DNA of 41,161 nt from Gammaproteobacteria bacterium (GTDB taxonomy: Bacteria; Pseudomonadota; Gammaproteobacteria; Xanthomonadales; Xanthomonadaceae): NCBI GenBank assembly GCA_025356635.1, contig JANXRY010000027.1:1-41161 (forward strand), written 5' to 3'. Position 1 is the first letter of the stretch. The number at the start of each line of letters is the position of its first letter. The notes under the pieces are model-generated. The model worked only from the letters and a program-made list of their open reading frames with translations, searched no databases and had not been told where the DNA came from. This document shows positions 1-41,161 of the stretch, piece after piece. The position numbers and the translations under genes were made by a program.

Positions 1-952
1 GCAGGGTTTCGACCTCGGCCAGGCGGAAGTAGCGCGGATCCACGGCGGTGATGCATTGCCCGACTTTCGCGGCCGACCCGGCTGGCGCGGACCGGACCAA
101 GCCGCGTTCGCCCTCGCCCTGGCCCTGCCAGTCGATCTCGATGCCGAGCTCAGCCGCAGCCAGGCTGACGAAATCCCGCACCGAATGCTGCACGCCGGTG
201 GCGATCACGTAATCCTCCGGCGTGTCCTGCTGCAACATGCGCCACTGCATCTCGACGTAGTCGCGTGCGTGGCCCCAGTCGCGCCGTGCGCCCAGGTTGC
301 CCAGGTACAGGCAGTCCTGCAGGCCAAGATGGATACGCGCCAAGGCACGGGTGATCTTGCGGGTGACGAAGGTTTCGCCACGCAGCGGCGATTCATGATT
401 GAACAAGATGCCGTTGCAGGCAAACATTCCATAAGCTTCACGATAATTCACCGTGATCCAGTAGGCGTAGAGCTTTGCGACGCCATAAGGCGAACGCGGA
501 TAGAACGGGGTTGTCTCGGTCTGCGGGGTTTCCTGAACCTTGCCGTAAAGCTCGGACGTGGATGCCTGGTAGAACCGGGTCTTCTTCTCAAGGCCAAGAA
601 TGCGAATGGCTTCGAGCAAGCGCAGTGTGCCCATGGCATCGCTATTGGCGGTGTATTCGGGGGTCTCGAACGAGACCTGCACATGGCTTTGCGCACCGAG
701 GTTATAAATTTCATCGGGTTGCACTTGCTGCAGGATACGGATCAGGTTGGTGGCATCGGTAAGATCCCCGTAGTGCAACACCAGCCGGCGTTCGCTTTCG
801 TGCGGATCCTGGTACAGGTGGTCGATCCGGTCCGTGTTGAACGACGACGCCCGACGCTTGATGCCGTGGACTTCGTATCCCTTCGCGAGCAACAGCTCGG
901 CCAGGTAAGCGCCATCCTGCCCAGTAATGCCGGTAATAAGTGCTTTTTTCAT
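1..952 (-). CDS. gmd: GDP-mannose 4,6-dehydratase, 3' end outside window
   Basis: Starts at ATG 952 and stays open to base 1, giving about 317 residues of the usual 340-370, so the C-terminus is cut by the window. '[19 protein letters not shown]', '[12 protein letters not shown]', 'STSELYG', 'SPYGVAK' (catalytic Tyr/Lys, with Gly where Ala is usual), '[20 protein letters not shown]' and '[10 protein letters not shown]' are the full set of GMD motifs. It converts GDP-D-mannose to GDP-4-keto-6-deoxymannose, the precursor of GDP-rhamnose, fucose or perosamine. A reductase or synthase is expected just outside. Overlap with the upstream glycosyltransferase is ATGA. Confidence 0.95.
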
Positions 953-1719
953 GATGTCTGCTTTTTATTGGGTGGCCGAAAGATAAATTGCCCGACCTTC
1001 GAAAGATTCTTGCATATCAGTGTGCCAATGCCACCTATTCCGTGCCGGCGGATCACCCACAGATCCTCGCGCGACTTTCTGAGCATGTTCGCCAGCGATC
1101 GGTTACTGACTCCGCCGAGGCGCATCCGCACAAGTACCTCCGGCAGGTATGCCACGGTGCCGGCGCGGGCGAGCAAGATCATGAGCATGGTGTTGTAGTC
1201 TGCGGCGATGCGAAGATTCAAATCGAAAACACCGAGGCGCTGGTAGATGCTGCGCCGTGCATAGAAGGTCGGGTGTGGCGGCATCCAACCTCGACGAAGG
1301 CGAGATTCGGAGTATTCGCCCGAGCGCCAATAACGCACCACCCGCGCCGGATCGTCCTTGGCGACATAGACCAGGTCGCCGTAACAGGCGACAACCGCCG
1401 AATCGGCGAACGCCGCCGCGACCCGCTCAAGGACGCGCTCGTCGGCAAGCACGTCATCGCCATGCAGCACGCCGATTATGTCGCCAGTGCACAACGCAAG
1501 ACCCTTGTTGAGCGCATCGTAGATGCCGTGATCCGGCTCGCTCACCAACGCCGCCATTGCGGATCGCTGTTGCAGCAATATCGGCATGGTCTGGTCTGTG
1601 CTGGCGCCGTCGATGACGATATGCTCGATATCGCGTTGGGTTTGCCGCGCCACCGACGCCAGGCAATCGCCAATCGTAGACTCGCACTGGAAGGTGGCGG
1701 TAACGAGGGAAATCTTCAC
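949..1719 (-). CDS. Glycosyltransferase family 2
   Basis: 256 residues from GTG 1719 (GTGA overlap with the methyltransferase stop). '[20 protein letters not shown]', '[10 protein letters not shown]', '[13 protein letters not shown]' and '[13 protein letters not shown]' place it with the colanic-acid-type GT2 group (WcaE/WcaA-like), the motif 'GDDxLxD' being the metal region. It overlaps the gmd start as ATGA. Donor unknown. Confidence 0.88.
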
Positions 1720-2351
1720 ATTGGCCTTTGCGCGACTGCGACCATGGATTTCGCCAGCGTCGGGATCCGGCCGATCCGGCTGATCCGGATATCGACGAAT
1801 CCCTGTTCGGCCAGCAACTTGCGCAACGTGCTCGCGGAGAAGAACTTGATGTGCCCGCCGTCCCACAGCGCCGTGAAATGCGCGTCCATCTTTCCGGTCA
1901 CGGCAAGAGCTATGTTCTTCAGGTAGCCGTGGTATGGCGTCGAAATGACCGCGCGACCGCCCGGCTCCAGCATCTCGAATATCCTGGCCGCACACGTTTT
2001 CGGGAAATACAGGTGTTCGATCACATCGAGACAGACCACCATCGGAAACGTCCCGAATGCGGCCGCCAGGTCGTCATAGGCGGAGGCGACTTCGAACCGG
2101 ATGCCGGGGAACGACGAGCGAGCCGTCGCGATTCCGGTTTCGCTGAGGTCGATCGCGGTGACGTCGCAACCCAGGCTGCGCATGCTCGCGGCGATGTTGC
2201 CGTTGCCGCAGCCGAGCTCGAACACGCGCTCCGGCCCGATCGACCTCAACAGTTTGTCCAAGTGCGGCTGCAAGTAGGCGTGGGTGTGGCCGACCGCGCT
2301 GCTCTTGTAGCGGTAGCTACCTGACTCGATGCCGGCCCTGGAGGATATCAT
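1716..2351 (-). CDS. Class I SAM-dependent methyltransferase
   Basis: 211 residues. 'RVFELGCGNGNIAASMRSLGCDVTAIDLSE' (42-71) holds SAM motif I and the acidic ribose ligand, and 'VVCLDVIEHLYFP' plus 'LEPGGRAVISTPYHGYLKN' cover motifs II-III, as in UbiG/SpsX-like sugar methyltransferases. It likely methylates a glycan intermediate. The start, ATG 2351, overlaps the GT2 stop; the longer frame is a shadow of that gene. Near the 3' end the DNA has three copies of a 9-nt unit (CGGATC plus 3), read as 'RISRIGRIP'. Confidence 0.82.
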   Translation of the reverse strand: MISSRAGIESGSYRYKSSAVGHTHAYLQPHLDKLLRSIGPERVFELGCGNGNIAASMRSLGCDVTAIDLSETGIATARSSFPGIRFEVASAYDDLAAAFGTFPMVVCLDVIEHLYFPKTCAARIFEMLEPGGRAVISTPYHGYLKNIALAVTGKMDAHFTALWDGGHIKFFSASTLRKLLAEQGFVDIRISRIGRIPTLAKSMVAVAQRPM

Positions 2352-3178
2352 GGCCGCCTGCTCGAACTCGCGGCGAGTTCGGCGATGCCCAGGTCGATGA
2401 AGTACTGATAAATTCCGAGCATTCGCGCATAACGCCAGCCGGCCATGCCGTCGAGGAATCCGCCGCGCAGCACGTAGACATACAGGAAACGCAAGCTCGG
2501 CCGCATCGGCAGGCGATTGCCCAGTCGCTTCAGCGCACGTCGTCGGATCGTAGCATCGCGCGAAAACACTTCGCCAACACGCAGGGCTGCGCCACGCTCG
2601 GCCACAGCCTGCAAAGCTTCGGCTTGCGCATAGCGCAGGTGACGAGCGAACCAATCGGTGACGCCCTTGGAGAAGTTGTAGTGGTCCAAGGGCGAACGAA
2701 TCGTACCGACCTCCTCGGGTGGCAACGACTCGCGCTGGCCGTGGCCATGGTCGACGAAACGCAGTCGATCGCGCCGACCGAATCGCACCTGGTAGGCCGG
2801 GTACATGCCAGAATAGCGGAGCCATTTTCCCATGAAGATCAGCTTGGACGGCACGCGGTAGATTGGATAGTGCGTACTATCCGCTACGGCCAATGCCAGC
2901 ATTTCTTCGCGCAAAGCTGTTGTAACCACTTCGTCGGCGTCTAGGTGCAAGACCCAGGCATGACGCAGAGCGCCCTGTTCCATGGCAACGTTGCGCTGGC
3001 TTGCGAACGACTCGAAGGTTCGCACCAGCACCCTGGCGCCCGCAGCGCTTGCGATGGCAACGGTGTCATCGGTACTTCCGGAATCCACGACCAGGATATC
3101 GTCGCACCATGCAATGCTTGCAAGGCAACGATGGAGATTGCTCGCTTCATTGAACGTAAGTATGACTACCGAAATCAC
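2348..3178 (-). CDS. Glycosyltransferase family 2 (WaaE/KdtX-like)
   Basis: 276 residues from GTG 3178, whose GTGA overlap with the acyltransferase stop decides the start. 'ISVVILTFNEASNLHRCLAS', 'ILVVDSGSTDDT' and 'HAWVLHLDADEVV' are typical of the WaaE-type subgroup of inverting GT2 enzymes; 'DHYNFSKGVTDWFARHLRYAQAEA' and the C-terminal 'LYVYVLRGGFLDGMAGW' are also its hallmarks. In other species this subgroup adds beta-glucose, among other sugars, to LPS core or EPS. The C-terminal hydrophobic patch may bind membrane. Confidence 0.88.
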   Translation of the reverse strand: MISVVILTFNEASNLHRCLASIAWCDDILVVDSGSTDDTVAIASAAGARVLVRTFESFASQRNVAMEQGALRHAWVLHLDADEVVTTALREEMLALAVADSTHYPIYRVPSKLIFMGKWLRYSGMYPAYQVRFGRRDRLRFVDHGHGQRESLPPEEVGTIRSPLDHYNFSKGVTDWFARHLRYAQAEALQAVAERGAALRVGEVFSRDATIRRRALKRLGNRLPMRPSLRFLYVYVLRGGFLDGMAGWRYARMLGIYQYFIDLGIAELAASSSRRP

Positions 3179-3735
3179 GACTTCGCCGGGTCCTTTAGCA
3201 CGCGGTTTTTCACGAATTCGGCCGGATTTCCCGCTACCACAGCCCAGGGTTCGACCGCTTGCATCACCACCGCGCAAGCACCGACCACGGCGCCATCACC
3301 GATCACAACGCCCGGCCCGATGAAGCTCTGCGCACAAATCCAGGCATCGGCACCGATCGTGATAGGAAGCCGTAACAAAGTTAGCCCTGGATCGCGGTAG
3401 TCGTGGCTGCCGGCGCACAAATGCGCGTTATGCGAAACCGTTGTACGGGCGGCGATGGTCACTGGCCCCAAACTATAAACAAGCACGTTTTCGCCGAGGC
3501 TGCTTTCGTCGCCGATGCTGAGATTCCAGGGAATTTCAATGCGAACGCTTGGGTAAATATGCACATTGCGACCGACCTGGGCGCCGAAACAGCGCAGAAC
3601 GAATCGTCGCCACCCGAACAGAGGCCTCGGACTGCAACGAAAGAGCGGCCAGACAAGCATCCAGAGAATTCGCCCGAAGTATTCATTGCGCGAATAAGGT
3701 CGGGCTGCTCGGGATGATTGGATATCGAGTTTCAT
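3175..3735 (-). CDS. WcaF-like hexapeptide acetyltransferase
   Basis: 186 residues. A basic N-terminus with 'LFGWRRFVLRCFGAQVG' precedes the left-handed beta-helix repeats ('VHIYPSVRIEIPWNLSIGDES', 'ITIGADAWICAQSFIGPGVVIGDGAVVG'), and 'SHDYRDPG' holds the catalytic His-type motif of colanic acid acetyltransferase WcaF. It likely O-acetylates a sugar using acetyl-CoA in the cytosol. It overlaps the upstream GT4 gene by 4 nt and the downstream GT2 gene by GTGA. Confidence 0.87.
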   Translation of the reverse strand: MKLDIQSSRAARPYSRNEYFGRILWMLVWPLFRCSPRPLFGWRRFVLRCFGAQVGRNVHIYPSVRIEIPWNLSIGDESSLGENVLVYSLGPVTIAARTTVSHNAHLCAGSHDYRDPGLTLLRLPITIGADAWICAQSFIGPGVVIGDGAVVGACAVVMQAVEPWAVVAGNPAEFVKNRVLKDPAKS

Positions 3736-4856
3736 TCGGAGGCACTCTCAGATTCGTTGAGATATCTGATCAGCGGCTCGGAGACACGCGCCCAGCGAAA
3801 CCGTTCAACATTCTCCAAAGCCCGCTTGGAAGCGGCAGACCATTCCATGCGATCGACAAGCAAGCGCTGCAATCCCGATGCCGCTGCCTCGATATCGCCC
3901 AAGGGCACTATGATCCCGCCGGGCCCGGCGATTTCCGGCGGTGCGCAAACATCGGCAACCACGCAGGGAGTGCCGAACAATTGCGCTTCGACTGCCGGGA
4001 TCCCGAACGACTCGCACCGGCTCAGCAGACAAAACACCCGCGCCTGCTTGTAGTGCTCGATCATCGTTTTTTCGTCAACGGGGCCGGCGACAGCAACATA
4101 TTCCGACAGACCAGCCGCAATAATCTTGGTTTCAATTTCGCTGCGATAGCCGTCATCGGCCCATGGCCCAACAAGGGTGAGCCTGGCCGCTACGCCACGA
4201 ATGTGCAATTTCTCGACCGCTGCGACGATATCTTCGATCGCTTTATGCCTGGCAAATACCGAGACGGTAACGATCTCCAACTCACGCTGTTCAAACGAGT
4301 GAAAATCGCCGATGGTAGAAAACAAAGCGCTGTCGACACCAACGTACAGAATCTCGCTGCGCTGCGGTTCCGTGCCGGCATTGTCGCGATAGGCGGACGA
4401 GAGGTAGCAAGACAGGTAAAAGATAGCCCGCGCCTGTCGTTGCGCCCGACGATAACCGTAACGCTGCAGCCAGGCCTTGCAACGATCGAAAAAGCTACGA
4501 TGGAAGTCGGGGAAGAAACACCAAGGATTCTGCGCCAATACCAGCTGGGGAATGCCAACACCGGGAACCAGTGCGCCGGAAGTCGAGATCAGCAGGTCGG
4601 CACGCAAGCGTCGAAGTCGCCCGTTCATCCGCAGCAGTTGCCATGCCAAGCGGCGGGTCCAACGACTGCCGACAGGGCACTCTACCCACTCCACATTGTC
4701 ACCGAGATCGCGGCATAGATCCCGGTTACCGGCGTGATGGAAGACATGAAAACTATGCCGGCCACGGCTGGCGACTGCCAGGTTGCGCAGATGCCCGAGC
4801 AGTACGACTCGGCCTGAGAAGTTGTTGATCGGCAAGGCGTCGACGGCAATGCGCAT
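3732..4856 (-). CDS. Glycosyltransferase family 4 (GT-B)
   Basis: 374 residues. 'IVTVSVFARHKAIEDIVAAV' and 'SRCESFGIPAVEAQLFGTPCVVAD' give the donor half with the E-x7-E pair. 'SGRVVLLGHLRNL' near the N-terminus is the loop for the acceptor. I chose ATG 4856, 2 nt after the GMD-like stop; the longer frame to 4946 lies inside that gene. It overlaps the acyltransferase start as ATGA. Donor is unknown. Confidence 0.86.
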   Translation of the reverse strand: MRIAVDALPINNFSGRVVLLGHLRNLAVASRGRHSFHVFHHAGNRDLCRDLGDNVEWVECPVGSRWTRRLAWQLLRMNGRLRRLRADLLISTSGALVPGVGIPQLVLAQNPWCFFPDFHRSFFDRCKAWLQRYGYRRAQRQARAIFYLSCYLSSAYRDNAGTEPQRSEILYVGVDSALFSTIGDFHSFEQRELEIVTVSVFARHKAIEDIVAAVEKLHIRGVAARLTLVGPWADDGYRSEIETKIIAAGLSEYVAVAGPVDEKTMIEHYKQARVFCLLSRCESFGIPAVEAQLFGTPCVVADVCAPPEIAGPGGIIVPLGDIEAAASGLQRLLVDRMEWSAASKRALENVERFRWARVSEPLIRYLNESESASE

Positions 4857-4858
4857 TC

Positions 4859-5836
4859 TCAGCTGGCTACCATTGGCCAGGTCTGGCCTTGTTCCGCCGC
4901 GATCATGAATCCGATCGCGTCGCGCATGCCGTGACTTGCCTGCCACTGCAGGATTCTCCGGGCCTTTGCCGGCGAACCGATGCTGTGCGCAATATCGGTT
5001 GGGCGGCGCAGGCTGTCATCGATATCCACATGCGCCTGCCAATCCAGGCCGACGCCCTCGAAGGCGAACTGGACGAACTCGCGCAAGGAATGCGCCTTGC
5101 CGGTGGCGATAATGTAGTCGTCGGGTGTCGGTTGCTGCAGCATCATCCACATTGCCCGGACGTATTCTGGCGCCCAGCCCCAGTCACGCTCGACATCGAG
5201 ATTCCCCAGCTTCAAGCGCTCACCACTACCTGCGGCGATCCTGCAGGCTGCAGCCACAACCTTGCGGGTGACAAAACGCGATGGGCGAAGCGGTGATTCG
5301 TGATTGAACAGGATTCCGGTACAGGCATATAGCCCATACGCTTCGCGATAATTCGACACCGTCCAATGCGCGCTCGCCTTGGCCACGGCATAGGGGCTGC
5401 GTGGCCGGAAGGCAGTCTCCTCGGTGGCAGGTGCGGACAACTCGCCGAAGCATTCTCCGGACCCGGCGTTGTACAGACGTGCCGGCAGCCTGAGGAAACG
5501 GATCGCCTCGAGCAGATTGAGCGTTCCCAGCGCAATGCTCTCCAGCGTTTCCACCGGCTGCTCGAACGACAAGCCAACCGAGCTCTGGCCGGCCAGTAGA
5601 TAGACTTCATCCGGCGCGACCTTGCTCAAGACCTGGAGCACACTGCGGAAGTCCGTCGTCACCGCCGAATGCAGGCTGACCCGTTCGCGAACGCCGACAC
5701 GATCCAGGTTTCCGAGCACCGCAACCTGGGCGTCGCGAGAGCTGCCGTGGACTTCATAGTCCAGATCGGCAAGCAGCCTCGCCAACAGTGCGCCGTCTTG
5801 GCCAGAAACGCCGAATATCAACGCTTTCCTGTTCAT
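4859..5836 (-). CDS. GDP-mannose 4,6-dehydratase-like SDR (divergent GMD paralogue)
   Basis: 325 residues. 'LIFGVSGQDGALLARLL' is the GMD-type NADP motif, 'YNAGSGECFGEL' takes the place of the usual STSELYG catalytic loop (Glu kept, Thr to Ser), the YxxxK pair is in 'SPYAVAKASAHW', and '[11 protein letters not shown]' and 'VTRKV' are GMD signatures. It also lacks the Arg-rich loop seen in the classical enzyme next door (gmd at the left edge). It may make GDP-4-keto-6-deoxymannose or act on a related sugar as a reductase/epimerase. It lies between two GT4 genes. Confidence 0.8.
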   Translation of the reverse strand: MNRKALIFGVSGQDGALLARLLADLDYEVHGSSRDAQVAVLGNLDRVGVRERVSLHSAVTTDFRSVLQVLSKVAPDEVYLLAGQSSVGLSFEQPVETLESIALGTLNLLEAIRFLRLPARLYNAGSGECFGELSAPATEETAFRPRSPYAVAKASAHWTVSNYREAYGLYACTGILFNHESPLRPSRFVTRKVVAAACRIAAGSGERLKLGNLDVERDWGWAPEYVRAMWMMLQQPTPDDYIIATGKAHSLREFVQFAFEGVGLDWQAHVDIDDSLRRPTDIAHSIGSPAKARRILQWQASHGMRDAIGFMIAAEQGQTWPMVAS

Positions 5837-6960
5837 CAGGTTCCTGTCCCTTGATGTGTCGCGATTGCCGCCGAGTATGCCTCGTGCATGCGCCTGGCAA
5901 ATATCGCCGCCCCGAACTCGCCTGCCCTGGCCAACCCTCGTTTAGAGAGATCGATGGCGGTCTCGGGAGAACCAAGAATCCGGTTCACGGCGGATACAAA
6001 TCCCGCTTCGTCGTTCAACGGCAGGCACGCCCCGGCATTACCTACGACTTCCGCTAGCGATCCGCGATCGGAAACAATCACCGGTAGCCCGAGTGCCATC
6101 GCCTCCAGTACCGGCCAACCGAAACCCTCGTAAATCGAGGGAAACAGCAGAACGGATGCCCGGCGGTAGAGACTCGCCAGCGCATCGTCATCCGGGTCGC
6201 CGTGCCACTCGACTCGACCTGCCAGGCCGAGCGCATGGACAAGTCGGAGCAGTTCCTCGGTTGGCGCGGGACCGGCCATGAGCAATCGTTGTGCATGGTT
6301 GCCGTCAAGGCGGGCGTATATCCGCAATACTCCTTCGCGGTTTTTGTAGAAACCGTTGTTGCCCACATGCAGAACGACACCCGAGTGCCGTTCCCTGGCC
6401 ATCGCCTCGCGCGCGCGAGTGGCCATCCCCGGCCTAAGCGGATTGGGCACCACCTGCAAGTTCTCCCGCTCGCAACCGAACTCCTGCGACGCGTCGCGGG
6501 CAGTGCATTCGCTGACGCAAATCAATCGCGCAGCACGGCGCATTTCACGGCCATTGCGACGCCACAATCGAGCCGCTGCACGCCCAATCGGGGGTGATCC
6601 CGGAAACCGTCCGTTGGCCTGTAGCCAGGGGATGATGTCATGGGCAGTGATGGCGACGGGTGCCTGCGCCAATGCCCGGGCGATGTAGGCACGGCTGCCA
6701 TCCAGAACATGCCAGAGATCCGGTTTGCGATTGCGCTGCAGCCACGCTCGGCTCGGCATCAGTACAGTCTGGATGCGTTGGCCCCAGACCCCATTCATCG
6801 GCGATGGATTCAATTCGATGAGCTCCGGCACTACATCCGGCGCATGGTCAGCGAATGCCGCCATCAGCGTGTCGGCGTAAGCGCGCATGCTCCCTGGCGA
6901 ATCCAGTCCAGTTGTGGACACCAGTGCGACGCGAATCTTCAGAGTACGCAAGCCTGTCAA
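5836..6960 (-). CDS. Glycosyltransferase family 4 (GT-B)
   Basis: 374 residues. 'GVVLHVGNNGFYKNREGVLRIY' and 'SIYEGFGWPVLEAMALGLPVIVSD' carry the donor-site Lys/Arg and E-x7-E pairs of retaining GT4 enzymes, close to the mannosyltransferase B-type members of GDP-mannose pathways. The start is a TTG at 6960 whose last bases form a TTGA overlap with the polymerase stop; an alternative start lies a few codons in. Its TGA shares a base with the next ATG (TGATG). GDP-6-deoxyhexose from the flanking GMD-type genes is a plausible donor. Confidence 0.84.
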   Translation of the reverse strand: MTGLRTLKIRVALVSTTGLDSPGSMRAYADTLMAAFADHAPDVVPELIELNPSPMNGVWGQRIQTVLMPSRAWLQRNRKPDLWHVLDGSRAYIARALAQAPVAITAHDIIPWLQANGRFPGSPPIGRAAARLWRRNGREMRRAARLICVSECTARDASQEFGCERENLQVVPNPLRPGMATRAREAMARERHSGVVLHVGNNGFYKNREGVLRIYARLDGNHAQRLLMAGPAPTEELLRLVHALGLAGRVEWHGDPDDDALASLYRRASVLLFPSIYEGFGWPVLEAMALGLPVIVSDRGSLAEVVGNAGACLPLNDEAGFVSAVNRILGSPETAIDLSKRGLARAGEFGAAIFARRMHEAYSAAIATHQGTGT

Positions 6961-8375
6961 CGCCGAAGGTTCAGGCCAGCGCCCGCGCGCCCAGACAGGG
7001 CCGTCTTTTGCGTCGGCGCAGGGTCAGGAACGCCAGAAATTTCGGGGCGAGCGAAGGACAAGGCCACGCCAACCAGAAGCCCGAGAAACACCGCGATGAA
7101 AGGATCCGCCAGGATCTGGCCGGAGACCGTCAGGCTACCGACATTGGCAAGAAAGAAGGCCACCAGTCCGGCCACGTACTGGGCCTGGGGGCCGCGTTTT
7201 CGCACCTGTTGCCGCGTGACCCGCCATAGTCCACGCACGATGCTCAGCATGACATAGGCAAAACCGGTGGTGCCAAGCACGCCCAGTTCGACCAGGATGC
7301 GGCTGGGCGCGCTTTCCTGCCAATGTCGTGGCCGTTCGACGTTCAGGTTTTGCGACCCCGGCGTGGCAGAACCCAGGCCTTCGCCAAAAAATCCGCTCTG
7401 GTCATAGGTATCGTAAAGCGCTCTGAAGCCCTGTTCCTGGAAACGATCCAGAGTCTCATCACGCGTCTCGGTGTAATAGCGGATCGAGCTGGACTGTTCG
7501 CCGATCAAATCGCTGATGATCCAGACACTGGTCAGTGGAATGATCATCAGCCCGGCGATGGACCAGACCTTCGCCTGGCGCCCGGCCTGCCAATACAGCC
7601 AGCCAAGGCTTATCACAAATACCGGCAGCATGTAGACCATCTTCCGCCGCCCGCAGACTATCAGGGCAAACACTGCCAAACCACTAAGGAAAAGCCAGGC
7701 CCGGCTTTTGGTGGTTGTACCGGTCATCGCCAATATGAAAGCGATGATGCAAACAGCCGCGGCGTGCCAGCCCATCACGTCACCGCTACGATAGAACCCG
7801 CTGATGAATTCAATATCCAGGCCGTAGATCTGGCGGAGCCAATGGAAACCAAGCGCCTTGTCGCCCAGGGCCAGCCAATCCGGGAAAAACTTCCAGTACT
7901 GAAGTGCGGCACCGCTTAACATGATGCCGTGGGCAAGGCAATAAACTGCCAGTAAGGTGCGAACATCACTTGGCTTGCGCGCGTAGTGAAAACCGGTAAT
8001 GACGGCCAGGAAAATTATCGAATAGGAGAACGCGCCGAAAATCGTTAGCAGCCATGAACCGGTGCCATAGCTCAGCGAAATGATCGCCGCTGGCATCGAA
8101 AGCAGACACAGGAAAAAAAGTGCGTCGCTAATGAACGGATAGAACTTCTTGAAGTCGCCCCACCATGCCCTGCATCTCGAAATCGAGCAAAAGAGCGCTG
8201 CCATGAACACGGGTACGGTCGCCAATGCCAACCAGCTAGGCGCGCCCGGAACAAGCTTGCGCAGTGGGTCCTGGATTGCCGCCAGGCCGATCATCAGCAG
8301 TATCCCGGTGCGCCATGCGACCAAGGACCTGAGGGCGAACGCAGCAGACAAGGCGAGCAACAAATAAAGGGCCAT
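6957..8375 (-). CDS. Second O-antigen polymerase/ligase-like membrane protein (Wzy_C type)
   Basis: 472 residues with about ten hydrophobic helices ('LYLLLALSAAFALRSLVAW', 'FLSGLAVFALIVCGRRK' and so on) and a large periplasmic-type loop ('SIRYYTETRDETLDRFQEQ', 'SGFFGEGLGSATPG') between the last helices, the layout of the O-antigen ligase/polymerase superfamily. The start at ATG 8375 follows the GT4 stop as TGATG. The long in-frame extension to 8951 is not homologous. Whether it is the chain polymerase or a ligase is open; the other such protein is at 39224-40606. Confidence 0.8.
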   Translation of the reverse strand: MALYLLLALSAAFALRSLVAWRTGILLMIGLAAIQDPLRKLVPGAPSWLALATVPVFMAALFCSISRCRAWWGDFKKFYPFISDALFFLCLLSMPAAIISLSYGTGSWLLTIFGAFSYSIIFLAVITGFHYARKPSDVRTLLAVYCLAHGIMLSGAALQYWKFFPDWLALGDKALGFHWLRQIYGLDIEFISGFYRSGDVMGWHAAAVCIIAFILAMTGTTTKSRAWLFLSGLAVFALIVCGRRKMVYMLPVFVISLGWLYWQAGRQAKVWSIAGLMIIPLTSVWIISDLIGEQSSSIRYYTETRDETLDRFQEQGFRALYDTYDQSGFFGEGLGSATPGSQNLNVERPRHWQESAPSRILVELGVLGTTGFAYVMLSIVRGLWRVTRQQVRKRGPQAQYVAGLVAFFLANVGSLTVSGQILADPFIAVFLGLLVGVALSFARPEISGVPDPAPTQKTALSGRAGAGLNLRR

Positions 8376-9550
8376 CAGTCCGACCTTTTCCTGACAGATT
8401 CCAGCGCGGCGAGCACGCCCGCGACGACATTGCCGAAATTGTATCCCGAGTCGATTCGACGCCGGGCTTCCCGGCCCATTTCCCGCAGCGTTTCCGGTTT
8501 CCGCGCGTAGAAGGCCATGAGTCGCGCGAGCTCGCCGACATCGCCGCAGGGAAAACAATCGCCGGTCCTGCCCGCTTCGATCACGTCGACGGCGCATCCG
8601 ACCTGGTTGCTCACCAGCGCCGGAAGGCCGCACGCCATGGCCTCGTTGACCACCAAACCCCAAGTCTCGCCACTGTCGGAAGGCAACACCAGGCAGTCGG
8701 CAACGGCATAGGCAGCGGTGATCTCCGATTGGTTCAGGAATCCGCTGAAGTGGATCGGAAGGCCTTTCGCCTTCTCGCGAAGCGCCTGCCCCAACGGCCC
8801 CTCGCCCACCATCAGGATCTGGAACCCGGGCGGGTCGGCATCGGCCAACGTGCGCACCGCATCGACGATGTCGCCCGGACGCTTCTTGTCGACGAATTTG
8901 CCCGAGAACAGGAAGGTCGGCTTGTCGGCCACCAGGCCGAATCGCTCGCACAATGCCGCCCGGCCGATTCGTGCGCGCCAGTCGTCGGCCGCCTTGCCGA
9001 ACCTGTCGTTGTCGACGCAGTACGGCGTAGCGAACATGCGTCGTGCGTCGATGCCCCGGTCCTGGTAGTAACGCCGGTTGTTACTGCCGATGGTGAGGAA
9101 TGCCGCGTACTGGCCCAGCAGGATGCGGTGCAATCCGCGTTTCCAGAATGCGCGCGGGCGAAGCCCGTTCGCTTCGCCACGAACGATGCAGGGAATTCCC
9201 AATCGACGGCACGCCAGCAGCGCCTGCAGGCAGGTGCGCACCACCCAGCCGTTGACGATCACGGCGTCGAAACGCCCGCGACGAAGTTCCTGATAGATCT
9301 GCGGCGTGTCGCAGCCATTGAAAGACGTGGTCGACGGCGATGGCGACCGGTTTTCCAGCACCGTGTAACGGTAGCCCTCGAGCAGCGGCAAATCCCACTC
9401 GAACGCGACACCGAACTCCCGCCCCTGCTCCGCCTTGTCTGGCAGCATCGCGAAGAAAACCTGCAGGTCGATGCCATCGCGCGCGGCAAGTTTCTGCAGC
9501 CATGGCACTTGGTACTGGATCGGGTGCGTGGTGACGACCGCGACGCGCAT
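8375..9550 (-). CDS. Glycosyltransferase family 4 (GT-B)
   Basis: 391 residues. 'VAVVTTHPIQYQVPWLQKLA' begins the acceptor half; 'FLFSGKFVDKKRPGDIVDA' and 'SGETWGLVVNEAMACGLP' (E-x7-E) belong to the donor half of retaining GT4 enzymes. The start at ATG 9550 is set by the TAATG junction; the upstream frame is non-coding. It is followed in TGATG fashion by a membrane polymerase. The donor sugar cannot be assigned. Confidence 0.87.
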   Translation of the reverse strand: MRVAVVTTHPIQYQVPWLQKLAARDGIDLQVFFAMLPDKAEQGREFGVAFEWDLPLLEGYRYTVLENRSPSPSTTSFNGCDTPQIYQELRRGRFDAVIVNGWVVRTCLQALLACRRLGIPCIVRGEANGLRPRAFWKRGLHRILLGQYAAFLTIGSNNRRYYQDRGIDARRMFATPYCVDNDRFGKAADDWRARIGRAALCERFGLVADKPTFLFSGKFVDKKRPGDIVDAVRTLADADPPGFQILMVGEGPLGQALREKAKGLPIHFSGFLNQSEITAAYAVADCLVLPSDSGETWGLVVNEAMACGLPALVSNQVGCAVDVIEAGRTGDCFPCGDVGELARLMAFYARKPETLREMGREARRRIDSGYNFGNVVAGVLAALESVRKRSD

Positions 9551-10446
9551 TAGCCGCGATCCTGCCCGGCAGGATGCCGGGGTGAAATCAACTTGGGTCC
9601 GGCCGCCAACAGGCCACAGGCGTGCAGAAAGCCACGCAATTCCGCGAACAAGGTCAGCGGAATCCACCACGGGCGGCGCATGTGATGGCGGGTGCGCACG
9701 GAACGAAGCGGGCGCGCGACGAGCTTCCGGAACCAATGGCGTGGACGAACGCGCAACAAGTAGTAATACGCGCCGACGGTGTGGGCCGGCTTGACAGTAC
9801 GCAAATGGTGGCCGTGGGCACGGGTCCCGCCACTCGAGAGCCGCAGGTGGCGAATGCTCGCGTCCGGACAGAACAGGATTTTTCCGTGTCGCGCCACAAA
9901 GCGATGCGCGAACTCCGCCTCGAAGCGGAACGCCGCGCCGACGAAATTCTCGTCGAACCCGCCCAACGACAATGCCTTGCTCCGGTTCACCGAAAAGTTC
10001 CCGCCCATGAATTCGCTGATCCAGCGCCGGGAATCGCTGCAGAACAGGAACGTCTGGCCCGCCCGCTGGCGAACCGGGTATTCGCCCGGCTGCAAGACCT
10101 GGCCGGCGACCAGGGCACCGTCGCGCTGCGCCGCCTCGTGCGCGGGTACGAGCTTTTCGTCCAATTCGATGTCGTCATCCAGGAACAAAACGATCTCGCC
10201 ACTGGCCGCCAGCAATCCGGTATTCATCGCTGCGGGAATCGACGGCGTCGAAAGCCTCAACCATCGGATGGAACCGTCCGCATCGAGGCTGGCCATCCGT
10301 TCTCCATCCGCAGTCGGGACCACGTCGGTCTGATCGACGATGATCAGCTCGTAGCGGTCAGGATAATGTCGACGGAATTGTTCGATCGTGGCCAGCACGA
10401 TCTCGCAACGCCGGTAGCTGGGGATGACGACCGAAACGAGCGGCAT
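9550..10446 (-). CDS. Glycosyltransferase family 2
   Basis: 298 residues from ATG 10446, 5 nt after the methyltransferase; the much longer upstream frame carries no GT homology. 'VSVVIPSYRRCEIVLATIEQ', 'IIVDQTDVVP' and 'EIVLFLDDDIELDEKLV' show the GT-A domain with DDD as the metal motif, and 'LGGFDENFVGAAFRFEAEFAHR' is the conserved acceptor-side region with ED-type residues. The C-terminal 60 residues are basic, perhaps membrane-associating. The stop shares a base with the next start (TAATG). Confidence 0.87.
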   Translation of the reverse strand: MPLVSVVIPSYRRCEIVLATIEQFRRHYPDRYELIIVDQTDVVPTADGERMASLDADGSIRWLRLSTPSIPAAMNTGLLAASGEIVLFLDDDIELDEKLVPAHEAAQRDGALVAGQVLQPGEYPVRQRAGQTFLFCSDSRRWISEFMGGNFSVNRSKALSLGGFDENFVGAAFRFEAEFAHRFVARHGKILFCPDASIRHLRLSSGGTRAHGHHLRTVKPAHTVGAYYYLLRVRPRHWFRKLVARPLRSVRTRHHMRRPWWIPLTLFAELRGFLHACGLLAAGPKLISPRHPAGQDRG

Positions 10447-10451
10447 ATCGT

Positions 10452-11120
10452 TCAGGGCTTCACCCAAACCGTGGTTTGGCTGGCGTGGCCAATGAACGGC
10501 GCGCAACCGGGATAGTGGTGGACGACCCAGTCGGGCGGCATGCGCGGGAATACCTTCTGGAACCAGTGCCAGTCGGTGTTGTCGACAACCAGTAATCCAC
10601 CCGGCTTCAGCATGGGCATCGCCGCAAGCATGCAATCCTTGCGGTGGCTTCCATCGACCAGCACGATGTCGAACGTGCCCTCGCATTTGCCGACGCGGCC
10701 GACGTAGTCCCAGTGTTCCTGCTCGAAGAAAAGATGCACGTCCGGCCGACCTTGCAGCTTGGTCTGCATCATCCCGAACCAGAAGGCGTCGTCCTCGACC
10801 GAATACAATTCGGCGCCTTTTTCGGCCCAATACACGGTCGAATGCCCGGAACCGAATTCGAATACCCTGGTTCCCGGCCGAAGCCTCGCCTCGATCACGC
10901 GGATGGCGTCGAAGGTCAACCACGGCAACGCATAGCTGAGCGGCTTGCGCCGCATCGCCATCGATTTCAGCCAGACGAACAGGTCACCCGGGTGCCGTGA
11001 AAACAGCATGCGTGCCATGTGTTGCAGCGATCGCAGCAGCAGTGCGATCGGCGTTCGTCGCATCGGCACTTTGCCGTCACGGGTCGGATCGAAATTGTCG
11101 TCGTCGGATAGTTGGCTCAT
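10452..11120 (-). CDS. SAM-dependent methyltransferase
   Basis: 222 residues. 'RVFEFGSGHSTVYWAEKGAELYSVEDD' (86-111) is motif I plus the acidic ribose contact, and 'IVLVDGSHRKDCMLAAMPMLKPGGLLVVDNTDW' covers motifs II-III, similar to O-methyltransferases of surface glycan loci. It likely methylates a sugar hydroxyl or an end cap. About 60 N-terminal residues are basic and amphipathic with no recognised domain. It overlaps the acyltransferase by 4 nt. The methyl acceptor is unknown. Confidence 0.8.
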   Translation of the reverse strand: MSQLSDDDNFDPTRDGKVPMRRTPIALLLRSLQHMARMLFSRHPGDLFVWLKSMAMRRKPLSYALPWLTFDAIRVIEARLRPGTRVFEFGSGHSTVYWAEKGAELYSVEDDAFWFGMMQTKLQGRPDVHLFFEQEHWDYVGRVGKCEGTFDIVLVDGSHRKDCMLAAMPMLKPGGLLVVDNTDWHWFQKVFPRMPPDWVVHHYPGCAPFIGHASQTTVWVKP

Positions 11121-11671
11121 TTGAGTCCTTGTCGTCCTTGCCTCACGCCGATCTGGCGGGCCGGCACACCCGCCACGATCGTCATTGCGTCCACGTCACG
11201 GGTAACTACCGCCCCCGCCGCCACGACCGCGCCGTCGCCGATGGTGACGCCCGCCAGCACGATCACCTTCGCGCCCAGCCAGGCACCCGCGCCAATCGTT
11301 ACCGTGCTCGATGCACACGCTTGCTGCCAGATCGTTGCATCGGCGTCGATGCCGTGATCGTGGTCGGTGACGAAGCATCCGGGGGCGATCAATACGTCGG
11401 CGCCGACCAGGACCTCATTGGCGACATCGAAGATCGTGCCCCGGCCGATGAAGGTGTTCTGCCCAACCACCAACCGAGCCTGGGGCTCGACCAGCTTGAG
11501 CACCACCGTTGCTTCCAGCACCGAGCGTTCGCCGATCGTCACGTTGCCTGGCAAAGGGCATTCGCAGCGCGGACCAATCCTGGCCTTGGCGCCGATACGC
11601 GCGCCGAACAATCGCCACCAGTTGGCGCGCAGATAATCCATGGCAACGTTGATGCGTTCGAAGTTCCTCAT
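11117..11671 (-). CDS. Hexapeptide-repeat acyltransferase
   Basis: 184 residues with repeated [LIV]GxxxxI-type hexapeptides ('VTIGERS', 'LVVGQNTFIGRG', 'VLVGADVLIAPGCFV', 'VTIGAGAWLGAKVIVLAGVTIGDGAVV'), which build a left-handed beta-helix. 'TDHDHGID' carries the catalytic-type His of the O-acetyltransferase family (WcaF/Maa-like). It probably acetylates a sugar with acetyl-CoA in the cytosol. The real start is ATG 11671 (ATGA overlap); sequence upstream in the same frame is not coding. Confidence 0.85.
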   Translation of the reverse strand: MRNFERINVAMDYLRANWWRLFGARIGAKARIGPRCECPLPGNVTIGERSVLEATVVLKLVEPQARLVVGQNTFIGRGTIFDVANEVLVGADVLIAPGCFVTDHDHGIDADATIWQQACASSTVTIGAGAWLGAKVIVLAGVTIGDGAVVAAGAVVTRDVDAMTIVAGVPARQIGVRQGRQGLK

Positions 11672-12606
11672 GTCGGCAGGTAGCTCTGTAACAATCGCAT
11701 CATCGCCTTCCAGTGCGTCGGCTCGGATTTGAGCACTTGCCGGAAATGCGCCCTCGCGCGCTTTCGATCCTGCGGCAGGAGACAGGAACCGAGGAAATAA
11801 TGCAGCTTGGACGATTCCTGCGGATCGACAATCCGGTCGACCTTGGCCCAGGCACCGCCAGCATCCGGCAACGCCGGCTCCGGCAGCCCCTGCCTTCGGC
11901 AGCGAGCGCACTCGATCGCGATCGCGCCAAGCTCGAATTGCTGGTCACGCAGTCGACTGGAGATCCCGAGCGAATACCGTGCCTGCACCAGGACGTCGGG
12001 CATGGTCAGGCAGGCGCCGAATTCGACCATGCGCAGCCACAGATCCATATCCTGCGAAACGAAAAAATACGGTCGATACCCGCCGCAGCGTTCGTAGGCG
12101 TCCCGTCGGAACATCGTGCTGGGATGGCTGGACGGGCCGCAAACGCCGGGAATGGTCAACGTGCTCAGACCGATCGCCAATTCCTGGTCGCTCTGGACAA
12201 CATCGAACAGGAACTTGTCGTCCGGACCAACGAAGCGCGTGCCGCAACTGACCATCACGGCGGCGGGATGGGCTTCGAGGAATTCCGACTGGCGCCGCAG
12301 TCGACCGGGGAACGAGATGTCGCCGCCGGCATCCTGCCGCGCGATGAACATGCCACGTGCAACCTGACAACCACGAACCAGCGCCATCGTCAGGCCGGAA
12401 TTCTCCTGATGGATTGGCCGCAGTCGCGCGTCAACGCGCGCTCGCTGGTCGAGGATCTCGCGCGAACCATCAGTGGATCCATCGTTGACCACGATGAATT
12501 CCAGCTCGATTCCTTCCTGCAGCAAGATGCTGTCGAGCGTCGTCGACAAGGTGTCGGCGCTGTTGTAGGCGCTCATCACCACGGACACGTCCGGAATTCG
12601 GCTCAT
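11668..12606 (-). CDS. Glycosyltransferase family 2
   Basis: 312 residues. 'VSVVMSAYNSADTLSTTLDS', 'VVNDGSTDGS' and 'ARQDAGGDISFPGRLRRQ' define the GT-A domain; the last replaces the usual 'DADD..P.RL' by DAGGD, a minor variant near the metal site. The C-terminal 60 residues ('LHYFLGSCLLPQDRKRARAHF') look like a helical TPR-like tail, seen in some GT2 proteins. It lies 4 nt after the previous gene, and its stop overlaps the acyltransferase start as ATGA. Confidence 0.86.
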   Translation of the reverse strand: MSRIPDVSVVMSAYNSADTLSTTLDSILLQEGIELEFIVVNDGSTDGSREILDQRARVDARLRPIHQENSGLTMALVRGCQVARGMFIARQDAGGDISFPGRLRRQSEFLEAHPAAVMVSCGTRFVGPDDKFLFDVVQSDQELAIGLSTLTIPGVCGPSSHPSTMFRRDAYERCGGYRPYFFVSQDMDLWLRMVEFGACLTMPDVLVQARYSLGISSRLRDQQFELGAIAIECARCRRQGLPEPALPDAGGAWAKVDRIVDPQESSKLHYFLGSCLLPQDRKRARAHFRQVLKSEPTHWKAMMRLLQSYLPT

Positions 12607-12610
12607 TTCT

Positions 12611-13615
12611 TCAGGTCATCCACGACTGCTTGCGCGTGAATCTTCCGTGCCGTCGGCCAAGCAATCCCTGCGCGAATCCGGAGATGCGCGAGGCGTTGCG
12701 CCAACCCACGATCGCGGTCATCAGCCGGTACGCGCGCATGTCGGCGGACGGCCGCGCGGCCGCGCGCGCGGCCAGGGCATACAAGGCCAGCGCCGATTCG
12801 GCGTCACCGTCGACGGCGCATTGCCGCGAATGCGAAAACACCCAGCGGGAGAAATGCCGCATTTCCGCCGCATCCGCGGTCATGCCGGCACTTGTCGCGT
12901 GCTCAAACAGCCGGGAAAAGAAAATGACTTTCGCGGCAGGAGCCAGCCACTTGCCGCTACCGGTCTGGCGATTGGTCGCATGGTGGCTCTGGTCGCACAC
13001 GAACTCCGGGCAATACGCCAGGCGCACGCCGAGGGCGCCGGCGCGCGCGTCGTATTCCCAGTCTTGCGAGTAGCGCAAGTCCGACCAGGCGCCGATCCGG
13101 TCGCAAACCGAACGACGCCACAGCGGCGCATCGGTGTTCCACCAGCGATCGACCAACAACCACGGGAACAGAGTCTCCAGTTTCCTGCCGCTCCACTTGT
13201 GCGGTGATTCGGATGGCGGCTCGCCGTCGCGACACAGCCGGATCTGGCCGTAAGCAATTCCGCAATCCGGATTCGCGCGCAATGCCGCGATTTGTACCTC
13301 GAACTTTCGCGGCCATAGCCGGTCGTCGCTGTCCAGGTATTGGATGAATTCGCCGCGGGCGATCTGGCGCCCCGATTCCCGGGCCGGCCCGGCGCCGCGA
13401 TTGGGATTCCACAGGTAGCGCACGACGCCCGGGTTGGCCTGTTCCAGCGTTTTGCCGACTTCGGTCGTGTCGTCGGTCGAACCATCGTCGGCAATGATGA
13501 TCTCGATCGGACGCCAGGTTTGCGCCAGCACGCTATCGACGGCCTGCCGCAACATCGCCGGCCGGTTGTAGACCGGGATGATGGTCGAAACCAGATCGGG
13601 CACACACTCAGCCAT
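12611..13615 (-). CDS. Glycosyltransferase family 2
   Basis: 334 residues from ATG 13615, which has GGGGAGG eleven nt upstream; an in-frame GTG at 13627 sits on that same site and is less likely. 'VSTIIPVYNRPAMLRQAVDS', 'IIADDGSTDDTTEV' and 'FIQYLDSDDRLWP' give a clear GT-A domain with DSD as metal motif. A long family-variable C-terminal region includes the W-rich 'LFPWLLVDRWWNTDAPLWRRS' acceptor segment. It overlaps the deacetylase by 8 nt. Donor and linkage are unknown. Confidence 0.88.
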   Translation of the reverse strand: MAECVPDLVSTIIPVYNRPAMLRQAVDSVLAQTWRPIEIIIADDGSTDDTTEVGKTLEQANPGVVRYLWNPNRGAGPARESGRQIARGEFIQYLDSDDRLWPRKFEVQIAALRANPDCGIAYGQIRLCRDGEPPSESPHKWSGRKLETLFPWLLVDRWWNTDAPLWRRSVCDRIGAWSDLRYSQDWEYDARAGALGVRLAYCPEFVCDQSHHATNRQTGSGKWLAPAAKVIFFSRLFEHATSAGMTADAAEMRHFSRWVFSHSRQCAVDGDAESALALYALAARAAARPSADMRAYRLMTAIVGWRNASRISGFAQGLLGRRHGRFTRKQSWMT

Positions 13616-14414
13616 TGCCGCTCGCACCTCCCCAACAACGCTTCGCGCCTTCCATGAACGTCACGATTTCTACGCGCGGGTCGGCGGCCAATGTCGCGAC
13701 CAGTTGCGCGAAGACATCGGCATCGCAGGACATATGGTGGCCGCCACCGATACCATGGAACACGAAGATCAACCATGCGTCCTTCGCGATCGCTTTTTCC
13801 AGCGCCGCCAACAACGCAGGCAGATCCTGATCATCGCCGGCCACGCCGCGCACACGATGCTGATCAGGGGGGATCGTCGGCAGCTTTCCCGGTTCGATTC
13901 CACCGCAACGCGCGGCCACGAACAATTCTCGCGCCAGCGGCGTGTAGTCGACGAGCGTCGAACCGAAATCCAGGCCGAACCGGTCGACCCAGCCCATCAA
14001 GCGAGTGCGTTCCAGTCCGATGCGTGTCAACAGGCGACGCGGCCACCCCGCTTCGCCCAACCACGGATTGCTGCATGGGAAGGCGAAAGTGCGCTCGGTG
14101 TTGCCATCGATCATGGTCAAGATCTGGCTGGCGACCACCAGTTCGTGGCGCATGCGATCAAGCGTGTAGCGCTCCAGCGCGATGCCTTCCGTCACCCAGG
14201 GTTTGCTCGACACGCCCGGATGGAAGACCGAATGATTGCCGAGCTCGTGGCCGCGAGCCGCCGCCGCGATCCAGTCGAGGTGTCGCTTCGCGAAGCTGGC
14301 ATCGCCCACATTGACGAAGAACGTTCCGCGTAGTCCGCTCCGTTCCATGATTGGCATGGCAGCATCGAGATGGACGTCGAGCGCATCGTCGAACGTCAAC
14401 GTGACCAGTGCCAT
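13608..14414 (-). CDS. Polysaccharide deacetylase (NodB-like, carbohydrate esterase 4)
   Basis: 268 residues. Motif 1 'TFDDALD' gives catalytic/metal Asp9-Asp10, and motif 2 'HELGNHSVFHP' gives metal ligands His61 and His65; 'FAFPCSNP' corresponds to motif 3. These enzymes remove N- or O-acetyl groups from glycans or sugars with a Zn-type metal. No signal peptide is visible, so it probably works on a cytosolic precursor, unlike the periplasmic deacetylases of many EPS systems. It overlaps its neighbours by 1 and 8 nt. Confidence 0.88.
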   Translation of the reverse strand: MALVTLTFDDALDVHLDAAMPIMERSGLRGTFFVNVGDASFAKRHLDWIAAAARGHELGNHSVFHPGVSSKPWVTEGIALERYTLDRMRHELVVASQILTMIDGNTERTFAFPCSNPWLGEAGWPRRLLTRIGLERTRLMGWVDRFGLDFGSTLVDYTPLARELFVAARCGGIEPGKLPTIPPDQHRVRGVAGDDQDLPALLAALEKAIAKDAWLIFVFHGIGGGHHMSCDADVFAQLVATLAADPRVEIVTFMEGAKRCWGGASGNG

Positions 14415-15502
14415 CAGGTTTCTTCCAGTCCGAGTTCGAAGCCCAGCTGGTCGCGAACCCAGAGAATCGTCTCGGCCATGCCGCTCGCCAGGTCATGGCG
14501 GGGCGAATAGCCAAGCACGCGCCTGGCCTCCTCGATGTCGGCCAATTCGTTGTACGCGAACTTGTTGAGTTCCCAGGAATCGACGAAACGCTTGCGCAAC
14601 CGGTCGTGTGTCATTTTCACGGCTCGCCTGACGGCACGCACGGGAATGCTGCGTTCCCCCAGCAGCTTGCCCAAGGCCGTGCCAGAGTGGTCGACCGCAC
14701 GTCCTCCCCATCGGGAAGACGCGAAGGCCGACGGCACCGACGGAATGGCTCCGATTCCCAGCAGGCGGGCATACGGTTCGAACAAATCGCGCCAGGTATA
14801 GGCAGCGCCGTCGGTGATCAGGAAGCGCCGGCCTTCGGCCAGGGAACTCGCGCCCGAAGCGACCAGCGCGTCGACCAGGTTGTCGATGTAGACGGCATTG
14901 GCGATTGCCAAACCGGCGTCGACGTACTTGAACGTACCTGCTTTCATCTCGCGCAACTGCCGCGTCGTGAACAGACTCGAGCGCGGGCCCCAGACGTAGG
15001 TCGGGCGAATGATCACCGTTTCCAGCCCACCGGATTCGTGGGCGGCGTCCACCAGTCGCTCGGCAACCACCTTCGAATCGCTGTAGTCGCGGCCGGATTG
15101 CAGCAAGGGCGAACGGCTGGACAGCCTGACGCCGGGCTTGGCCGCGTGCACCGCGACCGTGCTGACATAGACGAGCCGTCGGACCCCGGCGGCGACGCAC
15201 GCGGCGATGACGTTGGTCGTTCCCTCGCGATTGGTCGCCATGTAACCGCCGGATTCGGCCTGGCTGCTGGCACAATGGAAAACCGTGTCGCAGTCGCGCA
15301 TGGCCGCCGACATCGAATCCCGGTCCATCACGTCGCCGGGCACGAGTTCCGCGCTGGTTCGCGATATCCACACCGCTTTGCGCCAGTCGCGGACGGTCAC
15401 GCGGACGGCGGCCTGCTGTTCCAGTATCAGTCGTTCCGCCAGCCGGCCGCCGATGAATCCGGTTCCGCCGATCACCAGCGCGCGCTTGCCCTGCCCGCTC
15501 AC
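14414..15502 (-). CDS. NAD-dependent epimerase/dehydratase (extended SDR)
   Basis: 362 residues. GGTGFIG (12-18) binds NAD(P), the catalytic pair is Tyr140 and Lys144 in YSDSK, and the C-terminus has 'RRVLGYSPRHDLASGMAETILWV'. This family includes sugar epimerases, 4-reductases and dehydratases. The C-terminal 'LGYSP...ETILWV' mirrors 'LGWHP...ETLAWV' in the fused protein at 23482-25704, which implies common descent. ATG 15502 overlaps the Gfo/Idh stop (ATGA); the stop shares a base with the deacetylase start (TGATG). The pair probably works in sequence on one sugar. Confidence 0.88.
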   Translation of the reverse strand: MSGQGKRALVIGGTGFIGGRLAERLILEQQAAVRVTVRDWRKAVWISRTSAELVPGDVMDRDSMSAAMRDCDTVFHCASSQAESGGYMATNREGTTNVIAACVAAGVRRLVYVSTVAVHAAKPGVRLSSRSPLLQSGRDYSDSKVVAERLVDAAHESGGLETVIIRPTYVWGPRSSLFTTRQLREMKAGTFKYVDAGLAIANAVYIDNLVDALVASGASSLAEGRRFLITDGAAYTWRDLFEPYARLLGIGAIPSVPSAFASSRWGGRAVDHSGTALGKLLGERSIPVRAVRRAVKMTHDRLRKRFVDSWELNKFAYNELADIEEARRVLGYSPRHDLASGMAETILWVRDQLGFELGLEET

Positions 15503-16500
15503 CAGGTCGCTCCGGGCAACGGTGGCGAAGTCGATAACGGGCGGCCGCGCTTCATCCGGTACATTTCGTCCACGAGCGCGATCACTCGGCTACCCTCTTC
15601 ACCGTCGACGACCGGCCGGCGCCGGTCGCGGACGGCGTGGATGAAATCCTCGAACTGCGCGCGCCAGCAATCCTGTGGCGACTGCGCCGGATCGGGAAGA
15701 CGATGCTCGGCGCATGCTCCGCCCGCTTCGACCCGGTATTCCACCGCCGTCCGGTTGTTGAAGACGATGGTGCCCTGCTCGCAACGCACGCGGAAAAGAT
15801 TGGACAGCCGGCAGGTCCGGCTGATCCGGAAATTCGCGGTGACTCCGCCAGGAAACACCAGGGAAGACCGGACATTGCTTTCCAGCCCACCCAGCGAGTC
15901 GTCTTCATAGCGATCAATTACGGGATCCCCGAACCATTGGATCAAGGAATCCAGCGAGTGCACGCCGGCGTTGATCACGACGCCACCGCTGACCTGATCG
16001 CGAAGGAAGGTGTAGCCGCTGCGCAGGTTCCATCCGTACGGCGCGCCTTCGCTGATATCCACCGACAGTATCCTGCCCAGGCCGTGTCTGGCTGCGATAT
16101 CCGGCAGGTCGCGGCGAACCGGGAAAAACCGATACTGGTGCGATACGGCGAGAATCCGGTCCGCGTCGCGCGCGGCCGCGACCATCGTTGCGCATTCGGC
16201 CGACGTATTGGCCAGGGGCTTCTCCGAGAAAACGTCCAATCCCATCGCGAACGCGCGAGCGACGATGCCAGGGCGCACATGCGGCGGCGTGCACACCACC
16301 ACGGCATCGAGCTTGCCGCCGGCTTCGGCGAGGTCTTGCAAGGCCAGGCCGATGCCATGCGTCGCGGCCATGCGCTCGGCGTGTTGCCGGTCCGCGTCGA
16401 CCAAGGCGACCAATTCGACTTCCGGGCAGGCCAGCAGCGTCGGAATGTGCATCTCCTCGGAAATTGCCCCGCAGCCGACGATTCCGAATCGCAGTTTCAT
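15499..16500 (-). CDS. Gfo/Idh/MocA family oxidoreductase
   Basis: 333 residues. 'RFGIVGCGAISEEMHIPTL' binds NAD(P), 'FSEKPLANTS' holds the conserved EKP, and 'VINAGVHSLDSLIQWFG' carries the catalytic His in the GxHxxD-like motif. It likely oxidises or reduces a sugar or nucleotide sugar, but the family is too broad to name the substrate. The true start is ATG 16500 (ATGA overlap with the upstream glycosyltransferase); a much longer open frame upstream is not coding. It is the unfused counterpart of the first half of the 740-residue fusion at 23482-25704 and overlaps its SDR partner by 4 nt. Confidence 0.88.
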   Translation of the reverse strand: MKLRFGIVGCGAISEEMHIPTLLACPEVELVALVDADRQHAERMAATHGIGLALQDLAEAGGKLDAVVVCTPPHVRPGIVARAFAMGLDVFSEKPLANTSAECATMVAAARDADRILAVSHQYRFFPVRRDLPDIAARHGLGRILSVDISEGAPYGWNLRSGYTFLRDQVSGGVVINAGVHSLDSLIQWFGDPVIDRYEDDSLGGLESNVRSSLVFPGGVTANFRISRTCRLSNLFRVRCEQGTIVFNNRTAVEYRVEAGGACAEHRLPDPAQSPQDCWRAQFEDFIHAVRDRRRPVVDGEEGSRVIALVDEMYRMKRGRPLSTSPPLPGATW

Positions 16501-17531
16501 TGCCCTTGCCTCAGTCGCTGGATTCGGTCCGCCCGCGGCTCGGTCATGACATTCTGGAAAAACGCCAGGTTCTGTTCCCGTTGCGGACCGGACTTGGACG
16601 GCTGGGGCGGATGCCAGAGGTGCACGAATGGCAGGTAGCCGTTGCGGCAATGGCGCAGCGCCAGGCAGCGGTCGAAGAACTCGACGTCTTCGCCGGTCCA
16701 GCCGGTGAATCGCTCGTCGAAACCGCCGATGGCCTGCAAGCCTTCGCGCGAGATCGCAATCGTGCCGCCTTTCCAGTTCTGGGCGACCGAGGCCGGCGTG
16801 CAATCGTTGGCGAAGCCATCCACCCATTCGCAACGCTGGGTGCCGGCGGCGTCGAGATAGAACAGGAAACGTTGCAGCGACGCCGCCGCGAAGCCGCGCC
16901 GGTCCATGCAGTCGACCAATTCGCGCCCGTAGGCCGCCGGTACGCAGACATCGCCGTCGTGGAATACCAGGATGGAACCCCGGGCGAGGCGCGCGCCGAC
17001 GTTGTACGCGAGGGTTTTCTGCCAGGCCGGGGCGCCTGCCTCTTTCACCAGATGCCGATAGGTCATGGGCATGGGCAGTGCCGGCAGCAGTGGCGTCGGC
17101 GTTTGGTCGACGACCACCACTTCACAGGCAACGTCACGCTGCGCATAGACCGACCGGATCGTGTGCACGAGCTGCGGCAGCCGCTCGCGGCCGGCGTGGG
17201 CGAAGATGAAGGATATCTTCGGCGCGTCGGCGACCACGCGCGGAATGTTCGCGAACTCGATCGGCCACTCCGCCAGTGCCGCATGCATGATCCGGCGCGC
17301 GAGCGCAGGCAGGACGCCCGCTGCGTGCAGGGCACTACCCCATTCCCAGTCGCATCGGAGGCCAGGAATTCCTTCGTCGCTGACCAGACGTTCGATTCGG
17401 TTCGAGATCGAAATCCACCCTTGCGGATCGCTGCGGAATCCGGGTCCGGAATGCGCCAATGCCCGCCGATAACGACCGAGGTCGCGCACCAGTACGCCCG
17501 GAAGGTCGTGCAGTCTTCGCAACGGGTTCAT
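16497..17531 (-). CDS. Glycosyltransferase (GT2/GT7-type, galactosyltransferase-like C-terminus)
   Basis: 344 residues. About 100 N-terminal residues without recognisable motifs precede the GT-A core, which shows 'KISFIFAHAGRERLPQLVHT', 'ILVFHDGDVCVP' (DGD as metal site) and 'GGFDERFTGWTGEDVEFFDR'. The last motif (GWGxED type) is characteristic of the Glyco_transf_7C region of N-acetylgalactosaminyl/galactosyltransferases and chondroitin-polymerase-like enzymes. So a Gal or GalNAc donor is possible, in line with the GalE domain upstream; this is inference. It starts 10 nt after the AsnB stop and overlaps the Gfo/Idh start as ATGA. Confidence 0.85.
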   Translation of the reverse strand: MNPLRRLHDLPGVLVRDLGRYRRALAHSGPGFRSDPQGWISISNRIERLVSDEGIPGLRCDWEWGSALHAAGVLPALARRIMHAALAEWPIEFANIPRVVADAPKISFIFAHAGRERLPQLVHTIRSVYAQRDVACEVVVVDQTPTPLLPALPMPMTYRHLVKEAGAPAWQKTLAYNVGARLARGSILVFHDGDVCVPAAYGRELVDCMDRRGFAAASLQRFLFYLDAAGTQRCEWVDGFANDCTPASVAQNWKGGTIAISREGLQAIGGFDERFTGWTGEDVEFFDRCLALRHCRNGYLPFVHLWHPPQPSKSGPQREQNLAFFQNVMTEPRADRIQRLRQGQ

Positions 17532-17541
17532 GGCATCGGGC

Positions 17542-19368
17542 TCACGCCGCCCCTTCCTTGTAAAGCCACTCGCGCGCCCAGTTTTCCAGCACGAACAGCA
17601 CCCAGAGCTTGAACTCGGGTTCCACTTTGGCCATGAACGCGTGCACGCCGGCCGGGTTCAACAGACCGCGCCGCACCAGCTCGCCATCGAGCACCGTTGA
17701 TCGCATCGTTTCCGTGGCGACGATGCGGTCGAGCGGAAACGAGAATCCCTGTTTGGGCTTGCGCTGGAGTTTCGGCGGCAGGTATTTCGCTGAAACTCGC
17801 CGAAGCACGCCCTTGCCGCCGCTTTCGCTGGCGTCCAATTCCGGGGGCAGCGACAAGGCCAACTCTGCCAGACGATGGTCCAGCAGAGGTACCCGAACTT
17901 CGAGCCCATGCGCCATGGATGCGCGGTCCACGCGCGCCAGGTTGCAATCCACCAGGAACGATTGGACGTCGAGGTACTGCCATTGCCGGGCTATGTCGCC
18001 CTTGGCTTCGGCTACCGGATCGATGCGTATGCCCGCCTGCAACTGCGCAATTTGCTCGCACCATTGCGGAAACAGCAACTGCAACTCACCCTTGGTGAAC
18101 GACGGGAAATGCAGCAGGTGGTAGTACTCGCCCTGGTTGGCGCAGCCCTCCGGCCATTCGCGCCCGAATCCGAACCGCCGGCGAACACGTTCGACGAACC
18201 AGGCCAGGCGCCGCCTCGGCGTTGCTTTCACCTGTCGGTACCAGGAATAGCCTCCGAACAACTCGTCACCACCATCGCCGGACAAGGCGACCGTGACCCG
18301 CTCGCGAACGACCCGCGCGAGATGCCAAGTCGGCAGGATCGAAATGTCGGCCATCGGCTCGTCGAAGGCATGGAAGAATTCGCGGGCATGCTGCGGATCG
18401 TTCAAGGTGAAACTGGCCGCATCGATATCGCTGGTGTGGTGGTGACTGCCGACATGCGCGGCGGCGGCGGTGGCATCCTCGCGCTCGGAGCCCTTCCAGC
18501 CGGGGAAGTCGACGAAGAAACTCTCGACCCCGGGGCGAGCCTGTGCCGCAACCGCCGCAATCAGCGACGAATCGATGCCTCCGCTGAGGAACACGCCGAT
18601 CGGGACGTCGCTGACCAGTTCCTCCCTGACCGACGCCGTCAACAGGTCGCTGGTCGCAGCGATGGCGTCCTCGTCCGACATCGCCCGCGTCGCTTCCGGC
18701 AGCGTCCAGTAACGATGCATGGCAACCGTGCCCTGCTCGGCGTCGAAGCCGAGGGTGGTGGCGGGCGGCAGGCGGAATACGCCGTCCCAGATCGACTGGC
18801 TGCCCTGGACATAACCGACGCGAAGGAAACTGAGCAGCGCGGCGACGTTGGGGCTGTTCGGGCTTGCCATCAGTGGCAACAACGCCCTCGACTCCGAGGC
18901 GAACGCGAACTCGCCGCCGAGCACAGAATAGTAAACGGGCTTCACGCCGAGACGATCCCGCGCCAGCAACAATCGCTTCCTGGCCTGGTCCCACAGGCCG
19001 AACGCGAATATCCCGCGCAACCGGGAGACGATGCCATCGCCCCACTGCTCGTAACCATGGATGATGACTTCCGAGTCGGACCGGGACCGGAACTCGTGTC
19101 CGGCGGCGATCAATTCGGCGCGCAACTCGAGATAGTTGTAGATCTCGCCGTTGAACGTCATCTGGATCGAGCCGTCCTCGTTCGCCATCGGCTGGCGCGC
19201 AGCGTCGCTTAGGTCGATGATAGCGAGGCGGTTGTGGGCAAGGTAGGCGATCCGATCGTCCGAGGCCCATTCGCCGAAACCATCCGGACCGCGGTGGCGC
19301 AAACTCAGCGCCGCCTCGCGCAATCCGGCATGGTCGCGCCGTCCGATCATTCCGAAGATTCCGCACAT
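17542..19368 (-). CDS. asnB: Asparagine synthase (glutamine-hydrolysing), putative sugar amidotransferase
   Basis: 608 residues. The N-terminal 'MCGIFGMIG' keeps the catalytic Cys2, and 'RLAIIDLSD' and 'NGEIYNYLELR' (73-83) complete an intact glutaminase. The synthetase domain has SGGIDSS (262-268) and 'SGDGGDELFGGY'. It can release ammonia from glutamine and transfer it to an adenylated carboxylate. Within glycan loci, AsnB homologues such as WbpS are thought to amidate hexuronic acids, and that is the likely role here rather than asparagine supply. The ATG at 19368 is fixed by the required Cys2 and by TGATG overlap with the upstream gene. Contrast the Cys2-to-Ser homologue at 35700-37565. 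Confidence 0.9.
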   Translation of the reverse strand: MCGIFGMIGRRDHAGLREAALSLRHRGPDGFGEWASDDRIAYLAHNRLAIIDLSDAARQPMANEDGSIQMTFNGEIYNYLELRAELIAAGHEFRSRSDSEVIIHGYEQWGDGIVSRLRGIFAFGLWDQARKRLLLARDRLGVKPVYYSVLGGEFAFASESRALLPLMASPNSPNVAALLSFLRVGYVQGSQSIWDGVFRLPPATTLGFDAEQGTVAMHRYWTLPEATRAMSDEDAIAATSDLLTASVREELVSDVPIGVFLSGGIDSSLIAAVAAQARPGVESFFVDFPGWKGSEREDATAAAAHVGSHHHTSDIDAASFTLNDPQHAREFFHAFDEPMADISILPTWHLARVVRERVTVALSGDGGDELFGGYSWYRQVKATPRRRLAWFVERVRRRFGFGREWPEGCANQGEYYHLLHFPSFTKGELQLLFPQWCEQIAQLQAGIRIDPVAEAKGDIARQWQYLDVQSFLVDCNLARVDRASMAHGLEVRVPLLDHRLAELALSLPPELDASESGGKGVLRRVSAKYLPPKLQRKPKQGFSFPLDRIVATETMRSTVLDGELVRRGLLNPAGVHAFMAKVEPEFKLWVLFVLENWAREWLYKEGAA

Positions 19369-20282
19369 CAGCGCAACCCCACTTGGTGCGCCCAACTCGA
19401 AACCACCGCTCGCAATTTCGGTCCGCCCGGAATGAAATCGCGCAGCGGGTATCGGCTGAAAATCGGCGAGTAGGCAATCGCCGCCCGCCAAAGTCGACCG
19501 GCACGGACCAACTCGCCGGGCTTCTTGCCGTACCGATTCGCCATCAGGAGTTTCCCGGCCCGCGCTGCGCCCCTGACTTGCGCCGATGCCGATTCAAGGC
19601 CGGGCAAAGTATCGATGGCCAGGCCGTAGTCGCGCACGATGCGCGCACCCTGGCCGTCCCGTTGCCCTTCGTGCATCGAGCGTTGCGCCATCAATCGCGG
19701 GATCTTGGTCGCGGGCGCCTGCATTGCCATCCGGAACCACAGGTCGGTATCGGCGGCATACGGTACGCTGCTGCGCCAACCGCCCAAGGATTTCGCCATC
19801 GCCATGCGGAAGAAAGTCGACGGCTGCGGGATCCATGTTTCCAGGCTGAGCACGCCTTCCAGCGAGTACCCAGGCAACTCGGTGCGCGACAGCTCGTGAC
19901 CGTCGGCATCGACCTTGGTGATGTCTCCGAACGCGAATGCCAGTTGCGGGTCCGCAGACAGCGCGGCGACACCGGCGGAGATCGCGCCCGGCAAGTAGAA
20001 ATCGTCCGAACTCTGGATCGCGCCAATCTCGCCGCGCGCCTTGGCGAAACCCTTGTTCACCGCCTCGACAACGCCGCTGTCCTTCTCCGACACCCAGTTC
20101 AATTCCGGGGCAGAACCGAATTCTTTCAGGATCGCCACCGTCTCGTCGGTGGATGCGCCGTCGATGACGATGATCTCGATCGGGCGATAGTCCTGGGACA
20201 GGATTGACTCCAGCGTGCGCCGGATGAAGCGCCCCTGGTTGTAACTTGGGACGATAATCGAAACCAGCGGACGCCCGTTCAT
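19368..20282 (-). CDS. Glycosyltransferase family 2
   Basis: 304 residues. 'VSIIVPSYNQGRFIRRTLES', '[10 protein letters not shown]' and 'EIGAIQSSDDFYLP' show a GT-A domain; the DxD position reads SSDD, a variant common in this subgroup (the same DGASTD type as the gene at 949-1719). I chose the ATG at 20282 because it overlaps the STELLO-like stop as ATGA; an upstream in-frame start at 20309 lacks support. The stop shares one base with the AsnB start (TGATG). It is a cytosolic enzyme of glycan assembly with unknown donor. Confidence 0.87.
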   Translation of the reverse strand: MNGRPLVSIIVPSYNQGRFIRRTLESILSQDYRPIEIIVIDGASTDETVAILKEFGSAPELNWVSEKDSGVVEAVNKGFAKARGEIGAIQSSDDFYLPGAISAGVAALSADPQLAFAFGDITKVDADGHELSRTELPGYSLEGVLSLETWIPQPSTFFRMAMAKSLGGWRSSVPYAADTDLWFRMAMQAPATKIPRLMAQRSMHEGQRDGQGARIVRDYGLAIDTLPGLESASAQVRGAARAGKLLMANRYGKKPGELVRAGRLWRAAIAYSPIFSRYPLRDFIPGGPKLRAVVSSWAHQVGLR

Positions 20283-21283
20283 CGCGCCTCCTCGATCCCT
20301 TCGCACCATGCAGCCAGCAATTCGAGCTCAGCTGCCTGGAAGAAGCCCTGCGCGACCAGGGCTTGATAACACTTCCGGAGATTTCCGATGACGGAATCGG
20401 CTCCGGAATCCAGCGACGTGTCGGCCAGCACGGTGGCGAGTTCGCGATTGCGTTGGTATCCAGGAATTTCGTCGTTGAAGTCGCGCATCAAGTCATGCAG
20501 GTTGCGATCTTGCACGACTTCCGGCGCGTGGAAGACGACGCCGAGCCCGAGTTCCCACAGGCAACGCTGGGCAACGAAGCTGCGCCAGATATCGGTCATG
20601 CGGAACGAACAATGGCTGGGCAAGTAAAGCAAGGGAAAGGCGTCCGGCCACCACCACGTACTCTGGCTGTTGAAAGGACACCAGGAACCCGGCTGCAACA
20701 GTACGCTGGGGCCGTCGTCGAAATCGAACGGACGATCAAGGACCAACCGCCATATCGCATCGACGTCGGGAGAACCGTTTGCCAGGCCTTGCTGGATCGG
20801 CGCGCGCACCGACGACACCGCCCTTGCGATCGGCACGCCACGATCGAAGGAATCGACCAGTCCATCCAGCGGCAGCCCACGCGGCCAGATTCGTTCTTGG
20901 CTGAAACAGCGGTAGACGTTGACCCAGCCGCCGGCACCGGCGACCCGCACTTCCGCCTGCAATTGGCGCGGACTCCAGTTCGACAGAGGCGCATTGTCGT
21001 CGTCGGTCTCGTAGATGCATTCCGCGCCGGCCCGGATCGCTTCCAGGTAACCGACGTTTTTGCGGGTGTAGTGGCCGACCGGAAGTTTTCGCGCCAATTC
21101 GAACGGGGACTCGAGTTGCCTGGCCAGGCTGTAGAAATCGGCACCGGGGACGTGAAAACTTGCCGGACCCTTCTTGTCGCCGATGATGATGAGGTTGGCG
21201 CCCAGCGGCCGCAATTTCTCGGCGAGCGAGCGTACCGCCGGTGTCGGCGACTGGATGGTGGTGATGACAACGGCAAGCGACAT
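20279..21283 (-). CDS. STELLO-family (DUF288) putative glycosyltransferase
   Basis: 334 residues. 'LIIIGDKKGP' (31-40), 'LPVGHYTRKNVGYLEAI' (67-83) and the acidic 'IYETDDDNAPL' (90-100) are the conserved order of motifs in the STELLO/DUF288 family, with the DDD run as probable metal site. In plants, STELLO proteins sit in the Golgi and affect cellulose synthase assembly; bacterial members are poorly studied. This one has no membrane anchor, so it should be cytosolic. I chose ATG 21283, with GGGAG seven nt upstream, over a longer frame that overlaps the GT4 gene. The stop overlaps the next ATG. The acceptor and sugar are unknown. Confidence 0.75.
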   Translation of the reverse strand: MSLAVVITTIQSPTPAVRSLAEKLRPLGANLIIIGDKKGPASFHVPGADFYSLARQLESPFELARKLPVGHYTRKNVGYLEAIRAGAECIYETDDDNAPLSNWSPRQLQAEVRVAGAGGWVNVYRCFSQERIWPRGLPLDGLVDSFDRGVPIARAVSSVRAPIQQGLANGSPDVDAIWRLVLDRPFDFDDGPSVLLQPGSWCPFNSQSTWWWPDAFPLLYLPSHCSFRMTDIWRSFVAQRCLWELGLGVVFHAPEVVQDRNLHDLMRDFNDEIPGYQRNRELATVLADTSLDSGADSVIGNLRKCYQALVAQGFFQAAELELLAAWCEGIEEAR

Positions 21284-21308
21284 CAATTGACTCCCATCGA
21301 AAGTACGC

Positions 21309-22463
21309 TCACGCCCGATCGCCTTGGCGATGGAGGCCGGCACGGTAGAAATCCAGGTATTCCGCGGCAACATCGGCCCACGTCCGGGTCCTGGCCCGGG
21401 CGCGCGCAGACTGCCACCGGCCGTCGTCGCCGACCAACGCGACCACGGCGTCCAGGGCCATCCTGATGTCGGCGGTGTCGCAAGGGTCGAAATAAACCGG
21501 CGCGTCCCCACCGACCTCGGGCAGAGAGGCTGCGTTCGAACAGGCCGACGGACAACCGAAGGCGAGCGCCTCCAGCAGCGGGAAGCCGAAGCCTTCGCTC
21601 AGTGACGGGAAAACGAAAGCCGTGGCCGCGCAATAGGCGCAGGCGAGGTCGTCGTCGCTCAATCTGGGAATCACGATTACGTCGCCGCCCAGCCTAAGTT
21701 CGCGCAACAATGCTTCCTCATCGGGCTCCAACGGCCCGCCGCCGGCCAACACGAGCGAGAATTCGCCCTTCCTGCTCCAGCCCGCGTAGGCTTCGAGCAG
21801 CCTCGCCACGTTCTTGTGCAGAAAGCGCGATCCGACATGCAACAGGAACGGGCGACCGGGCGAGACGCGTTCGCGGAACCGGACTACCGTGTCTTCGGAC
21901 GGCGTGTCGAGGAACCGCGGATCCAGCGCGTGGGGGATTGTCAAGGCAAGCTTTCCCGCCACGTCGTAGTACGCGCTGGCCCTGGCCTTCGCGAATTCCG
22001 ACGGGAATACCACCGCGCTGCAGCGCCGGAACGCCACTTCCTTTTCCCGTATGCGCCGCTGGTGCCGTTCGGTGCAGAACATTTGTGGGAAGTCTTCGAA
22101 AATCGTGTCGTGCATGGTCAGGACTTGGGGTATCGACACCCCGTCGGGAGACGAATAATAGGATGAATGGAATACGCCCGGCCGGGTCGAAGACCAGAAC
22201 GAACGTCGCTTTCGCTCGGACAGCGACACCGAAAGCCGGGGAAAAAATCTTGTTGACTGCATTTGCGCGATGGCCGGAAGCACGTGGGTGCGCACCGGCA
22301 CCATCCCCTCGGGCATTGGCGATCCCGGCTCCAGGTAGAGATTGACCTCGGCATCGGGCATGCGAGCCAAGGCATTGATCAGGTTGGTGAAGTTACGGCT
22401 GATCCCGCCATGCGCTTGTCTGGCGTAGATCAGGCCGTCGATGTGAATCGGAAGTCGCTTCAT
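21309..22463 (-). CDS. Glycosyltransferase family 4 (GT-B)
   Basis: 384 residues with two Rossmann-like halves. The donor half shows 'FLLHVGSRFLHKNVARLLEAY' and the E-x7-E motif in 'SEGFGFPLLEAL', typical of retaining GT4 enzymes, here of the mannosyl/rhamnosyl type often seen in EPS loci. 'ISRNFTNLINAL' near the N-terminus is the acceptor-side Gly-rich loop. It starts at ATG 22463 in an ATGA overlap. A 25-nt gap, the longest inside this operon, separates it from the STELLO-like gene. Confidence 0.88.
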   Translation of the reverse strand: MKRLPIHIDGLIYARQAHGGISRNFTNLINALARMPDAEVNLYLEPGSPMPEGMVPVRTHVLPAIAQMQSTRFFPRLSVSLSERKRRSFWSSTRPGVFHSSYYSSPDGVSIPQVLTMHDTIFEDFPQMFCTERHQRRIREKEVAFRRCSAVVFPSEFAKARASAYYDVAGKLALTIPHALDPRFLDTPSEDTVVRFRERVSPGRPFLLHVGSRFLHKNVARLLEAYAGWSRKGEFSLVLAGGGPLEPDEEALLRELRLGGDVIVIPRLSDDDLACAYCAATAFVFPSLSEGFGFPLLEALAFGCPSACSNAASLPEVGGDAPVYFDPCDTADIRMALDAVVALVGDDGRWQSARARARTRTWADVAAEYLDFYRAGLHRQGDRA

Positions 22464-23485
22464 CGGCTACCCGTCTTGCCCAACAATTGTTTTCTTTTCT
22501 GATGCTGCCAGTAACGCAAGTCAAACACACTCTTGCGGATTCGTCGCAACAGCACGTCGGATGCAACACCGTAGCGATGCGCGAGCTTCAACATGCGCGG
22601 TAGTTGTCGCCAAGGCGTGTGATGTGCGCCACCGAGGAGTCGGGTTTTCTGATTTTCCCAAAGAATGGGCCGCCACTCGTCAGGGATGACATCCTGGCAT
22701 TGTTCGAGAAAACAAAGTTCGATTTCCTCGATCCCGGACAAATGATCTACGATCGAGTGATGCAGCTTGAACTGATTGGTGAAACTGTCGTAGTGGACCC
22801 GGTAGATTGCCAGTGGCTCCTGCATGCAGAAGACCTGTGTGCGCATGGATAGAACCCGCCACATCAGGAAATCCTCGTACATGGTATTCAGGTGCGGCGG
22901 GCCGACGAACTCAAGGCCATTGGCAAACAGTGACTGCCTGACCAGCGGCGTGGGCGATGGAACGAATGTGGATGGAGCAAGCTGCAGATTCAGGATCCGG
23001 GCGGGCGCGCGAATGTCGGCGTTGAACATCGTCGCCATCGACTCGCGAAAAGAGTCTCGGCTCAAGGGCTGGGCCGACATTGGATACGAACGATCGCTGT
23101 TGACTGACAGGTAGACATCGCCAAAGACAAATCCCACCTCCGGGCGAAGGTCCATGATCTCCAGTTGCCGTTCCAGTTTGTCAGGTAGCCATGCATCGTC
23201 GGCATCGAGAAAGGCAATAAACTCGCCGCGCGCGCATCTGAGTCCCAGGTTTCGGGATTGTGCTGTGCCCTGGTTGCCGTGTCTCTGATGAACCAGCAAG
23301 CGAACGCGGGCATCTTGTGCCGCGAGTTGCTTCACCAGCTCGTTGGTGCCGTCGGTAGATCCGTCGTCGATGACCAGGCATTCCAGATCGCCGTAGGTTT
23401 GCATCAAAACGCTATTGACAGTCTCCCGAAGCGTCGCGCTGGCGTTGAAGGCAGGGGTTACCACGCTGACACGCGGAGAGTTCAT
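22460..23485 (-). CDS. Glycosyltransferase family 2
   Basis: 341 residues, GT-A fold. 'VSVVTPAFNASATLRETVNS', 'VIDDGSTDGT' and 'FIAFLDADDAWLP' mark the nucleotide-sugar-binding Rossmann half with the metal-binding DxD (DAD). The C-terminal part is family-variable and carries no membrane helix. It should add one sugar from an NDP donor to a lipid-linked intermediate at the cytosolic face. Start ATG 23485 overlaps the upstream stop as ATGA, and its stop overlaps the next start the same way. Donor and linkage cannot be assigned. Confidence 0.88.
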   Translation of the reverse strand: MNSPRVSVVTPAFNASATLRETVNSVLMQTYGDLECLVIDDGSTDGTNELVKQLAAQDARVRLLVHQRHGNQGTAQSRNLGLRCARGEFIAFLDADDAWLPDKLERQLEIMDLRPEVGFVFGDVYLSVNSDRSYPMSAQPLSRDSFRESMATMFNADIRAPARILNLQLAPSTFVPSPTPLVRQSLFANGLEFVGPPHLNTMYEDFLMWRVLSMRTQVFCMQEPLAIYRVHYDSFTNQFKLHHSIVDHLSGIEEIELCFLEQCQDVIPDEWRPILWENQKTRLLGGAHHTPWRQLPRMLKLAHRYGVASDVLLRRIRKSVFDLRYWQHQKRKQLLGKTGSR

Positions 23486-25704
23486 GGCAGGGATCCCATC
23501 TGTGCGTCATCATGCGGGTACGCACGCGCGACCCAAGCCAGGGTTTCGGTCATCGCCGCAGCCCGGTCGACGCGCGGATGCCAGCCAAGCCAATGCCGCG
23601 CGCGATCGGAACGGTAGATCGCCTGGGTCGAAAAAAAACTCTGGAAGAACTCCGCATACGGGAATTCACGGGCCTGGCTGACCGAGGCTTCCAGTGTCTT
23701 GCGATGTTCTCGAGCCGGATCCGCCGGCCTCGGAGTCGTCGGCGCCGATTGCCCAACGGCCGGCTTGCCGCGAACGGCGGAACGCAAGCGCTGCCAGCCG
23801 CGAAACAAGCGATTCCGGGAGACCCAGTCGGCGCAAGCGGGATAGTTCCTGATCGCTTGCCGGAATACCGTCGGGAACGAGCGTTCGCGACGATGCACGG
23901 CGGCGAGCTGCCGAAGCGTGGTCATCACCACGTCGGGCACGGCGATGTCGTCGCCGAACGCGCGCCGCATCTGCGGCAGGTAGAACTCCGACCAGGTTAT
24001 CGGCCATTCTTCCTCGTTCACGATCATGGCCGAGCCGCTCGGGCAATCGGCATCTGCCGCGAGCAACGCGGCTTCGACAAGATTATCCACGTACACCAGG
24101 TTCGCGAGACCCTGCCCTGAGTCAAGCAGGAAGAATTCGCCAGAGCACTGGGCATCCAACTGTGCCGATCCGAAATCGCGTCCGAACGGACCGAACACGC
24201 AGGTCGGTCGCAGGATCACTACCTCAACCCGGCTCGTCTTCGCGAACTCCTGGCAGCGGCGCTCCATCTCGCGCTTGGCGTTCGCGTATTGCAACTCGGA
24301 ACCCTTGGCCGCCGAGTCGTCGTCGACGGTTCCATCGGCGGCAGGATTTCCCAAGGCCAGCATGCTGCTGAATACGACAACACGCCTGAAACCGTGACGC
24401 TCTGCCGCGAGCAACACGTTCACCGTGCCGTCGACGACGGTCTTCCAGACGATCTCGGCGCCACCGGACGCGACGGCGCAGTGGTAGATCACGTCGCCGC
24501 CGCCAGACAACGCTTTGTCCAGTTGCGCGGCCTCGCGAATATCCGCAAGCCGGATGTCTACAGCTCGTCGCGCCAGGCGCACGCAAGATTGCGCGCGCCG
24601 TGCCAGCGCCAACACCGGCGTACCCCGATCGTCGAGGAACTCGACCAGGCGCGTGCCGATGAACCCGCCCGCGCCGGTCACGACCGCCCGCTTGCCGGAA
24701 GCGATTTCGCCAGCGCGGGATTTGCGATGTTGTCGTTCCCGGCATTGATCGAAAATGCGTGCGCATTCGAGTGCGACTTCCGCGCCAACACCATCACTGG
24801 GCAGTCCCCGGATGCGCTTTTCGAAGTCCTGCAACTGCAACGCCACTGCATTGAGCATCGACACACCGTTCGAAGCAGTAGCAATGGTCGCCGTGCGGGG
24901 CTCGCCGGCGATCGTCGTCGTGACCGAAAACGCCTCCGGGTTCTTGAGCGGCCAGACGATCGTCCCGCGCTCCAGTTCGATCTCGACGGTGTTGGCGAGC
25001 GGATACAGCCTCGACAACTCCACGACAACCGGAATGCCGGTCGCGGTCGCCAGACCAATCCTGAATTCGGCGGCGGTTCCGCCGGCCGAATCGTCTGAAT
25101 ACGACACCACGCGCAACTCGCCCAACCACCAGGCCAGCAGGTCGAATGCGTGCGCGCCGATGTCGTACAACTCGCCGCCACCGTGCTCTTCCAAGACCTG
25201 CGCCAGGGATTCCGCCGGCCACGCATAGGCCTGGCCTTCGCGCCACCGGACCGAGCGGATGGCGCCGAGCCAACCGGTTCGCAACAGGTCGCGTATGGCG
25301 GTCGCGGCAGGAAAGGAACGCCGCGGTTGGCAGACGACGAGCTGGCGCGAGGCAGCGGCAGCGGCGGCTTGCATGCGCAGGATACTGTCGGTCGTCAGGC
25401 CCAACGGTTTTTCGCAGAACACATGCAAACCCTTGTGCAATGCGGCGACCACGCATTCCTCGTGCAGGTGGTGTGGCAACGCCACGATGACCGCATCGAT
25501 GCTCCCGGGCACGAGACCGCCGAGATACGCCTGGAACGACGCAACGATCTTTTCCACGCCATCCGGAAGATCTTCAAGCTGCTCTAGCGACTTAACCGAG
25601 GGGTCGACGACGGCGACCAACTGCAACTCTGCCACTCCGGCGCGAAACGCCGGCAGGTAGAAGATCCGGGTGACGGCGCCGCCGCCCAGGATGGCTACCT
25701 TCAC
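23482..25704 (-). CDS. Fusion: Gfo/Idh/MocA oxidoreductase - NAD-dependent epimerase/dehydratase
   Basis: 740 residues. The first half (1-330) is a Gfo/Idh/MocA sugar dehydrogenase: 'VAILGGGAVTRIFYLPA' for NAD(P), EKPLG (98-102) and 'DIGAHAFDLL' (181-190) with a catalytic His. The second half (338-740) is an extended SDR: GAGGFIG (344-350), YANAK (473-477), and a C-terminus with 'LGWHP' and 'TETLAWV'. Both act on nucleotide sugars or sugars; the exact step is unknown. It starts at GTG 25704, overlapping the Wzt stop as GTGA. The same two families occur as separate adjacent genes at 15499-16500 and 14414-15502, in the same order, and the SDR parts share C-terminal signatures. A channelled two-step sugar conversion is plausible. 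Confidence 0.88.
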   Translation of the reverse strand: MKVAILGGGAVTRIFYLPAFRAGVAELQLVAVVDPSVKSLEQLEDLPDGVEKIVASFQAYLGGLVPGSIDAVIVALPHHLHEECVVAALHKGLHVFCEKPLGLTTDSILRMQAAAAAASRQLVVCQPRRSFPAATAIRDLLRTGWLGAIRSVRWREGQAYAWPAESLAQVLEEHGGGELYDIGAHAFDLLAWWLGELRVVSYSDDSAGGTAAEFRIGLATATGIPVVVELSRLYPLANTVEIELERGTIVWPLKNPEAFSVTTTIAGEPRTATIATASNGVSMLNAVALQLQDFEKRIRGLPSDGVGAEVALECARIFDQCRERQHRKSRAGEIASGKRAVVTGAGGFIGTRLVEFLDDRGTPVLALARRAQSCVRLARRAVDIRLADIREAAQLDKALSGGGDVIYHCAVASGGAEIVWKTVVDGTVNVLLAAERHGFRRVVVFSSMLALGNPAADGTVDDDSAAKGSELQYANAKREMERRCQEFAKTSRVEVVILRPTCVFGPFGRDFGSAQLDAQCSGEFFLLDSGQGLANLVYVDNLVEAALLAADADCPSGSAMIVNEEEWPITWSEFYLPQMRRAFGDDIAVPDVVMTTLRQLAAVHRRERSFPTVFRQAIRNYPACADWVSRNRLFRGWQRLRSAVRGKPAVGQSAPTTPRPADPAREHRKTLEASVSQAREFPYAEFFQSFFSTQAIYRSDRARHWLGWHPRVDRAAAMTETLAWVARAYPHDDAQMGSLP

Positions 25705-27005
25705 TTCGGCTCCGCCACCTGTTGCGCTAGCAGCGCTTGCGGTGCCGACCACTGGTGCGCGGTGGCAACAAGATAGTTGATGCTGGCCGGCGGCTTTCCG
25801 GAATCGAAAATGTCCCGGGCCGCGACGTGCAATTTGCACAAGGCGTCGTTTCGCCAAACATATTCGATGCAAGGTATGGCGAGGCGTAGTCCTATCTGGT
25901 AGTCGCCCTGGGCTAGCGGGAACTGCTCAAAATCGCAGTCGACGCGGTAGCGTCCGGGAATTACGCCAAACGGCCGATTCTGGTCCGGCGACGTCGAACT
26001 GTGGAACAGGGGAACACCGTCGCGCGACCAGATCTGCAACTCGGCGGAAAAGCTAGGGAACGCGCCCCTGACCTCGAACTCGATCCGGAAGCGGACCGGG
26101 TCCCAGGTGCCGATCTCCCGCAACGGGCGATCGTCGCGGCCGAGCGCCTGCAGGCTGATCACGCGGGCGTCCTGGGGTGCCGCCGCATGCGGGTCGTATC
26201 GATACATGTAGCCGGGAGCATCGAAGACTTCCGTTCCGGTCGGCGCACCCAACGAATCCAGATAGGCGTCGATCACGTCGGTCGGCGCGCCGTTGCCGGC
26301 GAGTTGACCCTTGCGTATCCAGACGGCACGCGAACACAGCTTCTGGATCGCCGCCATGTTATGGCTGACGAAGATCACGGTGCGTCCCTCGCGGGCGACA
26401 TCGTCCATCTTGCCGAGGCATCGTTTCTGGAATTCGGAATCGCCTACTGCCAGCACCTCGTCGATGATCAGTACGTCTGGCTCCAGGTGGGCTGCAACCG
26501 CAAACGCCAGCCGCACGTGCATGCCGGACGAGTAGCGCTTGACCGGCGTATCAATGAATTTCTCGACCCCGGAAAACGCGACGATTTCGTCGAACTTGCG
26601 AGCGATCTCCGCTCGCCGCATGCCAAGGATAGTGCCGTTGAGGAAGACGTTCTCGCGGCCGGTAAGCTCGGGATGGAAGCCGGTTCCGACCTCGAGCAGG
26701 CTCGACATCCGGCCGCGCACCAAGACGCGACCGGTGCTCGGCTGGGTGATGCGCGACAGGATCTTGAGCAGAGTCGACTTGCCCGCGCCGTTGCCGCCAA
26801 CGATTCCGACCGAATCGCCCTCGCCGATCTCGAGGTTGATGTCGCGCAGTGCCCAGAATTCTTCGGCAGGCGCCACGTCGGCCGTCGCCTTTCCGCCCAG
26901 TTGCCGGGCCAGCCGGACCAACCGATCGCTGAGCGTATGCTCGTGGGTCTGGCCGAGCCGGTAACGTTTGCCGATATTTTCGATGGTGATCGCGGGCTTG
27001 CTCAT
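25701..27005 (-). CDS. wzt: O-antigen/polysaccharide ABC transporter ATP-binding protein with carbohydrate-binding C-terminus (Wzt)
   Basis: 434 residues. The ATPase domain (1-250) has Walker A GGNGAGKST (70-78), signature YSSGM (158-162), Walker B DVLIIDE (177-183) and the switch His215. Residues about 255-434 form the beta-rich Wzt_C domain that, in chain-terminating O-antigen systems, binds the capped non-reducing end of the glycan. It pairs with the permease half of the GalE fusion. I chose the ATG at 27005 (MSKPAITIENIGKRY); longer readings upstream overlap the sulfotransferase and carry no homology. The stop overlaps the next GTG as GTGA. Confidence 0.93.
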   Translation of the reverse strand: MSKPAITIENIGKRYRLGQTHEHTLSDRLVRLARQLGGKATADVAPAEEFWALRDINLEIGEGDSVGIVGGNGAGKSTLLKILSRITQPSTGRVLVRGRMSSLLEVGTGFHPELTGRENVFLNGTILGMRRAEIARKFDEIVAFSGVEKFIDTPVKRYSSGMHVRLAFAVAAHLEPDVLIIDEVLAVGDSEFQKRCLGKMDDVAREGRTVIFVSHNMAAIQKLCSRAVWIRKGQLAGNGAPTDVIDAYLDSLGAPTGTEVFDAPGYMYRYDPHAAAPQDARVISLQALGRDDRPLREIGTWDPVRFRIEFEVRGAFPSFSAELQIWSRDGVPLFHSSTSPDQNRPFGVIPGRYRVDCDFEQFPLAQGDYQIGLRLAIPCIEYVWRNDALCKLHVAARDIFDSGKPPASINYLVATAHQWSAPQALLAQQVAEPK

Positions 27006-27012
27006 GTCGAAT

Positions 27013-28116
27013 TCAGTGCCACAGTCGGGATTTAAGTTTGGACAGGCGCTCGGCGATCCGGAACGACGTTGAATCGGTGATCGCAAGCAAGCTCTTGGTG
27101 TTGTACAGCCAGACGTCGGAGACGAAACGCGCGATCGCGTCGAACTCCTGCGCTTCGATCCCGTTCGGTTCGGCTTCCGCCTCGTCCGCCGGCGGAAAAA
27201 GGCGGTCGCGGCCGGGGAAATATTCCGCCCGCACCCATTCGTTGCTTTCCGCGAAGGCGCGCTCGTAGGCCAGGCGCAATTCCGCCGGCATGACATACGG
27301 CGCACCGGAGTCGAAGGCATTCCTGACCATCTTGACCAGTCCGATCCGCACCCGGTTAGGTTGGTCGTGCTCATCGAGCATCGGCACATCGTGGTTGATC
27401 CGCCTGAGCAGTTCGATGGCCAGGCGCGGCAGGCTCAGATTCTGTGGCGAGGGAAACTGCAACACGCCGCTCGCATCGGAAAGGCCGATGCAGTCCATGA
27501 AGTCCGTCAACAATTCGCCGCCGACGAACGAATCGTGGTCGTGCAGCCTCGGCATCACCGAGCGTTCGCCGAATGCTTCCCGGAACCGCAGCAGCGTCCG
27601 ACGATGGTCACAGACGTTGCCGAAATATTCGTCGTCGGGCGGCGGCGGCTCTTCGGTGATGCCGTTCGACACCGCGGTCGAATATAGCGAGGTCGCGATG
27701 TCGACCTGGTGGCGCAGGTAGACCAGGATCCGGATGTCGTTGAAACCAAGCGCTTCGAGCAGCTCCCGTAGGCGCTGCAGTTCCTCGGGGGTCCGCAGTC
27801 GCGACTGGATCAGTTCGCAGGAAAAGACAACGGTGCGATCCGGGGCGATCTCGCGCAATTCGGCTTGCAACTCGCAGAACAATTCGTGCCGATGCTGTTC
27901 CAGCCGTTGCGGCGACACCAGCCCCCGCGCCTTGCGCAGGTAGTCCATGCGGTCGGGGTTGTAGTCCGCCAGCGCCAGGCGCTCGTCGTTCTTCAAGCCC
28001 GCCGACTGCGGGAATGCCACGCCTTGGCGCAACAGCGCATCGCGGTTGAGATGCAGGAATTCCTGGATGGTCTTGGTCCCAGTCTTCTCGGTGCCGATAT
28101 GCACGATGCATTTCAT
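27013..28116 (-). CDS. Sulfotransferase family protein
   Basis: 367 residues. The N-terminus 'VHIGTEKTGTKTIQEFL' (5-21) is the 5'-phosphosulfate-binding loop of PAPS-dependent sulfotransferases, and 'ILVYLRHQVDIATSLYS' matches the 3'-phosphate-binding region with its Arg and Ser. It would transfer sulfate from PAPS to a hydroxyl of a cytosolic glycan intermediate. It lies between the permease fusion (19-nt gap) and Wzt (7-nt gap), so a link to export is likely: a sulfated terminus could be the signal the Wzt C-terminal domain reads. That link is inference. No PAPS synthesis genes are in the window. Confidence 0.78.
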   Translation of the reverse strand: MKCIVHIGTEKTGTKTIQEFLHLNRDALLRQGVAFPQSAGLKNDERLALADYNPDRMDYLRKARGLVSPQRLEQHRHELFCELQAELREIAPDRTVVFSCELIQSRLRTPEELQRLRELLEALGFNDIRILVYLRHQVDIATSLYSTAVSNGITEEPPPPDDEYFGNVCDHRRTLLRFREAFGERSVMPRLHDHDSFVGGELLTDFMDCIGLSDASGVLQFPSPQNLSLPRLAIELLRRINHDVPMLDEHDQPNRVRIGLVKMVRNAFDSGAPYVMPAELRLAYERAFAESNEWVRAEYFPGRDRLFPPADEAEAEPNGIEAQEFDAIARFVSDVWLYNTKSLLAITDSTSFRIAERLSKLKSRLWH

Positions 28117-28135
28117 GCTGGAAATGCCAATGCGG

Positions 28136-30049
28136 TCAGATCACGTCGGCGAACGTACGTTCAGTACGGCGGAAATTGATCAACCCGCTCACTAGCAGTA
28201 CCAGGACGATGCCAAAGGAAAGCAGCATCGGGCCCGGATCCGGCGGCGTGTTGCCAAGCAGGCTCCAACGAAAGCCCTCGACGACGCCGACGATGGGATT
28301 GAGGCTGTACAGCCAACGCAGGTGTTCCGGCACCAAAGTGGTCGAATAGGCGATCGGCGAGATATACATCCAGACCTGGATCAGGAATGGCAGAAGCAAG
28401 CCGATGTCGCGGTATTTTACGTTCAATGCCGTCAGCCACAGGCCGAGCGCGAACGCCGTCAGGGTGGTGACGACGATGAACACCGGCAGCATCAGCAGCG
28501 CCGGTCCGGGCACGATCCGGTACCAGGCCATGACCAGGGCCAGGACGACGAACGCGACCCCGAAATCGGCCAAGCCGGAGATGGCCTTGCTGAGCGGGAT
28601 GATCAGCCGTGGGAAATAGATCTTGGTGACCAGGTTGGAGGCACCGACGATACTGTCGCTCGTACTGCTCAGCGCGCGGGCGAAATACAGCCAGGGCAGC
28701 AAGGCAGCCAGGGTGAACACCGAATACGGGTAGCCCTCGGACGGCAGCTTGGCGAAGCGCCCAAACACGAGGCTGAAGATCAGCATCGGCACGACCGGTT
28801 GCAGTACCGCCCAGGCCACGCCGAGCGCGCTCTGCTTGTATCGGATGCTGATGTCACGCCTGACCAACAGGCTGAGTAGGTCGCGATAGGCCCAAATCTC
28901 GCGCAGGTCGCTGCCCAGCGACTGCCCCTTGGCGGTGATTTCGGTGACATGCGCGTGGCCGAAGAATTCCGATTGGGTCGCTTCGTGCGGGGTCTCGGCA
29001 AGGACCGAGGGCGCAGGCGCTGGCTCGGCATCGGGCAGTTTCTCCCTCGACTGCTGCGCCGCCACGCGATCCCGATGGTGGCGGTTCAACCACCGCCATG
29101 CCGTACCGACGATGCCGTCGATGTCGGCGTGGCGCGGCGTCCAGCCCAATTCGCGACGAATTTTCTCGGCGCTGCCGACCAGGCTCGGCGGGTCGCCGGC
29201 GCGACGCGGACCGACCTGCACTTTCACGGACCGGCCGGTGACACGCTCGGCCGATGCGATGACTTCCTTGACCGAAAAGCCCTGGCCATTGCCGAGGTTG
29301 TAACAGGTCACGCCCGGCGATGCCGTCGCCAATGCGTCGAGCGCGAGCAGGTGCGCCTGCGCGAGGTCGTCGACATGGACGTAGTCGCGTATGCAAGTAC
29401 CATCGGCAGTCGGGTAATCCTCCCCGTAAATCACCAGTTCCGGGCGCAGGCCCAGCGCCGTCTCCAGCACCAGCGGGATCAGGTGCGTTTCCGGGTCGTG
29501 GTCCTCGCCGATTTCGCCGGCGGCGTCGGCGCCAGCGGCATTGAAATAACGCAGCGTCGTCGAGCGCAGGCCATGGGCCGCGCCAAAGTCGGCGAGCATG
29601 CGTTCCACCATTAGTTTCGACGCGCCGTAAGGATTGATCGGCCGCTGCGGGTGCTCTTCGTCGATCGGGCTGTGGTCGGGAACGCCATAGGTGGCGCAGG
29701 TGCTGGAGAACACCAGCTGATTGACGCCATGATCGCGCATGGTTTCCAGCAGCGCGAGCGTGGCAGCTACATTGTTCCGGTAGTACTTGCCCGGATCGAT
29801 GACCGACTCGCCGACGAACGCGAACGCCGCGAAATGCATGACCGCATCGGGTTTCCAGCGCCGGAACACCTCGTCCAGGCGTGCCCGGTCGGCGAGGTCG
29901 CCTTCCTCCAGCGGCCCCCAGCGAACCGCCCAGCGGTGGCCGAAGACCAGATTGTCGTAGACGACCGGCGTATGACCCGCCGCCGCCAGGGCTTTACAGG
30001 CATGACTGCCGATGTAACCAGCGCCGCCCAATACCAGTATCACGCTCAT
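28136..30049 (-). CDS. Fusion: UDP-glucose 4-epimerase (GalE) - O-antigen ABC permease (Wzm)
   Basis: 637 residues with two complete parts. Residues 1-325 are GalE: GGAGYIG (8-14), Ser/Thr at 116-118, YGASK (141-145) and 'TCIRDYVHVDDLA'; it interconverts UDP-Glc and UDP-Gal. Residues 331-380 form a Pro/Ala/Glu-rich linker. Residues 381-637 are an ABC-2 type permease ('DLREIWAYRDLLSLLVRRDI', 'RYKQSALGVAWAVLQP', six hydrophobic segments), the membrane half of an O-antigen exporter. No in-frame Met or GTG precedes the permease, so it cannot easily be made separately. The ATG at 30049 overlaps the regulator stop as ATGA; the frame extends upstream but carries no GalE sequence there. A sequencing frameshift hiding two genes is the alternative. 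Confidence 0.88.
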   Translation of the reverse strand: MSVILVLGGAGYIGSHACKALAAAGHTPVVYDNLVFGHRWAVRWGPLEEGDLADRARLDEVFRRWKPDAVMHFAAFAFVGESVIDPGKYYRNNVAATLALLETMRDHGVNQLVFSSTCATYGVPDHSPIDEEHPQRPINPYGASKLMVERMLADFGAAHGLRSTTLRYFNAAGADAAGEIGEDHDPETHLIPLVLETALGLRPELVIYGEDYPTADGTCIRDYVHVDDLAQAHLLALDALATASPGVTCYNLGNGQGFSVKEVIASAERVTGRSVKVQVGPRRAGDPPSLVGSAEKIRRELGWTPRHADIDGIVGTAWRWLNRHHRDRVAAQQSREKLPDAEPAPAPSVLAETPHEATQSEFFGHAHVTEITAKGQSLGSDLREIWAYRDLLSLLVRRDISIRYKQSALGVAWAVLQPVVPMLIFSLVFGRFAKLPSEGYPYSVFTLAALLPWLYFARALSSTSDSIVGASNLVTKIYFPRLIIPLSKAISGLADFGVAFVVLALVMAWYRIVPGPALLMLPVFIVVTTLTAFALGLWLTALNVKYRDIGLLLPFLIQVWMYISPIAYSTTLVPEHLRWLYSLNPIVGVVEGFRWSLLGNTPPDPGPMLLSFGIVLVLLVSGLINFRRTERTFADVI

Positions 30050-30399
30050 TTTATCGATGCCCTTTGTTGTACGCCGACATCGCCATCCGCAACTTCCCGT
30101 CGCAACTCGGCGATTTCCCGTTCCAGGTTTTCGAACTCGACCTGCTTGCGGCGCAGGAATTCGGAAGTCGCGCTGCCCTTGGCGCGCAAACCACTGGGCG
30201 TGAGCACATAAGCATAAGCGAGCTTGTTCTGGCTGTTGCGGAAGTTGTTGACCTTCACCCAACCCTTGTCGATCAAGGCGCGCAGGCAGTAGTTGGTTTT
30301 GCCTAGCGACAGACCCAAACGCAAGGCAAGTTCACGCTGCGAGAGATCAGGACTCTCGGTGAGCTGGCGCAGGAGTTGCAGGCGGAGATCTTCGTCCAT
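30046..30399 (-). CDS. EPS-associated MarR-family transcriptional regulator
   Basis: 117 residues. A winged helix-turn-helix occupies about 15-55 ('SQRELALRLGLSLGKTNYCL' then 'ALIDKGWVKVNNF'), followed by 'YVLTPSGL' and a C-terminal helix rich in Glu/Arg, likely a coiled coil for dimerisation. This matches the small MarR-type regulators that sit at the head of exopolysaccharide operons in beta- and gammaproteobacteria. It is the first gene after ops, and its stop overlaps the GalE start as ATGA. Whether it represses or activates this operon cannot be read from sequence. Confidence 0.87.
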   Translation of the reverse strand: MDEDLRLQLLRQLTESPDLSQRELALRLGLSLGKTNYCLRALIDKGWVKVNNFRNSQNKLAYAYVLTPSGLRAKGSATSEFLRRKQVEFENLEREIAELRREVADGDVGVQQRASIK

Positions 30400-30410
30400 T
30401 TCGGTTTTGA

Positions 30411-30422
30411 CACGCTACCGCC
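30411..30422 (-). promoter_or_regulatory. ops element (RfaH recruitment site)
   Basis: The minus strand reads GGCGGTAGCGTG, an exact match to the enterobacterial ops consensus GGCGGTAGNNT. It is 11 nt upstream of the MarR-type gene's ATG and just downstream of the rfaH-like gene. A small CCCAT/ATGGG hairpin with a GCCG loop abuts it upstream. The following start codon lacks a clear Shine-Dalgarno sequence, as expected where RfaH recruits the ribosome. Confidence 0.85.
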
Positions 30423-30495
30423 CATCGGCATGGGGCATTCCGCAGGGCCAGACACTCACATTGATCCAGCGCAGGGCGCCGGAAATATCACTGAC

Positions 30496-31005
30496 TCAGA
30501 CGCAAAGCCCGAGCTGTGACCTCGGCACCACCACTTCGCGATTCGTTCCCAACATTTGCAGCAGCAGGCGGACGCGATCCATTCCTTCCCCGCACAGGAA
30601 GACGCCTTCCCAACCCACCAGAGGGCCGTCCATCACTCGAACGCCCTGCCCCGGCGCCAGCTCGGGCGTAGCCAGCTTGATCAGGCCGTCGTCGGCATCG
30701 ATGCGACTCTTGATCCGTTCGACAACAGCATCCGGAATCCGGGCCGGTTCGGCGCCGAAGCGCACCAGCCCGATCGCACCGCGAGTCGAACGAACCGGCG
30801 CCAGCGATACTGCATCCGGGTCTGCGCGCAGGAACAGATAGTTCGGAAACAGGGATTCAACGCGAGTCTTGAGCCCTACGGCGCCGCGCAATACCCGCTT
30901 CACCTGCGGCAGCAGGCATTGGTAACCCTGGCGGACCAGATGCTCCTGGGCCACTGCTTCAGAACGTGGTTTGGTGACAACGGCAAACCAGGCTTCCAAG
31001 CCCAT
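30496..31005 (-). CDS. rfaH: RfaH/NusG-family transcription antiterminator
   Basis: 169 residues from the ATG at 31005; an in-frame TTG at 31020 would add five residues but lies within an inverted repeat. The N-terminal NGN domain is recognisable ('WFAVVTKPRSEAVAQEHL', 'QGYQCLLPQ', 'ESLFPNYLFLR'), followed by a C-terminal KOW-like segment ('GQGVRVMDGPLVGWEGVF'). RfaH proteins bind RNA polymerase paused at an ops site in the non-template strand, suppress termination over long operons and recruit ribosomes. A perfect ops element lies 73 nt downstream of this gene's stop, at the head of a roughly 30-kb gene run. That makes local, in-cis-neighbour action very likely. NusG itself is unlikely, given the divergent NGN and the context. 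Confidence 0.9.
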   Translation of the reverse strand: MGLEAWFAVVTKPRSEAVAQEHLVRQGYQCLLPQVKRVLRGAVGLKTRVESLFPNYLFLRADPDAVSLAPVRSTRGAIGLVRFGAEPARIPDAVVERIKSRIDADDGLIKLATPELAPGQGVRVMDGPLVGWEGVFLCGEGMDRVRLLLQMLGTNREVVVPRSQLGLCV

Positions 31006-31011
31006 CCCCAG

Positions 31012-31032
31012 TGCGTTCAATCGTTGAACGCA
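31012..31032. repeat. Perfect 9-bp inverted repeat just upstream of rfaH-like start
   Basis: Arms TGCGTTCAA and TTGAACGCA flank the 3-nt centre TCG on the plus strand. The dyad ends 6 nt before the likely ATG at 31005. It could be an operator or an mRNA hairpin that masks the start region. A TTG start at 31020 would fall inside it, which argues for the ATG. Confidence 0.5.
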
Positions 31033-31063
31033 AGGTATCCCACCCGCATCGGGCTTGCAAGCT

Positions 31064-32023
31064 TCAGATTTCTTTCAACAAATTGTCGAAATAGACGATG
31101 GTCTTGAGCAGCCCCTCGCGCAGTTCGACTTTGGGCTGCCAGCCCATCTTTGTTTGAGCCACCGAGATGTCTGGCCGGCGTTGGGTTGGGTCGTCCGCTG
31201 GTAGCGGCTTGAATACCAGTTGCGAAGCGGAGCCGGTCAACTCGATGACTTTTTCGGCGAGCTGCCGAATGGTGAATTCACCCGGATTGCCGAGATTCAT
31301 CGGGCCGGTGAAGCCTTTCTCGGTGGCCATCAGGCCGATGAAGCCGTCAATCAGGTCGTCCACATAACAGAACGCGCGGGTTTGCTGCCCTTCCCCGTAG
31401 ATGGTGATCGGCTCGCCTTTCAATGCCTGGACGATGAAGTTGGAAACCACCCGGCCATCGTTCGGATGCATGCGCGGGCCGTAGGTGTTGAAGATCCGCG
31501 CCACCTTGATGTCGAGGTTGTGCTGGCGGTGATAGTCGAAGAACAGGGTCTCGGCGCAGCGCTTGCCCTCGTCGTAGCAGGAGCGGATGCCGATCGGGTT
31601 GACGTTGCCCCAGTAGCCCTCGGTTTGCGGGTGCTGGCTGGGGTCGCCGTAGACCTCGCTGGTGGAGGCCTGGAAGATCCGGCAGCGCAGGCGCTTGGCC
31701 AGGCCGAGCATGTTGATGGCGCCGTGCACGGAGGTCTTGGTGGTCTGCACCGGATCGTGCTGGTAATGGATCGGCGACGCCGGGCACGCCAGGTTGTAGA
31801 TCTCGTCCACTTCCAGGTACAGCGGGAAGGTCACGTCGTGGCGCACGAACTCGAAGCGCGGGTGGCCGTGCAGGTGCTCGATATTGCGCTTGGACCCGGT
31901 GAACAGGTTGTCCGCACAAACCACCTCGTGCCCCTGCGCCAAGAGGCGATCGGTCAGGTGCGAACCCAGGAACCCGGCGCCACCGGTGATCAGGACACGT
32001 TTGCGGCTTTCGTAGTTACGCAC
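31064..32023 (-). CDS. uxs: UDP-glucuronate decarboxylase (UDP-xylose synthase)
   Basis: 319 residues, an extended short-chain dehydrogenase/reductase that converts UDP-glucuronate to UDP-xylose with bound NAD in the cytosol. The nucleotide-binding GGAGFLG is at 14-20, the 'TSEVYGDP' motif and the YxxxK catalytic pair in '[11 protein letters not shown]' are present, and '[10 protein letters not shown]' plus '[11 protein letters not shown]' are typical of the UXS subfamily. Length fits the soluble bacterial form. The start is a GTG at 32023 with GGAG nine nt upstream. A UDP-glucose dehydrogenase to make the substrate is not in this window. The strong match to UXS motifs makes the call firm. 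Confidence 0.92.
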
Positions 32024-32058
32024 TATTTACTTCTCCAGATTCATGGCTCGTCATAGAT

Positions 32059-32084
32059 GACAAGCGGGCTAGCATCCACTTGTC
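32059..32084 (-). other. Hairpin between nucleotidyltransferase and UDP-xylose synthase
   Basis: GACAAGTGG and CCGCTTGTC pair over 9 bp (one U-G wobble) around the 8-nt loop ATGCTAGC in the transcript. No T-tract follows, so it does not qualify as an intrinsic terminator. It sits in the 72-nt gap and could be an attenuator or an mRNA-stability element. Confidence 0.35.
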
Positions 32085-32095
32085 GCCTCATAAAT

Positions 32096-33289
32096 TCAAT
32101 TCCTGCGAAATGACGCCGACGCATACTTCCATGCAAGGCGGGCCCACCGCAGCGGCAAATAGAGGGCACTCAATGGGCCCGGCAGTGACCAGCCGGTCCA
32201 CTCTACCAAGCCAGGCATAAGCACCACATCAGTCGCGTGGATCAGTCGTTGCCGCCCTGTTTCGTATAACGCGAAGTTCAGCTTCATCCGCTTGAAGGCT
32301 CCTGGCATCGGCGTGTCTGGATCGAGTAGGCCGGGAATGCTGGCCAATGCGATCCGTTTCGCCTCGATCTGGGTCGCCAACCAAGACCGGACCACGTCCG
32401 GCAGTTCGACTCGCAGCAAGACTTCCATCAGATGCAGCCCGTATGCCAGCCGTCGCCCTGCGTTCTGGCTTTCGGCCCGGGCGATGATCCAGGCCCAATC
32501 CAGCGTGGGCTGTTGCCGGATCAATTCGGCGACATCCACCAACCAGCCCAGGCTTGCCCAGAAATGCTTGCTGCCATGCAGGCAAAGCACAAGTAACAGT
32601 TCACTTGGCGAAAACGCCTTCACATCCTGGCCTTCGAACCGGGCGGTTGGCAGGTTCGACCACCAGCAAGTGTCCGACGACTCGACCGGAAACTCGGCGT
32701 CCGTCTTCCAATGCAGTTCGACCAGAATGGCCGGTTGATCCCGCTTGAGCGCCAAGTGGTAATGCATTCGCGAATTTGCGAGACCTGCTTCGACAGCAGG
32801 TGCCATCGGATAATGTGGTTGATAGCCCCTCGTCTCGAGCAAGGCCTTTGCCTGAAGAATATCCCCAGGTCGCAGCAGCAGGTCGAGGTCCCCGTAAACA
32901 CGCAACGCAAGATCGCCGTAGACCCTCGCTGCTAGTACCGGCCCCTTGTAAGGGATTGCAGGAATATCGTGTTCATCGAGAAACTGGAGAATTGCGATCA
33001 ACTCCGCGGCCATTATCTTGTTCCGCCGACGCAGGAGTTGCTGTTGACTCCACAGCTCGGCATAGATCAACTTGGGTAGCCGCTCTCCGAGGTGCAGGAA
33101 AACCAGCGGGCGCAACCCATGCACTGCGGCCAACTCCAGCAGCGAGATCCAGTCAAGGTCGCGCGCGAGCAACTGCGCGATCCGATCACGCTGATCGGCT
33201 GTCGGCTGCAGGCAGGCGCAGCACAGCAGTAGCTCCGCTTCCAGCGATAACGCCGGGTACTCGGCCAACGATGTCTTGCGCGCCGCCAT
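32096..33289 (-). CDS. Nucleotidyltransferase family protein (NTP_transf_5 type)
   Basis: 397 residues. The N-terminal half holds YKGP (114-117) and 'LRVYGDLDLLL' (129-139), whose two spaced Asp residues (134, 136) form the metal site of the uncharacterised nucleotidyltransferase family PF14907. These proteins recur in lasso clusters beside HPr-kinase-like genes; in the pseudomycoidin system such a protein was reported to act on the phosphorylated peptide, adding hexose. They also recur in EPS loci. Here it follows the methyltransferase by 3 nt and closes the RiPP-like block. Substrate is unknown; modification of a phosphorylated C-terminal Thr is a testable guess. Confidence 0.75.
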   Translation of the reverse strand: MAARKTSLAEYPALSLEAELLLCCACLQPTADQRDRIAQLLARDLDWISLLELAAVHGLRPLVFLHLGERLPKLIYAELWSQQQLLRRRNKIMAAELIAILQFLDEHDIPAIPYKGPVLAARVYGDLALRVYGDLDLLLRPGDILQAKALLETRGYQPHYPMAPAVEAGLANSRMHYHLALKRDQPAILVELHWKTDAEFPVESSDTCWWSNLPTARFEGQDVKAFSPSELLLVLCLHGSKHFWASLGWLVDVAELIRQQPTLDWAWIIARAESQNAGRRLAYGLHLMEVLLRVELPDVVRSWLATQIEAKRIALASIPGLLDPDTPMPGAFKRMKLNFALYETGRQRLIHATDVVLMPGLVEWTGWSLPGPLSALYLPLRWARLAWKYASASFRRN

Positions 33290-33292
33290 GAA

Positions 33293-34450
33293 CTAACGAC
33301 TGTAGCGCAGCGAAAGCTCGCCGACGCGCGCCAGCGCCCGCCGCCAGTCGTTGAATCGGCTCGGGTAGCCCATCGCAATACGGCGACTAATCTCCGCCAA
33401 AGACTGCCCATCACGCATCAGTTGCAGGATCGTCAGGTCGATGTCGCCGTCCTCGCCAATCTGCGGCACGTAGTCGGCGGCGCGTTTGCGAAATGACGCC
33501 AACGACAACGACTCACCGGCAAGGTCGGACTGGCGGAAACTGGCCTTGATTACGGCGGAATCGCCTTGCCCAAGTACCGTGGTTTCCCATCGCCATACGT
33601 ATTCTTCGCCGACGAGATCGGCCGTCAGCCGTATATCAAGAACATCCCCGGCCTGCAATGCCACCGGCTCCGGAAATGGCATGAACAAGTTCCGATAGAT
33701 TGCGCGCGGCGCCTCGGGAAGTCCCGGCGCATTGGCGAATCCTATGCCTTCGGAAAGTGTGGCGTCGAACCACGCGCAAAGCCCATGGGCCACGCCGTTT
33801 CGCGTCGCCTCCAAGCGGGCCGCACCAGCAAAGTCCGGGCTTTCGATCAAGCGATAGTCCAGCGTGCCAAGGTGCATCGGCTCCGACAGCAGCTGCGAAG
33901 CGTTAGCGGCAACGCGCCGATAACGGTTCACCATCCGCTTGCGCGCAGGCTCCATCGCAATTCCGTAGGGGCCGTCGCTCCAAGGCGAAATGATCGTCTT
34001 GTAGGTCTCGGGGTCTTCCAGCACCGATATCCAGAGATCGTCGCGCTCGGGGATCTGCACCCCACCCGGCTTCAACAGGCGCTGGCGTGCATCAACGATT
34101 GAGGGAATGTGCTGGCCGAAGAGCGGCAACACGCCACGGAGATCGGAGATCACCACATCGGCCTGCTCGTTCAATTCCAGTTCTGTCGACAGGATCTGGT
34201 GGAATTCGATCGCGTCGGCGCAGCCATTGTCGGCAGCGATTTCCCGTGCGATCTGGATGGAATCATTGGGCTCCACAGCGATGACCCGGCGCGCACCGAA
34301 CTGGTGGGCAAGTACGGCGAAAATTCCGGTGCCGGTTCCAATATCGAGCACCACCGATCCTGGCCGGACGGCATTGCGCAGTGCACGCACGTAGGCTTCC
34401 ATGCGCACGCTGTCGAGGATCATGTCGCCGAAGCCACTGAGGCTATACAT
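33293..34450 (-). CDS. PRMT-fold SAM methyltransferase with PqqD-like C-terminal tail
   Basis: 385 residues. Motif I is VLDIGTGTG (34-42) with the acidic ribose-binding Glu60 in 'VIAVEP', and an N-terminal 'MYSLSGFGDMILDSVRMEAY' helix like the SAM-clamping helix of protein arginine methyltransferases. The diagnostic double-E loop is not kept: the 'SEWMG' position reads 'SDLRG' and the second Glu is missing, so arginine may not be the substrate. The core peptide has no Arg. The last 60 residues ('GDIDLTILQLMRDGQSLAEI') resemble the helical half of PqqD-like domains and might supply a recognition function the cluster otherwise lacks; this is weak inference. GGAG sits 5 nt before the ATG. The gene is only 3 nt from the nucleotidyltransferase. 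Confidence 0.7.
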   Translation of the reverse strand: MYSLSGFGDMILDSVRMEAYVRALRNAVRPGSVVLDIGTGTGIFAVLAHQFGARRVIAVEPNDSIQIAREIAADNGCADAIEFHQILSTELELNEQADVVISDLRGVLPLFGQHIPSIVDARQRLLKPGGVQIPERDDLWISVLEDPETYKTIISPWSDGPYGIAMEPARKRMVNRYRRVAANASQLLSEPMHLGTLDYRLIESPDFAGAARLEATRNGVAHGLCAWFDATLSEGIGFANAPGLPEAPRAIYRNLFMPFPEPVALQAGDVLDIRLTADLVGEEYVWRWETTVLGQGDSAVIKASFRQSDLAGESLSLASFRKRAADYVPQIGEDGDIDLTILQLMRDGQSLAEISRRIAMGYPSRFNDWRRALARVGELSLRYSR

Positions 34451-34467
34451 ACGGGCTCCGCTGGAGG

Positions 34468-35463
34468 TCAGGGTTCAATCGGCGCCAGCGCTAGTCGCTG
34501 GAAGTCGTCGGTGATTGTCTGGCAAAGCTCGAAGATCCGCGCCATGTCGTTGCCCGCCCATACCTTGCGCACGGGCACGTGTTTCACCACGCGCCCCAAG
34601 GCTTCGAACTCCCGGGCGCGATGCTCGGGGCTCACCAGGTTTTTGCCGTAGGTATCGGCGACCAAAGCCATCAGCGCAGCGCGAGGATCGATGGCCCCCA
34701 CGATCGGCAACGCCGACTCGTCGTAGCGGTCGCCGAGGAAATAGATGGCAGCGAGCGGCAATGGCTCGCTCTGGAATGAATAACCGTCGTCGCCGAGGTC
34801 AAGGAAGCGCTTGTCCCAAGTCGGGGTGATGCGCGGTAGCGAATCCTCGGAACCGAACAGCGCTTCGACCGATTCGGGCCAGAGGCGGATCCTGGGATAG
34901 GCCGGTTGCACGGAAAAAGAGCCGCCCTGCTCGGCAAGGGCGACGATATCGTCGCTCAACACCGGATAGCCGAGCCTGGCGAAGGCGGCTGCGGTGCTGG
35001 ATTTGCCGGCACCCGATGGCCCGACCAGAGCGATAGCCTGGCCATCGATCTCAATGGCGCTGGCGTGCAAACAGGTGACACCGCGCAAGCGAAGCAGGTA
35101 ACCGAGCCCCGGCCCCAGCAAATAGGTTGCCGTATCTTCCAGCGTTGCTGACTCCGGCCAGGTCGCCCAGAGCCGCGTGCCCTTCCCGTCCAGATAGAGA
35201 CGGGTGCCGTCGGCGTAAGAAATCCGGATGAATTCAAATCCGGCGACGGCAGCAGCCACCAGGATGGGCGACTCTTGCTCGTCCGTTTCATCGTGAACGA
35301 AGAACGGTTCCCAAACTTCTTCGGTCATCCCTGACAGCTCGGGAGGCTCCGAGCCCAGGGTCATTTCGACATCTATTCGTTCGATAGGCCGAAGACCAGA
35401 AAGCCCCGCGATCGCCTTGTCAAAGCGCAATCCCAGACCATAAACAGAGCAAGTAAACGACAT
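34468..35463 (-). CDS. HPr kinase-like protein (HprK-related), putative RiPP kinase
   Basis: 331 residues from the ATG at 35463. The C-terminal half carries a P-loop GPSGAGKSS (148-156), preceded by 'LHAS' and followed by an acidic pair in 'LSDDIVAL', the fold of HPr kinase/phosphorylase-related proteins. The N-terminal region has no clear known domain. HprK-like kinases in paeninodin-type lasso clusters phosphorylate the C-terminal residue of the peptide, and this precursor ends in Thr. Related HprK-type kinases also occur in EPS loci with PqqD-like proteins. An upstream in-frame GTG at 35493 would add ten residues; I prefer ATG because homologues of this kind begin near 'SFTCSVYGL'. It lies 17 nt before the methyltransferase. 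Confidence 0.75.
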   Translation of the reverse strand: MSFTCSVYGLGLRFDKAIAGLSGLRPIERIDVEMTLGSEPPELSGMTEEVWEPFFVHDETDEQESPILVAAAVAGFEFIRISYADGTRLYLDGKGTRLWATWPESATLEDTATYLLGPGLGYLLRLRGVTCLHASAIEIDGQAIALVGPSGAGKSSTAAAFARLGYPVLSDDIVALAEQGGSFSVQPAYPRIRLWPESVEALFGSEDSLPRITPTWDKRFLDLGDDGYSFQSEPLPLAAIYFLGDRYDESALPIVGAIDPRAALMALVADTYGKNLVSPEHRAREFEALGRVVKHVPVRKVWAGNDMARIFELCQTITDDFQRLALAPIEP

Positions 35464-35495
35464 GCGGGTGACTTCAATCGGAAGGTTGGTCACGC

Positions 35496-35549
35496 CCGCC
35501 AGGTACAGACTGCGATATCAAGAGCCCGCCATGGAAATTCGCCTGGCGG
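35496..35549 (-). promoter_or_regulatory. Alternative hairpins between precursor and kinase genes
   Basis: Just after the precursor stop the transcript carries CCGCCAGG (35549-35542). It can pair with TGGCGG (35531-35526; 6 bp, loop of 10 nt) or with CCTGGCGG (35503-35496; 8 bp, loop of 38 nt). The two pairings exclude each other. There is no U-run, so this is not a standard terminator. A hairpin after a RiPP precursor often raises precursor transcript over downstream genes; that role here is inference. Confidence 0.35.
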
Positions 35550-35563
35550 AACTCAAACACAAA

Positions 35564-35710
35564 TCAAGTTTTGGCATTACCTGCCATCGCGCCATCACCC
35601 ATCCCATTTAAAGGGTTTACGTTATTGGTAAGGGCGCGAAGATTGCCATAGGCCTGCAGCGACGGCGTGCTGTAGCCCTTCTTGGCAGGAAGTTTGCTGT
35701 CAGGTGTCAT
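35564..35710 (-). CDS. Lasso-type RiPP precursor peptide (48 aa)
   Basis: A 48-residue ORF. Residues 13-28 read YSTPSLQAYGNLRALT, matching the lasso leader consensus YxxPxLxxxGxxxxxT, with Tyr, Pro, Leu, Gly and Thr in register. This is the motif a RiPP recognition element binds, and the Thr is normally the penultimate leader residue. Cleavage after residue 29 would leave the 19-residue core NVNPLNGMGDGAMAGNAKT. The ATG at 35710 has GGAG (35721-35718) seven nt upstream and overlaps the cyclase stop by 11 nt. Oddities: the core does not start with Gly, its only acidic residue is Asp39 (core position 10, or 9 if cut one residue later), and it has NG and DG steps and a C-terminal Thr. An ordinary 7-9-residue ring is therefore not assured. 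Confidence 0.8.
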   Translation of the reverse strand: MTPDSKLPAKKGYSTPSLQAYGNLRALTNNVNPLNGMGDGAMAGNAKT

Positions 35711-37565
35711 GGGAGAGCTCCGAATTGATCGTTATCTTGGGGCGTCTGTTCCCCAACCAGATGTTCAGGCACAGGGGCCGTAAACCTATCCACGCCGCCT
35801 CTGGGTCTCTTAGCGTGGAAGGCCGGGGCATCCCGGCTGTCTTAACGTAGCGGTTTAGACCGTCGTTGGCAACAAAATCATCGAGCCAACGAGCGTCTGG
35901 CTGCGACAACAGTTCCAGATAGGGGTATCCCGCCAGCCCTGTCTTCGGCCGAATTCGAACCTTTTCGGGTAACTTTCCCCGCATAGCCTCCCGCAGGACG
36001 TGCTTGTGAATGCGCCACGGGTGCGGCGGCAGGCTCAGGCAATAGTCCAGCAGTCGTAGGTCCAGCAGTGGATGCCTGTACTCGACGGCGCAACCGGTCC
36101 GGCCCGGGTCGAAGTAATCGAAAAAAGGGGACGCTTCCGTCAAAGCCTCGGCGGTGCGCGCCGCATTCGCGGAGACAAGGCCACGACTGGAATACGGCTG
36201 CTGGTAACGATTCCACCTTGCCTTGAGATCGAAGCGTCGCTCCAGGTCAGGATCGATCCAGTCCGGGTAGGCCGGGCCTGGCGATTGCGGAATCGTCGTT
36301 CGCCCCGTCAACCATTGCCATTTCCCGCTCGGCACGAACTTGCGCTGGGTAATGGCATACCCGATAGCCTCGAACAAAAACCGGCCAACACGACCGTTTG
36401 CCAGCAACTGCCGGAAATACGGTTTTGGAGACTCGTTCAAGAACCCGTCGCCCTCCCATCCGGTAAGCATGACTCGTCCGGCTCGGGCGGCGCGTTGGTA
36501 GGTGTCCACCGAGCGTATGAGCACCGGGTCGGGGTCGGGTTCCGGCGTCCACATTTTGGGCTCGTCGGCATTTTCGAACAACTGATAGTCGTCCGCCGCG
36601 ATGATGTCCGCCGGGATTGCCAGCACCTCTGCCGCCATCGAAGCGAATTTCCGCTCGTCGTCGTGAAACAGACGATCGTAGACGATGGTCTGGATATGCA
36701 TCTTGAACGGCGTGCCCCGCCGGACCAGCAAGGACTTGGCAACGGCGGCCACCGACGTCGAATCAAGGCCACCACTCATCTCAATGCCAATGTGATCTCC
36801 GCGAAGACGGTCATTGACTGCTTGTTCGAGCAGTTCCATGAATCGTTTCGTGTAGTCGCCACCCTTCCGGTATTCGACGGGGCGATCGGTCGGGAACTGC
36901 CAGTACCTGCGAACCTTCAATCCCTGCTGCGTGAAGCTCAATGCATGCCCGGCCCGAAGTCGCTTGATATGCGCGAACGAGGTCGTCGCCGGGTCTTTGT
37001 TAGCTCCAAACAGGAGGAAATCTGCAATCGCCAGATCGTCGAGTTCGTCTGGGATCTCCGGATGCTGCCGCACACAGTTCAGAGTGTTGCTGAATACGAT
37101 TGATTGACCAAGTTGCGCATAGAAAAACGGTTTTACGCCAAAATGGTCACGCGCACAGAACAGCTTCTGTCTTGGTTCGTCCCAGATCGCGAAGGCAAAG
37201 TCGCCGATCAGATGCTCCACGCAAGACTCACCCCAGGCGTGATAGGCATGCAGTATCAACTCATGATCGAGCGCAGCCGCCAGGTTAGTCCGGCCCAAAG
37301 CGGATAGCTCCCTCTTGAGCTCCGCCTGACCATCAATGCGGGCATCGGCAGTAATCCACACCTGACCATCGAGGCTGCTAGGCTGATGTTCGCGTACGGA
37401 CTCGACCGTGGTGCGAAGCAAGGTATGGCCGAGGCCCGCCCTACCCTCGGCCCAGACCTCCTGCGCATCGGGCCCGCGAAAAGCCATGAACGATGTCATT
37501 TCCAGCAGCAACGACCGATCGACCGCCGCGCCATCCATGTGAACGATTCCGCAGATGCCACTCAC
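35700..37565 (-). CDS. Asparagine-synthetase homologue, lasso-peptide-cyclase-like (C protein)
   Basis: 621 residues with an N-terminal Ntn glutaminase-like domain (1-170) and an ATP-pyrophosphatase synthetase domain with the PPi loop SGGLDS at 264-269. The start is 'MSGICGIV': position 2, Cys in working glutamine amidotransferases, is Ser. The glutamine-binding 'NGE' motif is replaced by 'DAR' (74-76), a feature of lasso cyclases. So it should activate a carboxylate by adenylation without hydrolysing glutamine. This fits macrolactam formation in a RiPP, and the adjacent precursor has a lasso leader motif. It starts at a GTG at 37565, 45 nt after the flippase, and its last 11 nt overlap the precursor start. 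It differs clearly from the intact AsnB-type gene at 17542-19368. Cyclase function is inference; an amide-forming step on glycan is the alternative. Confidence 0.8.
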   Translation of the reverse strand: MSGICGIVHMDGAAVDRSLLLEMTSFMAFRGPDAQEVWAEGRAGLGHTLLRTTVESVREHQPSSLDGQVWITADARIDGQAELKRELSALGRTNLAAALDHELILHAYHAWGESCVEHLIGDFAFAIWDEPRQKLFCARDHFGVKPFFYAQLGQSIVFSNTLNCVRQHPEIPDELDDLAIADFLLFGANKDPATTSFAHIKRLRAGHALSFTQQGLKVRRYWQFPTDRPVEYRKGGDYTKRFMELLEQAVNDRLRGDHIGIEMSGGLDSTSVAAVAKSLLVRRGTPFKMHIQTIVYDRLFHDDERKFASMAAEVLAIPADIIAADDYQLFENADEPKMWTPEPDPDPVLIRSVDTYQRAARAGRVMLTGWEGDGFLNESPKPYFRQLLANGRVGRFLFEAIGYAITQRKFVPSGKWQWLTGRTTIPQSPGPAYPDWIDPDLERRFDLKARWNRYQQPYSSRGLVSANAARTAEALTEASPFFDYFDPGRTGCAVEYRHPLLDLRLLDYCLSLPPHPWRIHKHVLREAMRGKLPEKVRIRPKTGLAGYPYLELLSQPDARWLDDFVANDGLNRYVKTAGMPRPSTLRDPEAAWIGLRPLCLNIWLGNRRPKITINSELSHDT

Positions 37566-37610
37566 CGCACGAACGCCTTCGTTGCCAATTCCGTTCGTCT
37601 CGTCGATCCG

Positions 37611-39227
37611 CTACTGGGCAACACGATTCCGCTCCGGGGGCGCCTTTGCAGCGCAGTAAGCGACAAACCACTTGAACCGGATCCATCTGGACAGAAAATC
37701 GTAGTGAATCCTCTCCAGTGCGCCACGATGGAACTGAACGAGCGCCATCGACGCCAGGCAGGCCGTGTAGGCTGCTCCAGTCAATAATGCGAGCGAAATT
37801 CGCGTCTTCCATGAGTAGCGGCTAACAACGTCGAGCGACGACAGCCAATGCTCAAATGGCAGGTACACGATCGCGGCAAATGCGAGGCATACGACCAGCA
37901 ACGGCCAGAAGCTCCAGAGGTCTTTCAATGTTCCGGATAGCGGTTGATCGTAGGCGCGGTGAACATGCACCAACAACAAGCCGGCGCCCCCCAGCATTGC
38001 GACCGCCGTACCGGCGGCCGCACCCGCCATACCCCATTCCATGACCAGCACGATGCTCAAGGGAATATTGATTAGAATCGCAGCGATCGCGGCGCGCGCC
38101 TGCAGGTCCGCGCGGCCGGCTGCCTGAGCCATCGCCGCCGCCGGCAGCGCTAGCACGTTTCCGGCGGTGCCTAGCAGCAAACCGAGGAAAACCCAGCGCG
38201 ACGTATAGCCCATTTCGCCGGTCCACGCATACAGGAAGATCGGCGCAATGGCCAAGGGTGCGATCATGAAGACGATAACGGCGATAGCGGCCAGGCGCGT
38301 CACCGTCTGGTAGCGTTGCCAGACGTCGGCGCCAGAAATGCGGCTGATCGCAGCAGTCGAAAGGAACGAATCCAGGCCGCTCGACGGAATGCTCCGTAAA
38401 GCCAGCACGCTTCGATTTGCCACCTCGTACGGCGCCACGGCAGCCAATCCTAGGAAACTGGCGATCAGGAACTTGTCGAACTGGAAATTGATGATCTGGG
38501 CCCAGTCGGCAACCTGGATCTTCAAGCCATGGCTGAGAAAGTCGCGAAGCTCCGTGAACTTCAATGTGACCGCGACAGACGTCCGAACATAGAACCTGCG
38601 CGCCACAATGAAGCTGATCGCCAATACGATGAATTGGCTCAGCCAATAGGCAAGCAGCACCATCTCAAGACGACGCGTCCAGACAGCCGCGATTGCCGCA
38701 GAAACGTTGGAAACGAATGACTGCAGGAATGACACGAAAGCCAACGCGCGAAAACGCCTCGCCGCATTGAAGGCATGCGCACCAAACTGAAGCACTGCTC
38801 GGCACGCCACCGCGACATAGACGAAAACGATCATTTCACTAGCCGACAGCGTTTCGCCGCCCGGCAAACGCAGCAGCTGTGCGACCGAACCCGAAAACCA
38901 CAGCACTACCGGGAATGCGACGGTAAACGCCACCAGCTGGATCGACATCGCGTTGTTGAACACGACGCCAACCTGCGCCCAGTTTCCCTCGCAGATCAGC
39001 GGCGCTGCGAATTTGACGAATGCCAGTGGCATTCCAATCTCCAACGCCGAGAATGCCGCACTGGCCGCAAGCAGCAGTGCCCATGCCGCAAAGCCGTCGC
39101 CGCCGAGGAAGTGGATGAGCAGCGGGATCATGCCCAGACCGACCGCCATATTCGCAACCCGGGCCGACACCAACAGCCCGGCCGGGACGAACGCGGTCTG
39201 CTGCTCGGTTAACAGCCCGGTCTTCAT
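37611..39227 (-). CDS. Wzx-like polysaccharide flippase
   Basis: A 538-residue integral membrane protein with about twelve to fourteen helices, fitting the polysaccharide transporter (PST/MATE-like) family that flips undecaprenyl-diphosphate-linked repeat units across the inner membrane. The N-terminal 'ARVANMAVGLGMIPLLIHFLGGDGFAAW' region is typical of the first helix pair, where a conserved Gly-rich turn precedes 'W.LL'. It starts at ATG 39227, overlapping the upstream polymerase stop as ATGA, which makes a wzy-wzx pair. A 45-nt gap separates its TAG stop from the asparagine-synthetase-like gene. Lipid-linked glycan flipping is inferred from family and neighbour; the substrate is unknown. 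Confidence 0.82.
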   Translation of the reverse strand: MKTGLLTEQQTAFVPAGLLVSARVANMAVGLGMIPLLIHFLGGDGFAAWALLLAASAAFSALEIGMPLAFVKFAAPLICEGNWAQVGVVFNNAMSIQLVAFTVAFPVVLWFSGSVAQLLRLPGGETLSASEMIVFVYVAVACRAVLQFGAHAFNAARRFRALAFVSFLQSFVSNVSAAIAAVWTRRLEMVLLAYWLSQFIVLAISFIVARRFYVRTSVAVTLKFTELRDFLSHGLKIQVADWAQIINFQFDKFLIASFLGLAAVAPYEVANRSVLALRSIPSSGLDSFLSTAAISRISGADVWQRYQTVTRLAAIAVIVFMIAPLAIAPIFLYAWTGEMGYTSRWVFLGLLLGTAGNVLALPAAAMAQAAGRADLQARAAIAAILINIPLSIVLVMEWGMAGAAAGTAVAMLGGAGLLLVHVHRAYDQPLSGTLKDLWSFWPLLVVCLAFAAIVYLPFEHWLSSLDVVSRYSWKTRISLALLTGAAYTACLASMALVQFHRGALERIHYDFLSRWIRFKWFVAYCAAKAPPERNRVAQ

Positions 39228-40606
39228 CGGGCGTGCTCCTGCATTCGGGACGCGCCAGACACCGAGATGCTATGCATCAGCATCAAGCCCAGCAGGAAAT
39301 TGACCGGGAAGACCTCGTTGATGTTGAGCGTCAGGCTGGCGAGTGCAATTACCAGATAGGCCGGACGCGCCACCCTGTCCACCAGGAATCCCCAGGCCAG
39401 CAGCCAGTAGAAGGCGACAATTCCGATGATTCCCAACTGAAGCAAGAGCACGGTCGGCATCGAATCAGAGTAGAAAAATCCCCACGCGCCTGGATCGATG
39501 TTTTCGGGAAGCAGAGCAGCAGGATCAGCCAGATGGTTGGCAGCCGCGTTGGTGCCCACTCCCAGGCCACGGCCGAAAATGATCTCCGGGATGGTCGACA
39601 CCTGAAGCACATCGTTGAACTTGCCCACACGCCCGCCCTTCGCGAACAAGGAGTCGTAGACATCCGGACGGTGCGTCAGCACTGGCAAACCCACGATGGC
39701 TCCCGCACAAATCGCCAACAGAACGGCACCTGCGACCAATCGCATTGAACGCGGCATCCGCCTCATAGCCAACATACTAATCAATGCGAGCAACGTGACA
39801 ACTCCGGTGCCGGAGCCACTCGCGACAACCAGGACTACCGTGGCGACCATCAGGACCGGTAGATAAGCCCTGGCGGACGAAAAGGAAGCGTAGAACGCCA
39901 AGGATGTTACTGCGATCGTCCCAAGAGCATTCGGCAGCACCATCGTACCCGCGGCACGAAACCAGTATGGGCATGCCCGCAGCGGCAGCCCTATTGCCAC
40001 CTCGACCAGCACAAGCATGGCTTCGATCAGCAACAACCATCCGACCGATTTCGCGAAAGAAGGCATCCCGCGTATCGCCCACGCGCCAAACAGTGCCAAG
40101 CCGAGGAACTCGAAGGTCCGCAGCCCGAGGAAAGCGACGATACCTCCCCACCTAGACGATGCAATTGCGAAGCCGGCCCCGACCAAACCGGCCAACAGCC
40201 ACGGTGGCCCGGAAACCGCAATTGCAGGCAAAGTCTCTCGCCTGGTCACGAGCAGGAACACGGCAAACAACACAAAACCGCCGAACAGCGCGTCCTTCCC
40301 GAACTTCAACCAACGCTCGTAGCCGGCGCTATGAAACAGGTAGTTCGGCGCCGGCAATTGTCTCTCGTCGACCGACAAGCCACCCGACTGGCGAGGAAAC
40401 TGCTCCGGTATGCATATGCACTGGCTGGCTGAATCGAGGCTCCTGCCGTTCGGCAATCCGCAGACGTCGGCAATGTAGGACATATAGGCCTGGCGTTCGA
40501 GCAAGCCAATGCGTTTGAGGTAGCTGACCGCGCCATTGCTTAGACTTGCAAGCAGTAACCCGATACTGAACAAAACGGTCAGCGACTTGTACTTCACGGT
40601 CGTCAT
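39224..40606 (-). CDS. O-antigen/EPS polymerase, Wzy/O-ligase-like membrane protein
   Basis: A 460-residue polytopic inner-membrane protein with about ten to twelve hydrophobic helices and a large hydrophilic loop in the C-terminal half ('IIFGRGLGVGTNAAANHL' region), the layout of the Wzy_C (O-antigen polymerase/ligase) superfamily. Such proteins join lipid-linked repeat units or transfer them to an acceptor at the periplasmic face. The frame is open further upstream to 40762, but I chose the ATG at 40606 because it overlaps the preceding stop as ATGA and leads straight into the first hydrophobic helix ('KSLTVLFSIGLLLASL'). The stop overlaps the flippase start as ATGA. Family sequence conservation is low, so polymerase versus ligase cannot be settled. 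Confidence 0.78.
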   Translation of the reverse strand: MTTVKYKSLTVLFSIGLLLASLSNGAVSYLKRIGLLERQAYMSYIADVCGLPNGRSLDSASQCICIPEQFPRQSGGLSVDERQLPAPNYLFHSAGYERWLKFGKDALFGGFVLFAVFLLVTRRETLPAIAVSGPPWLLAGLVGAGFAIASSRWGGIVAFLGLRTFEFLGLALFGAWAIRGMPSFAKSVGWLLLIEAMLVLVEVAIGLPLRACPYWFRAAGTMVLPNALGTIAVTSLAFYASFSSARAYLPVLMVATVVLVVASGSGTGVVTLLALISMLAMRRMPRSMRLVAGAVLLAICAGAIVGLPVLTHRPDVYDSLFAKGGRVGKFNDVLQVSTIPEIIFGRGLGVGTNAAANHLADPAALLPENIDPGAWGFFYSDSMPTVLLLQLGIIGIVAFYWLLAWGFLVDRVARPAYLVIALASLTLNINEVFPVNFLLGLMLMHSISVSGASRMQEHAR

Positions 40607-41161
40607 GCCTTGGCTGTCGCAAAGCTTACCCAACGTCCGCGTGAGGACATAATCACCGCCCGCTCTTCGTCGTGAAACGTATTGCTGCGCCACAAACAGG
40701 TCGCCAGGATCACTGTGCCAATCGCATAAAGCGCCGCCACAGCCGGGGCTATTAGCCAGCACGTGGAGATGACCAGTGGCTCTATCAAATGCGTCATGAG
40801 GACGATGAATACGGTAGTAAACACGATGGCGCGAAGGAAGGGGGCCAGTGCGACGGCTATCCGCGCCCAGGACAGCGCCAGTCCGGCGGCTTCGGTGAAC
40901 AAATCGGGGTGGTCGCGATGCACGTGCTGGGTTTCAGAACCCGGGTAGGCGCAGACCGCGCCGATGCTTTGCAAAACGCAGTCCTTGCCGAGCAATTCCT
41001 GGACGATCGGCAGAACGCGTCGGGCGGCATAAACCGCCGGATCCATGAAGGGTTGTTGCAAGCGGATGGTGAACATGTAGCGCTCAAGTCCGACCTTGAG
41101 GCAGGTTTTCTCGACCAACTCGCGATCCATGGCGGCGTAGTTGCGCATGAAGTCGTCTTGC
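40603..41161 (-). CDS. Partial PhyH-like N-terminal region followed by membrane segments (5' end outside window)
   Basis: The frame is open to the window edge, so the Met at 41148 may be internal. The first part resembles the phytanoyl-CoA dioxygenase (PhyH) family of Fe(II)/2-oxoglutarate enzymes, with a 'PGSETQHVHRDHPDLF' stretch that carries an HxD-type iron motif (HRD). After about 30 more residues the expected jelly-roll core is absent. Instead come three hydrophobic stretches, probable membrane helices, and a short basic tail ending 'SFATAKA'. The stop overlaps the next start as ATGA at 40603-40606, so the gene looks translationally coupled to the polymerase. It could be a true fusion, a deletion junction, or a frameshifted PhyH gene. 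I cannot name a function; the second iron-binding His of PhyH is not evident. Confidence 0.5.
   Translation of the reverse strand, partial: QDDFMRNYAAMDRELVEKTCLKVGLERYMFTIRLQQPFMDPAVYAARRVLPIVQELLGKDCVLQSIGAVCAYPGSETQHVHRDHPDLFTEAAGLALSWARIAVALAPFLRAIVFTTVFIVLMTHLIEPLVISTCWLIAPAVAALYAIGTVILATCLWRSNTFHDEERAVIMSSRGRWVSFATAKA

Follow-up and report, generated by a model that had tools for sequence, protein, structure and literature searches.

A probable kinase- and nucleotidyltransferase-tailored lasso peptide cluster, interrupted by polysaccharide genes and a contig break, in a gammaproteobacterial genome

Can a lasso-type cluster dispense with the RRE protein (B1) and the leader protease (B2)? 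This question is raised by a 41,161-nt contig of a gammaproteobacterium (the whole stretch analysed here, hereafter the window), in which a sequence-only reading had recognized, within a polysaccharide locus, a RiPP cluster of lasso type that has kinase and nucleotidyltransferase tailoring but lacks both B1 and B2. The type of cluster and its setting stand, and the two genes are encoded elsewhere in the same genome. Given the gene content, contig overlap, catalytic-residue conservation and precursor co-occurrence, which were directly established, the locus is very probably a kinase- and nucleotidyltransferase-tailored lasso peptide cluster whose core genes all lie in cis, although polysaccharide genes and a contig break interrupt it.

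The gene content of the window is real. On its reverse strand lie a macrolactam cyclase of the asparagine-synthetase family with Ser at position 2 (C; 35700..37565), a 48-aa precursor (A), an HprK-like kinase (K; 34468..35463), a PRMT-fold methyltransferase with a three-helix C-terminal tail (MT; 33293..34450), and, as the sequence-only reading had it, an NTP_transf_5 protein (32096..33289; PF14907, 191.4 bits), putatively responsible for phospho-glycosyl or nucleotidyl transfer. The start of C reads GTG-Ser-Gly-Ile-Cys, in agreement with the proposed Cys2-to-Ser exchange, and C thus resembles lasso cyclases in being asparagine-synthetase-like with Ser2 instead of the glutaminase Cys (Ser2 in 70 of 83 aligned rows, SGGxDS nearly invariant). 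The best match of C is the lasso cyclase model NF033535, yet at 374.6 bits it stays below the cut-off of 525, and the closest cyclase match in 60 relatives is 34-39% identical. Among the lasso-specific NCBIfam models, the curated cut-off was passed by B2 only, while C, A, and B1 were best matches below theirs. The flippase described as flanking the set (PF01943) lies, together with a weak O-antigen-ligase-like ORF (PF04932, 19.3 bits, under the cut-off of 31.7), at 37611..40605 on the reverse strand, between C and B1-B2; on the opposite flank is an epimerase ORF, a putative UDP-xylose synthase by reading alone. A second asparagine-synthetase homologue (17542-19464) was rejected as a second lasso cyclase: it passed TIGR01536 (457.8 bits, cut-off 267.1), whereas the lasso cyclase model gave it a lower score (225.4 bits, cut-off 525), and it is therefore read as an ordinary amidotransferase.

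A genome search for PF13471 and PqqD/RRE genes found both, adjacent on contig C47 (PF05402, E 4.7e-16; PF13471, E 2.2e-19), which contradicts their supposed absence. B1, a PqqD-family RRE protein (C47:2189-2476, reverse strand), scored 60.4 bits on PF05402 (cut-off 23.4) and 53.9 bits on the lasso-specific model NF033536 (under the cut-off of 80); B2 (C47:1738-2187, reverse strand) scored 70.3 bits on lasso_biosyn_B2 NF033537 (cut-off 33) and keeps Cys85 and His119 in 46/46 aligned rows. Divergent from them is an MsbA-like ABC transporter (D), on the forward strand and ending at C47:4124. The last 36 nt of the window (41126..41161) overlap C47:1-36, inside one open frame on the reverse strand, and this overlap is seen nowhere else in the genome (126 contigs, 97.4% complete, 2.65% contaminated); the join of C47 to the window's contig (C77) has one mismatch and is known from the contig sequences alone. 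The overlap places B1-B2 in cis, on the strand of C and ~5.3 kb upstream of it. Judged by this join, the apparent loss of B1 and B2 is a contig edge and not an absence, and the cis-adjacent placement replaces the idea that the two genes act merely in trans. The alternatives offered earlier rested on the absence of B1 and B2 and, with both present, lose their need. The frame that starts on C47 and ends in the window (40603..41161, reverse strand) has a weakly PhyH-like front (PF05721, 12.3 bits, under the cut-off of 22) and a membrane-like tail, and may possibly be a recombination scar. A 515-aa ORF beside B2 (C47:187-1734) fell into no family of Pfam or NCBIfam and had no match in the 60 other genomes searched.

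One of those alternatives had the tail of MT act as the RRE, leaving B1 unneeded. That MT belongs to the PRMT fold was borne out by its best PDB sequence match (PRMT-like, E 7.7e-23) and by its predicted fold (pLDDT 86.6), for which Foldseek gave PRMT2 as the best match (E 3.1e-26) and TM values of 0.70-0.73 to PRMT2/HMT1. PRMTs have two catalytic Glu residues in a double-E loop. At the aligned places, MT has Asp103 (in 20 of 25 aligned rows) and Gly112, with no Glu, and so lacks the double-E pair. The tail consensus does have a conserved helical end, but its resemblance to B1 in hhalign is limited to a helix pair of 26 columns at a probability of 10.4 (whole MT, 2.9), and the tail is predicted as helices (317-326, 333-346, 351-361, and 369-384) with no strand. 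The PqqD fold includes strands. Moreover, a separate B1 occurs in 15 of the 17 C-K-MT loci among the best 80 of 572 confirmed cyclase relatives, which formed our comparison set, and the contigs of the other two start inside C. The poor hhalign score and the all-helical prediction led us to reject this role for the tail, which is extremely improbable.

In the same best 80 of 572 loci, C-K-MT are collinear in 17, B1-B2-C-K-MT are collinear in 12, and B1-B2 lie directly upstream of C in 35; L047, L063, L064, L065, and L067 are counted as MT loci with a distant or weak MT. Kinase-tailored lasso clusters accompanied by the PRMT-fold methyltransferase occur in cyanobacteria, acidobacteria, Rokubacteria, Chloroflexi, Myxococcota, and gammaproteobacteria, a combination that we did not find described in the open-licence papers searched.

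Precursor A (YSTPSLQAYGNLRALT), previously described as a 48-aa peptide with YxxPxLxxxGxxxxxT, was recovered as an ORF at 35564-35710 on the reverse strand that shares 11 nt with the end of C. Its leader ends ...YSTPSLQAYGNLRALTN, its predicted core is NVNPLNGMGDGAMAGNAKT, and its matches to the NCBIfam leader models are below cut-off (NF033528, 20.7 bits, cut-off 33; NF033521, 16.7 bits, cut-off 19). Counting matches with tails of up to 75 aa, the strict leader motif with a short tail is found 74 times in the 81,369 nt that surround the cyclase ends in the 80 loci, compared with 15 times in the other 2,648,623 nt of strand. A leader-motif precursor adjoins C in 67/80 loci (best 80 of 572 confirmed relatives), and the claimed co-occurrence of precursor and cyclase therefore withstood the check in relatives.

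The cores of the MT loci share two further features among 24 precursors, namely that of the window and 23 from 22 MT loci (L063 and L065, counted as MT loci, have no strict-motif precursor beside C). Core position 9 is Asp in 18 and core position 10 in 6, the latter comprising the precursor of the window and those of five relatives (L026, L027, L036, L038, and L041); for both positions together, 2000 shuffles gave at most 10/24 against the observed 24/24. A [KR][TS] pair lies <=6 residues from the C-terminus in 22/24 precursors (shuffles, at most 8), and the window core ends in Lys-Thr, not in the C-terminal Ser of the paeninodin type. A set of 16 precursors from non-MT loci was hand-picked for short cores from 51 near-C non-MT matches; L033, which is cut short, was one of the omitted matches.

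The sole acidic residue of the window core is D10, if cleavage follows the T-x rule, and known lasso rings have 7-9 residues (PMC8498205). Instead of a classical lasso, the product might be an unthreaded or ten-residue-ring macrolactam, which we consider possible but doubtful. The five relatives likewise have their only acidic residue at core 10, and other lasso enzymes have yielded a ten-residue-ring analogue in vitro (PMC8498205); however, with the cut displaced by one residue the ring would have nine, and threading is a property that sequence cannot reveal.

The identification of K as HprK-like held in part, as HprK matches were found but were weak and below cut-offs (PF07475, 25 bits, cut-off 33.3; TIGR04352, 35.8 bits, cut-off 200); the PDB yielded weak P-loop matches only, HPr kinase included at E 0.0036. 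The His-Lys-Asp-Asp set of paeninodin-type kinases is conserved, with H133, K154, D171, and D172 in 67, 67, 62, and 66 of 67 aligned rows, respectively. An HprK-like kinase of linear polyphosphorylated peptides (LPPs) left a Thr variant unphosphorylated (PMC13381572). The proposed phosphosite in the window is a Thr.

It is highly improbable that the kinase and the NTP transferase modify a linear, exopolysaccharide-attached peptide, the product being an LPP or a peptide-glycan conjugate. LPP clusters do share an RRE, an HprK-like kinase, an NTP transferase, and an MsbA-like exporter, and lie in capsule loci (PMC13381572), and D is likewise MsbA-like; however, C and B2 are both encoded here, the core Asp is present throughout the precursors of MT loci, and the window leader differs from the LPP motif YxxPxVLxHQxIxFETxxS given in that paper.

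The locus looks mosaic, as D-B1-B2 appear to be the host family's own lasso cluster and C-A-K-MT-NTP_transf_5 appear to derive from a multi-phylum clade. In the B1+B2 tree, the window groups with same-family genomes (L106, L108, L109, and L110; support 98/96), and the AU test rejected its grouping with L024+L073 (p 1.3e-4). For C, grouping with the family C was rejected (p 1.05e-5), and the window falls with the cross-phylum clade, its join to L024/L073 reaching only SH-aLRT 92; the K tree (p 0.0036) was also counted for mosaic ancestry. D is 52-63% identical to the family set and 47% to L073, and MT received no firm placement in its tree. The trees omit rows that cover less than 60% of the query, family C rows were restored by hand, and those for C and K are quick trees. 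GC content did not set the two halves apart and was uninformative as a sign of transfer.

Such ancestry would also suit a decaying pathway, in which D-B1-B2 are what remains of a family-type cluster that lost its C-A-K or had them replaced, and do not serve the acquired C-A-K-MT-NTP_transf_5. The junction ORF, possibly truncated or fused, and the polysaccharide genes that separate B2 from C, where B1-B2 are directly upstream in 35/80 loci (best 80 of 572), point the same way. Nevertheless, every core frame is open with catalytic residues intact, the window precursor retains the leader motif at exact spacing, and family-type precursors (L109, L110, and L138) carry the same leader motif; we consider decay unlikely. 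Very unlikely in its full form is a natural hybrid pathway in which D-B1-B2 serve the C-A-K-MT-NTP_transf_5 of another lineage and the product would be a Thr-phosphorylated ten-residue-ring lasso whose non-arginine methylation would come from the PRMT-fold enzyme and whose phosphate would link it to the surface polysaccharide of the locus.

For the favored cis-encoded lasso cluster, the families suggest an order of steps. B1 would bind the YxxPxL leader, K would phosphorylate the C-terminal Thr of the conserved [KR]T, and MT may methylate the precursor or the product. B2 would then cleave two residues past the leader Thr, C would activate the core Asp and close the macrolactam onto the N-terminus, the NTP_transf_5 protein could decorate the phosphate with a sugar or nucleotide, and the divergent transporter D would export the product.

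A false exception, lasso cyclization without RRE and protease, is thereby removed, and contig edges can produce such exceptions. Leader processing and ring closing appear to differ in ancestry at this locus, which offers a natural test of the extent to which B1/B2 and C modules are interchangeable.

Compared with known systems, the window shares with the paeninodin/pseudomycoidin lasso clusters (PadeK, ThcoK, PsmK, and PsmN) an A, a split B1/B2, a C, an HprK-like kinase with His-Lys-Asp-Asp, a nucleotidyltransferase, an ABC exporter, and the YxxPxL leader. It differs in its C-terminal [KR]Thr, where theirs is a terminal Ser, in the added PRMT-fold MT, in the acidic residue at core 10, and in the B1-B2 set off from C by polysaccharide genes (PMC9266682, PMC8498205). 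SAM-dependent methyltransferase tailoring, putative here, is common to methylated lasso peptides, whose enzymes include the C-terminal O-methyltransferase StspM and PIMT-type aspartimide formers, whereas the MT of the window has a protein arginine methyltransferase fold (PMC9266682). With the capsular-locus lasso clusters of Bacilli and with LPPs it has in common the RRE, the kinase, the NTP transferase, the MsbA-like exporter, and the polysaccharide locus; unlike both, the window type occurs in other phyla and with an MT, and unlike LPPs, it has a macrolactam cyclase and another leader motif (PMC13381572). It is therefore a known kind of system, a lasso cluster with kinase and nucleotidyltransferase, and what is unusual is its apparent split ancestry and its PRMT-fold methyltransferase.

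Along the window's minus strand, the genes follow the order flippase, cyclase (C), precursor (A), HprK-like kinase (K), methyltransferase (MT), NTP_transf_5 (NTP5), and sugar epimerase. The sequence-only reading had described this gene content accurately (ORFs, Pfam, and NCBIfam), and every enzyme of the cluster is backed by Pfam and NCBIfam: C (35700-37565), K (34468-35463), MT (33293-34450), and NTP5 (32096-33289), all on the minus strand, as is A (35564-35710), which overlaps C by 11 nt. For both C and A, the lasso-specific model matched below its curated cut-off. A second asparagine-synthetase homologue, above the TIGR01536 cut-off, lies in the same polysaccharide locus (17542-19464).

The same reading took the cluster to lack the RRE protein (B1) and leader protease (B2). 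Judging from the assembled sequence, this absence is a contig-edge effect, and the core of the cluster is of the ordinary lasso type, misread through that edge. Both genes are encoded in the same genome, a 2.5-Mb assembly in 126 contigs with 97.44% completeness and 2.65% contamination, where a search gave one match to PF13471 (B2) and one to PF05402 (PqqD/RRE), side by side on a second contig, C47. B2 is a full lasso_biosyn_B2 protein (NF033537, 70.3 bits; cut-off 33), and B1 belongs to the PqqD family (PF05402, 60.4 bits; cut-off 23.4), scoring 53.9 bits against the lasso-specific NF033536, under its cut-off of 80. A divergent ABC exporter (D) adjoins B1-B2, with polysaccharide genes, Wza/Wzc-like by reading, further along C47. 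Read on the minus strand, the window's final 36 bases recur as the first 36 of C47 with a single mismatch; the genome has this sequence at just these two sites even at up to three mismatches, and one reading frame continues across the overlap. C47 is thus a candidate to adjoin the window end by sequence overlap, which would place the end of B2 ~5.3 kb before the start of C on the same strand; a 515-aa ORF, an ORF with weak PhyH similarity, a ligase-like ORF, and the flippase would separate them. The 515-aa ORF, directly after B2 (C47 locus L003:187-1734), had no Pfam or NCBIfam match and no counterpart in 60 related genomes. The ORF running from L003:1-185 into window positions 40603-41161 has a weakly PhyH-like front (E 0.21) and an in-frame membrane-like tail; it could be the scar of a recombination or deletion event, or an assembly error. 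The MT tail, proposed as an RRE substitute, proved not to be an RRE by profile alignment with B1 and predicted tail structure.

Gene content was compared by tblastn with the window's proteins across the top 80 among 572 cyclase relatives, from named genomes. Among these 80 loci, B1 was found in 67, B2 in 58, both together in 53, and the kinase in 76; B1-B2 lay immediately upstream of C in 35, C-K-MT were collinear on one strand in 17, and B1-B2-C-K-MT were collinear in 12. Both B1 and B2 were lacking in eight, several of them on short or broken contigs. In 67 of the 80, a small ORF matching the strict leader motif adjoins C, so the precursor-cyclase pairing, whose absence from relatives would have counted against the cluster, was upheld. 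The motif occurred 74 times in 81,369 nt beside C versus 15 times in 2,648,623 nt elsewhere, and several of those 15 look like extra precursors at other locus positions. Seven loci (L043, L061, L046, L079, L090, L096, and L097) carry at least two lasso-type precursors each, at a distance of some kilobases from C in L043 and L097.

The two parts of the locus appear to differ in descent. Lasso clusters in four genomes of the same genus or family (G008, G019, G028, and G031) have D divergent from B1-B2 with C close by, and are the best matches of the window's D, B1, and B2 (B1 65-49%, D 63-52%); for C, K, and NTP5, they rank last or almost last. The same-genus G008 also has A, K, and MT (MT 39% identical), in a compact cluster on two contigs (L108 and L138) whose ends share part of C; its precursor near L138:1019 ends MATALMRFI, without a [KR]T end. 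In the B1+B2 tree, the window groups with L106, L108, L109, and L110 (support 98/96), and in the C tree with L024+L073 (SH-aLRT 92). AU tests rejected, for B1+B2, the window with L024+L073 (p 1.3e-4) or with an MT-type core (p 4.5e-5) and, for C, the window with four same-family entries (p 1.05e-5), and for K p was 0.0036 against its joining L109, L110, and L138, although these p-values are somewhat optimistic because the groups were defined after identities were seen. The MT tree gave no resolution around the window, and GC is similar across both halves. The simplest account would be that a foreign C-A-K-MT-NTP5 block arrived beside the D-B1-B2 native to the host family; polysaccharide genes lie between the two blocks, and the broken-looking ORF lies near the junction.

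The MT model (AlphaFold pLDDT 86.6, pTM 0.74, 18 sequences) matched PRMT2 and HMT1 (Foldseek E 3e-26), and its predicted fold is that of a PRMT. Arginine N-methylation is doubtful, since Asp103 and Gly112 align at the positions of the two PRMT glutamates. With core numbering that assumes cleavage two residues past the leader Thr, Asp/Glu is at core 9 in 18 of 24 precursors of MT-carrying loci (window included) and at core 10 in six (window, L026, L027, L036, L038, and L041); shuffled precursors gave at most 10 with an acidic residue at either position (observed 24/24). PMC8498205 gives lasso rings as 7-9 residues and a ten-residue analogue obtained in vitro, so D10 of the window would imply either shifted cleavage or a larger ring. 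[KR][TS] lies within six residues of the end in 22 of these 24 (shuffles, at most 8/24). In 16 non-MT precursors, chosen by hand for short cores, core 9 was acidic in 12, core 10 in none, and [KR][TS] was near the end in 13; the [KR]T end would therefore be independent of MT and fit the kinase better. The aligned K residues H133, K154, D171, and D172 are conserved and match the His-Lys-Asp-Asp motif reported for lasso kinases in PMC9266682. The report in PMC13381572 that the kinase LppK left a Thr variant unphosphorylated counts against Thr as the site of K.

In the open-licence literature searched, no description of a PRMT-fold MT alongside lasso genes was found; one paper there contains both terms. 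What would be new here, from sequence and predicted fold, is this MT, a ring that may have ten residues, and the mixed ancestry of the locus. The polysaccharide setting is not new, since lasso clusters inside capsule loci of Bacilli, with kinase and NTP transferase as usual companions, are already described in PMC13381572.
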